DNA of 64,000 nucleotides from the NCBI RefSeq assembly GCF_038396675.1, contig NC_088924.1, positions 25,378,501-25,442,500 on the forward strand, read 5' to 3'. Positions 1 through 64,000 of this stretch are shown here, piece by piece. A program made the translations under genes and the position numbers. Within the stretch, counting starts at the first letter, position 1; each line of letters begins with the position of its first letter. This DNA comes from Hydra vulgaris (Eukaryota; Cnidaria; Hydrozoa; Anthoathecata; Hydridae). The notes beneath the pieces were generated by a model that saw only the letters and a program-made list of their open reading frames with translations, did not search any database and was not told the origin of the DNA.

Positions 1-271
1 TAGTAGCAGTTTCATAAAATAAAAAAAATTGTTAGTATTCCAAAAACCAATGTTTTTTTTTTATTAGCATTTCTATGAACCAATGTTTTAAAAGGGTATG
101 AAAAATAGAAGATTTTTCAGAGCATTTGTAAAAAAAAAAAATTAAATAGTGATTTCTAAATAACTCTCAATGTTTTTTTTTCAGTATGTAAAGATGCAGA
201 AGCATATATAAGTAGAGATGCAGGTATTTGAATTTTTAAATATTTTAACTTATATCAAGTCTTTTGTTTAG

Positions 272-3471
<3,200 letters not shown>

Positions 3472-4841
3472 ATTTACAATTAATGTTCGGGTTTTGATAT
3501 ATTTTTTTTTAACTTATTAGAAATTTTTTAAATAAATTTGTAAATTTTTTTCTCACATTTTTTAACATTTTATAAAAAAAAAATTTTCTGTATTAAAAAA
3601 TTTAAAGTTTTTATAATTTGTAATAAGTACCTAATTTATCAATTATATTTATTTGTATCTATTTGCGTTTTATAAACATCAAATATATGATAGACTACGT
3701 TCACCGATGTAAAAATTCTATATATTCTTACTTTATCTTGTTTTAAAATGCTAAATTAGAAAACATTCTTTTGTTTCCAAAATTTAATTTCTAATATAAA
3801 TACTACTTACTAAATCAAATGTGAAAACATTCGAAGTATATTAATATTAGTCCGTAATTATAACGTAATTTAAAAGTTTAAAATATTTAGTTTTTATGGT
3901 AATGAAAATGCTTTTATAAACATTTAGTTTTTTTCATTATTATCGGATCTATTGTTGCGTTGTTTGAAGTTGAGACCATACTTTGTCCCTGCGTAAAAGT
4001 TAAGACGATACTTAATTCCTGCATAAAAGTTAAATGATCCTATATCTCTCCATAAGATTGTTGAAGTAATTTACGCCAATTTTTTTGATGTCAGCAAACG
4101 CCGCAGAATGCGTGACAAATGAGCTGATAAGCAAATTTACGAGGTATTTATTTCAATCTAAATAAGCACAAACTGATAGGTAACGTCCATCTACGACTGA
4201 AATATAACAATTATAATTGGATAATTATAATTAGATTCATTGATCAGTTAAGACTTAATTAATAAAAGCTCCATTTACCATGTTGACAATTAGAATATCG
4301 CTGTTTCCATATTTAACTCATAACCTTTTAACTGAAATAACAAACTTAATTTTAAGAAAAGTTAATCAAAATCTTGACCAGCGCAGACCCAGATTAAGTT
4401 AAAAGCGACAAAAATTAGTGACCCAGATTAAGTTAAAAGCGACAAAAATTATTTAACTATTAGCATTATGCACATTAAGCTTATACTGTACATCAAAATA
4501 GGGGTTTTTAGGGTCAAGGAATTCAAATTAGTAACTTAAAATTATTTTCACATGCACTAAATACCCATACAACGCGTATGTACGCGTCAAAACGCGTGTT
4601 AGAGGACTAAAATATTTGTAAATACTATTATTAGTAAAAAATTTAGCTTCCTTGACCCAAAATATAATATCGTTTTATTATTACACAAACGGTCGCGCAC
4701 GCGGTAAACGCTTGCGCGTTGCAAAATGCGCGCGTACGCGATATGAATCTTTAACACACAAAAAAATTACACAATTTATTATACAAAAATAAATAAGTCA
4801 GAACATTAAAATCTTTCCACAAGTTAAATAACTAACAATTC
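3472..4841. other. Intergenic stretch with CpG-rich patches
   Basis: No gene seen. AATAAA motifs occur at and just after the dihydropyrimidinase stop codon. Two patches, about 4569-4600 and 4688-4745, are dense in CGCG and ACGCGT words, which stand out in this AT-rich DNA. Confidence 0.6.
4387..4452. repeat. 33-bp tandem duplication
   Basis: A unit starting ACCCAGATTAAGTTAAAAGC is present twice in direct orientation (about 4387-4419 and 4420-4452) with almost no change between copies, suggesting a recent slippage duplication. Confidence 0.85.
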
Positions 4842-6545
4842 AATACTTCTGGAGGCAAAGTTCTTCCTTGATAACTCCTGTGTTTTACAAATGAAATCCT
4901 TGAGACTTGGATCTAATCTAATCAAAAGGTAGTGCATCTGATCTTTCATAGTTTTAAATTCTTGATATTTTTCTTGTGTGATGCAACCTTTTATTTCGGA
5001 TTTGCTTGCTTAGACTTTCCTGAGCTTTCTTAGAGTATTGGGCAATTGACAAATCAAGTTGCTTTGAAATGGAAGAACCATGTATCAGAGTTTTGTGAAC
5101 CCTGGGTGGCCTTATATACCAACCATATTTATTAACTATAACCTTAGCTGTATTAGTACAGTAAACTTCAAATTGATTACTATTGATATGGTACCCAGAG
5201 GATTTTGTAATAAGGACAATGTGCATTCTCTTTATAACTTCTATATCAACCTGCTATTTCAGAAAAAATTGCAGAGTTCTCAATTGCTCTTCTCGAAGTA
5301 TTTCCATCATTGCTATTACAAAAGCCTACTTTGGACAATGAGACTCAAATTTTCTCTGAACTTTTCTCTTTTTCAGTTCTGGCTTAAAACTTCTGGATTT
5401 CCATTTTATAACCTAAATGTAAGATGAATTCAAAAGATCTTATCTAACAGTACAAATTTGAAATGCCTAGTTTAAGAGCTTTCTCATTTACAGGCTTTTT
5501 TTTAACTAAATCTATATCATTCATCTCTTTGGGCTTACAACCACACACATTACAAGACTGAATTGACTTTGTGTCAGTCAATGAATTTATTACTTTCCCA
5601 TTAAACATGGTCAATTATCAATTTTAAAAGTAACCTTAATAGTTAATACTATACCAGCAATATTCAAATCTGTCAAAAAATTTAACTGACTCATTTGAGT
5701 TTGAAGATCAGTTATTTCTTCTTTGCACAACTCTAATGTCTCTTTTTTAAATTGCAGGTGAAGAGGTCTACAAAAGTGTCAGCTAGAATTTTAGAACTTT
5801 TCCGAAAGCCAATGTTTTCAACTTTAAACAGAAGAGGTACAATTGCTATGCTAAATAGGCTATCTTCTTGCTTTGACTCTTCAGTAAAATTAAGGCTATC
5901 AAATTTTTGCTTGTAAATTTTTGACTTGAAGTTCCATCAAACTTAATTTTCACACATAAAACTCTATTCATCTCAACTTTATAACTTTCCCTTAAATCAA
6001 TCATATCTATAATACCAGTAACTGTATTACTTAGCATACTTTGTAATGAGCATTTTGCTGACATTTCAGTAAATTGAACACCTTCAGGATAACAGTTTGG
6101 CCTTTCTTCCCACAAGCTTATTAAGACTAGGATATATTTTTACATTGTGAGAAAAGGATGAATTTCTCAACATTTGATATTGTAAATCACTTAAGTTAGT
6201 TTGCGTTTTCATTGTTGTTTGAGTCAAGGAATCAATACTTCTTCTCATCTGAGCTACATCAACATATTTAGAAGTTCTTTTCAAAGTATAAGCTGAATCT
6301 TTTTCTTTTGCTGGTTTAGCATTTTTTGATGCAGCAATAAATAGAGCTACATAGTGTTCATTAGCTAAATCTGCAACCTTTGCTCTTTTACTTGTTTCAC
6401 AAAGCTCTCCCCATTCCTTGATTGGTCTTCCTGGTCTAGGATTAAAAGACACACTATAATTGATGAGATTTTTCCCGAACCAATAATTTTCGTACTTTAA
6501 AAACTTTTCATAGTTTCTACAATATTTTTTAAGCTTATTTTTCAC
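4842..6545 (-). pseudogene. RAG1/Transib-like DDE transposase relic
   Basis: A chain of minus-strand frames forms one decayed transposase. From the N terminus: GRP.KEWGELCETSKRAK (6440-6370), then after a frameshift near 6112 NCYPEGVQFTEMSAKCSLQ, then KIKFDGTSSQ, proposed to hold the first catalytic Asp (frameshift right after, near 5925). Next comes MFNGKVINSLTDTKS followed by CNVCGCKPKEMND, a zinc-knuckle-like segment near 5600-5520. The last part is VHKTLIHGSS followed by YSKKAQES (5100-5020) and a C-terminal YLLIRLDPSLKDF segment. The HKxLxH plus SEE.xE.xNK arrangement resembles the RAG1/Transib catalytic-Glu region, where this copy reads SKKAQE, so acidic residues are partly lost. At least three frameshifts make it a pseudogene. 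Superfamily assignment is from remembered motifs and is moderate. No terminal repeats were found. Confidence 0.55.
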
Positions 6546-8234
6546 TTTCGAAATAAAAATCTGTATTGTTCTATTTAGTTCACCAATCTTTAGAAATTAT
6601 TTCTGAATTTTTGATAAATTCGATAAGTATTTTAGGAAGTGCTTCGTTATTCACTTCAGATTTGCGAATTTTTAAAAATAGATCCAACCTTTTCATTTCA
6701 CTTTTAAAGCTTAATTTCTTTATTACCAAATATTATTATGATAAGACTTTTTAATTTTCAAAAAAAAATTAAATTGCATATTATTGCACAAACGTCCGAA
6801 AAGTGTTTTTAAATCAAAAGGGAGGGGCGGGTGTTTCATTTGACAAAACTATGCATGAATCTATTAAAGATATCTCCTTAAGGAGCAGGAGGTTGCATCA
6901 AATATTGTATTGAAATACTGGTTTACTTTGCTATTGTTTAGTGGTTTTGTTTCACTAAAATTGAACATGGAACAACGTGGAACTTTTTTTTGGCCTGCAC
7001 TTATGTTCAAACTTGTGTATAAAAATTTTAATTTTAAAAAGAATAATTAAAAAGAACTTGTTTTTTAAATTTAAACAAACAAAAATAAATAAACTTATAA
7101 TATCTAGACACTCACTTACTTTAACAAAAATAGTAATAAAGTTTTGTATGGTGGTGGAAAATAAGGTTGCTTACAAATTAACCATACCTTAAATTTTCAT
7201 AATTTTATGGTGATAAATTTAACTTTTTACACATATATCCCTTTAAAATTACACATTAATAATATCTATGAAATTATTTCAAGTTGATTTTAGATCAAAA
7301 AAAATAGTTTACTTTAACATTTTAAGTCTAAAACCGATAAAACTTTCACTTTTTTTCCGGACTTTTTGCCATTTTTAGGTTTTTCTGGGTCACTGTGCAG
7401 CGGTCAAAATCAAATGAGTCATTCAATAACATGTTTTAAGTTCATCAATAACAAATTTCCCTTTATGCCAATTTTTTAAAAAACAAAAAAAAATTATGTG
7501 ACTGGCAAAAATTTATCAAGAAAATTATTTTTTTTTAATAAAATTGTATACCATTATTTAGAAAAAAATGTTCTGCAACATGATCAAAAGATTCTCTGCA
7601 ACATGATCGAAAGGTTCTCTGCAACATGATCGAAAAAGTTTAATAATTAAAAAAAATAAATAAACATTGTCATGACTGTTTAATTATATCCACTATTTCA
7701 TACTAACAATTGAACTTTGCAGCATCAGCATTAAAATCTAAATAATTATACAAACAAGGATTTTATTGTCAGAATCTGTTTCGTTAGCAAATAAAAAATG
7801 TAAAAATTTTGTACGAAAATTAAAGATGCATGTTCGATTTCGGAAAATAGCAAGCCTAGTTCTAAAAAAAAAACTTTTTTTAGTTTCTAAATTACTTAGT
7901 TATTTTTGTTTGTGAAGTTTTAAGTTTTGTTAATACTTTTTTTTTTTCTGTATTTAAAATTTCAATAAATTATAACGGTAATAAAAATAATGTTCTATAA
8001 ACTATGCAACTTAAAGTACGGCTTAAATTAAGGGGCTCCGCGATAAGACGACATTTTTTTTGTTTGCCCTACCATAATATTTTTAATTTATGGCTGTGGC
8101 AAATAATAATATTTATTTATATATTTTGTTATTAAAAGTAAAAAATTTATAACTATTCATAAATTGAAATAAAAACTAATGAATTTAAGTATTGATGAAC
8201 ATTGTCTTTTTTTTTCTTGTCCAAAACAGAAACT
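6546..8234. other. Non-coding stretch
   Basis: AT-rich, with no convincing gene or mobile-element domain. The only local structure seen is the short tandem repeat at 7575-7637. Confidence 0.5.
7575..7637. repeat. Three-copy short tandem repeat
   Basis: The unit TCTGCAACATGATCGAAAGG or a close variant occurs three times in a row with a period of about 23-24 bases. Confidence 0.8.
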
Positions 8235-9200
8235 ATAAAAATTTTAGACTTTAGACTTCTCTCTTTAATGTATCGAGTTGGACCAGATGGAGTTCATCTT
8301 TTTGTGTTTAAAAAAGTGTGTTTTTTCTAATCCTATAACTTTGTTACTTAAAATATCATTACATGAAGGTGTAGTACCTAATTCATGGAGGGCAGCTAAC
8401 CTTTAAGCCGTTGCTAAAAAACTGTAATAGAAATAAAGTTTCAAATTATTGGATTAAGTCTTTTTTAACGGATAGAAAGCAAAGGGTGGTTCAAGGAAAA
8501 GAGGTATCATCATGAGTAAAGTAAGTTAGTAGTGTGTTACCAGTGCTTGATCCAATTTTATTTTTATTAGACATTAATGGTCTTCCTAGTCATCTTGTAA
8601 ATCAAATAATATTATTTGCAGATGATAGTAAAGTGATATCTGAAGTTAAGAATGAAACTGGTGCAACTGTTTTGCAAAATGATATTGATATATTAGAAGA
8701 ATGAGCATAAAAGTAAAAATCATAAATATTTTATGACTAAAAATAATGTAAAGCAAGAATTAAGTACTACCAAATTAGAAAAAAGTCTTGACGTATTAAT
8801 TTTAAATGATTTAAAGTGGGAACCACAAATCAAAATGATTTGTGATTCCCATTTTAAATTATTTGAAAAAAACATTTATTGCATTCTACTAATTTGGTAT
8901 AATATCTAAATCATTTATGTATGAAGATACTGAATTAACCGGTATATAGTGCTCTATCTTGAAAATAATATAAATACCACCAAAGCACTCTTGCTCGTTA
9001 AATGTTTAAGGTCCATCTTCAAAAATTTGAGGTAACAAATATCATTTATACGCTGACAAGAAATATTTAAATCGTAATCGTGAGGGAATGTTTACAATTC
9101 GTTCGGTTAAATTCTAAAATAGATTGCCATTTGAAACATTAGAAGTTAGAAATATAAACTGATTCGAAGCTTGATTTAATTGAATACATTTGATATTCTC
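8235..9200 (+). pseudogene. LINE reverse transcriptase fragment (CR1/Jockey-like)
   Basis: Conceptual translation across frames gives the usual order of a non-LTR reverse transcriptase: GPDGVHLFVF near 8292, SLHEGVVPNSWRAANL (about 8350-8403), FLTDRKQRVVQ (about 8463), a degraded VLDPILFLLDINGLP (8548-8587), and the catalytic-box relic FADDSK (8617-8634). The C-terminal tail RNREGMFTIRSVKF.NRLPFETLEV lies near 9075-9150. Stops and frameshifts break every segment and there is an internal deletion before FLTDR. The endonuclease domain is missing. Clade placement is approximate. Confidence 0.75.
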
Positions 9201-9557
9201 GTTTTGTTTAATATAGATTAAATCTCAATATAGCGATCTCAACAGCATTGTATTATTATATTATTATTAGCATGAATAAAACTCTTTTTAATTACGCTGT
9301 TAGTGTAAACACCATGTTTTGTTAAATCCATTTAAAACTTTGTTAAGTACATTTAAAATACTTGAAAAACTAAAATACTAAAAGAAAACAAAAATGTTTC
9401 ATATTATAATTTTAAATAAAATAACATTCAAAAACACTCGTCAATTTGTAAACTGCATTTGTTTAAAGCTGTTTCAGAAGAGCAGTCCTTCAAATACGCT
9501 TTCACTAACTATTTTTAGAAATTTAAAATAAATTGATAAGTCAACAATTTTATTTGA

Positions 9558-10173
9558 TGATGTAAGAATGTGCTCTGCGATGGAGATCTTAAGAAAATTA
9601 TATTTATATTTATGTTTTTTTTTTTTTTTTTTTTTTTTTTATATTTAACAATATTCTCTGGTAAAAGTGTCGTTGGTACATAATATATAAAGAACACGGA
9701 AACTCGAAGAGGATCATAAGATCCCGTCACCGAGAACCGTTTAACAATACAAAAATTATAAACCAATTATTTCAAAAAAATATAGAATAAAAAGTAAATA
9801 CCGTTTAATACCTTCATACAAATAAAATAACCTCAATTATAAAACACCGTTTAACTAAACAATAAAAAATAAAATCAAATATTTGAAATTAGTAAATACC
9901 GTTTTTATGAAAACCGTCATACAAATAAAATACCGATTAAAAAAACAATAAAAAATAAAAACAAATATTTTAAATTACATTTAGAAGCACTTATAAAAGA
10001 GAAACGAGATCAGAAGAACTCGAAAATATTTTCTATTGAGAAAATAACTTTTTTCAGTTTGTTTTTGAAAGAAGAAAAATTCCAACTTTGGGAAAAATCA
10101 AAATTTTTTAAAATGTAATTTTGTAGAAGATTATTATATAGAAGTAAACGATAATAAAGGTTGTTTTACTTCA
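9558..10173 (+). mobile_element. Putative 5' LTR of the Gypsy relic
   Basis: Boundaries are inferred. The right border is a CA at 10172-10173, a few bases before a primer-binding-site-like motif, with AATAAA about 20 bases upstream, as in an LTR R region. The left border is placed at TGTAAGAATG (9558). No second LTR copy was seen, so identity is unproven. It contains a T run (about 9617-9640) and an internal degenerate duplication. Confidence 0.35.
9796..9980. repeat. Degenerate tandem duplication (~90-bp unit)
   Basis: Two adjacent segments (about 9796-9893 and 9894-9980) share TAAATACCGTTT, TCATACAAATAAAATA and AACAATAAAAAATAAAA in the same order. Confidence 0.65.
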
Positions 10174-10176
10174 TCA

Positions 10177-10194
10177 AATTGGCGACGAAGATGG
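10177..10194 (+). other. Putative primer binding site
   Basis: AATTGGCGACGAAGATGG resembles the TGGCGACGAGGATGG-type primer binding sites placed just inside the 5' LTR of many animal Gypsy elements (Mag-like). It lies 3 bases after the proposed LTR end and upstream of Gypsy pol sequence. Confidence 0.45.
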
Positions 10195-11262
10195 GAAGAT
10201 TGTACAAAACATGCCAAATAAACAAGACTTTAAACTCATATCTTATAACTCAAGCGCTGTCACCTGTACAACAACGCTACTTTACGCTGGAAAGAGAATG
10301 TTTAGCTATAGTGTACGCCTGCGAACACAACAGGACATACCTGTTTGAACACCCTTTTAAAATGTACAGCGATCACGAAGCTATTGTAAAGGTTTTAAAC
10401 AACCTAAATGCTACAGTACCACTTCGCATTGAGCATATGACTTTACGATTACAGGGATATTCTTTTGATTTACACTAAGTCCAAGGAAAACATAATATAT
10501 CTGATTATCCAAGTCGACACCCGGTAGACCCTTGTGACAACGAAAAGCTAAAACATTATCCAAAAAGCAAATCGAATTGTAATTCCACGATTACTAGAGA
10601 TAACGGTTTTACAAATGGCGCATAATAGTCACATGGGACTCGAGAAAACCAAAGCACTACTTAGACAGAAAGTTTACTTTCCAGGCCTTGACACTAAAGT
10701 ACAACAATATATAAAACAATGTGCAACTTGTCAAGCACTTGGTAAACCAAATCCACCAGCCGAACTATTAATCACACCAACACTATCGGAAATTTGGGAC
10801 ACACTTAACAAAGATTACCTTGGTCCTTTACCTAACGGATTTTATTTGGTAGTTTTCATAGACCAAATATCAAAATTTCCGATTGTCGATATTATGAATA
10901 ATACATCGGCTGACCTTCTTATGGATTTTCTACAGAAAACGATCGCAGTTTATGGAATACCGAAAAAAATTATCTGCGATAATGGACCACCTTTTACTTC
11001 ATTCAAAATAAAGATGTTTTTTAACAAACTGAATATTGAACATAAACGAATCACACCGCATTGGCCGCAAGCTAACTCACAAGCCGAATCATTCATGAAA
11101 CCACTGATGAAAAAAATACGAGCAACACAAATTAAACGAAGAGACTGGGAAAAGCAGTTATACCACTTCCTGTTCTCCTATTTTCAACTTTCTGTTCTCC
11201 TATCACCACTCCCCATTGCACAACTCGGATACCCCCATCTACACTCATGTTCAATCGTATGA
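10195..11262 (+). pseudogene. Ty3/Gypsy pol relic: RNase H and integrase
   Basis: Only the end of pol is left. RNase H (10250-10475): LSPVQQRYFTLERECLAIVY, YLFEHPFKMYSDHEA, then VQGKHNISDYPSRHP after an in-frame TAA at 10476. A frameshift separates this from the integrase (10615-11230). The integrase has a zinc-binding part (H.SHMG, CATCQAL) and a DDE core with Asp in KDYLGPLP, Asp in CDNGPPFTS and Glu in ANSQAESF. The core ends abnormally near 11175: an 11-bp motif TGTTCTCCTAT occurs twice, 21 bases apart, shifting the frame, and the expected continuation reappears in another frame. Gag, protease and reverse transcriptase are absent; the leader joins almost directly to RNase H, implying a large internal deletion. 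Confidence 0.85.
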
Positions 11263-12309
11263 TTTCGCTATAATTCTTGACTTATGGCTTGTAATTGTCC
11301 AAAACAAGATATCCATGGGTGTTTTTTGTCTCCACATCATCAATAATTTGTTTTTCATTAACTAGTTGGCTTCTTTTTTTAACTTCAACTAGAAATTAAA
11401 AATGAAAGTTTATAGTTAAATAGTAATATTTTATATAAAAATAATATGCATATATATATTTAATAATATACAAAAAGTCAAACCATTTTTTGCATCCTTC
11501 GAACACTACTGAATAACACTATAACTAGATAATAAAAATAATATGTCAATAACTATTCGACAAATGAAAAATACCTTTTAACTTTTCTCGATCTATTTTG
11601 TTAAATGCGACTGCTGATTAATAACTTTTTTCTACAAAAGTTTAAAATCAATCGGATTTTTTGGTTTTAAATTCTGCATAACTAAAGATAAATGATAAAG
11701 TAAAAAAATCTAGAAAATCAACATCAAAACAATCAAAACTCATTTAAAATCAACCTTTTATCATATAGACTCGTAAAAATTTACTTGTATAGTTCTGAGC
11801 TACATCATTTATATTTGAACATGTTACTTCCATTTCAGAGATAACATAGAACTCTGTTATTCAATGGTTATACATAATATAACTGCTAATTATAATAGTG
11901 ATTTGACAATAAAATATGTAAACTACTGGTGTTAATTAAAAATTATTAAATAAATTATGAAGCTCAGGGACCAAAAGATTGACTTTGTTTCTATTTTATT
12001 GATGTCGGTAATAGAGCATTGATATCAATAAAATAAAAATCAGGAAAATACTGAAATATTGTCATACATGTAAATATCAAAATATTAATGTAATATGTAG
12101 TATTTTATTAATGTAATATATTAATATTAAATTGCTCACTCTAAGACCTTTTTTAATAAATGGTCTTAGAGTGAGCAATTTAGATCTAACACCAAAACTT
12201 GATCTGAAAACACAAAGACTTGATAAAGACAAAATTTTTACACATATAATATCTATTTATTCTATTTATGCAATATAATGCAAATTAGGAAAAAAAAAAC
12301 AGATACTTA
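11263..12309. other. Non-coding stretch
   Basis: No gene recognised. It contains one perfect long hairpin (12129-12182), listed separately. Confidence 0.5.
12129..12182. repeat. Perfect inverted repeat, ~19-bp arms
   Basis: AAATTGCTCACTCTAAGACC is followed after a short A/T loop by its exact reverse complement. Confidence 0.85.
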
Positions 12310-12501
12310 TAAAGCTGGGTGTTGGAGCTCTCAACTTTTTGGCAACATCAAACGGATTTCTACGGATCTCCAAAATGTTTCGACTATTTGTACTCCATTA
12401 TGAACTACACGTTGATGTTATAATTTGTAGTCGTTATTAAAAACACTGCCACAATCAATGCATTCCAGCTTTATTCTTTTGCTTTTTGACGTTTTTGGCA
12501 T
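12310..12501 (-). pseudogene. C2H2 zinc-finger-like fragment
   Basis: Reading from an ATG at 12501, the minus strand encodes MPKTSKSKRIKLECIDCG, then a region with Cys-x2-Cys and HQRVVH spacing similar to a C2H2 finger, interrupted by a stop after NNDYKL. A second stop follows downstream. It may derive from a mobile element or from a retrocopy; the parent gene is not recognised. Confidence 0.35.
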
Positions 12502-12950
12502 TATCTAAAACTTTTATTAAGTAAACGCCAGTGATATAAACACAAATAATAACACTATTAAACGTAAGCAATTAATGAAAAAAGTAATTTAAAATAAGAA
12601 GCTCCTTTCACTAGCTCCTTTGATTTATAATCGTGTATATAATTAACTTTGACGCTAGGAAGCGGGAAACGTGTTAATTTAGCAAAGTATAACCGACCGC
12701 GTTCAACCGAGTCCAAGTTTAGTCGGCAGTAAAATATTCCGAAAAAATAGGTATCGCCACTTTAAAAGGTAATTATATCGCGACAATCGTATATAAGCAG
12801 ATTTTAAAAATACTCAAAAAACTTGTTGTTTTTAAGTTCTATAAAAATAATGTTGAAAAATTATCCATGAAATTTACCGACTATAACTTTTATTCAAAAA
12901 AATACCGACTTTAAGTTTGATTTTACAATTGCCAGGGGTGTAACACCCCC

Positions 12951-12984
<34 letters not shown>

Positions 12985-13518
12985 CGTAAAATCGCCACTG
13001 ATTTTAAAATATGTTCATAAGTTATTTACTGTCTATTTAAAATAATATACTTTTATTTTTTTCCATTTCAATTTAATTTTCTATTTTTTTTTTTAAATCT
13101 TGTCATTTTTTACATATTCTGCATTCCGCATAAAGTTATGCTAAAATAATGTAAAGCGGCAACTAATTTAAGAGGTTTCATTTTCAGAAAAAAATTCTTT
13201 AGCGAAATCGTAAGTAGAGCATATGACTGCATGTCACCTGCTACTGGTATAAATTAACTCAGTAGTATCTGCCCTATTCCAAGCTGCCTTGTAGGGTGTG
13301 CTTTTTAAAGCAAAGGCTAGGAAAAACAAACTCCTACTTAAAAATTGCCTGCCTTGGGACTCTTGGTTAAATAATAGCTAGAGACGGCGTCTTGATGAAA
13401 ATACCCCTTTTTTTACGCAGATGTCAATAAATCCAGATACTGTCTTGTAGAAGGCTTTCTAGACAAAGAGGTATGCAAAACAACTCTTTTAACCAGTAAT
13501 GCCTTTTTTTTTTTCGCC
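12502..13518. other. Non-coding stretch with (CA)n
   Basis: Apart from a CA dinucleotide array at 12951-12982 preceded by a C run, nothing recognisable was seen. Confidence 0.5.
12951..12982. repeat. (CA)n microsatellite
   Basis: Pure CA repeat of about 30 bases bordered by short C runs. Confidence 0.9.
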
Positions 13519-13940
13519 AAATAAATTTAATCAAGTCGTAAATCATAATATAAATACAAATAGCAGGGGCAAAAAGAAGATATAATTTGTCTTATCACCA
13601 ACTTCTTCTTCATCTATTAAGCTAGCGCAGATGAAAACCTGTATAGCATTGTTTCCCGGCTAAGATGATGAATGTTAAATTTTCTTGATTCTAATCATCC
13701 ATTTTTGTTTGTGTCTTCTTGATAGTAGTTATGCAACTTTTTCTATTATATCCTCATAAAGGTAAAGCTCTAAAGCTCAGTTTAATAGTTTGAAGGCTGG
13801 CTGAGAGTAATGCTTCCCAAACTCTCATAAAGGTTGAATCCACCGTGAAATATTGGAGTATTAACAGTGGTATATTGCACATAGATAGTGTCATTGTTAA
13901 TGCTTTTGGTGTGCTTTATCAAGGTCATATAAAGAGTTCT
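13519..13940. repeat. Dispersed repeat family A, copy 1
   Basis: A 422-bp segment starting AAATAAATTTAATCAAGTCG and ending AAGAGTTCT is found again at 31946-32367 in the same orientation and at the same length, with only scattered substitutions. It includes TTTCCCGGCTAAGATGATGA and a TTGAATCCACCGTG block. Class unknown; no TIR or RT coding was seen. A short minus-strand frame in both copies (13782-14027 here) shows no known domain. Confidence 0.85.
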
Positions 13941-14552
<612 letters not shown>

Positions 14553-14610
14553 AATTATGTTAGTGTATTTTACAAATAAAGTGCTCAATGTTCTTAAAGA
14601 ACAGAGCAAT

Positions 14611-15075
<465 letters not shown>

Positions 15076-15256
15076 GAAGTGGGGGCATAACTGCCCCCGT
15101 AGCGTTTAGATTAAAGTTATATGAAAATAAAAACGAAAGTTTTTTTTTAAAAGGAATTTTTAAGAATAATACAATATATCAGATGAAAACGCAGACCCAG
15201 ATGTAAATTTTTTTAGCGATATGTACACGGACAGTTTATATCATTACCCCCCCCCC

Positions 15257-15430
15257 CAGTTAACCAGCCCAACTGGGTCCCAGCAGGGATTGACTGGGAT
15301 TGAGCTGGTATTACTAGGATTGGGTTCGGGCTGGGATTTGTTCTGGTGCCAGATGGGTCCCATATGGTGTGAAAATAATGCCGCAAATAAAATCTGGGTT
15401 TTTACTGGGATCGGCATGGGCTTCCGTAAA
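15257..15430. repeat. CTGGGTCCCA-type imperfect repeat array
   Basis: G-rich stretch with repeated variants of CTGGGTCCCA, ACTGGGAT and GGGCTGGGAT, headed by CAGTTAACCAGCCC. A related array occurs in reverse orientation at 39052-39205, indicating a dispersed repeat family. Confidence 0.6.
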
Positions 15431-15582
15431 TGGTTTGTAGCTGCTTTGAATTGATGGAAGCGTGTATTTAGGAGCCGTTAAATACAGGAATGGCTCCCTA
15501 TTTTGATTGGATGAAAAAATTTTGTTTCACAAAGTCCGAAAAACATTTTTTCTCGTTTGCCGGATATCGTGACTTGTATATT

Positions 15583-16065
15583 AGGGTGGGTCGTACTTTT
15601 AAAATTTTGGATATGGGAGCGCGCGCAACATTTTTGTTATGTATTAGAAGAGACGTGAATAATTTTTTTTTTCTTAAAAAGTTCATCTAGTGTGGGTGCA
15701 GGGCGTTTGAAAAATGTCAGTTTTACGAAAATCTTATTATACTGGCATTTTTCGGCCTTTTTTATATTAGCCAAAGGAAAGGCAATTATTAAAAAACAAT
15801 AAGACATAATATAGACATAAAAAATTATATATATATATTCGGTGCTACTTTTCTTAATGCTATACAAACACGATAGACGTAAGAAAAGTTGGCTACCATT
15901 ATGGATTTTACAAAAAATATCTACTTATAAATTTTAGAAATGGGAGCGCGCGTAAAATTTTTTTTATGTGTTAGGATATTAGAAAAGACGTGAATAATTT
16001 TTTTTTTCCTAAAAAGTTCATTTATTGTAGGCGCAGGGCGTTTAAAAAACGACAGTTTTACGAAA
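15583..16065. repeat. Left long terminal inverted repeat
   Basis: About 480 bp matching the right end (19100-19597) in reverse. It is modular: GGGAGCGCGCG, then GACGTGAATAATTTTTTTTT, AAAAAGTTCAT and GCGCAGGGCGTTT, occurs twice inside (about 15617-15720 and 15942-16050), so each TIR contains a diverged internal duplication. CG-rich words stand out. Confidence 0.8.
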
Positions 16066-16488
16066 AACTTTAAAAAAAATTAGTATACAAAACTTGTTGT
16101 TGTTATTTTCAATGTGCGTAATGCTACTAGTATAAAATGAGGTGAATCATGAAACATAGTCATCAAACTTTGTGGGCTTTGGACTTATATCCTCCCTTCC
16201 ATTATTATTAAAAACCATTAAAATTATTTAAATACAGGAAATGGTGTAGGATTTTTTATTTTTATAAAGTTCCAATAGCTTATTTGTAGAATAACTACTA
16301 AGATAATAGTTTCCTGACGATTTGCGGTTTAAACGAGTTTTATTTATTTATGATCATTTTGGCATCCTAAATATTGTAATAAAAATGTAATTAACAAATT
16401 TATAACATATTTATAAAGGTCGTTTTTTTACCTACTACAAAAAGTACCAATATTTCTTAACAAACATAACATCAATTTCATTGCTATA

Positions 16489-18871
16489 AATGGCTAAATC
16501 TACTCGAGCTCAAACAATGTTAAAATGCCCTAAATTGCATGAGCTATTGGGTAATGGACTCGAACTTTGTTTATCAGAGCTGCCTACGCTGAGAGATAGT
16601 TTACGGTATGGAATTTTGTTGCGTGATTGATCAGTTTGAATACAAGATGTATGTGTATACAAATATTTATTAAAATAAAAAGTATTTGGATGTCAGCAAA
16701 TTCTACAATCCCGCTGGTCTCAGAAAAATACGCAGTCGATAAACTTGTCCTTGAATGGAAGATTGCAAAAGACATTAGAAAACTGAGAACTACAAAAAAA
16801 AGAAATATGTATACGGACAAGCTTGATAAGTTATTTGACTTGAAGAAATGTAAGTGCAACATCTTTAGCTGTAATGAAAATGGATGCAATGGTTGTCTTT
16901 TTAAAGCTCATGTAACTTGCATATGTCCAAAAGTAGCAAAGATACCTTTGCAAGAACTATTTTTCCTACAAGCTCAAAGAAATAAAATTGGTAACAAAAG
17001 TTCTTTACAAATAGGATTAGTTGATATACCAGAGACACATCGGTTAACAAGATATTTAGGTAGAAAAGAATCAGACTCTAAAATACCTGGAACACTTAGT
17101 GAGGATGCAAGTAAATGCTAAAATACTAAAAATATTTTTGTCAATTTTTGTTTAAACTGTGAATTGATTATAAATTTTTTTCATTAAAATTGTTTAACAT
17201 AATTTATTTTCTCCTTTAGCAGTAGAATTTCAAACAACAGACGATTCGGACATTGGCAACAAAAATGCAGATAATACAGAAAAAGTTGACTTCAGTTTGA
17301 AAAAAATTACTTAGATATTACCAGGGTTTCTCAAGCAGCTATTAGGTATGGGGTATCTAACAGAGCTGCAGCAGCCATAGCTACTGCTACTTTAGCTTCA
17401 GCAAAAGATGCAAATTTTTTAAAGAAAAATACTGATATTTTCGTTGATCACAACAAAATAAAACGAAGTAAGACTAAGTTAATGAAAGAAATCCGAAGTA
17501 GAGCTGAAAAAGTAGCGATGAATGATAATATTCAATGTATATTTTTTGATGGACGAAAAGATTTGACTAAGTACATGAGAGAAGAAGAAGATGGAAAATT
17601 ACACCCATCGGAAAAAAAAGAAGAACATTATTCAGTTTGTTCTGAACCTGGAGTAAAATTCCAACTTCATTTCACTAACAATTCTGAAGAAAGAGTAGAG
17701 ACTGCAGCTGAGCAAATAGCTGATAATATTTACGAACGGATTGTGAATCATGATGTCGAAGACTATTTAGTTGCCATTGGTGCAGACTCAACAAATTTAA
17801 ACACTGGTTGGAAAGGAGGTGTTATCCATTTCCTTGAACATAAATTGGATAAAAAATTAATGTGAATAATTTGTGCTCTTCATACAAATGAACTACCTCT
17901 CCGACATCTAATGATCCAGCTTGATGGAAAAACTACGTCTAAAAATAATTTTTCTGGTTCTATTGGAAAACTTATAGGTTAGGCAACTAGCTTCAAAGTC
18001 AAAGATAGCATAGTAAAAATTGAATTTCCTAATGCAATAAAAGAACTTGACTCTGAAGTTGTAAAGTCGCTATCAGATGATCAAAAGTATCTTTATAAAA
18101 TTACCCATGCAATTAACGCTGGGGTTTTTCCGGAAAATCTTAAAAGTAAAGAAATTGGTCCACATTCACATGCAAGATGGTTGAATTTTGCAAATAGAAT
18201 ATGTTTACTTTGGTGCTCCGAAATCGTACTTTCAGTTGAAGAAACATAATCTGCAACTTCTGGTGGAGTTTATTGTTGGTGTTTATGCGCCACTTTGGTT
18301 TGAAATCAAAGTAAAGTGGAAGTGGACTGAAGGGCCTAATCATATACTCAAGCAGTTAAAACTTTTTTGTCATCAAAGACTTAAAGTTAAAGACATTGTA
18401 ATGCCCTACGTTTTATCTTCTTCATGGAATGCTCATAGTGAAAATGTTCTTCAAACGTTGTTATGTAGTCTAGAAAAAACAGAAAGACAATTTGCAGTTG
18501 AAACAGTTTTAAAATTAAGAGGAGATTTAAAATACGTAAACACTAGTGAAAGAAGTAGAAAACACCATATACATAATGAAAATGCTGAATCACTTTTTGA
18601 TCTAATTGATTGGAGCTTGGATGTACACGAACCTTTACTTACATGTTTATTGTCAAAGGATGAACTTTTAAAATACAATGATATTCCAATGTATGTACCT
18701 TGTTTTCCTGTTCATGGGCAAGCTATCGAACGATGTGTCCAAGAAGTCACACGAGCTTCTCAATCGGTATTTGGAAAAGATAGAAGAGATGGGTTCATAA
18801 GAGCAACATTAGCACATCGAGAAATCATGCCCGTGAACCAATCAAAAAAAGATCTATTTAAATTAATTTAA
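16489..18871 (+). pseudogene. Transposase relic of unassigned DDE-like family
   Basis: Broken plus-strand gene inside the long-TIR element. An ATG at 16489 starts MAKSTRAQTMLKCPKLHELL and runs through SELPTLRDSLRYGILL to a TGA. The next frame (16627-17121) has a Cys-rich cluster, CKCNIFSC followed by CNGCLFKAHVTCICPK, probably zinc-binding. An AG acceptor-like site near 17220 hints at an intron. The central part (17482-17865 and onward) contains IFFDGRKDLTK and IGADSTNLNTGWKGG, candidate catalytic Asp segments, then ICALHTNELPLRHLMIQLDG and NNFSGSIGKLI. The last frame (18188-18871) ends VHGQAIERCVQEVTRAS and DGFIRATLAHREIMP. I recall this as a repeated uncharacterised invertebrate family but cannot name its superfamily. 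Several stops make it inactive. Confidence 0.6.
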
Positions 18872-19099
18872 GCAATATTAATTTTTTGATGTTTTGCTTT
18901 GATTATTTATGATCACAGTAAATAAGTTGAACTTTAAATATATTGTATCTTTTAGATGAAATTTTATATATTTTATTTATGACTTTATGAAGAGTAGCAC
19001 CCCAAATTATGTTTTATTTTAATGTCTATATTATACCTGGTTGTTTTTTGATGATTGCATCGCCATAGGCTTAAATAAAAGGACAGAAAAGTGCTAATT

Positions 19100-19597
19100 T
19101 GATGCATTTTTAGTAAAACTATCGTTTTTTAAATGCCCTGCGCCCACAATAGATGAACTTTTTAGGAAAAAAAAAATTATTCATGTCTTTTCTAATATCC
19201 TAATACATAAAAAAAATATCACGCACGCTCTCATTTTTAAAATTTATAAGTAGAGTTTTTTTGTAAAATCCATAATGGTAGCCAACTTTTCTTACGTCTA
19301 TCGTGTTTGTATAGCATTAAAAAAGTAGCACCGAATATATATATATTTTTTTATGTCTATATTATGTCTGATTGTTTTTTTAATAATTGCCTTTCCTTTG
19401 GCTAATATAAAAAAGGCCGAAAAATGCCAATATGAAAAGATTTTCGCAAAACTGACATTTTTCAAACGCCCTGCGCCCACACTAGATGAACTTTTTAAGA
19501 AAAAAAAAATTATTCACGTCTCTTCTAATACCCTAATACATAAAAAAAATGTTGCGCGCGCTCCCATATCCAAAATTTTAAAAGTACGACCCACCCT
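19100..19597. repeat. Right long terminal inverted repeat
   Basis: Reverse complement of 15583-16065 with scattered substitutions. It includes both internal modules, the CGATAGACGTAAGAAAAGTT motif and a short TA run. Confidence 0.8.
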
Positions 19598-19700
19598 ATT
19601 GTATATGTTATATATGGAACATGTATATGAAATATTATGAATATATTCTTTAGATCGGAGCAAATATTTTGACCAATCAAATTAGGGAGCCATTCCTGTA

Positions 19701-20708
19701 AAAGTCTTAGATTTTAGGTTTTATTTACCTAAACTTTATTTACCGCCATTGTTTTTAATTTGTTTATAGTATTATAGTTTACTAACTTTGTTAATTTATT
19801 TTTATGTTATTCTTAAGTAAAACATATACCGAGAGTGTTAAGTAAAACATGTACAGAGAGTAAAACATAAAATTATATTATTTTTTGTTATACATTCAAT
19901 GTGTAAATAAAAATTTTATTTATTTTTATTAACTAACTTTTATTTTATTAATTTTATAAATAATTAAATAATAAAAAATTTTATAATTTTATAACTGTAT
20001 TTTATTAAATACAGTGTTTTTTATTAACACATTGATTGTATAATAATATGTTTTGTTATTGTAAATGTATTATAATACATTTACAATAGTTACCCTGTGT
20101 GTTACACACAGGTTTGTAATAGGTAAATGTAATAGGTAAGTGTATTATAATACACTTACCTATTACATTTACCTGTTACATTACTGCATTTAATAATTAA
20201 CCTGTATGTAACACTCAAATTAATTATTATAAATGTATTATTATACATTTACAATAATTAACATGTATTATTATTAGGTATGTTACATGAAATTTTTAAA
20301 TTCATCAAATTCTGGGTTTTTATATATCATTAAAAAGAGCTTCATTTCAATATTCCAAAAGTGAAAAAATTTTCAAAATTGAACCACCCTACAAAAAGTT
20401 ATGACGTTTTAAGTACCGATTTTTTGATATTAGGATTTGTTGAAGAAACTGTGGTCAAAATAAAGTTTTTATAAACTAAAACTATTATAACTTAATCAAT
20501 TCTTATCCAAAAGTTTATATCTTGGTATCAAAAGATAGATACAAGAGTTATCTACAAATTTATAAAGGTCTCTAGATTACAGGCCCATCCGGGGGCAAGA
20601 GGGGGCACAAAACCACCATTCATACCGGCAATAAAGACTAACTATATTATATATATAAAAGTGTTTTTTTAATGAAAATGTAAATTTTTATATACAAGAT
20701 GTTTTGTA
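19701..20708. other. Non-coding stretch with clustered AT palindromes
   Basis: No gene. It contains a dense cluster of palindromes between 20059 and 20260, listed separately. Confidence 0.55.
20116..20179. repeat. 64-bp near-perfect palindrome
   Basis: Centred on TATTATAATA (20147/20148); arms read GTAATAGGTAAATGTAATAG with one mismatch (20120/20175). Related smaller palindromes built on AAATGTATTATAATACATTT lie at 20059-20088 and 20237-20257. Confidence 0.85.
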
Positions 20709-20898
20709 ATAGACCTTCTCGCGGTTGCGAAATGCATCTTGGGTAATCAGGGCAAACAAACAACAAAGTTCGCTTTATTTAAATCGAAGCTGAAGACCTA
20801 CTTCCTATTATTTTTATTATCTAGTGCTTAGATTTATGGTTTGATGTTTTATATTGTGAATTTTTTATTATTATAGATAAAGAAAATATAACTATAAA

Positions 20899-22263
20899 AT
20901 GCCAAACTACCGTTGCTGTGTTGCTGGTTGTAATAACGATTCTAGGTATCCGGATAGGTTACTCAAAAGAAGTCAAGTAACAGAGCTAAAATTTCATTAT
21001 TTTCCTAAAGACTCTGAAAAAAGACATCAGTGGGTAAATCAAGTTGGAAAAGGTTTACTAAATTTTGCAGTTTCTGATAATAAAGTGGTTTGCTCTAATC
21101 ATTTTGAGTTTGGAAAACCTACTTTTGCTTCACCTAATCCAACTTTGTATTTGAATATTCGTAATGCATATAAGGAATCTCCTACAAAAAGAAGAAAGCT
21201 TAAAAAATTGGATCTTATTGTGGAATCAGATTCAAACAGTTTCTCTACAAGTTTAGCTATAGAAAGTGAAACTTGTAATAAATCTATTCAGTGTAATGAA
21301 CCAATACGAGAATCAATGATTTTTGCTAATTTAACTAGAGATTCTGATGTTCAATTTTTTACTGGCCTAGCAAATTCAAATATCTTTGAAATGTTATTTT
21401 CTTATTTGCAGAGGAAAGGAAATATAATGCACTACTGGAAGGGTAAAAAAAATACAACTAAAGACTTATCTTCGCCAAGAGATTTAAAAACAATATCATT
21501 AAAATCTCTAACATTGCAGCAAGAATTTCTTCTTGTAATGATGCGTTTACGCTTAGCTCTTTTAACTGAAGATCTTGCTCATTGTTTTATGATTTCTTCT
21601 TCTGTAGTCAGTTCAGTATTTATAACATGGATAAAACTATTTTCTCTTGAGTTAAAATGGATTATACATTTTCCAAACAGAAATATTATAAAAAGAAATT
21701 TACCAACCATGTTCAGAAAGTACTATCCGAAATGCTCTGTAATAATTGATTATTCTGAACTCTTTATTGAAACACCGTCTAGTTTGGACATAGCTGCAGC
21801 TTGTTGGTCAAATTATAAACACCATTATACTGTAAAATATTTAGTTGGAATAACACCCAATGGTGCAGTTTCTTTTTTGTCTAATTGTTATGGTGGCAGA
21901 GCTAGTGATGTTTTCATAGTTAAAGATTGCGGATTTTTGAAATATTTACAACCTGGTGATCAAGTTATTGCAGATAGAGGTTTCAAAATTAAAGATCTTC
22001 TAGCATTTTACCAGTGTAACATTGCTATTCCCCCATCAAAACATACAAATTTTCAGATGACATATAATGATGTACAGGAAACCTCAAAAATTGCAAATGT
22101 TAGAATTTATGTTGAGCAAGCCATAGGGCGTATGAAAAACTTTCGCATATTAAAAAATGAAATGCCAGTCACATTGTTGCCCTTATGTGATAATATTATT
22201 ACAGTATGTGCCATATTAACAAACTTTATGCCCCCACTTTGCATTGATGAAAACAAAGCATAA
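20899..22263 (+). CDS. THAP-domain DDE transposase (left copy), intact
   Basis: A complete 454-residue single-exon frame starting MPNYRCCVAGCNNDSRYPDR. N-terminal THAP zinc finger (about 1-90): Cys at CCVAGC, the HQWVNQVGK segment, VCSNHFEFGKP, and the closing PTL motif; it should bind the element ends. A coil/HTH-like segment follows (about 195-250, SLTLQQEFLLVMMRLRLALL). The DDE_4-type catalytic core has Asp in CSVIIDYSELFIETP, Asp in QVIADRGFKIKDLL and Glu in RIYVEQAIGRMKNF, so all three acidic residues are present. The protein is identical to the minus-strand copy at 26451-27815. It faces the centre of the palindrome and is followed by TA and GATA microsatellites. Harbinger/ISL2EU assignment is from domain order and element context. 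Confidence 0.9.
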   Translation: MPNYRCCVAGCNNDSRYPDRLLKRSQVTELKFHYFPKDSEKRHQWVNQVGKGLLNFAVSDNKVVCSNHFEFGKPTFASPNPTLYLNIRNAYKESPTKRRKLKKLDLIVESDSNSFSTSLAIESETCNKSIQCNEPIRESMIFANLTRDSDVQFFTGLANSNIFEMLFSYLQRKGNIMHYWKGKKNTTKDLSSPRDLKTISLKSLTLQQEFLLVMMRLRLALLTEDLAHCFMISSSVVSSVFITWIKLFSLELKWIIHFPNRNIIKRNLPTMFRKYYPKCSVIIDYSELFIETPSSLDIAAACWSNYKHHYTVKYLVGITPNGAVSFLSNCYGGRASDVFIVKDCGFLKYLQPGDQVIADRGFKIKDLLAFYQCNIAIPPSKHTNFQMTYNDVQETSKIANVRIYVEQAIGRMKNFRILKNEMPVTLLPLCDNIITVCAILTNFMPPLCIDENKA

Positions 22264-22362
22264 GTTGTTAATTAAAAACAAAAACATAAACTTTTTCTTC
22301 TAAATGAAATTTTTTACAGAAGTATATGTATGTGCGAACATATATATATATATATCTATCTA

Positions 22363-22692
<330 letters not shown>

Positions 22693-22977
22693 TTAGTCTT
22701 TTTTTTTTTTTTGTGAACTACTTTGTTTCATTTTTTTACGGGTATGTTGCATACAAAAATTTTAATTTTATCTTTGATTTTTTTTTATATACAGTTTAAA
22801 CTAAATAAGGAGGTGTCTTATTAATTAATAAACTTTTTAAATCTTCTAAATCAATAGTTTGTTACTGAAAATCTCATAAAAAGATAAATTTTAAATTATA
22901 TAATGTTTAAATAATACACTTTTTATCTCCATAACTATATAAAAATGTCTATAAATCAATATTTAAGTACTTTTTAG

Positions 22978-23473
22978 TTATTGGCAAAGTATGCAAATAA
23001 ATCTATTATTCAATATTGTCTTTTTATTGATTCCACAGCATTCCCAATGAAACCAGAGACCGCAAATATCGCATTCAATACTGTTATCTTTTTCAGTATC
23101 AAATTCATTTTCATTTAAGCATGGCTTGTCACACAATGGACATGTATATAAATGTACAAATCCAAGCAAGTAACGTTGGACATAAGTTTTAAAAAACAGA
23201 ATTAAACTTGGAAGCACTCTTTGCCAATGATCTTCATCAAACGTGATTTTGTTTACTAGAACATCTTTCTTTGTATAGACTACAAAATATGTTGAGTTAT
23301 AACCAGTGATTGCCATTTGGCCAATTATTTGGGTGTAGTATTTGTGATTTTTTTTTAACATGACTTTGTTGTCAACCATCTCCAAGAAGTCAGTTTTTTT
23401 CCATGAAACATTTATTTCTCCGTCACGAATACTGAAGGGGCATTTATATTCTACACAAGCTTTTAGGCAACAC
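22978..23473 (-). pseudogene. Truncated YqaJ-PHD gene 3' end (left arm)
   Basis: Minus-strand duplicate of the end of the central nuclease gene. It starts at the palindrome junction within CCLKACVEYKC and runs to the same stop after FICILCQ. It keeps the YqaJ ECP-type VEYKCPF motif and the PHD-like finger but lacks the SAP, SWIM and first YqaJ parts. The Met at 23475 is created by unique junction sequence and is not a natural start. Confidence 0.85.
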
Positions 23474-23796
23474 ATTTTTTAACTCTATTTATAACATTTT
23501 CATTTTTATTATTTTTTAAAAACAATTTATTATTATTTAATAAAAATAGTTTATTCAAATCATATTTATTATTTAAAAATAAAGCTTACGGTTTTTTTTA
23601 TATATATAATAAACTCTATTAATGCCGAAATAACACTTCTTTTTTTTTTGTTTCTGTCAAAAAACTTAACAACTATAACTTTATTGAAAGAAGGAAAATG
23701 ATCCTTTTGCGTCCATATTTAAAGAGCTTAATTTGGAGACAGTTGCATTGTTATAAAACTGAAGTAAAATTTTTCAAAACAAAATAACAATTAGAT

Positions 23797-25698
23797 ATGG
23801 ATGCAATGCAAACTGGCGATGAAACAAAAGTTGAAACTCTTGAGAATTTTATGGAAATGTCAAGCGGAGAGCTGCAGTTTATCTCCAACAGCGCGGTTTA
23901 ACATCTTCTGGAAATCATAGCTCCCTTGCTGCTAAAGCTTTAATAGCATATGAGCAGAAAATTGAAGTTGTTAAAAGTGCCAAAAATATTTGGGAAAAAT
24001 TAAACACTGACTACACAAATCTTTTGAAATCTTTCAAAATAGATTTTGATCCGTTGAAAGCCTTTGACTTTAATGATGATATCAAACAATGGCCTGTTAC
24101 AAATATTGGACAAATATTTGCTTTTATCTTAGAAAGCAAAGCCTTTGAAACTGAGTATATTGGTCACTACAAACTGAAAAAAGCGTATTCATACTTTGGA
24201 AGTGGTTTTGTTGACAAGTTGTATTGCAAAAAAGTGAACGATTATATTATTATACGTACTTCGGTCACACCTTCTCAACATATTCGGGCAAAGTTCCATC
24301 AACTTTGGATTTTGTTTAATATAGATGGTGCCATTTGCACAGCGTTTTGTACGTGTACCGCAGGACAAAGTAAATGTTGCAACCATATTGTAGCAGCACT
24401 TTACAAAATAGAGTTTGCAAACACTATAGGTTTTACCACTCCTACTTGTACTGACAATGTTTGTAACTGGAATGCTCCATCCAAAGAAGTTCAACCAAAT
24501 ATGCTAAAAGATATGAACATTGTTCAACACAAAAGTGGTAAGTCACATAAAACTTATTTGATGTGTAAAGACAAAAGAGATTTTGATCCGAGACCAGAAG
24601 AAATGCGTGAAGTTACGGATGCTGATAAAAATTCTTTTTTATTAAATGTCAAAACAGTTCTCCCTAACGCCGTTTTAAATACAATGTTTACTCCTCCTCC
24701 AGAATGTGATGTGCCACTCCCAATAACAGAAATAGCTTCTGCAACACTAAGTTTTTTGCCGACGGATCCACGTAGTGTGACTGATAGATTTCTTGATATG
24801 CTTACGTTTAATGACCATCAACAACAAGAATTAGAAAAAGCTACAAGAAACCAATCACATTCAAAGCAATGGTGGGAACAACGCAGAGGACGAATAACAT
24901 CATCATGCTTTTATTCCGTACACAAAATGGTTACATCTTTTTTAAGAAACCGCGAAAAAGACGTTAAATGCAGAGTTGCACCACTTCTTAAGGCTATTGT
25001 CGAACCTGTTGAATTAAAATATGTAGCATCTATCAAATGGGGTAAAGAAAACGAGAAAAACGCAGCTAAAGCATGTCAACTGTAACATCTGTAACTGTAA
25101 ACATGTAAAACATCAAAACCCAAAATTAATAATTTGTGGTTTATTTTTGCATAAACCACAACCATATCTTGGCGCTTCTCCGGACAACATTTTTCAATGT
25201 CAGTGTTGCCTAAAAGCTTGTGTAGAATATAAATGCCCCTTCAGTATTCGTGACGGAGAAATAAATGTTTCATGGAAAAAAACTGACTTCTTGGAGATGG
25301 TTGACAACAAAGTCATGTTAAAAAAAAATCACAAATACTACACCCAAATAATTGGCCAAATGGCAATCACTGGTTATAACTCAACATATTTTGTAGTCTA
25401 TACAAAGAAAGATGTTCTAGTAAACAAAATCACGTTTGATGAAGATCATTGGCAAAGAGTGCTTCCAAGTTTAATTCTGTTTTTTAAAACTTATGTCCAA
25501 CGTTACTTGCTTGGATTTGTACATTTATATACATGTCCATTGTGTGACAAGCCATGCTTAAATGAAAATGAATTTGATACTGAAAAAGATAACAGTATTG
25601 AATGCGATATTTGCGGTCTCTGGTTTCATTGGGAATGCTGTGGAATCAATAAAAAGACAATATTGAATAATAGATTTATTTGCATACTTTGCCAATAA
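23797..25698 (+). pseudogene. SAP-SWIM-YqaJ-PHD nuclease gene of the palindromic element (two frameshifts)
   Basis: The only copy with a 5' half. From ATG 23797: a SAP-like DNA-binding helix pair (LENFMEMSSGELQ, then LQQRGLTSSGNHSSLAAKAL), broken by a one-base frameshift near 23880. The frame then runs to 25085 with a SWIM zinc finger (CTCTAGQSKCCNH, about 24350-24385) and the start of a YqaJ/lambda-exonuclease domain (SKQWWEQRRGRITSS, then IKWGKENEKNAAKA). A second frameshift near 25076 leads to the rest of YqaJ (YLGASPDN, VEYKCPFS with the Asp and Glu-x-Lys metal/catalytic residues, YYTQIIGQMAITG). The end is a PHD-type finger (CPLCDKPCL, IECDICGLWFHWECCGI). YqaJ-family proteins are 5'-3' exonucleases; a role in transposition is inferred. 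Repair of both shifts would be needed for a full product, unless they are sequencing errors. Confidence 0.82.
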
Positions 25699-25983
25699 CT
25701 AAAAAGTACTTAAATATTGATTTATAGACATTTTTATATAGTTATGGAGATAAAAAGTGTATTATTTAAACATTATATAATTTAAAATTTATCTTTTTAT
25801 GAGATTTTCAGTAACAAACTATTGATTTAGAAGATTTAAAAAGTTTATTAATTAATAAGAAACCTCCTTATTTAGTTTAAACTTTAAAAAAAAAAAAATC
25901 AAAGATAAAATTAAAATTTTTTTATGCAACATACCCGTAAAAAAATTAAACAAAGTAGTTCACAAAAAAAAAAAAAAGACTAA

Positions 25984-26370
<387 letters not shown>

Positions 26371-26450
26371 ATATGTTCGCACATACATATACTTCTGTAA
26401 AAAATTTCATTTAGAAGAAAAAGTTTATGTTTTTGTTTTTAATTAACAAC

Positions 26451-27815
26451 TTATGCTTTGTTTTCATCAATGCAAAGTGGGGGCATAAAGTTTGTTAATA
26501 TGGCACATACTGTAATAATATTATCACATAAGGGCAACAATGTGACTGGCATTTCATTTTTTAATATGCGAAAGTTTTTCATACGCCCTATGGCTTGCTC
26601 AACATAAATTCTAACATTTGCAATTTTTGAGGTTTCCTGTACATCATTATATGTCATCTGAAAATTTGTATGTTTTGATGGGGGAATAGCAATGTTACAC
26701 TGGTAAAATGCTAGAAGATCTTTAATTTTGAAACCTCTATCTGCAATAACTTGATCACCAGGTTGTAAATATTTCAAAAATCCGCAATCTTTAACTATGA
26801 AAACATCACTAGCTCTGCCACCATAACAATTAGACAAAAAAGAAACTGCACCATTGGGTGTTATTCCAACTAAATATTTTACAGTATAATGGTGTTTATA
26901 ATTTGACCAACAAGCTGCAGCTATGTCCAAACTAGACGGTGTTTCAATAAAGAGTTCAGAATAATCAATTATTACAGAGCATTTCGGATAGTACTTTCTG
27001 AACATGGTTGGTAAATTTCTTTTTATAATATTTCTGTTTGGAAAATGTATAATCCATTTTAACTCAAGAGAAAATAGTTTTATCCATGTTATAAATACTG
27101 AACTGACTACAGAAGAAGAAATCATAAAACAATGAGCAAGATCTTCAGTTAAAAGAGCTAAGCGTAAACGCATCATTACAAGAAGAAATTCTTGCTGCAA
27201 TGTTAGAGATTTTAATGATATTGTTTTTAAATCTCTTGGCGAAGATAAGTCTTTAGTTGTATTTTTTTTACCCTTCCAGTAGTGCATTATATTTCCTTTC
27301 CTCTGCAAATAAGAAAATAACATTTCAAAGATATTTGAATTTGCTAGGCCAGTAAAAAATTGAACATCAGAATCTCTAGTTAAATTAGCAAAAATCATTG
27401 ATTCTCGTATTGGTTCATTACACTGAATAGATTTATTACAAGTTTCACTTTCTATAGCTAAACTTGTAGAGAAACTGTTTGAATCTGATTCCACAATAAG
27501 ATCCAATTTTTTAAGCTTTCTTCTTTTTGTAGGAGATTCCTTATATGCATTACGAATATTCAAATACAAAGTTGGATTAGGTGAAGCAAAAGTAGGTTTT
27601 CCAAACTCAAAATGATTAGAGCAAACCACTTTATTATCAGAAACTGCAAAATTTAGTAAACCTTTTCCAACTTGATTTACCCACTGATGTCTTTTTTCAG
27701 AGTCTTTAGGAAAATAATGAAATTTTAGCTCTGTTACTTGACTTCTTTTGAGTAACCTATCCGGATACCTAGAATCGTTATTACAACCAGCAACACAGCA
27801 ACGGTAGTTTGGCAT
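26451..27815 (-). CDS. THAP-domain DDE transposase (right copy), intact
   Basis: Reverse-strand copy of the 20899-22263 gene with an identical 454-residue translation: THAP finger, central helices, and DDE_4-type core with all three acidic residues. It converges on the YqaJ gene (stop at 25698), the likely ancestral arrangement. Complete protein identity across the two arms means either a very recent duplication or continuing gene conversion between them. Confidence 0.9.
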   Translation of the reverse strand: MPNYRCCVAGCNNDSRYPDRLLKRSQVTELKFHYFPKDSEKRHQWVNQVGKGLLNFAVSDNKVVCSNHFEFGKPTFASPNPTLYLNIRNAYKESPTKRRKLKKLDLIVESDSNSFSTSLAIESETCNKSIQCNEPIRESMIFANLTRDSDVQFFTGLANSNIFEMLFSYLQRKGNIMHYWKGKKNTTKDLSSPRDLKTISLKSLTLQQEFLLVMMRLRLALLTEDLAHCFMISSSVVSSVFITWIKLFSLELKWIIHFPNRNIIKRNLPTMFRKYYPKCSVIIDYSELFIETPSSLDIAAACWSNYKHHYTVKYLVGITPNGAVSFLSNCYGGRASDVFIVKDCGFLKYLQPGDQVIADRGFKIKDLLAFYQCNIAIPPSKHTNFQMTYNDVQETSKIANVRIYVEQAIGRMKNFRILKNEMPVTLLPLCDNIITVCAILTNFMPPLCIDENKA

Positions 27816-28005
27816 TTTATAGTTATATTTTCTTTATCTATAATAATAAAAAATTCACAATATAAAACATCAAACCATAAATCTAAGCACTAGATAATAA
27901 AAATAATAGGAAGTAGGTCTTCAGCTTCGATTTAAATAAAGCGAACTTTGTTGTTTGTTTGCCCTGATTACCCAAGATGCATTTCGCAACCGCGAAAAGG
28001 TCTAT

Positions 28006-28300
28006 TAGCTATCAGACCACAGTCAAATATAGAAGTTTCATCATTGTCTTTGGGTGGATGTAAGGGTGATGGTTTCAAACACCCTATTTTCAAAAATTTT
28101 TTTTTTTTTTTATAAATCTTTATAATTAAAAAGTCTAGTATCAAATCAAAAATTATATTTTACTAATTTACAACATCACTAGCAGCGTACCCTTTGTTTC
28201 AAGTGGTATAGATGGGAAAGGGGGCGTGTCAACACACCCCTCCCCCCCCACCCTCCTCTTTTACAACCTAAAAAAAAATTTTTTTAATGAGATTCGAAAA
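28006..28300. other. Non-coding stretch
   Basis: C-rich patch ACACACCCCTCCCCCCCCAC near 28232; no gene. Confidence 0.45.
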
Positions 28301-28559
28301 AATATTTAAATGTAATTAAAATAATAAACTTTAATATAAAAACATGTTTTACCAAAATTCAAAATACATTACATAATGCTTAGTTTTAGTTATAAATGGT
28401 TCCCCCTCTGACCTGAAAAAAAATTTTAAAAACAAGAAATGTTTTATAATATTGTTTTAATTAGTTTACATCTTGGCTTTTAGTTAATGACTAAGATATT
28501 AAATTCCTTTAATGAAACTATTTATTATTCATTGTTAACAATAGACACAACATGAAAAA

Positions 28560-29016
<457 letters not shown>

Positions 29017-30342
29017 AAAATAGTAAAATCATGTAGTAAGATAATAAAATGCATGTCCAATTATCAAAAAATAATTGGCAACATTCACGTCGTGTCTATT
29101 GTTAACAATGATTAATATATAGTTTCATTAATGGAATTTAATATCTTAATCATTAACTAAAAGCCAAGATGTAAACTAATTAAAATAATATTATAAAACA
29201 TTTTTTGTTTTTAAAACTTTTTTTCACATCAGAGGGGGAACCAACTATAACAAAACTAAGCATTATGTGATGTATTTTGAGTTTTGGTAAAAGATGTTTT
29301 TATATTAAAGTTTATTATTTTAATTACATTTAAATATTCACATTAGGAAAACATCAGCTCACAAGATACAATGTCAGCAACTAGCTGGAACTTTTTCATA
29401 TAATAATCAACAGCTTCAGAATCATTATCTTTTCTAGTCCAGTAAAAAATAGTAATAGCCTTTCTTTGTTTTTTTTTAAGTTTTTCTACTCTGCTATTGT
29501 GCAAGACTGTCATTGCTGTATCGGAATCATATCATTCATAATTATTATTGATTTAGTATGTATTAAGTATATATTATATTATAGTATATATTTAATATAT
29601 ACTATAATATAGTATATGTTATAGTATATATTAAATATATAATATATTATAAATATAATATACTATAAATAGTATATTAAATTTAATATACTATAAATAT
29701 ATTATATATGTCTATATATTTTTAGACTAATATTAGTATATTACTAATATATGATATATTCTAAATACATAAAAAAGCAGTATATTATATTATCATATGA
29801 TATAAAGCTTTTTAAAAATGTAATATGATTGGACTGAGCAAAAAACATGTATTATTAAATTTATAATATAAACCAATTTTAATCTTATTAACTGCATATT
29901 AAAAAAAAGTTAAACAAAAATTGGTTAAAGAACTATTTAAAATTGCAAATTAACTGCTTTAATTGAAAAATTATTAATTAAAAGCAAATTATAAAAGAAA
30001 TGAAAATATATAATAAAAAAATTTTTTTTTTTTAACTACAATCATGAAGAAATGAATCAAATAAACTTTTCAAGTTTAAATAAATGAAATAAAAGTCATA
30101 ACTGAATAAAAGATAAGCATTGTAACTTTTTTTGATCATTTTAACAGTGCCTTCTGTCATATTTCTGTAGTAATATTAACTTTTATTAAGTTAAAAAAAT
30201 GTGCTAATAATAAAGCTAACTATACTTCTTTATTAATTTTAAGAGCTTTATCTACAGTTGAACTGTAATTAAAAATATTAGAGTATTATAATTGAACTGT
30301 CTCAATACTTAGCATAAAAACTTATAAAAATTGAAACTAGCT

Positions 30343-30389
30343 AAATCATTTATTTGAATCATATTAAGTATGATTCAAATAAATGATTT
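30343..30389. repeat. Perfect inverted repeat, 21-bp arms
   Basis: AAATCATTTATTTGAATCATA and its exact reverse complement with a 5-base loop (30364-30368). Confidence 0.9.
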
Positions 30390-30412
30390 GGAATTTAGAA
30401 TGATTTAACAAA

Positions 30413-30456
30413 AAGTAGTGGTAATATCATTTATTAAAATGATTTTACCACTACTT
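30413..30456. repeat. Inverted repeat, ~16-bp arms
   Basis: AAGTAGTGGTAATATC pairs with GATTTTACCACTACTT with one mismatch, only 24 bases after the previous hairpin. Confidence 0.8.
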
Positions 30457-31309
30457 TGATTGCCATAAGAGAATTATTGAGGAAAACGTTTGATTAACAC
30501 AAAAATTTTTATTTTTATTCATTTTTCTTTTTAGTTAAATCTGAACTAATTATTATAATTTTAAAAGCAGATTGAAGTTCCTTTTCACCCGCCCCTCCCC
30601 CTCCCCATGTCTCAAAATAAAAGCGGAAAATAAAATTTTAAGTACCAAAAGTGCTGCACAAAATAGAGTATGTGCTGCATGAAATAAATCAATGAAATTT
30701 GGCAGGTGCAAAGAACTTGTGTAAACTTAACATCGAGAATAGTATTGCAAAAAAAACAACCATTTCTTCAACATTTACTGGATGCACAAAGTATAACTAA
30801 GTTTTTGTCATTTAAAAATCTACTTTAAAAAGTTTTTATTGTAATCAAAAGGTACAAATTTATAAAGTTTAATTATTCTAGTTTTTAAAAAATATCTATA
30901 CTAATATATAACTCTAAATAAAAATCCTCAAAATACGTTTCTCCCTCGATAGCGAAAAGCAAGCTTCAAAAAACGTGGCACAGAATTTTAGCACAAATAT
31001 CGGTTCCGTAAAACGCGTAATTCTACGTACCTATTATTATACATTTACAATAACAAAGCAACACGATTTTTTACACGCTGCTACGAAGGCAATACTTTTA
31101 CACAATAGAGTGAGTTAATTGAAACTTAAAAGCTGTCATATTATTGATTGTGATCATGTTAAACAATATGCTAATTAGGTCTGTTGTTATTTTTATACTA
31201 AATAAAAATTCTTTCTTTATCTATTATTCAAATTTATAAATTTATAACTACTTTCGAGTCCTTAATACAAAAAGGGCAAATTAAAGGTATAAATAAAGAG
31301 GTAATAAAA

Positions 31310-31340
31310 GGGTGGGTGGGAATTTTAGAGGGGGGGGGGG
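31310..31340 (+). other. G-rich tract, possible G-quadruplex
   Basis: GGGTGGGTGGG, a nine-base A/T-rich loop, then a run of ten or more G. This fits a four-tract quadruplex with one long loop. Confidence 0.5.
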
Positions 31341-31945
31341 TGTCTTATTAAGCTTAAGGTGGTGATGGGAAATTTTCCCAAAAATTAACAAACGTCCCCC
31401 CTTTTTTTATCTAGGACTCGAGAGTATTTATAACTATAGAGCAAACATCTATTTTCATTTCTTTTCTTTTTTTATAGACTTGTGTGTTTGTGTAAAGCTT
31501 GTATAAAATTTTACAAAGGTGTTGCCAATTTTTACGTATTCTTTATATGTTTATCTTTTAGAAGGCTTCATAAGTAAAATTCAAAAGTAAATGATAATTA
31601 AATCTATATAATTCACTCCAAACAGTTATACATGTAGTCTAAGATGCAGATGGTGAAGATTTGCTGCACGTCACATCAATCAGAGTAATGTTTGTGATTA
31701 CATCAAACACCTTATTAGAGTCATGATTTAGTAAATCTTGATGAAAAAAACTGTTTGGTAAAAAGACTTTTACCAAAAAAAAATCTCTGTTAAATTTAGA
31801 ATTATTCAACTGTCTAAAAGATTACTTCTATAAAAAAGGTGTAGTGCATACACCTCAATGTGTTTTTTTTTTCATTAATTCTTTGTAAATAAAAAGTTAA
31901 TTTGTCAATGCAATATATATCAAGTTTAGCCCATTTCAAAAAATT

Positions 31946-32367
31946 AAATAAATTTAATCAAGTCGTAAACCATAATATAAATACAAATAGCAGGGGCAAA
32001 AAGAAGATATAATTTGTCTTATCACCAATTTCTTCTTCATCTATTAAGCTAGCGCAGATGTAAACCTGTATAACATTGTTTCCCGGCTAAGATGATGAAT
32101 GTTAAATTTTCTTGATTCTAATCATCGATTTTTGTTTGAGTCTTCTTGATAGTAGTTATGCAACTTTTTTTATTATATCCTCATCAAGGTAAAGCTCTAA
32201 AACTCAGTTTAATAGTTTGAAGGCTGGCTGAGAGTAATGTTTCCCAAACTCTCATAAAGGTTGAATCCACCGTGAAATATTGGAGTATTAACAGTGGTAT
32301 ATTGCACATAGATAGTGTCATTGTTAATGCTTTTGGTGTGCTTTGTCAAGGTCATATAAAGAGTTCT
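31946..32367. repeat. Dispersed repeat family A, copy 2
   Basis: Same-orientation, same-length counterpart of 13519-13940. Flanking sequence differs on both sides, so the shared block defines the repeat borders. Confidence 0.85.
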
Positions 32368-32604
32368 GAAAATGAAACATTTTTTGTAGTATACGAGCAT
32401 ATAGCGTTGCTTAAACAAGTTTGCATTTTCTAATCAAAGCTGTTTTTTTGGCATCGTTTTTATTAAAAAGTTTTGTTGAAATAAAATTGCAAGATTTTTT
32501 TAAAATGTCATATGCAGTAAGAATTTGGAGTAAATATACACAGGAACTTCATTTGGTTTTTTTATTGTATTTTTGTAAAAAAAATATTTACATAATATGT
32601 AAAT

Positions 32605-32643
32605 AAATTTAAAACTGATATGTAACATATCAGTTTTAAATTT
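32605..32643. repeat. Perfect palindrome, 19-bp arms
   Basis: AAATTTAAAACTGATATGT and its reverse complement separated by one base (32624). Confidence 0.9.
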
Positions 32644-33240
32644 ATATTAAAAGTGTAAATATGAAGAAAAAAAAACGTGGCATACTCTTAAACTTCTTAA
32701 ATGCTGTAAATTTCATTGCCATGAATAAGTTCAAGAGTATGTCAACGTTTACTTTTTTACAGACTTGTAAAATGTTTTTTTATGTGATAGACAAATATTG
32801 AAAATTTTTCAAATTAGTTTATATGGTTGACTTACAGTTATGGCTTAGTCACTAAGTTACGAAAACAAAATTAACTAATGTTAGTGTGTTTCCTTTTTAA
32901 TTATCTTTTTCAAGCAAATCTCAATGTCACTTTACAAAATATGGTAAGGTTTTACTAAGTAACACTGTCATATCTAAACTTTACATGTTATTTACAAATA
33001 CATAAATGTCTTACGTTTTTCTTTAAGTTATATAATTTATAATGTATTACTTATATTATAAATACTGTAACTGATATTATAAGTTATAATATAAGGTTTT
33101 ATATGAAAAAATGTTTAAATTATATTGTAACTTATTTGTAAATAATAGTAAGTAATAACAAAAATTATTAGGTGTTTTTCCGTTTAACTTTATTTGTTTG
33201 TACTAATAAAATATTTATCACGTTTTCTTTGAAAATATTT
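32644..33240. other. Non-coding stretch
   Basis: No gene; it ends with a splice-acceptor-like TTTGCAG just before the CACTA-like relic. Confidence 0.45.
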
Positions 33241-34403
33241 GCAGTAACAGTAAACCTAATCCAATAACTGACTATTTAAAAGACTTTGTTGCAGAATGGA
33301 AATATCTAGAAAAGTCACCATTTGAGGATCATAAAAGTCACCATTTGAGGATCATAAAGGTCGTAAAACTAGATGCAGTAATATGCGATGCCCCTGCAAG
33401 AGCATTTTTAAAGGTATGAAGTTTCATACTGCATATCATAGCTGTGAGTGATGTTTACAAAAAGGTCAATGGTTTGGAAAAATTATTCTTCCTAATTCTT
33501 CCTATCAGCTCCACTTAGAACTCACAAAAGTTTTTATATGCAAACAGATAAAAAGCATCACATTGATAAATTGATATTTAGATTGATTTTTAGATTTATC
33601 ATTTGGAATGGTTTCATCTTTTCCACTTGATTATATGAATTTAGTATGCTTAGGAGTAGTTAGAAGAATGATTAATCAATGGGTGCATGGGAGTAAAAAA
33701 AAAAATCAAAGTTTATCAAAAACATCATTAACAACCTTTTCTGAAAAACTAGTTTTATTTAAACATCATTTACCAAAAGAATTTTCACGCAAGCCTCGCT
33801 CAATATGGGAATTTAAATGCTGGAAAGCTACTGAATTATGTCAGTATCTGTTATATACTGGTCTGGTAATTTTAAAAGGTACCTTGCCAAATTATGTTTA
33901 TTTAAACTTCTTGGATTTATCTGTTGCTATACGTACTCTTTTGAGTCCATCACTTTGTGAAAATTATCTTGATTTTGTTAAAAGTAGAAGATTAAAAAGC
34001 TTGTGCGACGACCTCAGTTTTTGTGCTTTTAAATTGTGAGAAATATTTTTGAAGGGCATTTGAATCCCACTAATCAAGGTTAGTTCCCATACCATATCGT
34101 CACTGTTTGCAATATAAACAGTTTAATAGTGCTAAGTTTTTTGCATTGATTAATGATTGTTTTAAAGTAAACATAAAAGTTTGTGTTATAAGAAATTTTT
34201 TACAAGTTCCAAATAGCGAATGCAATGAAGCCTATATTGTTTTTCAAAAATATGAACTTTTACGACCATTTTTTACAAATCCAATGAACTCTGACTTGCC
34301 TTCAATTTTTTTTGCAGAGAAGGTATCCTGTTTTAATAAAATATTCTTGATTGCAGATTTAGATTGTAAATATGTAAAGTTACCATTTAAAATGGATTTG
34401 TAA
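33241..34403 (+). pseudogene. CACTA/EnSpm-like (TNP2/DUF4218-type) transposase relic
   Basis: Translation in changing frames gives PNPITDYLKDFVAEW, then ICDAPARAFLKGMKFHTAYHSC (Asp plus zinc-ligand segment), then from 33608 FPLDYMNLVCLGVVRRMI, PKEFSRKPRSIWEFKCWKATE and LSVAIRTLLSPSLCENYLDF. After a deletion and a TGA at 34037 comes CDDLSFCAFKL, a shortened version of the region holding the HLxDDV and AFPFENYL motifs in relatives. The last frame (34107-34403) is QYKQFNSAKFFALINDCF to KYVKLPF. This domain order is known from animal proteins annotated only as transposase-domain proteins and resembles plant TNP2; superfamily placement is therefore tentative. A 25-bp block (AAAGTCACCATTTGAGGATC) is duplicated in tandem near 33314. 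Clearly inactive. Confidence 0.6.
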
Positions 34404-34518
34404 TTATTCCTCAGATGCCTCTATACTAACTTTAATAAAATTTTATGATATTTCTTTACTTGCTTTTTTTATATGTTCTTATTTATTGCATTCTACTGTA
34501 CCTTTTTTTTTCATTACA

Positions 34519-35035
34519 TTCCGGGTACCCAGAAGAAAATAACTGGGTTTGAGTCCGGGTACCTGGCAATGAGTCCATATTTAAAAAAGTGGTATAAAAT
34601 CTTGAAAAATCTCTAGGGTTACATTATTTTCACAAAATAATTTTGATTAATTTGCGCTAACTAAGTTTGCCTAATATATCAAGTTTCTTAATATTAAATA
34701 ATAATTAATAGGTTGTTAATGTTTGGAATCACTTGCCGTCTTACCTCGTTAATGCGAAAATCATCAAGAGCTTTAAAATTAAATCACAAAAAGAAATGGT
34801 AATTGACTCCATAACACTCTTAGACTTATATCAAAAAGTTTATTGGTTAAAGTTAAAACTTAAAGAAATCCTGTTAATAATATTTCAACACAATTTAAAG
34901 TACCACTTAAACATATAGTTACAGTATTTAAGGTAATTGTTATTAGAATTTTCTTTCATGATACCCGGTGCCGGGTACTGCAGAATTACCGGGTCCCCAG
35001 GTCTGAACCGGGTACCAGGCACATTTAGTCAAGTC
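34519..35035. repeat. Paired CCGGGTACC-rich blocks
   Basis: Two GC-rich blocks (34519-34575 and 34960-35025) each carry several variants of CCGGGTACC and GGGTACC[T/A]GGCA, unlike the surrounding AT-rich DNA. They flank a LINE tail fragment. They may be ends of one small element. Confidence 0.45.
34711..34918 (+). pseudogene. LINE 3' tail fragment
   Basis: VVNVWNHLPSYLVNAKIIKS followed by FKIKSQKEM matches the conserved end of CR1/Jockey-type reverse transcriptase proteins (WN.LP..VV.A....FK). Nothing of the polymerase core remains. Confidence 0.6.
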
Positions 35036-35377
35036 TTACTGGCCTGATTTAGTCAAGTCTTACTAAAAAATCCAGAAAGTTTTTCTAAGGCAAAAAATCG
35101 GTGTTTAGAGGCAGAGTTAAATTGGCCTACTTATACTGCATGAATTTTGGCTACTGCTGGTCACTGTTTTTTTTTTTTTATAATTATATAAATTTTATTT
35201 TGCATGCCTTATACATATGGTTAAAAAATAAAGTTGTATTGTGATATAAATATTTTTTTAAGTTATTAGTATTTAAATTTTAATCATGTCATTTCACATT
35301 AAAACTGATGAAACAAGTCTATAAAAGTCATTCCAAGTCAAGACAAACATTAATATTAAAAAATAATGTTGTTTTAG

Positions 35378-35972
35378 ATTCACTTCCCGAGGCTTGTCAG
35401 AAAGCAATATTGGCTGAAGAAATTTTGAACCTTGAAGTTGAAAATAACAAAAAACGAAGAAGGTGAGTTCCATTAAATTTTGTTAGTGTAGTCTACAAAA
35501 ACTGTACTAAATATTCTTGAGGAACATAGCAGTTAGAAATAGTAAATAAGAAAGTAAGCAGAAAGTTTCCATCCTGCCTCCTTGATCTTACAAAGAGAGA
35601 ACATAGTAGTAGTCCTAATAAAAGTTAGTTCTTTTGTAACTAATAGTTGTCTTGTCAACCTGCTAACCTAACAGACTACTTCTTTTTGGTAATTCCTGTC
35701 TTTTGAGACTTACGAACCTGCAATACCATACTACCATATCTTTATATATACATACTATATGTTTTATATATATGATATATTTATATATACAATTATTTAT
35801 ACTTATATGTATATATGGCTATATGTTTATATATGCAGCAGTGTCTACTCAAATAATTTATTAATTTCTTTAAATAATTTATAAAATATTTAGAATAAAT
35901 ATTTTAAAAGCTGATAAAAGCGACACAAGCAAAGTTGACTCTGATAGCAGTGAAGAGTTTATTGAACAGTAA
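35378..35972 (+). CDS. Possible two-exon 3' end of an unknown gene
   Basis: Exon 35378-35462, after TTTTAG, reads [20 protein letters not shown] then ENNKKRRR and ends AG|GTGAGT. It joins in frame to 35894-35972, after TTTAG, giving [20 protein letters not shown] and EFIEQ before a TAA. The acidic Ser-rich tail is typical of nuclear or chromatin protein ends, but no domain is recognised. No upstream exon was found. A somewhat similar exon-like start (TTTTAG|ATTCCCTGCAGGATGC) occurs at 38203. It could be a chance arrangement or part of a mobile element. Confidence 0.3.
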
Positions 35973-36015
35973 TCTTTTGCATTAGCAATGTTAATGTTGA
36001 TATTAACAAATACAT

Positions 36016-36343
<328 letters not shown>

Positions 36344-37444
36344 GTTTATGTCAGCTTCCAGAAGATATAAATTATTTTCTATTTTGATAGCAATATTCAT
36401 ACATTTGATAAGAAATAATTTGGTCTAAATGTTGAGTTTTTAGGTTTTAATATGTTTTTTAATTAATTATCACAGGATGTTTTATAATGCTTTTTTAGAA
36501 TATATTGTGAAATAAATTAAATATACAATCATAAAATGCTTCTTTAGCGCAATATAAAATTGAAAATGTAGTTTTGATATTAAATATTGCAAAAACTGGA
36601 TGTTTGAATAATCATGAATGTTTTTGTATTTGCACTTGCTATAGTAAGTCAATTTTCAATGTGTTATTATATGATATAGTCATACATAATATATTTATTT
36701 ACAAAGTTATAAAAAAGATATCAAATTTTTTTGGTAATACATTTTTTTTAATGTTATTATTGTATAAAACTTTATTAAATTTTTTTAAGAGGTTCAATAG
36801 TATCTATGTTTTGTTTTGAGAGTTGGTTTGTGTTGATTTATGATTAAGAAATGTTAGTTTTTTACACATGAAAGTTATGTAAAATCTCCCATGAAATAGT
36901 TCATCTAAATCTAGTAAGTTTACACTTAATCTGACAACATTATTTTGAATATTTTTGTTTCAGAAAGTTCAGGAAAGATTTATTTTTCCCGAGCTTTAAT
37001 ATCTTAAACTATTAGTTTACAGAGTTTGATAAAATAAATAAAATTATTTCTGTATATTAAAAATATATAGAATTTGTAAGCTAGGGTTTTCCTATTATTG
37101 ACCTGGGTTTCTGTGAATAGATAAGTTCTGTGATTAGAAGATGGACTGTGAATTGCTAGGAAATGTGAATGGTATTATTATAGCACATATTTTTAGATCA
37201 AGAATAATTTGTTTTACATTATTTTCATTAAAAGTTTATGAATATATATGATAAAAAACTTTTTAAAAACTACATATACAGTAGTTTGACATGATTTGGA
37301 ATATTTGAAGGATTTTTCACATAAACTTCATTTGGTAACTCAATGGTAGTTTGTTTTTATTTTTATTTTCATTTATCTGTTGATTAGTAGAATAATAATT
37401 ACTAATAACAATATATGTATAGGTATAATATATATATGTATAGG

Positions 37445-37446
<2 letters not shown>

Positions 37447-37524
<78 letters not shown>
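37447..37524. repeat. (TA)n microsatellite
   Basis: About 78 bases of TA. Confidence 0.95.
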
Positions 37525-37528
<4 letters not shown>

Positions 37529-37586
37529 GGTAAAGTGTGTATGTTATTCATGCAATATTATTTCAGTAGTCAATTTTTCATAGTTT

Positions 37587-37624
37587 AATGGCAGCATGTA
37601 TTGTCATCAATACATGCTGCCATT
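37587..37624. repeat. Perfect inverted repeat, 17-bp arms, 4-base loop
   Basis: AATGGCAGCATGTATTG and its exact reverse complement around TCAT. Confidence 0.9.
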
Positions 37625-39051
37625 GTCACAATGTAGTAAAGTTTAAAAGTTATCTTTGTATAATGATTTTTTAAACCAATTTATTAGGGTGTTGTATATT
37701 TTTTAGAATTTGCTGTAAAATAAATTTAATATATAATCACATAATGTAACTCAAAGACAACATGGAGTTAAACATCAAGTTTTTGCTCACGATAATTTAA
37801 GTACGTTATGTTTGAATAATCATGAATATAGCTATTACATATATTAATATATAATACTCAACACTTGTTTATAATTGTAAATTTTAATTGTGAAAATGAT
37901 TTTAATACAAAATTTATTGTGGTCAAACTACAATTGTTTTTAATTTTTTTCAATATGTTTAAATTTTAACAAATAATTATTTTCAAATTTTAACAAATAA
38001 TTATTTGCATTTATTAAGTTATGTAAAAGATGTTAAACCCTCACCAACTGATTTAAGGGTTTGATGTTATGTTAACTCGAGTCAAGTTTTTAAATTTTAA
38101 ATGGTAACATAATAGTCATGTTGTATTATTGTTGTTTACAAGTCTATTTATGTCATACCTAATTAATAACATCAAACATTAACCGTAAAATAACTTGGTT
38201 TTAGATTCCCTGCAGGATGCCTGGTTAAAAGAAAAACTGAACCAACTTTAAAACAAGATGATGGCAACTGAAGAAGTTGAAACACCGTTATTCATGGTGT
38301 CATAGAGGCTTCAGTTCTCCAATATTTATTTTTGTATTTTATTATATATGTTATGTTTATTTTGTTTTTTATTTATGTTATTTTTGTAACAATAAACTAG
38401 GAGAATAATTAATTGTCCTGCCCTGGGTCTCTACTTCAATCTGGCTATGGGTATCTTAGTTATATCTCGTATATCGATTTATATACTGTATTGAGCTTGT
38501 GATTTGTACATGTGTTTTTGTTTGCCTAGTGTTTGTTAGTTATTTGCAAGATATGGCATGGTATGGCACGCTGCATTGTACACTCTAAATAATATTATCA
38601 ATAAATATTTTTATCTAAACTTTGTAAATATATATGCTATAAATATTATATTATTTAAATGTTTATCTTTAATTTTTAAAATTAGTGTAAAAGTGGATGA
38701 AAGCACTAAAGAAACGAAACGATAAACTTTAAAGCAGAATTTTGTCATGCGATTATGGTGGCGATATGAGAGAACTACTGTGGCAGAATATTACTATCAT
38801 AGAACAGTTCTAATCATTATATTATAATAATTTTTTGTTGCTTAAAAATATTATGAAATTCAAATCCGTTTTTTCGATTGATTCGTAAAAATTATGTCAG
38901 ACCAAATATTCATTTTGCCTAACACATTTTATTGCCCTGACGGCAAATTTAATATATAAAATGCGACGCTTTTTTATCAAAATATTGTCACATTTCCAGA
39001 TAAAAAAATCTGCGTAAAACAAACTATAAAAATTGAGAAAACCCGAGGTAA

Positions 39052-39205
39052 TTGAAAAAATATCTGGGTTCAATATGGGATTTCCCGTCAACAACCCAGA
39101 CTAATCCCAGATGGGACCCAGTTGGATCCCACTGACAAAATCACAATGGGTCCCAGCATTTTCCCCAGTTGGGACCCAGATGAAATGGTTAACTGGGCCA
39201 GCACC
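39052..39205. repeat. CTGGGTCCCA-type array upstream of LINE
   Basis: Repeated TGGGACCCAG, GGGTCCCAG and CTGGGATTAG variants; in reverse orientation it resembles the 15257-15430 array, including the CAGTTAACCA edge. It runs directly into the LINE reading frame that starts at 39122. Confidence 0.6.
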
Positions 39206-42190
39206 ATTAAAGAATTTCTTTTTAAAAATGTAAATGATATAAACAGTGAAAGAATCAGAATCGTCCACATTAATATCAGGAGTTTAAGGAAAAATAATGA
39301 AAACTTTTGGCATTTTCTAGAAGAAACTGAAAACATTTTTAATATTATATGTGTTACGGAAAATTGGTGCTCTTCTTTCGAACTTGAAAATAATTTTAAT
39401 TTTCATTTTAAGTATTTTGAATTAGTCTCATTAGAAAGACAAACAAATAAACGCAGTGGAGGAGTTCTGATATACGTTAAAGAAAACATTGCATCATAGT
39501 CATAAGAAATAGAAAAATCTATTTCTTATGACTATGATTGCATATAAAGTTAGAAGCGATTTGAGCGTTTTTGACAAAGATAAAGAGATTGCAACAATTG
39601 AATTAATTATTAACAAAAGAAAAAACATACTTAAAAGCAGCCGCTATAGCACCTTACGGCGCGTGCGAAAATTTTAGCTCTTATTTGCAACATAAATAGT
39701 TAACGCTGGTAACAACGAAAGAAAAAAAAGCTTTATAGTTGGGGGTTTTAATATGGACTGTTTTATTTATAACGACGACAAAAAGTGAGAAGTTTCTATG
39801 ATGAAACTTTTTTAGCAGGCGCAATTCCCCTAATCAATCATCCAACTAGGGTAACTAAGAATTCATCTACACTCATTGACAATATATTTGCTACAGACAT
39901 CTTTAATAACTTCATCCAAAAAGGAATCATAAAAACTGATTTATCGGAACAACTTCCTTTTTTCCTAACCCTTAACACAGCATTATCTAATAAAATTAAA
40001 CAAAATGGAATTGTAAAAAAATGTATTTACAACGACAAAAAAATAAATGATTTTAAAAATCAACCATCATTACTTTATTGGGGGCATTTCAACTTTAATG
40101 AAGTTGCAAGTAGTATTTATAATAAATTCTTCGAAACATTCTACCTAGTATATGTCGCGAACTTTCCAGTATGTGAAAAACTAATAAGTCGTAAAACCTT
40201 TAACAGTCCTTGGATTACAAAAGGCTTAAAAAAATCTTCAAAAATAAAGCACAAGTTGTATATAAAATATTTAAAGACTAAATCTTCTGCAAATAAAAAA
40301 ATATAAACAAATTATAAAAATTTATGTGAAAAAATTCGTAAAAATCTAAAAAAAAAGTATTATTCTAATCTGATTAATAAGTTTAAGAACAACTGCATGA
40401 ACAACGCACCTGACAATTAATAAAAGAAATAACAGGAAATCAAAAAATCAGGAAATCAAAAAATCAAGTTCTTTACCGCAAACTATAAAATTTGAAGATG
40501 TAAATATATGTGAACCGCGAAAAGTTGCAAACGTATTTAACAAATTTTTTACTGAAATTGGAACCAATGACTCTATTAATGAATTCCTATGACCGAGAGT
40601 TCGTTTGAAGACTACTTGTGTCCTATAAATAAATCTCATTATAACAATGAGTAATCTTCTGGATTATCCCACGACGAGCTTGATAGAGCCTTTAAAACTC
40701 TAAAAAGAAATAAAGCTATTGGTGCTGATGAAGTAAATGGTAACATAGTTGTAGATTGTTATTAAAGTCAGAAAGATATTCTTTATAAAGTATTTAATGC
40801 ATCTATAAAACAAGAAGTTTTCCCGGATCAGTTCAAAATTGCGAAAGTTATACCAATTTACAAACAAGGTGATAAAACAAATATTAACAACTATCGCCCA
40901 ATTTCAATTATTTCAACTTTTTCAAAATTATTAGAAAGAATAATATATAATAGAATATTTAAATATTTTAACCAAAATAATATACTATATACTAAACAGT
41001 TTGGCTTTAAAAAAAATATTTCAACTGAGTACGCAATTATTCAATTTGTTAGGGAAATCTCAGAACTTTCGAAAAAAAAACAATATAGGAGTCTTTATTG
41101 ATCTTTTGAAAGCTTACGATAACGTTGACCATAAAGTATTGCTTAAAAAGCTCGAATACTATGGAATTAATAATAATATGCTAAAATAGTTTCTTTGTTA
41201 ATTATCAAATAGAAAGCAATTTGTGACCTCTAATGATGGCTTCAAAGTGACTATATTGAAATAACCTGTGGTGTTCCACAAGGCTCTATTCTAGGTCCTC
41301 TTATGTTTTTAATTTATATTAATGATTTAAATAAAGCAGCTAATTTTTGGAGTATTATGTTTGCTGATGATGCGAATTTGTTCTTATCAAACAGTAATAT
41401 TAATGAGCTGTTTTCTGATATGAATAAAGAGCTTAAATGCGTATCTGAGTGGTTTAAATGTAACAAATTAACCTTAAACCTTGATAAAACAAAATACATT
41501 TTGTTTCAGCCTATATCTAAAAAACTTTTTTTGCCAACAACCATGCCAAAAATTCTTATTGATGAACTTGAAATAAAAAAGGAAACTTTTCTTAGCATTT
41601 ATCTTGATGAGAATGTTACATGGAAACCGCATATTGACTACATTTGCACTAAAGTTTCAAAAAATATAGAAGTCCTCTGTAAGTCAGGAAATCATTTAAA
41701 CAAAACCATTTAAATCCAACTCTATTACTCATTTATACATAGCTATATTAACTATGCAAATATTGCTTGGGGAAGTACATGCAAAAGTAAGTTGCGTACT
41801 CTTTATCATCGTCAGAAACACGCAATACGCTTAGTTTGTTTTGAAAATCGACTTACGCATTCAAGGTTTTTATTTAAAAATATAAAAGTACTTAAAATGT
41901 ATGAAGTGAATGTATATAAAATACTATGCTTTATGTTTCAATATAAAATCAATCCGTCATTACACATTTTTAAAGATTTTATTACCTTAAAAACAAAAAA
42001 TAAGTATACACTACAAAATGATAACTCACTCTATGAACAAAATTCAATCAGTTCTGTATAGCTTATCGTGCACCTAATCTCTGGAACAAAATCATTTTAC
42101 CTAATTTTGATTTATCAATTATCTTCCCAGTCTTTAAAAAGAAATTAATAGAATTCATTCTTTTTAATGACAATATTTTAAAATACTTTT
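39122..42190 (+). pseudogene. APE-type LINE (CR1/Jockey group), nearly full ORF2 length
   Basis: Decayed non-LTR retrotransposon. Endonuclease part: RIVHINIRSLRKNNENF near 39260, IICVTENWCSS and KRSGGVLIYVKE up to 39489, and the end of the domain NHPTRVTKNSSTLIDNIFA (39836) with SEQLPFF in place of the usual SDHxP. Linker: NSPWITKGLKKSSKIKHKLY. Reverse transcriptase: NKAIGADEVNG (40710), INNYRPISIISTFSKLLERI (40888), KQFGFKKNIST (40994), VFIDLLKAYDNVDHKVLLKK (41091), a frameshifted VPQGSILGPL (41270) and the catalytic FADDANLF (41360-41383). The C-terminal tail ends with LIEFILFNDNILKYF before 42190. Many stops. A 20-bp perfect hairpin interrupts the endonuclease at 39493. Confidence 0.85.
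39493..39538. repeat. Perfect hairpin inside LINE, 20-bp arms
   Basis: ATCATAGTCATAAGAAATAG is followed after AAAAAT by its exact reverse complement. It starts where the LINE frame stops after VKENIAS, so it looks like a local inverted duplication that broke the gene. Confidence 0.9.
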
Positions 42191-42479
42191 AAAAATAAGA
42201 AATTTATATAAACACGCTCTTTTGTTTTTGTATTTTGTCATTTTTATTTGTTTATATTTATTAATAGCTTTGGTTATATTTTATTATAACGTTTTATGGT
42301 TCTGGCGACAAGATCATTAGATCTTCTATTAGATCTTCAGATACCAAGTTTTTATTTAAACTTTCTTTTTTGTTATTTTTATTTTTATTCTTATTGATTT
42401 GGTGATTACGTTCTCTATTCCAAATTATTAAAAGTATAAAAATTCCAATATTTGTAAATATAAAACTTTACATTAAAAA

Positions 42480-42610
42480 GTATGTATGTATGTATGTATG
42501 TATGTATGTATGTATGTATGTATGTATGTATGTATGTATGTATGTATGTATGTATGTATGTATGTATGTATGTATGTATGTATGTATGTATGTATGTATG
42601 TGTGTATATA
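42480..42610. repeat. (TATG)n microsatellite after LINE 3' region
   Basis: About 30 units of TATG, then a short TGTATATA mix, about 290 bases downstream of the LINE stop. It is possibly the expanded microsatellite-like tail of the LINE. Confidence 0.9.
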
Positions 42611-43061
42611 TATGTATGTGTGCAAGTGTGTGTATTACATACAAAAAAAAATAAAGTAAAAAAAAAAATTATCAGACCGGAACACATTGGTCAAAACAGT
42701 AATTTCTTAAAATCTACGTCTTTATTGATTGTCAAGAATTTGAGACGATATAAAAGAAGAAGAAGGAGAAGAAAAAAAAAAAAAAAAGAAAGATTATTAT
42801 TTTATTAAAACTGAAGAACGAACATTGCAATGAAAGGAGAAAAAGATTATTAATTTCTTAAAAAACTGAAGATTTGGATGTTCAACAACTAAAAATAACT
42901 GAGAATTTGAACTAATGACCGGATACATAACTCGAAATACAAATTTCTACAAGTAAAGACACACAAAAAGTAACATTTTCACCACTAACAAGTTATAAAG
43001 ATAAATATGTAAACTGTGTAAACTATATTATGGAAATATATCGAACTAATAAAAACTAATA

Positions 43062-43234
<173 letters not shown>

Positions 43235-43839
43235 CCCATTTCATTAATTTGATTCTTGTTTTCTTTAAATATAATGTGTTGTTTTAATTTACTTTTATAA
43301 TTTTATGTATTGAAAGACCTGCATAATGTTTATATTCAAAATTATTTTCGTATTTTCTAATTTTCCATTTAGGTTCATATTAAAATATTTTCTGTAAAAA
43401 GCATCCTATATTTTTTAACTATTTAAAATTTAAGTAACATTCTAAATGAGACTATTCTCAGAGGCAGGTAACGTTTTTAATGAAAATAGAGCTTGTTTAT
43501 TGCCCAAAACTGGAGCGTAACTTTTTGCGCCACAATAATCTTAAACTTATAGAAATCCTTACATAATTGATTATTGATAAAATTGTCTTTGTTTAGGAAT
43601 TTGTATTTTTTACCAAGTTTTTCTAATAATTCTTCGTTGCCCTGTAGAGCAAAGAGATTTGTGTTAAATTTATAAAACCTGTGTTACATGTCTTAAAAAA
43701 TAAAGGTAAATAATCCGGTCTGAAATATTATATTTCTAGCCGAAACTGGAGTGAGCTGAAAGTCAAATTCGGTACATCCCTACTTTTTACTCAATCACCT
43801 TTCTCTTTGTTTTTATTGTTCTCTTTTATCTCAAAACTC

Positions 43840-44220
43840 TTTTGGATGTTATTACTAGTCAAATTAATAAGGTCCCTTTTTTTGGTCACTCAGCCAACAT
43901 AATTGCTATTGGTGACTTTCAGTGTAGTTGTTATTGGTGACTTGTGATAATGCTTACCACACTGAATGGCTAACACCACTGACCCTAACATTAATGCTCA
44001 AAAATTTTGTCTTTCCGAATTTCTTACACAGGTAATTAAATTTGTGACTCGTTTTCTTTACAGCCCAAATTACTTACCTTCACTTTTCTTTAACCCTCAT
44101 GTTCAGATTTGACATGCTAGTTTTTTTCAATAATCTTGCTTCATATGGCGTCTCTGGGTAATTTGTTGTGGTTATTAAATCATTTCTTTTGTAGTATTAA
44201 AGTAATCCTCGAAGACCAAC
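43840..44220 (+). pseudogene. LINE endonuclease fragment
   Basis: Pieces in changing frames match the APE endonuclease of non-LTR elements: SQINK near 43858, a degraded IGDFQ...W segment (43900-43960), then TDPNINAQKFCLSEFLTQVI (about 43980-44040) and FVTRFLYSPNYLPSLF. A corrupted LGNSDHVVV-like segment lies near 44160. A short duplication of TTGCTATTGGTGACTT / TTGTTATTGGTGACTT occurs at 43901-43940. Confidence 0.65.
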
Positions 44221-45414
44221 ATCTTTATTTTTAGTAATTTTGAGGTTTCGCAAGGTCTTGCTTCTGCATTGTTACTTATCTATAGTATTAAAAAATTTTA
44301 ATTTAGCAACTACTTATCTTATACTGCAATATAATTAAGTTAAAATTAGAAAAAATCTTTAAGAGATGTAAAAAAATATAATATATATCTAGTGCATCGC
44401 CGTAAAGTTGCAAATATTTCTCTTTGTACAAAAACTATGATAGTTGCACCTTAAATGAGCTATCATCATTCTTGTTTACTAAAGCAAAGCCGCTTTGATA
44501 TTACTGCAAACTTTTAATTAACTTGTTTTTCTGTCTTCTATTTCAATGCTTTGGAGCTCTCTTACATCCTCACGTTTCTCTGACTCTACAACAAGTCAAT
44601 TATCCATTTTGAGGTGATCGTACAATAATTAGAAAAAAAAATTTGTATTCAACTTTTACAATTGTTTTTTTAATTCTCATATTGTATAATATACTATTTA
44701 TATACTATTAGAAAGCTAAAAAAAATTTTTAATAACTATTTATTAACCATTAAAGATCAAAAAATGGGGTAAAAGACGACGAAGGTTTTTCAGCAACCCT
44801 TCAAAATTTATGATTGAAATTTTGCCTGGTGATATATTATGTTTATCGTAGTGTTGTAGGCTAAAAGATTTATGTAAGGTCCAAAACTAGATAAAAAATT
44901 AGCATCTTTTAAATTTGGGCGAAAATGGGTTAAATTAAGGGCATAAAATCTTTAAAAAAATACTAAACGAGAGAAGCAGTAAAGACTATTCTAGTGTTCG
45001 TTGTAAATACTAATACAATAAATAAGTGGATTCAATTTTAAATCAATTTGATAATTAGTTTTGAAAATATCTTCGTCATCAGCTCAAAAAACATGATTTT
45101 GAGAAAAATGCATGTAAAAAAAAGTAAACAAATGAGGTTTAAAAATCTTTACTTTTTTACCTTACATCAACTAATGTTTAATTTTGATCACAAAAACTAT
45201 TTTGTATTGCAATTAACATTTTTTTCTTGATTTTGATTCATGGTTACATTACTTTTATGCTTCCGAGACTTGTTTGTGTAATTATATTAACTTTTGCCCA
45301 TTATTATTAAATGTCATTCCAAACTCATTAAAAAAGTTATTTAAAAATTATTTTCCATCATAGAATTTAAAACAGCCCTATTTTAATACTTAGAGCATTT
45401 CTTTCAACATGTAT
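44221..45414. other. Non-coding stretch
   Basis: No gene or element recognised on either strand. Confidence 0.45.
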
Positions 45415-45700
45415 TTAGTTTAGATATTTCGTATAACCTGATTCAGCGATTCATTGGAACTCTGTTTTTTCCATGCAAGCATTTTTTAGGAAAGTTATTA
45501 GAAGAAATGACTATAAGTATTGGTACGATAGTTTTACAACAGCTAGAATGAAAAAAATTCAATCTTATGGCATTTTTTCAATACTATTTTTTAGATTGGA
45601 ATTCGTACCATGAACCTTTTCGTGGGCATATAAACTGATGGCAATATTTTACCCAATTCACAAATGCTACAACATTAGGGTTTATGTCAAGAGGCTTATG
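45415..45700 (-). pseudogene. Possible MULE-like transposase relic
   Basis: Minus-strand pieces CPRKGSWYEFQSK and KCLHGKNRVPMNR resemble the CPxGxxSWCKY and KCLHGKTQNxNES motifs of an invertebrate protein family often annotated as Mutator-like transposase. The frame is heavily damaged. Assignment from memory, low certainty. Confidence 0.3.
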
Positions 45701-47926
45701 CCAAACAAACTTATTTTTAACTAGATGATTTTGTTTTGCTTTAAAGTTCTTTTTAGCAATAGTAGTAAATAAATAAACATTTTCTCATCAAGAATTATTG
45801 TAACAAGTTTTTAGTCCAATACTAAGGCTTACTTTTTTAGAAGAAGTAAAATGTAAATTTACAAAATCTTTACACTCTAGACATTTAAGAAGCATAACTA
45901 TGTTTTTAGGAAAAATAAATCTCATAATAAAGTTAAAATCTTCATTTATATCTTAAAGATCCTGTACAACGTTTTTGTTCGATAAATTATTGAAGGAGTC
46001 TGGATATTTTTAATTGAACTTCAATCTGAAAATATTGCAGCGGTTTCTTGAAAAATGTAAACCCTTTTATCACTGTTTTCATGAAACTTTGATTTTACAT
46101 TTGGTAAAGCTTTACTGACGATATTTTCCTTTTTGATCCATCCATAGCGCTTTTATTTAAACAAGATCAAAAAAAAAAAAAATGGTGTAGAGTCACAAAT
46201 AACCTTGACAAGAACATAAAGTAGTACAAATAGCTGTCTTGTACGCAATAAACGCGCATAAATCAAGTCAGTAAACAAGAAGCAATAGTGAATAGCGATA
46301 CTTCGTTTTATAAAGTCAGTATAAAGGTGTTTTAATTGCCTTTTGTGCTATAATTTCATTGCAAAAATGCGTAGCAACGGAAAAATCAAAGCGTTGCTAT
46401 GGATAAAAAGTAATGCTGAATCATTTTAAACAAAGATTATATAATGCAGATGCCAAATATTTTTTGGCAATCCAAGAAAAAATTAGGAACCTGCTATGAT
46501 TTTATTGATATAAAAATGAACTTTTGAAAAAATGATTTTTTCAATTTTCATACGATGTTTGGACAGCTTAAATAATTCAAATCTAAAGAAGCGATTTAAA
46601 TTCTTTCAATACAAACATGACTTATTATTTTTAAAACTTATTGAACACCCAATGTAACAAATATTTTTAAAGTAAAAAAAGTGAGAATATTCTTTTCACT
46701 ATACAATTTCTCTCTTCAAGCATTTGTTTTAAAATGTCTCTTTGCTCTTTTGCATTCCATCACAAATTTATCTAATGCGTGTGGGAATTTTACTCTTGGA
46801 AAGAGCAATTCTCATCTTCTTTCTGTATTATATTAAATTGATAAAATATAACATCAGACCAGACCATAGTTCTTAGATATTGGAAATAAGTGTTGCATTA
46901 AAGGGTCATTTGGCTAAGGAAATTATGCCTGTAGTTAATTTATTCATAAAAAAACATGAAAGAGTTAAGTTATTTATATCTTTTATATATATTAATTTAC
47001 ATCGTTAGAAATTTCCTAGATTTTTACTTAACGGTTTGTTAAGTTTCTACTGATTTAAAACATTCTCGAGATTTCAGCGCGCTCCAATAATGCATCACTC
47101 CGTGTCAAGTCAAGCACTGAAAACGATTTATTCATAGTTTTACATTTTTAACCAAATTTAAAATTTAGCGACGCTAAACTTGAATGTTTGGTACCCATGT
47201 GTATGACTCAGTAACCTTGGGAGTCATAATTAATACGCAAGACAGGACCGATGCTGAACACATTACACGCGAGTATTTAGGCCTTGCCTTGTGGATAAAA
47301 ACTAGGGAGTTTGCCTCCAAAATAAAAACACACAAAGTAATTATTTGAAGTTTCAATTCTTTGTTTAACGCTCTCATACACATCAAGATTTTTTTATTGA
47401 CTTCATTGATTACTACGCATAACCTTGGTTTATGTTGACACGTACTTTGTCACAGCAATTGTTACTTACAGAAATGTTAATAATTGGCGTTAACGCAAAG
47501 GAAAAGTCTTAGGTCGACTTAGGAACTCTTATCCTTGGCCTTGTTAATAACTCTGCCTTAAACTCGCTAAGTAACTCTTTAATGACAAGCGTCGTACGTG
47601 TAACCCTCAAACACCATAAAGCGTGATGTAATTTACGGACATCACGCATGCAGCCAAAGACCAACCAGATTTACCTGAACGACCAAGTTGCTTAGCCCTA
47701 TATACTTAACAAAAAAGTGGCATGCTCTAGAATATAAAATGACGACGAACTGTTAGCAAGCATAGACTAATTTAGCTTTCAAATAACATAGCTGTTTCAA
47801 AAACATTAAAAGAGAGAAGCATATAATTTCTTTAACCCTCAAATGACCACCACAGATTCTCAATAATAGGGAGGATACAAGAAAAATTTCAACAGAAAAC
47901 TAGTCATATTTCATACCATTTACAAT
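45701..47926. other. Non-coding stretch downstream of RPS11
   Basis: No gene recognised. A 70-residue minus-strand frame at 47174-47386 has no known motif. Confidence 0.45.
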
Positions 47927-50900
47927 CTAAAATTTATCAAATGATTTTTTGGCACTTGTTGATTTAGAAACTTTTAGAACATTGAATCTTATTGTTTTGC
48001 TCAATGGACGACATTGTCCGACAGTTACTAGATCGCCCAAAGCAACGTCCCTAGAGCGAAAAAAAAGAAAAGAAGTTATTTTAATTCATGAGTTAAATAA
48101 AAAATTAACAAAATTAATAGAAAACAAACTTACAGAAAACAAGGAGACATATGAGCAACTAAGTTCTTGTGACGTTTTTCATATCTTTGATATTTTTTTA
48201 TGAAATGGAGGTAGTCTCGACGAATAACTATTGTACGCCTCATTTTTAAACTTTTAACGATACCAGTTAAAATACGACCTCTGATGCTTACATTTCCTGT
48301 AAATGGGCACTTTTTGTCAATATATGTTCCTTCAATAGCCTAAAGTAAAAATAAATTATTCTATAACGAAAAAAATTTTATTAAAAAAAAAAACAAACAT
48401 TAAAATTTATTGAGAGCTCAGAATAGATTGTTATCATTAAACTCAAACAATGTAGGTAGAATAAAACACTTCATCATAGCTCTTTAAGCATAATTAAAAT
48501 TCAGTTGTTTCCCACTGAGCTCATTAAATCATTTAATATAAATTTAAATATACATTATCATATGGGAGCATAATAAAAAACACTATTTTATAATTCCACA
48601 AAATCTTAAAAATTCATTAATAATTTTATTTAATTCAAAAAGTTAAATAGTAAAAGCCAATAGTCTAATTTTGCGTTAAACTCACTAAATTATTAAAGTG
48701 GCTTATAATTACTTATTATAATCCTAATTTATTTTATATCTCAATGCTAAAAACATAGAACTAAATATACTGTATATAAAATAGAGAGCTCAGAATTTGC
48801 TATCATCATTTAAAATCAAACAATGTAGGTAAAAAATAAAATATCATCAATGCTCTTCAAATTAACTAAAAACGACATATAAGAATTTCCATCAGGCTCA
48901 TTAAATCATTCAAATAATCATTCAAAATCAACAAAGTTTATCATCATATGGAAATAAAAGATAATGTATTTATATAATACAATAAAACTAATGATAGTTA
49001 CAAGCATAACTTTAATACCATCTAAATTTGACCCTTTCTTTTTCCAAATTTAGTCGTAGTTAAGTATTTAACTATTTTATATTTAACTATATTATACAAA
49101 ATAAAAAATATCACTAATGCTCTTCAATTCAAGTAAAACGACTTGTAAGAATTTCCATCAGGCTCATTAAATCATTCAAATAATCATTTAAAATCAACAA
49201 AGTTTATCATCATATGGAAATAAACGATAATGTATTTATATAATACAATAAAACTAATGATAGTTAAAAGCATAACTCTAATACCATCTAAATTTGACCG
49301 TTTCTTTTTCCAAATTTAGTCGTAGTTAAGTATTTAACTATTTTATATTTAACTATATTATACAAATTTATATTTAACTATATTATACAAAACATAAAAT
49401 ACAGCTGAGTACTAACTTTTAATTTATCTATGTAATATATTTCTCTGATTAGATCAAACAATTGTCAAATGCGTATTTTATGTTTTATATATGCGGTAGG
49501 GGTAGAACACTTGCTTTATTAGCGTGAGGTTCTGAGTTTGATTCCTGCCATGTCCCTAAGCCACAGTGCACAGAAACAAGTTGAGCTCAGTAGTAACTGA
49601 ACTTAACTTGTTTCTGTGCACAGTGGCTTTGTGTTTCAGAGTTATAGTTGGGAGAGGGTTATAACCACCAGTAGCCTCCTCATCTGCAGTGACCTTTTCG
49701 GCCTTGGGGAGGTGAATTACAAAAAAATAAATATATTTAACATAAAAAAGCATCAAAAGAACTTATAAAAGCAATTTAAATCAAAACATTGTTTAACTAT
49801 ACAGCTTTTAGCAAATAGTTTGAATAGTGATTAGTCTTAGTAGTTAAATAGTTTTTAACTCAAGTAATCGACTAGAGTAAATAAATTAAAGTTAAAGGTT
49901 CACATAAAGTTAAAAAACACTCACTGTCCTAATTTTAAAATAAAGGCATTCAAGCTTCTATTTTAGTGAACCTTAAAATGTGTTTATATAAATCTTGAAA
50001 TAAAAAGATGAATAAATTTTACAACTATGTTTTCAAAGAAACAGCTGAGATTTATTATAAAAATATTAAATTAATAAATTGCAGCAAGAAGTTGAAAAAC
50101 ACAACTATAATTATAAAATATAAGGGCATAAACTTGAAGCTTATTTAAGTTTAAAATTATTTTTTAATTCTTCCAGGCTATATAATTACAGACAAATATT
50201 TCATAACTAAATTTAACATTAAGTCAAGATAATGCTTTTTTTACCAAAACAATTTAAAACTCTTTTTTTAATGTTCACATATTCTTGAAGAATTACTTGA
50301 GTGCACTTAAAGAATCATTTTAGACCTGTTCTTGTTAACATGTATTAAAGTAAAATTTTTGTAATAAAAAGTTATAGGGGAAATAACACTTTAAATAAGA
50401 GATTTTTGATATATAGATAGTTGCCATTTAAAAGTTACATATCACAGCGACTTAAAACAAATTACAGAGGTATTGTAATTAGGAAAAGACATACCAATGT
50501 ATTTCTAAGAAAGAATTTTTTTCTAAACTTTAAACACAGCTAACTGAACAATTTCAAAAATAAGATAACTGAAAAGCATTTATAATATATTACAACATTA
50601 ACTTGTATCAGAAATATAGATTAAAGTTAAAGATGAATTCCTGACTTATAAATTATATTTATTTTTAAGATATTAAAAATTTAAATAACATTTTACAGTT
50701 TATCAGCCAAAATTAAGTCTTTTTATGTGCTTTTGTTCATTGAGACTGCAATATCTTGAAATATTAATTATAAATATCATTATTATTTATTATTTCAATA
50801 TTATGCATTTTTTTAAAATACTGAACTCAATTAGAAATAGCAAATTAAAGATTGTAAACCAAGTTTTATCAGGATGACCAGAAAGTGTACCCTGAAGGTA

Positions 50901-51674
50901 TGCTATAGTTTTAATTTAATGTTGCAAGTCTTTAGGAAAAGTCAATGGCCAAAAATATAACCAAAGCTCTGCTGGACCTTGCAGTCGTTTAATTTAAAAA
51001 TAACAAGGTATGCAGTACTTCAAAAATCTAATTTAAATATACGCAATGACTGCAAATTAAAACACTAAAGTCATCTCTGTTAAAAATTTAAATAATATTA
51101 CAACAAAAAATACAAATATTCTATACCTCCCTTGGTGTTTTAAATCCTAAACCAACATTTCTCACATAGCGAAGTTCTTTATTTTTGGTTGTTTTTGCGA
51201 CAACCCTTTTTTTGTTCAGGAAGATGGCTGCTTGCTTTTGAAACGCCCTTTCGTTCTACAAATGACAAATGAAAAATTTAATTTCTTTTAGTATCAGTAA
51301 ATACATAAAAACTTAACACATTAATAATATTAAGTCTGGTATAAAATAAAAGTATGGATGCTACGGTGAATTACTTAAAAAAGTACTACCGCTTTATTGC
51401 AATTTTAACTTTATAAAAATATGATACTTTAATAACTTTTAAAGCAGCAACATAATCCACTTTAATTTTATTTTGAACAAAATACAGGATTTTTGCACAA
51501 CGATCTATTTAAGAGGCTTTTTACTTTTATAAATAAAAACTTTAAAATTTACTTGAAAAAAACACTAATTCCATGAAACGAAAACTTTTTCCTTGACAAG
51601 ATAATAGAATATATCACTTAATCTTGTTTATTACACCAAAACAAAGAGGGAAGAAAAATGACCTGCTCTGCCAT
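47927..51674 (-). CDS. RPS11: Ribosomal protein S11 (uS17), complete, four exons
   Basis: Small-subunit ribosomal protein. Exons from 5' to 3' on the minus strand: 51674-51663 (MAEQ), 51255-51127 ([19 protein letters not shown] to [11 protein letters not shown]), 48339-48134 ([54 protein letters not shown]), 48050-47927 ([29 protein letters not shown], ending SFDKF). Every junction is GT/AG and keeps frame, giving 471 nt or 156 residues, against 158 in human. It matches human S11 along its whole length with no damage, so this is a working host gene. Intron 2 (48340-51126, 2.8 kb) is much larger than introns 1 (407 bp) and 3 (83 bp) and contains the snoRNA-like cluster and a SINE. The tiny first exon ending after four codons is typical of ribosomal protein genes. 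Confidence 0.96.
48413..48483 (-). ncRNA. SNORD34: Box C/D snoRNA-like, SNORD34 type, copy 1
   Basis: Same strand as RPS11, in intron 2. Terminal stem AGAGC/GCTCT (48483-48479 with 48417-48413), box C ATGATGA (48477-48471), guide TACCTACATTGT (48458-48447), box D' TTGA (48446-48443), box C' ATGATAA (48437-48431), box D CTGA (48421-48418). The guide is complementary to 28S rRNA ACAATGTAGGTA and, with the following TTGAG, matches the guide/D' segment of vertebrate SNORD34 as I recall it. By the D'+5 rule the target is the U of ACAAU. Box C' is weaker than in copy 2. Confidence 0.72.
48511..48568 (-). pseudogene. Degenerate SNORD57-type snoRNA copy
   Basis: Aligns with the two good copies at 48885-48955 and 49151-49221 and keeps the guide GATTTAATGAGC. 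Box D reads TCAG instead of CTGA, and box C is ATGATAA. The terminal stem is changed on both sides (CTCCCA with TGGGA instead of TTTCCA with TGGAAA), so pairing is preserved. Confidence 0.55.
48785..48856 (-). ncRNA. SNORD34: Box C/D snoRNA, SNORD34 type, copy 2
   Basis: The best-formed copy. Stem AGAGC (48856-48852) with GCTCT (48789-48785), box C TTGATGA (48850-48844), guide TACCTACATTGT (48831-48820), D' TTGA (48819-48816), C' ATGATGA (48809-48803), D CTGA (48793-48790). Length 72 nt, normal for the class. The guide block is unchanged between copies 1 and 2 while spacers differ, the pattern expected under selection. Confidence 0.78.
48885..48955 (-). ncRNA. SNORD57: Box C/D snoRNA, SNORD57 type, copy 1
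   Basis: Terminal stem ATTTCCA (48955-48949) with TGGAAAT (48891-48885), box C ATGATGA (48947-48941), guide TGATTTAATGAGC directly before box D CTGA (48895-48892). The guide pairs over 13 bases with 18S rRNA GCUCAUUAAAUCA. The fifth base before box D faces the A that is methylated in human (Am99) under SNORD57, whose guide ends the same way. In human this snoRNA sits in NOP56, so the host differs. Confidence 0.82.
49151..49221 (-). ncRNA. SNORD57: Box C/D snoRNA, SNORD57 type, copy 2
   Basis: Same architecture as copy 1 at an offset of 266 bases: stem ATTTCCA/TGGAAAT (49221-49215 with 49157-49151), box C ATGATGA (49213-49207), guide TGATTTAATGAGC, box D CTGA (49161-49158). It differs from copy 1 at very few positions, in the middle. 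Confidence 0.8.
49492..49725 (+). mobile_element. tRNA-derived SINE-like element with internal palindrome
   Basis: Starts with a tRNA-like promoter region: GCGGTAGGGGTAGAACAC (box A-like) and GAGTTTGATTCC (box B-like, 49535). Next comes a long palindrome (49557-49627), then a body with CCACCAGTAGCCTCCTCATC and TTTTCGGCCTTGGGGAGGTG, ending in an A-rich tail (about 49722-49735). It lies antisense in RPS11 intron 2. Confidence 0.6.
49557..49627. repeat. ~70-bp near-perfect palindrome in SINE
   Basis: AGCCACAGTGCACAGAAACA starts an arm that pairs with the reverse complement ending CACAGTGGCTT; only a few mismatches (for example TTGAGCTCAG against CTGAACTTAA). Confidence 0.8.
49736..51126. other. 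Rest of RPS11 intron 2
   Basis: AT-rich intronic sequence. I looked for further box C/D patterns on the host strand and found none convincing. Confidence 0.5.
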
Positions 51675-52048
51675 CTTGTCTTCAATGCGACACCTCGTTT
51701 AAAAGAATATACACTCGGCTCACGTTGTTTGAAATTAGATAAAATCCCACAATGCAGTTTTTCATTTTATGTTAAAATAACCGAACCGTAATAAATAAGC
51801 AATACAGCTTTGAAAAGCTCAATTTTTTTCTTCTTAGTTGATTTCACTAACGAGCACCCTGAATTAGTTGGACGGACTTAAAATCCCCGTTGAGCTTTCT
51901 TCATCAACTTACTAAAATCATCTGCTTAAGTTGAACCCTTAGCTAACTCGTACTGTTTTATGGGTTTCCTTCGGCAAAAAACTTCCCTTAACTTGGAGTT
52001 TTTATTTTAAATTGCATATAAGAACAAAACTTCGAATACTTCAATAAA
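51675..52048 (-). promoter_or_regulatory. RPS11 5' flank
   Basis: Upstream of the RPS11 start codon; the transcript start is not determined. The leader just before ATG reads GTGTCGCATTGAAGACAAG. No TATA box was identified with confidence. Confidence 0.35.
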
Positions 52049-52335
52049 AATATCCAAACTTCAAACCATCGAAAATAAAATACCTTCGCGTTAAATATAA
52101 TTTAACATTACTAAACACGTTCACTAATATTTTCGATTCGGTTAAGCTTTGATTAAATTCTATTTATTAATGATTATTATATAAAAGTTCAAAACGTTCG
52201 AAAATTAAATACTTCTGTGTCAAATATAATTTAATACACTAAACATTTTCAATATATTAGTAAATAAAACAACATTTTTAATCATTTACATCTTCGATTC
52301 GGTTAATATTTGATTAAATTTTGTTAAATATGTCG
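52049..52335. repeat. Degenerate ~140-bp tandem duplication
   Basis: Two segments (about 52049-52170 and 52186-52335) share AAATATAATTTAA, ACTAAACA and TTCGATTCGGTTAA...TTTGATTAAATT in the same order. Confidence 0.65.
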
Positions 52336-52374
52336 AAAGTTGTTTTTTTATTATGTATTTTTCTGTTGTCTGTC

Positions 52375-53540
52375 TTAATACATAGTACTAAAAGAACTCG
52401 ACAAAGGAGAATCATCTGTATCTATATCAAAGAAATATGGCATTCCAAAGCAAACATTATCTGGATGATCAAAAGAAAAAAATACAATGTTTTCGGAAGT
52501 CAAAAAAAAAGCCCAAAATATTTTGAACTCCCAACACCCCCCACCCCGCCCCCTCCCTACCTTGCATTAAATTTTTAATTGATAATTACATTTTTTCAGT
52601 CATTTATCTAAGACATATTAATCATAAAACTCTCATTTCCATTCCATTGCCCAAAATTAATAGTTTATCACTCCAATTCTTTTATTTTAATTTTTTAAAG
52701 TCCAACTGAAATCCAGTGGCTCATTACCGCCCACTGAATTAAACCACTCACTGTATAAAACTACGCACTGCATGAAAAGCAAATAAAATCCTAATTTCAT
52801 AGCTAATAAAATTTAGGCTGATTTTAAACTGTTTGTTATTGGGAAATCAAACAAACCCGTTGCTTTAAAGGAATTAGTGTACGCAAAAAAAGAGCTGGAT
52901 GATCTCTGAACTATTTGAGGAGTGGGTCAGAGAAAAAGACAGAAAGTTTGCATTAGAAGGCTGTAAGGTAGAATTGGTTATTGATAATTGTACCACCCAC
53001 CGGTTATTGAGAGTTTTAAATTGGTCACATTTTACTTTTTTCCCCATAACGCAACTTCATGTTTGCAGCCGATGGATCAGAATACGATAGTCATACGATA
53101 GTTGAATTGGAAGTACCATACTAATATAGTTCTAAAAGATCATAAATGCTATTGATAACGAAAAACAAATGCAGTCTCCATACTTAATGCTATAAAAATG
53201 CTTGTTCATAGCATTAGATATGGTTAAGTATAATCAGGTCGTTTTTGGCTTCAGGAGGATTTTTGACAATAAAAGAACATTTTTAAGATATCATTGAGGT
53301 AGTTGGCAAAGAAATACAAGAAGTAGAAGGAAATGAAACGACTGATGGATAAGTAACAAAGCCAACAACTGAAGTAGTTTGTAATGCAATTTTCAATGCA
53401 AAAACCCTTGTTAATTTTTTAATGTTTACTTTGAATGGTAAAATTGGAAGAGTTTTGAATGCTTCAAAGCTGCTTGAAAAAAAATTCGACTGCGAGTCAC
53501 TGAAACAAACATCAATTTCGGAATTTTTTTATATTATAGT
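52375..53540 (+). pseudogene. pogo/Tigger-type (CENP-B HTH + DDE_1) transposase relic
   Basis: Out-of-frame pieces in order: ELDKGESSVSISKKYGIPKQ (52396-52455), the CENP-B N-terminal helix-turn-helix; then after a large deletion FEEWVREKDRKF (52909), VELVIDNCTTH (52971-53003) with the second catalytic Asp, and HNATSCLQPMDQNTI in another frame (about 53046-53088), the usual NxTSxLQPMDQ block. A C-terminal stretch, TTEVVCNAIFNAKTLVNFL (53368 on) to KQTSISEFF, completes it. The first Asp region is deleted. Frameshifts and stops throughout. Confidence 0.75.
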
Positions 53541-53737
53541 ATGTTTTATATATGAAAATATATATATTTCACATAAGATTATGCAATTCTATACATATGT
53601 ATATAATAGCTATATATCGAAGAACATTCGATAAGTTTAAAAATCTTAATAAATCGGATATTTTCAAAAAGTCCGAGATAACGAAACTTTGCTTAGTTTG
53701 GACATTTGATAAGTCGGACAATATATATACCCCTTCA

Positions 53738-53763
53738 GAGTCCGAGTCAACGGGATTCTACTG
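53738..53763 (+). mobile_element. Right terminal inverted repeat of pogo/Tigger element
   Basis: Read in reverse the end is CAGTAGAATCCCGTTGACTC, close to the CAGTA.AATCCCGTT start of Tigger/pogo TIRs, followed by TA (53764-53765), the standard target. No matching left end was found upstream of 52375. Confidence 0.65.
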
Positions 53764-56144
53764 TATTTTTCTTCGCCTGACTAGATTATAAAGAATGAGA
53801 AACATAAATTTTCTTTTGCCAATTATAACTATTAACATGTTGTATTAATTACGCTTCATTATTTTATTCAATTGGGCACATTTTAATATTAATTTTTATA
53901 TTACTATTTATTAAATACTAACTGGCCACAACGGTAAAAGAGGAATAAAAAAAAGTTTTTTTTATTGTTCCTTCTTGAAGCAATAGCTGTAAATAACTTG
54001 AAGCAGTAGCTGTAAATAACGCTCATAATTTTGTAACAAAGTTTTGTAAACAAGTAAAACAAAGAAAAATTATTGATATGATCCCATAATATAATTTATT
54101 AAGGTAAAGTAAGGGTTATTTTAACATGTGGGTAACATTGACATGTGTTAGATTAAATGTTTTTACCCGTCACGCTTTAATTATTGTTTAAATTACTTTA
54201 ACAGATGCTGTGGCCAGATATTAAATAAACAAGTACAACTATTTTTATTCACATAGTTAGTATAAGTAACAACTCAATACAGCGAGCATAAATAAATTAT
54301 TCTTTAGTTTTATTGCTGCTGAAAAAATTTAGTTAAAAGAAAAGTAAAACCATACTGTAATATCATTTTACATGTGTTTTTATGATTTTGTTTCTAAATA
54401 TAACGCATTTAAGATTTTTTTGTAGGATTTTTTATTCAAACGCATATTTCAACATTAACAGGAATGTTTAAGTCACCCTATGTGCCAAAAATCAAGCAAA
54501 AGTTGGCGTAACGTCGTATATTTGATGGTTACATGAAATGGAATCAAACAAAGCAAACACTAAAAGTTAATCTTAAAAAAAAATGTACATCAAATGTCAA
54601 TAAATTTAAAAATCGACACTTGCAGAAAGTTTAAATCCATACCTAATAATATTGCATAATACTCTTAAGATCAGCAGAACTTTAAGATGTAAAAACCAAA
54701 CACCAAAACGACTGTCACAAAGCAATCCAGCAAAAAATTTCAACGCTGCGAGATTTGGTTGGAGTCAGATATTGTGTTGATGAGTCATTAATGTGTTGTA
54801 GAACTTAATAGTTTGACAATTCTAAGAAAAAATATTTTTGAGCATAAATTAGCATACTTTTTTTAGATCTTATTACTAGATACTATTAGAACCGAAGCTA
54901 ACTGATATTTTTCAAATAAATAAATATTAAATAAATTTCATTACATTTTCAATTCAATTTTACAACTTGTTAATGCTGCTAATTTTTAAAACAAAAATGT
55001 AGGTTGGTAGTAATATTTAAAATATTTTCTTTTGTTTATCATAACTGCAACAATAATTTCACATCTCACAATGTAAATTAACATTTACGGCACAAAATAT
55101 ATCAATGTCAATGATACCTCACATAAAGGGTACCATTGACAGTTGTAAGCAAACAACTACATTAATTATTTATCAATAAAATCACATGACGAATTAAATT
55201 TATATCAGTTTATGACAGGATTGGTAAACACGTGCAAATATTTTACATCAAAATAATTTTGTCACGTTAAGAGAAAATATGTATTTTTGAAAGATGTGTC
55301 AACGTTACACGACTTTATCTTACGTCTCAATGTAATATTTGTGAGAGATAGTGTTTTTGCAAAAAAAGTCACTGTAGCTTGCCACAGTGATTTTATTTTG
55401 CATAGCAACGCCTGCACTCCGCAACCATTTCAGACGGTTTTCAAAACACTTTTTTGAATAACTAGAGATTAAAACAAAACAGTTGGTTACGGTTCAAGAC
55501 AATGCTTGAATCTAACTTTATGATTGAGCTTATCGTTTTATTTAAACAAAACAGATAATAAAACTAAACTTTTGGAAACAATGGTTGTGGATCCTGTAAA
55601 TCGAAAAAAAAATATTAATCTAGTTTTTGATTACCGGCATCATAACCTGAACAGACGACACGATGAGCTAGGGAGGCAATAACTTCTCCCACTTTTAATT
55701 CAAAACACGTGTCGTTGGCCCTGACAACTGATGTAATGCAAAAGTTACGAAAAGCAGAAAAAATTTTTTTTTTTTGCAAGGCTTGAGTTTGTAGTTATAC
55801 TACACAAAAAAAGTATTTCGTTATGGTTTTTTGTGTTACTGATTTTCTGCTTTTTGTTAGGCATTTTAGTTTAAAAATTTTTTAAGAAAATGTGTATACA
55901 GTTCGAATTCGATGTTGTCATATTGTACATTTTTACTCTGAGCTGATTAGTAAACAGGTAATACAATTATTTTTTATATCAACCGTATTTTAATCTATGG
56001 ACTAAAAGTTTTAAACAATACATTACGTCATAAATTGAAGTTCCTTGAAACACGATGCCTAAAGCAATTATACCATGATGCTTGGAACAATTATACCATT
56101 TAATTATACCATGGTGCTTGGATTTGTTCAAGTCTCTATCTTGC

Positions 56145-56194
56145 CTCACATATGATGCAAGAGTTCATTGAATTCTTGCATCATATGTGAGACA
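56145..56194. repeat. Inverted repeat, ~20-bp arms
   Basis: CTCACATATGATGCAAGA and its reverse complement around TTCATTGAA. Confidence 0.85.
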
Positions 56195-56214
56195 TTCTAG
56201 GAACTATTGACGAA

Positions 56215-56292
56215 TTTCTTTTTTCCAAGCTATTTGAGCTTTTATTGCATAAAAATATTTTCCAAGCTATTTAAGCTTTTATTGCATAAAAA
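56215..56292. repeat. ~38-bp tandem duplication
   Basis: TTTTCCAAGCTATTTGAGCT and TTTTCCAAGCTATTTAAGCT begin two adjacent units, each ending TTTTATTGCATAAAAATA. Confidence 0.85.
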
Positions 56293-57199
56293 TAATATAA
56301 AATAATAAGCTTGATCTATATACACAAAAAAAGTTTGATACAAAAAAATTCGATGTAACATTTGATTATTACTTTTTTTTTGTAGATGAGAAAAGATTTT
56401 TTACCAACTTTATATTGAAGTTTACAAACAAATATAATATATAAGAATGCATTGTGATAGAACAACATCACTTGCACCACTATTATATGCTTTTTTTGTA
56501 GAATCTTTTTAAACAAACCTTATTTAATGGTTACATTTAACTACTTTTATTAAAGTCTAGTCAAACTTTATAAAATTGTTATACTTTGCAAGTTAATACT
56601 TTTGCAAATTAATAATTTGGTGTGCGAGGATAGTAACTAAATGAAAAACGTTTTTAGAGCATGAAGAAACGGTTACAGTATAAGTATGCAACTTTACTGA
56701 ACGAGACGAGTAACGCGATATTGAGTTTTGGTTTTAAAGAACAATTATAAAATAAACTGGTTGCACGTTTGAGCAGCAACCATGATAGTATTTTTAGAAA
56801 AAAGAAGGAGATGCAACCTCACGACGATAGCGCAAAGGATTAAACTTGGAAGCTAGAGCAGGTCTAGTTACATTCATTATAAATTTTACGGATAACCAGG
56901 CCAAATGTGACAACAGATTTCTATCCAGGGACACATAAAAGATTTATACAGATAATAATAAATCAGGAGTAAGAAAATGGCAGTACGATAAAGAAACAAC
57001 ATTAGTAGATGTTAACTTTGCAATGGGTTATATACAAATTCTCATGATAGGATATTACTAAAGGAAAATCCGAGAAGACGTAGAGTAGATTAGTCAGAAA
57101 GAGTGTTGTCATTAATTATTATAAGAAAATCAACAATATTGAAATAATTATAAACAGTAAAGTTTTGATAAAAATTCACCAGCCACTTCCACCAGCCAC

Positions 57200-57252
57200 T
57201 TCACCAGTCACTTCCACCAGACTGGTGAAGTCTGGTGGAAGTGACTGGTGAA
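57200..57252. repeat. Perfect palindrome, 24-bp arms, 5-base loop
   Basis: Arm starts TTCACCAGTCACTTCCACCA; loop GGTGA. It sits in a CCACTTCCACCAG-type micro-repeat in the LINE thumb region. Confidence 0.9.
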
Positions 57253-57484
57253 ACTTCAACTGCTTCTTCCACTTCAACTGCTTCAAATCAACTGCCTGTT
57301 CTAAACAACCAAAAAGTGATGACTCTTCGACATGACTAGAGTATATAGTTATGTCGTCAGTAAATAGAGCCACTTTAATTGAAAGATTGTCAGGAGGGTT
57401 ATTAATATATATAAGAAACAGAATTGGACAAAGGATGACCTTGTGATACCAAATAAATGACTGGAAATAAAAATGAGCGTTGTC

Positions 57485-59056
57485 TGGTGAGCGGCGATGT
57501 ATTGTTTAACGATGCGTTGATTAATTGTGATCGATGCATCGAACAACCCATCGTGTCCGATACATTGAACGCAATGAGTTGTTCAATGCATCAAACACGG
57601 TTAATCGAACAAAAATGTACCTGAACGATTAACGATGTGTTATAAAAATAATATATAAAATGCAAAAATTACTTATATTAGTGGTTTTTTGATTTACAAC
57701 TATGTTCCTTATAATGCCTTTTCACATAAGAAAAAGTAAATAAATTGTTTGTATTGATAATCGTAAATTTAAATAGATTGTCCAATGTATTATTAATCGT
57801 AAATCATTAAATTGAATAGGTTGTTTAATATATTGTTAATCGTAAATCGTTAACTTAAATGCCTTAATATAACAGGACACTTATTGATAAAGATTGATTG
57901 GCTTCTTCAATCACTCTCAGAATTTAAAGGATTTAATAATTATCGAAGTGTCAAGAATTCTAGATGTTACAATAAAAAAACTAGTTAATAGGTGCTCAAC
58001 CAGATGAAACAGTCAGATCTACCAATTACAATCAATTAATAAGCTACTGCTTGTCATCAAAATAGTAGCAGAAAAAGATGTTTCACAAAATCTATTTAAC
58101 AAAATACCAGATAAAGTGGAGATTAAACCACTCAAAATCCATCCAATCCCATAATAAAAGAGGTCGCTGATTATTACTTATTGAAAATAAATGACAAGTT
58201 TCCCGAATATGGAGTTACAGTTTTAGAATACGCACATGCAATCATGTTAGATCCACGCTACAAATGATCAAGATTGCATTACATTGGGGAAAGGTACAAC
58301 ATAACCAAGATATCCTTGAAGGAATCTGAGTTTAACATGTGAAAGGTCAAACTTAAGAACACCTCACCAACACATCACAATACTTCATTGATGAAACACA
58401 AGACACAGACACAGCCTCAGAAAACAAAATAACTGGATACTTGTGAAAGCTTGAAGATTTTTAACGGAGATTAAGGCAGTGTTAGAAAGCTATTTAACAA
58501 CAACATTGATTGCCAATAACGAGTATATACTTCGTTACTGGAAGAACCAATCATTTAAGTATCCCAAACTTGCCCGCTTTGCCAGAAGAATATTGGCAAT
58601 TCTAGTAGCTTTCTCAAAGCTTTTCCTCCAATCAAGGAGAATATTGGCAATTTCAGTAGCTTCCTCTGAACGAGTGTTTTACACAGTTGGAAATACCTTT
58701 TGTGATGGAGAACAAATCAATTATCATACAAAGTTGAAAAAACTTGTTAATATAAGAAAAACCTAAGACAGATAAAGAAAATGCATGTTAGAAGAATATG
58801 TGAACAATTTTTTTTTCTCTGTAAATTTTTTATTCCATAACTGTAGCACACTAGCAAATAACAATAACCAAATAAGATTTTAGTTTTGAATTTAACTGTT
58901 TTATAAACTTTATTTTTATTCTTTCGATGCATTGTTTAACGATCCAATCTTTCGATGCAGTTTAACGATGATGGATGTTCAATGCATTATTTAACGATGC
59001 GTGTTTCGATGCATCGACGTATTTAACGATGTTAAACGAAACATCGCCACTCCGTA
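57485..59056. mobile_element. hAT transposon, 1572 bp, inserted in LINE
   Basis: Flanked by the 8-bp direct repeats GCGTTGTC (57477-57484) and GTGTTGTC (59057-59064), one mismatch. Ends TGGTGAGCGGCGATG and, in reverse, TACGGAGTGGCGATG match at 11 of 15 positions, like hAT ends. Subterminal regions are full of CGATGCATCG, TTTAACGATG and related words, as expected of transposase-binding repeats. It encodes a broken hAT transposase. Confidence 0.85.
57950..58766 (+). pseudogene. hAT transposase C-terminal relic
   Basis: Plus-strand pieces: a degraded middle part (KIPDKVEIKPLKIHPIP near 58100), VLEYAHAIMLDPRYK in mixed frames (58220-58265; the LDPRYK motif is characteristic), then 58479-58766 with VLESYLTTTLI, YWKNQSFKYPKLARFARRIL and SSERVFYTVGN, the hAT dimerisation domain. 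RRILAI.VA is present twice (near 58595 and 58640), a small internal duplication. The N-terminal zinc finger and first Asp are missing. Confidence 0.8.
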
Positions 59057-59290
59057 GTGTTGTCCTTCAATGACAGCTTTAATATTGTGGTTAAAAGAAA
59101 ATAACTCAATAACTTTTAAAAAATGGCAGAAATTTAATTGAAAGCTTTTGGTATGTCAAGAGAAATAGTCTTTTCTTCGCTGCTTCCATATAATGTACAA
59201 TAGAACCTTTCTGCTATAACATCTAACACGTCAGCTGTAGAACGAGATGATCAAAAGCCACAATGATTGTTTGAGAGTTAGTTGTTAGAT

Positions 59291-59539
59291 TTAAGATGAG
59301 ATAATAGAAGTTTGAAAATTAACAATTTTACAAAAACGTCTTATTTGTATAACATTTTATTTTTTCTAATACTCAAAGCATCAGCAATTTTTTTTGCAAT
59401 TACTTGTACCTAGTTTAACAGAATTTAAAAAAAAAACACACTAAAGCAAAAGCGTAGGCTTCGCTCAACCAAAATTAACTTTTACAAAACAAACGCTTAA
59501 ATAACCTCCGGGGGAGGAGAGTGGCGTGGGTGGGGGTTA
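59291..59539. other. Non-coding stretch
   Basis: No gene; a GGGGGAGGAGAGTGG patch lies just before the MITE. Confidence 0.4.
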
Positions 59540-59746
59540 TCCATAAAGTACGTAGGCGGATTTTTTAAACCCGTGAAACGCAATGCTTTTGTTAAAAAAA
59601 GAAATTATATTTTAAGAGAGACAAAAAACAAGAGAGTCAAACCGTGTACGTACTCGCTGTTTCTAACACCACCTTTTACCTTGTACGCATTTGTACTTTT
59701 TTTAGGCAACACCTCCTTCCCCATACCTTCGTACGTACTTTATGGA
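59540..59746. mobile_element. Small MITE with CCATAAAGTACGTA termini
   Basis: TCCATAAAGTACGTA (59540-59554) and its exact reverse complement (59732-59746) border a 207-bp A-rich interior. Similar CCATAAAGTACGT ends occur in non-autonomous elements of other invertebrates, as far as I recall. Target duplication not clear (TA on the left at 59538-59539). Confidence 0.55.
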
Positions 59747-61187
59747 AGATATATAAAATATAAAAGTAGTTTTTCTAAAAATTCAAACAGTCTTATTAGA
59801 GAGGTGGAGCAGAGTAATAGTGATTACTCTGAGAATTTTGATTTTCAATTTGAGAATGATTAAAAACTTCAATTAAAAATTTTTTTAATTCAATTTATAT
59901 AACTTCTACTTTTTAGTTCAATAACATTTTATTTAAGACATAATTTCTTTAAAAATATATTATAACTTATATTTTTCTTTTTCTCTTAACATTTTATATG
60001 CTCTTTATAAAACATTTATTTAAAATATATACAAACTGGTGAAAGTAAAAACATTAAAAACGTTCTGTTTAAGGCGAAGAGAAAGCAAACTTTAAATGAC
60101 CTGCGCATTTTTATAAAAGTTCGCACTATTCTACTACCATAATGTTTTATTACTAAACATTTTAATATCTTTTTTTGCAAATCATAAATAACATGAGTGT
60201 GACCAGTTCTAACGATGCGGGAAAAGCGCTAAAAAACAAACACAAAAAACAAGTGTTAGAAACAAATAAAATAAAAAAAAGCTATTTTCAAAAACCAGAA
60301 CAAAAAAAATAGTTTATTAATTTTACATTAACTGCAGAGTTAAAGAATAAAAAATTTTTATTTTTTATATATATCTTTTTTTTATGTTAAATTAATTAGT
60401 TTTTACTGTTAAACTTATTTTAGAAAACTATGTTTAAAAAAAAAAACTTTTTATCATTCCAACTGTCTGAATAGTTCCCTTGTTAAAAACAAGATTTTAT
60501 TGTAAAATTTTTAAGTCATGCAACCTAGTATAATAACCTGATAAGTTAGATTAATTTAGTTCACAAGACGATATGCATAGTGCATTGACAATATCATTAG
60601 ACACAAGTTGGTTAATTATTCCATAAATATTAAAAGCATTTAAAAAAAAAAGTATAAATTTAACTTTTTGTGAGAAAGAAGCAATAAATAATGTAATAAT
60701 AATTTTAATAAGGAAAAATGGGGTATTAGCCCTGCTTTCACTTTTTTTCTACGGGACTTTTTTTTTTTAAAGAAATTTCTAGATATAGAGGAAAACTTTT
60801 TAGAAATTGACAATTGCCTCCCCCCCCCTACTTCAAAACCCGGGTCATCAGCCCTGCCTAGAACCATTTACAAATTTTTAGTTTTTATTTAAATATTTTA
60901 TTTTTAAATGTGACCAGCTCACTGAAAGCTAGAGCTTCTGCAAACTCCAAGTCTAAGAAAAGAGTTTTAACAAACTCAATGCAGCTTAAAATTAATAAAC
61001 TCATATTCTTGTAGAATACTTTTACAACAAGTTTTTTTAATTAAATTTTAAAATGTCCAAAATGATTTTTTATAATCATTGTCCTTGTAATAAGCCAACA
61101 CAATATAATAAACTACTACCCCTTTCTAAATTATAATACATGGATAACTCAACAAATTAGAATAATAGTCTTACATAAAAAAACGTC

Positions 61188-61192
<5 letters not shown>
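59747..61192. other. Non-coding stretch
   Basis: No gene recognised. A CCCCCCCC run and AACCCGGGTCATCAGCCCTG near 60821-60855 look like part of a dispersed repeat. Confidence 0.45.

Positions 61193-61240
<48 letters not shown>
61193..61240. repeat. (TA)n microsatellite
   Basis: About 48 bases of TA. Confidence 0.95.
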
Positions 61241-61244
<4 letters not shown>

Positions 61245-61959
61245 TTATAATTAGTTAGGAAATATAACAAATTATATTTTACCTACAAAAACCAAATATG
61301 TACCAAAATCTATCACAAGTCCAATATTCAAGAACAAACATTGATAAAGAAATTGAAGCACTCACATGAGTTATTATAGCTACATATTTTTAAAGAAAAA
61401 ACAATAAGTTATGAAACTAAAATAAATAAATTAACTATATATTAAATTAAAAATTGCAAGCAATCTGTAAATTTTAGACATTCTAATGCTTACACTCAGA
61501 CTGTTCACACACACTAATAAAAATATTTATGAACATTTATATTGGTCAAAGTTGGTTCTAAAATTTTTTCTTTAAATTAATTTGAAGAAAAAATTTATTT
61601 AAAAAACATTTAAATTATTGATAGCTTCAATAAATAAAACAGAATAAAAAGACAATAAAAAAATTTAGAAAACAAAACTCTAAAAAAACCATTATTAAAG
61701 CAACAAACTTTTATTTTTAAAAATAAACTATTTACTTGGTTTTTAAGAAGATACAGAACCTCTATTTTTTTAAAAGCGTCAATCAATATCAACTGTTGAT
61801 TTTGTTAATATTAAGATTAATTATAAGACGATTGTAATAATTGTAGAACAGTTGTCTAGTTAAGGCTAGACAACTGTTCTTACAAATATAATTTGCTACA
61901 ACTATAAATATGACTAACTTTTGGATCATCAAGACAACCTAATTTTATTTTATTTTTTA
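61241..61959. other. Non-coding stretch with one hairpin
   Basis: No gene. Hairpin at 61842-61884: AGAACAGTTGTCTAG and its reverse complement around TTAAGG, with a one-base bulge further out. Confidence 0.5.
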
Positions 61960-63440
61960 TTCTGATGCACTCCCGACAAGGCTGCAAACAACCACTATTA
62001 AGTTGGGAGTTACTTGAAAAAAAAAAGAATATAGTTATAGAGCATAGAAACGGTTGACAGAAGTCTTGAAAAGTTAAAGGTTGTATGAATCAGGAAAATA
62101 TGAAGATGGGAGAGAGTTCCAAAGGGTTGAAGTGCAGAGAAAACTAGACGATTAAAACTTTTTAGAGCATACAAGGGCAGATACAACGCAAAAATGATAC
62201 TATACTGAATGACAAGTCAAGCAAGAATGAGTTTCAATTGATGGAACTAGAGATGATAGCTCCTTTGAGCAGCGACCATGATATTATTTGTAGAAATGAG
62301 ATAGAGATGCAACTTAATGGCGATGGGAAAGAGGCTCAAAATTAGCATATAGAGCGAGTCCAACTACCTTTACAATGCAAATTGTTGAGAAGATAATGAG
62401 CATCATTAGAAGAACCAGCCCAAATATGACAACAGTATTCCATACAGGGACGAATAAGAGATTTGTAGAGGTAGAGAATGGAATCAGGAGAGAAAAAATG
62501 GTGAGCGCAATAAAGAAAAGAAACCTTAGCAGATGCTAATTTAGCAATCGATTGTATATATGGTTTCCATGAAAGGTCAGTAGTAAACGATTATTCCAAG
62601 AGGACGTAAAGAAGAGAGCTCAGTGAGAAGGTTGCCATTCATTAATATAGAAATGCCAACAGTATTGCGATAGTTGTTTCCAGTAAATAACTGAGTTTTG
62701 TCAGGGTTAAATTTACTAGCCACTGTGAAATTATAACCCCAATTTGTTACAGAAGTGATATCAGAATCAAGATCAGCTGCCTGTTCTAAGCAATCAAAAG
62801 AGAGAAGACTTTTTGTCAAGACAGGAATATAAAGTTGAGTCATCAGTAAAAAGAGCTACTTTAGATGTAAGGTTTCATTAATGTAGATAAGAAATAAAAC
62901 AGGACAAAGAATAGATCCTTGATGTACCCCGGAAGTTACTAAAAACTAAGAAGAGTGTGAGTCTTCGAGGATGACTTTAATAAAGCGGTTAGAAAGAAAT
63001 GATTTGATAACCTCAAAAACTTTCCCAGATACACCTTATGAAATAAGCTTATGGAGAAGACCAGCATGCAAAACTTTGTTGAAAGTCTTAGATATGTCAA
63101 GAGGAATAACCCTAGCCTCTCCGCTTCACAGAAGCAAATCAGACGTAGAGTAAGAGGATCATAAACCATATTGATTGTCTGACAGTAAGTTATTTGATTA
63201 AAGATGGGGTGTGAGAAGTTTTTTGATCAAAGACTTAAAGTTCTTGCTCATAACAGAATGAAGACTGATTGGACAATAACTTGAGGGGTCAGAGTGTTCT
63301 CCTGAGATTTTTGAAAATTGGAATAACAGATGCCATTTTCCAGCAGGCAGGAAAACAAGAACCAGTCAAGCAATTTTTAAACACTTTAGAGAGAACTGAA
63401 GATTATGCAGCCTTACTTTAGTTAAATAAAATATTGCAGT
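61960..63440 (-). pseudogene. LINE reverse transcriptase relic (same family as 56758-59290)
   Basis: Minus strand, 5' to 3': GSCFPACWKMASVIPIFKN (about 63360-63300), TVRQSIWFMI and LFLLTYLRLSTKFCMLV (63180-63050), KVYLGKFLRLSNHFFLTALL (about 63035-62970), VHQGSILCPVLFLIYIN (62930-62880), MTQLYIPV in place of the FADD box (62843), LEQAADLDSDITSVTNWGYN (62790-62730), FNPDKTQLF, SILMNGNLLTELSSLRPLGI. A tail related to LWNSLPSSYFPDSYN lies near 62120-62070. Many stops. Confidence 0.75.
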
Positions 63441-64000
63441 TTTGTTATTACCATCTTTTAGTTTTGATATTGGCAAGATCAACTGTATATCAATTGACAC
63501 TATTAACAAAATAGGAGTTTTTAAATATCAAATAAATATTTCGTTATTTAATTTTCAAAAATAAACGTTTTTTGGTTTAATAATTGCATTTTAATTTTTT
63601 AGAATATTTTTTTCTAATAATTTTGTATTGATTTTATTTTGCTTTATTTACTGAAGCTAGCATTTTAAGGTAGCAATTTAAAGGCATGAAAGCTAGCAAT
63701 TTAAAGGCATGAAGTTAATTTATTTTTTTATTTTATTTTAAAATTTAAAATTAACAAGCAGAGAAAATATTTAAATTTAATTTGAGAAAGGTTTTATGCT
63801 ATTTAGCAAAATGTTTTCTTAATATGCACAATTTTTGACAACTTTTAGAGAACCTTTTAAAGTTCAAGCAAAACTGTGTGGAAACATACAATATGTAACA
63901 CATGTTACATATGTTTTTGTTTTAGCTATGGTTTTGTTTTAGATTAGGAAAGATATGAAACTTTTTTACTTGAATTTTTTTTTTTAATTTTTACTTTTCA
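63441..64000. other. Non-coding stretch to the window end
   Basis: No gene. A 22-bp direct duplication (AGCTAGCAATTTAAAGGCAT) lies near 63655-63713, and a short GTAACACATGTTAC palindrome near 63895. Confidence 0.5.

Follow-up and report, generated by a model that had tools for sequence, protein, structure and literature searches.

Host switching of snoRNAs across animals is usually credited to retroposition. One of the families concerned here, SNORD34, corresponds to U34, AtU34 and yeast snR62, and its 28S U target is human Um2824. In mammals, SNORD34 is encoded in Rpl13a introns (PMC8142323), and in the mouse the host of Snord57 is Nop56 and that of Snord35b is Rps11 (PMC5454292). The host association of old snoRNAs is described as unstable across eukaryotes in a study whose table of eukaryote-ancestor snoRNAs includes U34 and whose Table 2 shows that poplar has RF00147 in a different host intron (PMC3511168). 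Sponge ribosomal-protein introns, in turn, are reported to carry differing snoRNA sets and cis-duplications (PMC3412847). The main text of PMC3511168 names neither SNORD34 nor SNORD57 nor RPS11, and the same holds for the main text of PMC3412847. Movement of host DNA by mobile elements is also documented, including transduplication by the DNA transposon Turmoil-1 in C. elegans and snoRNA uptake by retroposon-like elements in C. elegans and platypus (both in PMC2572040), as well as the plant Pack-TYPE elements, which carry host DNA within DNA transposons (PMC8903248).

Here we analyzed a 64-kb stretch of the Hydra vulgaris genome (911.5 Mb, 15 contigs), C5:25378501-25442500, referred to below as the window, in which intron 2 of RPS11 very probably (we would put it at about 90%) serves as a polycistronic host for box C/D guide RNAs of two ancient families. 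The SNORD34-type genes resemble SNORD34/U34 (RF00147) in being box C/D RNAs with the D' guide TACCTACATTGT, a predicted 28S U target and an intronic location in a ribosomal-protein gene, and differ from it in that the host is RPS11 instead of RPL13A, that two intact copies share one intron and that an extra copy lies in a transposon. The SNORD57-type genes share with SNORD57/U57 (RF00274) the C/D boxes, the D guide TGATTTAATGAGC, the predicted target 18S A99 and a similar size, whereas they fall below the Rfam cut-off outside the guide and boxes, are hosted by RPS11 as opposed to NOP56 in the mouse (PMC5454292), and comprise two intact copies plus a probable pseudogene. Mammalian SNORD35B is likewise a C/D snoRNA with an RPS11 host, as reported for the mouse (PMC5454292), but it belongs to another family than the snoRNAs of Hydra RPS11. 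The cis-duplicated snoRNAs of sponges offer a parallel from an early-branching animal in which intronic snoRNAs have likewise been duplicated, although the sponge copies are described from neighbouring introns and those of Hydra stand in tandem inside one intron (PMC3412847).

A sequence-only reading of this DNA had named RPL13A and NOP56 as the human hosts of SNORD34 and SNORD57, in agreement with the sources above (PMC8142323; PMC5454292, mouse for Nop56/Snord57), and had called the joint location in RPS11 a different host arrangement. The hosts do differ from the mammalian ones, but a change of host is ordinary for intronic snoRNAs (PMC3511168, PMC3412847). Residence in RPS11 is a fresh example of known host switching, not a new kind, and with the array the record of unstable snoRNA host genes gains a cnidarian case. 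Among the top-ranked results of a literature search we found no report of SNORD34 and SNORD57 together in RPS11.

The RPS11 intron and its snoRNA genes

RPS11 was located by tblastn using human RPS11 as the query. It is an intact gene: exon 3 matches Pfam Ribosomal_S17_N and Ribosomal_S17, and the spliced frame of 156 aa has 100% identity to a Hydra vulgaris uS17 entry, so that the host proposed from the letters, RPS11 on the minus strand, is borne out. The features of the locus are collected in Table 1.

Table 1. Features of the RPS11 locus, in window positions.
Feature	Position	Strand	Basis or remark
RPS11 (uS17) gene, ATG to stop	47927..51674	-	tblastn, splice-site reading, Pfam, protein identity
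RPS11 exon 1, coding part	51674-51663	-	ATG at 51674
RPS11 exon 2	51255-51127	-	
RPS11 exon 3	48339-48134	-	
RPS11 exon 4	48050-47927	-	
RPS11 intron 2, cluster host	48340..51126	-	2787 nt, GT...AG
SNORD34-type copy a (34a), intact	48411..48485	-	Rfam 38.2 bits; boxes + stem scan
SNORD34-type copy b (34b), intact	48783..48858	-	Rfam 45.1 bits; boxes + stem scan
SNORD34-type copy c (34c), truncated 5' piece	near 49077..49127	-	altered box C, without guide, without box D
SNORD57-type copy a (57a), probable pseudogene	near 48512..48570	-	without box D; missed by box scan
SNORD57-type copy b (57b), intact	48889..48952	-	Rfam 34.9 bits; boxes + stem scan
SNORD57-type copy c (57c), intact	49155..49218	-	Rfam 34.5 bits; boxes + stem scan
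Younger tandem duplication	48860..49366	.	2 x 241 nt, 95% identity, offset 266 nt
Intron stretch copied into C4 hAT element	48445..48860	-	L003:4564-4980 = C4:10347863-10348279

In 34b, the guide TTACCTACATTGTT precedes a D' box TTGA, followed by box D CTGA, and the terminal stem is GAGC/GCTC. The SNORD57-type copy 57c combines box C ATGATGA, the guide TGATTTAATGAGC, box D CTGA and the stem TTTCCAT/ATGGAAA; it differs from 57b at one position, and in both copies the guide directly abuts box D. The third copy, 57a, retains the exact guide and the stem, but has TCAG where box D CTGA is expected and ATGATAA as box C, and is most likely a pseudogene. Checking with the Rfam models, as the sequence-only reading had proposed, placed SNORD34 twice above its cut-off (38 bits; 34a and 34b) and SNORD57 twice below (47 bits; 57b and 57c some 12 bits under).

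We also scanned both strands of the 64 kb for box C DTGATGA with CTGA 35-74 nt downstream and a 4-bp terminal stem, rules that were set after the candidates had been seen. The scan returned four matches, 34a, 34b, 57b and 57c, and none elsewhere; 57a and 34c fail the combination of box C, box D and stem. Together with the Rfam matches at the named places, this upholds the claim of at least four complete candidates on the host strand, to which our analysis adds the 57a copy, the truncated 34c and an intact SNORD34 on another chromosome.

Across the 911.5-Mb genome, the guide-plus-box string of the SNORD34 type, TACCTACATTGTTTGA, has three matches, two at the RPS11 array and one on C4, and that of the SNORD57 type, TGATTTAATGAGCNTGA, has two, both at the RPS11 array; the reversed-pattern control for TACCTACATTGTTTGA and the control for TGATTTAATGAGCNTGA each gave zero. 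The genome-wide search with the SNORD34 model, in which 68 of 223,578 candidates were scored, missed the known copy at 48411. With the SNORD57 model, five matches at E<=1 were obtained among 61 scored of 287,793 candidates, with 57b and 57c ranking top; the guide is absent from the other three listed (L041-L043), which we rejected as further SNORD57 genes. Of 14 prokaryote genomes searched as controls, 11 also gave matches to the same model at E<=1, in no case above the cut-off.

The remaining Rfam matches in the window, to SCARNA7, to 23S-methyl and to miRNA models including mir-297, mir-2363 and mir-1451, all score below their cut-offs and were discarded. Between 34b and 57a, a hairpin with AAGCCA/TGGCTT arms occupies 48654-48710 and is present in the C4 copy too; showing no C/D boxes by eye, it was dropped as a further structured RNA.

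Predicted targets, growth and use of the array

Both guide types are present in intact copies, as had been claimed, and the SNORD57 type is complementary to 18S rRNA of the same genome. The 18S copy used for this comparison (L046, C4:44925900-44935800) is shortened, with an Rfam SSU match over 118-1251, and contains GGCTCATTAAATCA, a 14-nt complement to 57b and 57c made up of 13 guide bases and the C of box D. In both genes, A99 of this copy pairs with the fifth base counted from box D, so the predicted target is base 99, the equivalent of human Am99 named by the sequence-only reading. Since 57a also finds a chance 14-nt complement, at another site within the 9.8-kb stretch that contains this 18S, and complement length is a weak criterion in AT-rich DNA, the guide claim rests on position at box D. 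A second 18S fragment, on C6 (L045), looks rearranged.

No full 28S was found, and the C4 stretch (L046) lacks the 28S string. A search of the genome for the 26-nt 28S string, allowing up to three mismatches, gave a single, exact match, in a divergent rDNA fragment on C12 (L010) that has no Rfam LSU match. By reading, AACAATGTAGGTAAGG in this fragment pairs with 34a over 13 nt and with 34b over 14 nt, and a U lies opposite the fifth base from D' in both pairings.

The array grew through tandem duplication, as indicated by the probable SNORD57 pseudogene and the truncated 34c that lie among intact genes. The older step doubled a 57-34 pair at an offset of about 373 nt and accounts for the pairs 57b-34b and 57a-34a. 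The younger duplication (48860-49100 and 49126-49366) broke within SNORD34, so that the upstream copy yielded 57c together with 34c, a SNORD34 reduced to its 5' part. To our knowledge, six units within one intron, four of them intact, are unusual for animals.

In the mechanism that we propose, snoRNAs from the spliced intron would assemble with the C/D proteins, whereupon the D' guide would direct 2'-O-methylation of the 28S U at the human Um2824 site and the D guide that of 18S A99. The last gene, 34a, whose 3' end lies 71 nt from exon 3, would be placed for splicing-coupled exonuclease release; mammalian intron work gives 71 nt as a distance for good release of intronic C/D snoRNAs. The inner genes would require an extra endonuclease cut or another route, or may be only partly used. 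If release relied solely on trimming from the ends, only the outermost snoRNAs would be freed, which counts against the proposal. So do the minimum-free-energy folds of five stretches, which are unremarkable (z -0.33 to -1.02).

That the array is nothing but chance box-like motifs in AT-rich DNA is a reading to which we give almost no credence. The window is indeed AT-rich and the box and guide words are short, and with one mismatch allowed the numbers expected per window are 0.24 for GCTCATTAAATCA and 0.40 for ACAATGTAGGTA. The 13-nt 18S complement GCTCATTAAATCA has three exact matches in the window, at 48519 (57a), 48896 and 49162; as shuffled windows reach three GCTCATTAAATCA-like matches in 1 of 100 cases and two ACAATGTAGGTA-like matches in 7 of 100, guide words alone are the weaker evidence. 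Chance is contradicted, however, by the Rfam SNORD34 E value of 1.4e-5 for the window, by the confinement of all four scan matches to the RPS11 intron, and by guide-plus-box strings that are near-unique genome-wide with zero control matches. A different doubt concerns use: the RPS11 array may be decaying, with only one or two units made and methylation depending on a single copy per family. We regard this as quite conceivable while leaning against it. The missing box D of 57a and the truncation of 34c fit such decay, one copy per family would be enough, and release of inner genes may be poor where one intron carries several snoRNAs; yet boxes, stems and exact guides are kept in four units, and 57b and 57c are nearly identical.

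A SNORD34 copy in a hAT element on C4

A 1,061-nt intron query has eight matches in the genome (seven of seven candidates scored), of which only two are substantial, the RPS11 locus itself and a segment on C4; the other six span 55-71 nt and all fall on the AT-rich start of the query. The C4 segment measures 417 bp and is identical to the RPS11 intron at 406 of 417 aligned positions (97%). It comprises all of SNORD34b (41.6 bits, above the cut-off), the pseudogene 57a and the 5' half of 34a, with no exon. Where it begins on the left can be placed only to within about a dozen nt, because the neighbouring C4 bases resemble the 34c flank, and its other edge stops inside another snoRNA's guide. 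The sequence-only reading had listed intact copies elsewhere among the findings that would speak against its cluster, an objection that applies in part, with one intact SNORD34 on C4.

The segment lies within an element that has 17-nt perfect terminal inverted repeats, TAAGGCCACGCGGTTAA, flanked outside by an 8-of-8 bp target duplication, CCTTACAC, and it sits directly upstream of a BED-finger transposase ORF. Domains zf-BED (1.2e-6) and Dimer_Tnp_hAT (1.2e-22) fall in two separate ORFs, which implies that the transposase frame is broken in the C4 copy; hAT-like_RNase-H and DUF659 match below their cut-offs only. hAT families are listed among the putatively active elements in Hydra, and transposable elements account for 596 Mb, or 65.3%, of the AEP strain genome (PMC12220107).

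With 40 of 60 candidates scored, the left arm of the C4 element has at least 46 matches genome-wide, of which 20, including C4 itself, were fetched. The snoRNA segment is absent from all 19 other family members examined. In each of the 19, homology continues to element position 747-751, and it resumes at 1179-1180 in 18 relatives and at 1215 in L028; the gap between the homologous parts is 28-30 nt in the 18, 47 nt in L028 and 430 nt in the C4 element. The left arms of the relatives are 97-99% identical to that of the C4 element, which would mean that the family moved recently. The filled element appears to be single-copy, given that TACCTACATTGTTTGA was found only once outside RPS11. As a control, 400 overlapping stretches of the window were scanned for terminal repeats with a target duplication: a perfect 12-nt repeat with an 8-nt duplication occurred in 49, and in 21 when at least six G+C were required in the repeat, the same number as at 17 nt. 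The G+C-filtered pairs number seven in the window, and we read them as belonging to two palindromic regions (15582-19598, 21948-26766) rather than as separate chance matches. The control thus shows that inverted elements occur in the window, and the C4 case draws on the empty relatives as well.

The C4 element is thus a DNA transposon that has transduplicated a snoRNA gene. Transfer went from RPS11 to the transposon, given that the segment is missing from the examined relatives and that RPS11 has the array in full. The segment replaces about 29 nt of the element and carries neither an exon nor a poly-A tail, and capture would most likely have come about by template switching in gap repair after element excision. 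The alternatives, that the copy arose by retroposition or by a segmental duplication later hit by a hAT insertion, strike us as very improbable. They could draw on the 5' edge of the C4 segment, which, within the uncertainty of about a dozen nt, falls near the 5' stem of 34b, like the trimmed end of a snoRNA precursor. But the segment is enclosed by both terminal repeats of a single element, outside which the two 8-bp copies of the target duplication match; the sequences on either side of it are almost contiguous in each of the 19 other copies examined; and it stops inside a second snoRNA's guide and has no poly-A. On the terminal repeats, the target duplication and the empty relatives we ruled out retroposition.

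Transduplication by the hAT element has Turmoil-1 and the Pack-TYPE elements as its nearest parallels, in which host DNA likewise lies inside a DNA transposon (PMC2572040, PMC8903248), whereas the C4 element carries an entire noncoding gene, that of an intronic snoRNA. For snoRNA uptake, PMC2572040 names retroposon-like elements only, while the Hydra carrier is a DNA transposon. Among the top-ranked literature results, judged by title and abstract opening, no case of snoRNA capture by a DNA transposon was found, and the hAT-borne SNORD34 seems to be a new form of transduplication. The C4 element is a clean case, with one filled element, 19 of 19 examined relatives empty and the source locus known, in which a complete snoRNA gene was evidently taken up without sign of an RNA step. 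It makes testable how intronic snoRNAs change hosts, a question so far answered mainly with retroposition. We consider it unlikely that hAT elements are a working exit route for snoRNAs in Hydra, that the C4 SNORD34 is expressed and that such capture contributed to host switching in animals.

By eye, most of the relatives (L012-L030) have a 5' region before the transposase start that ends in a T-tract followed by AG, which suggests the end of a 5' UTR intron that the capture would have removed.

Other features of the window

RPS11 intron 2 also contains, by eye, a tRNA-derived SINE-like stretch at 49490-49720 (GGTAGGGGTAGAACACTTGC ... GAGTTTGATTCC), within which 49558-49629 forms a fold-back with 34-nt arms that are 91% complementary. 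The 4,017 bp at 15582-19598 are a probable DNA transposon, whose inverted repeats are perfect over 54 nt and whose 8-bp target duplication reads TTGTATAT. A large inverted duplication spans 20881-27833, its arms starting at 21948 and 26766 being perfectly complementary over at least 200 nt, and carries 460-aa ORFs on the plus (20881-22260) and minus (26454-27833) strands, which are identical over the 160 residues compared and which we take to be THAP-like.
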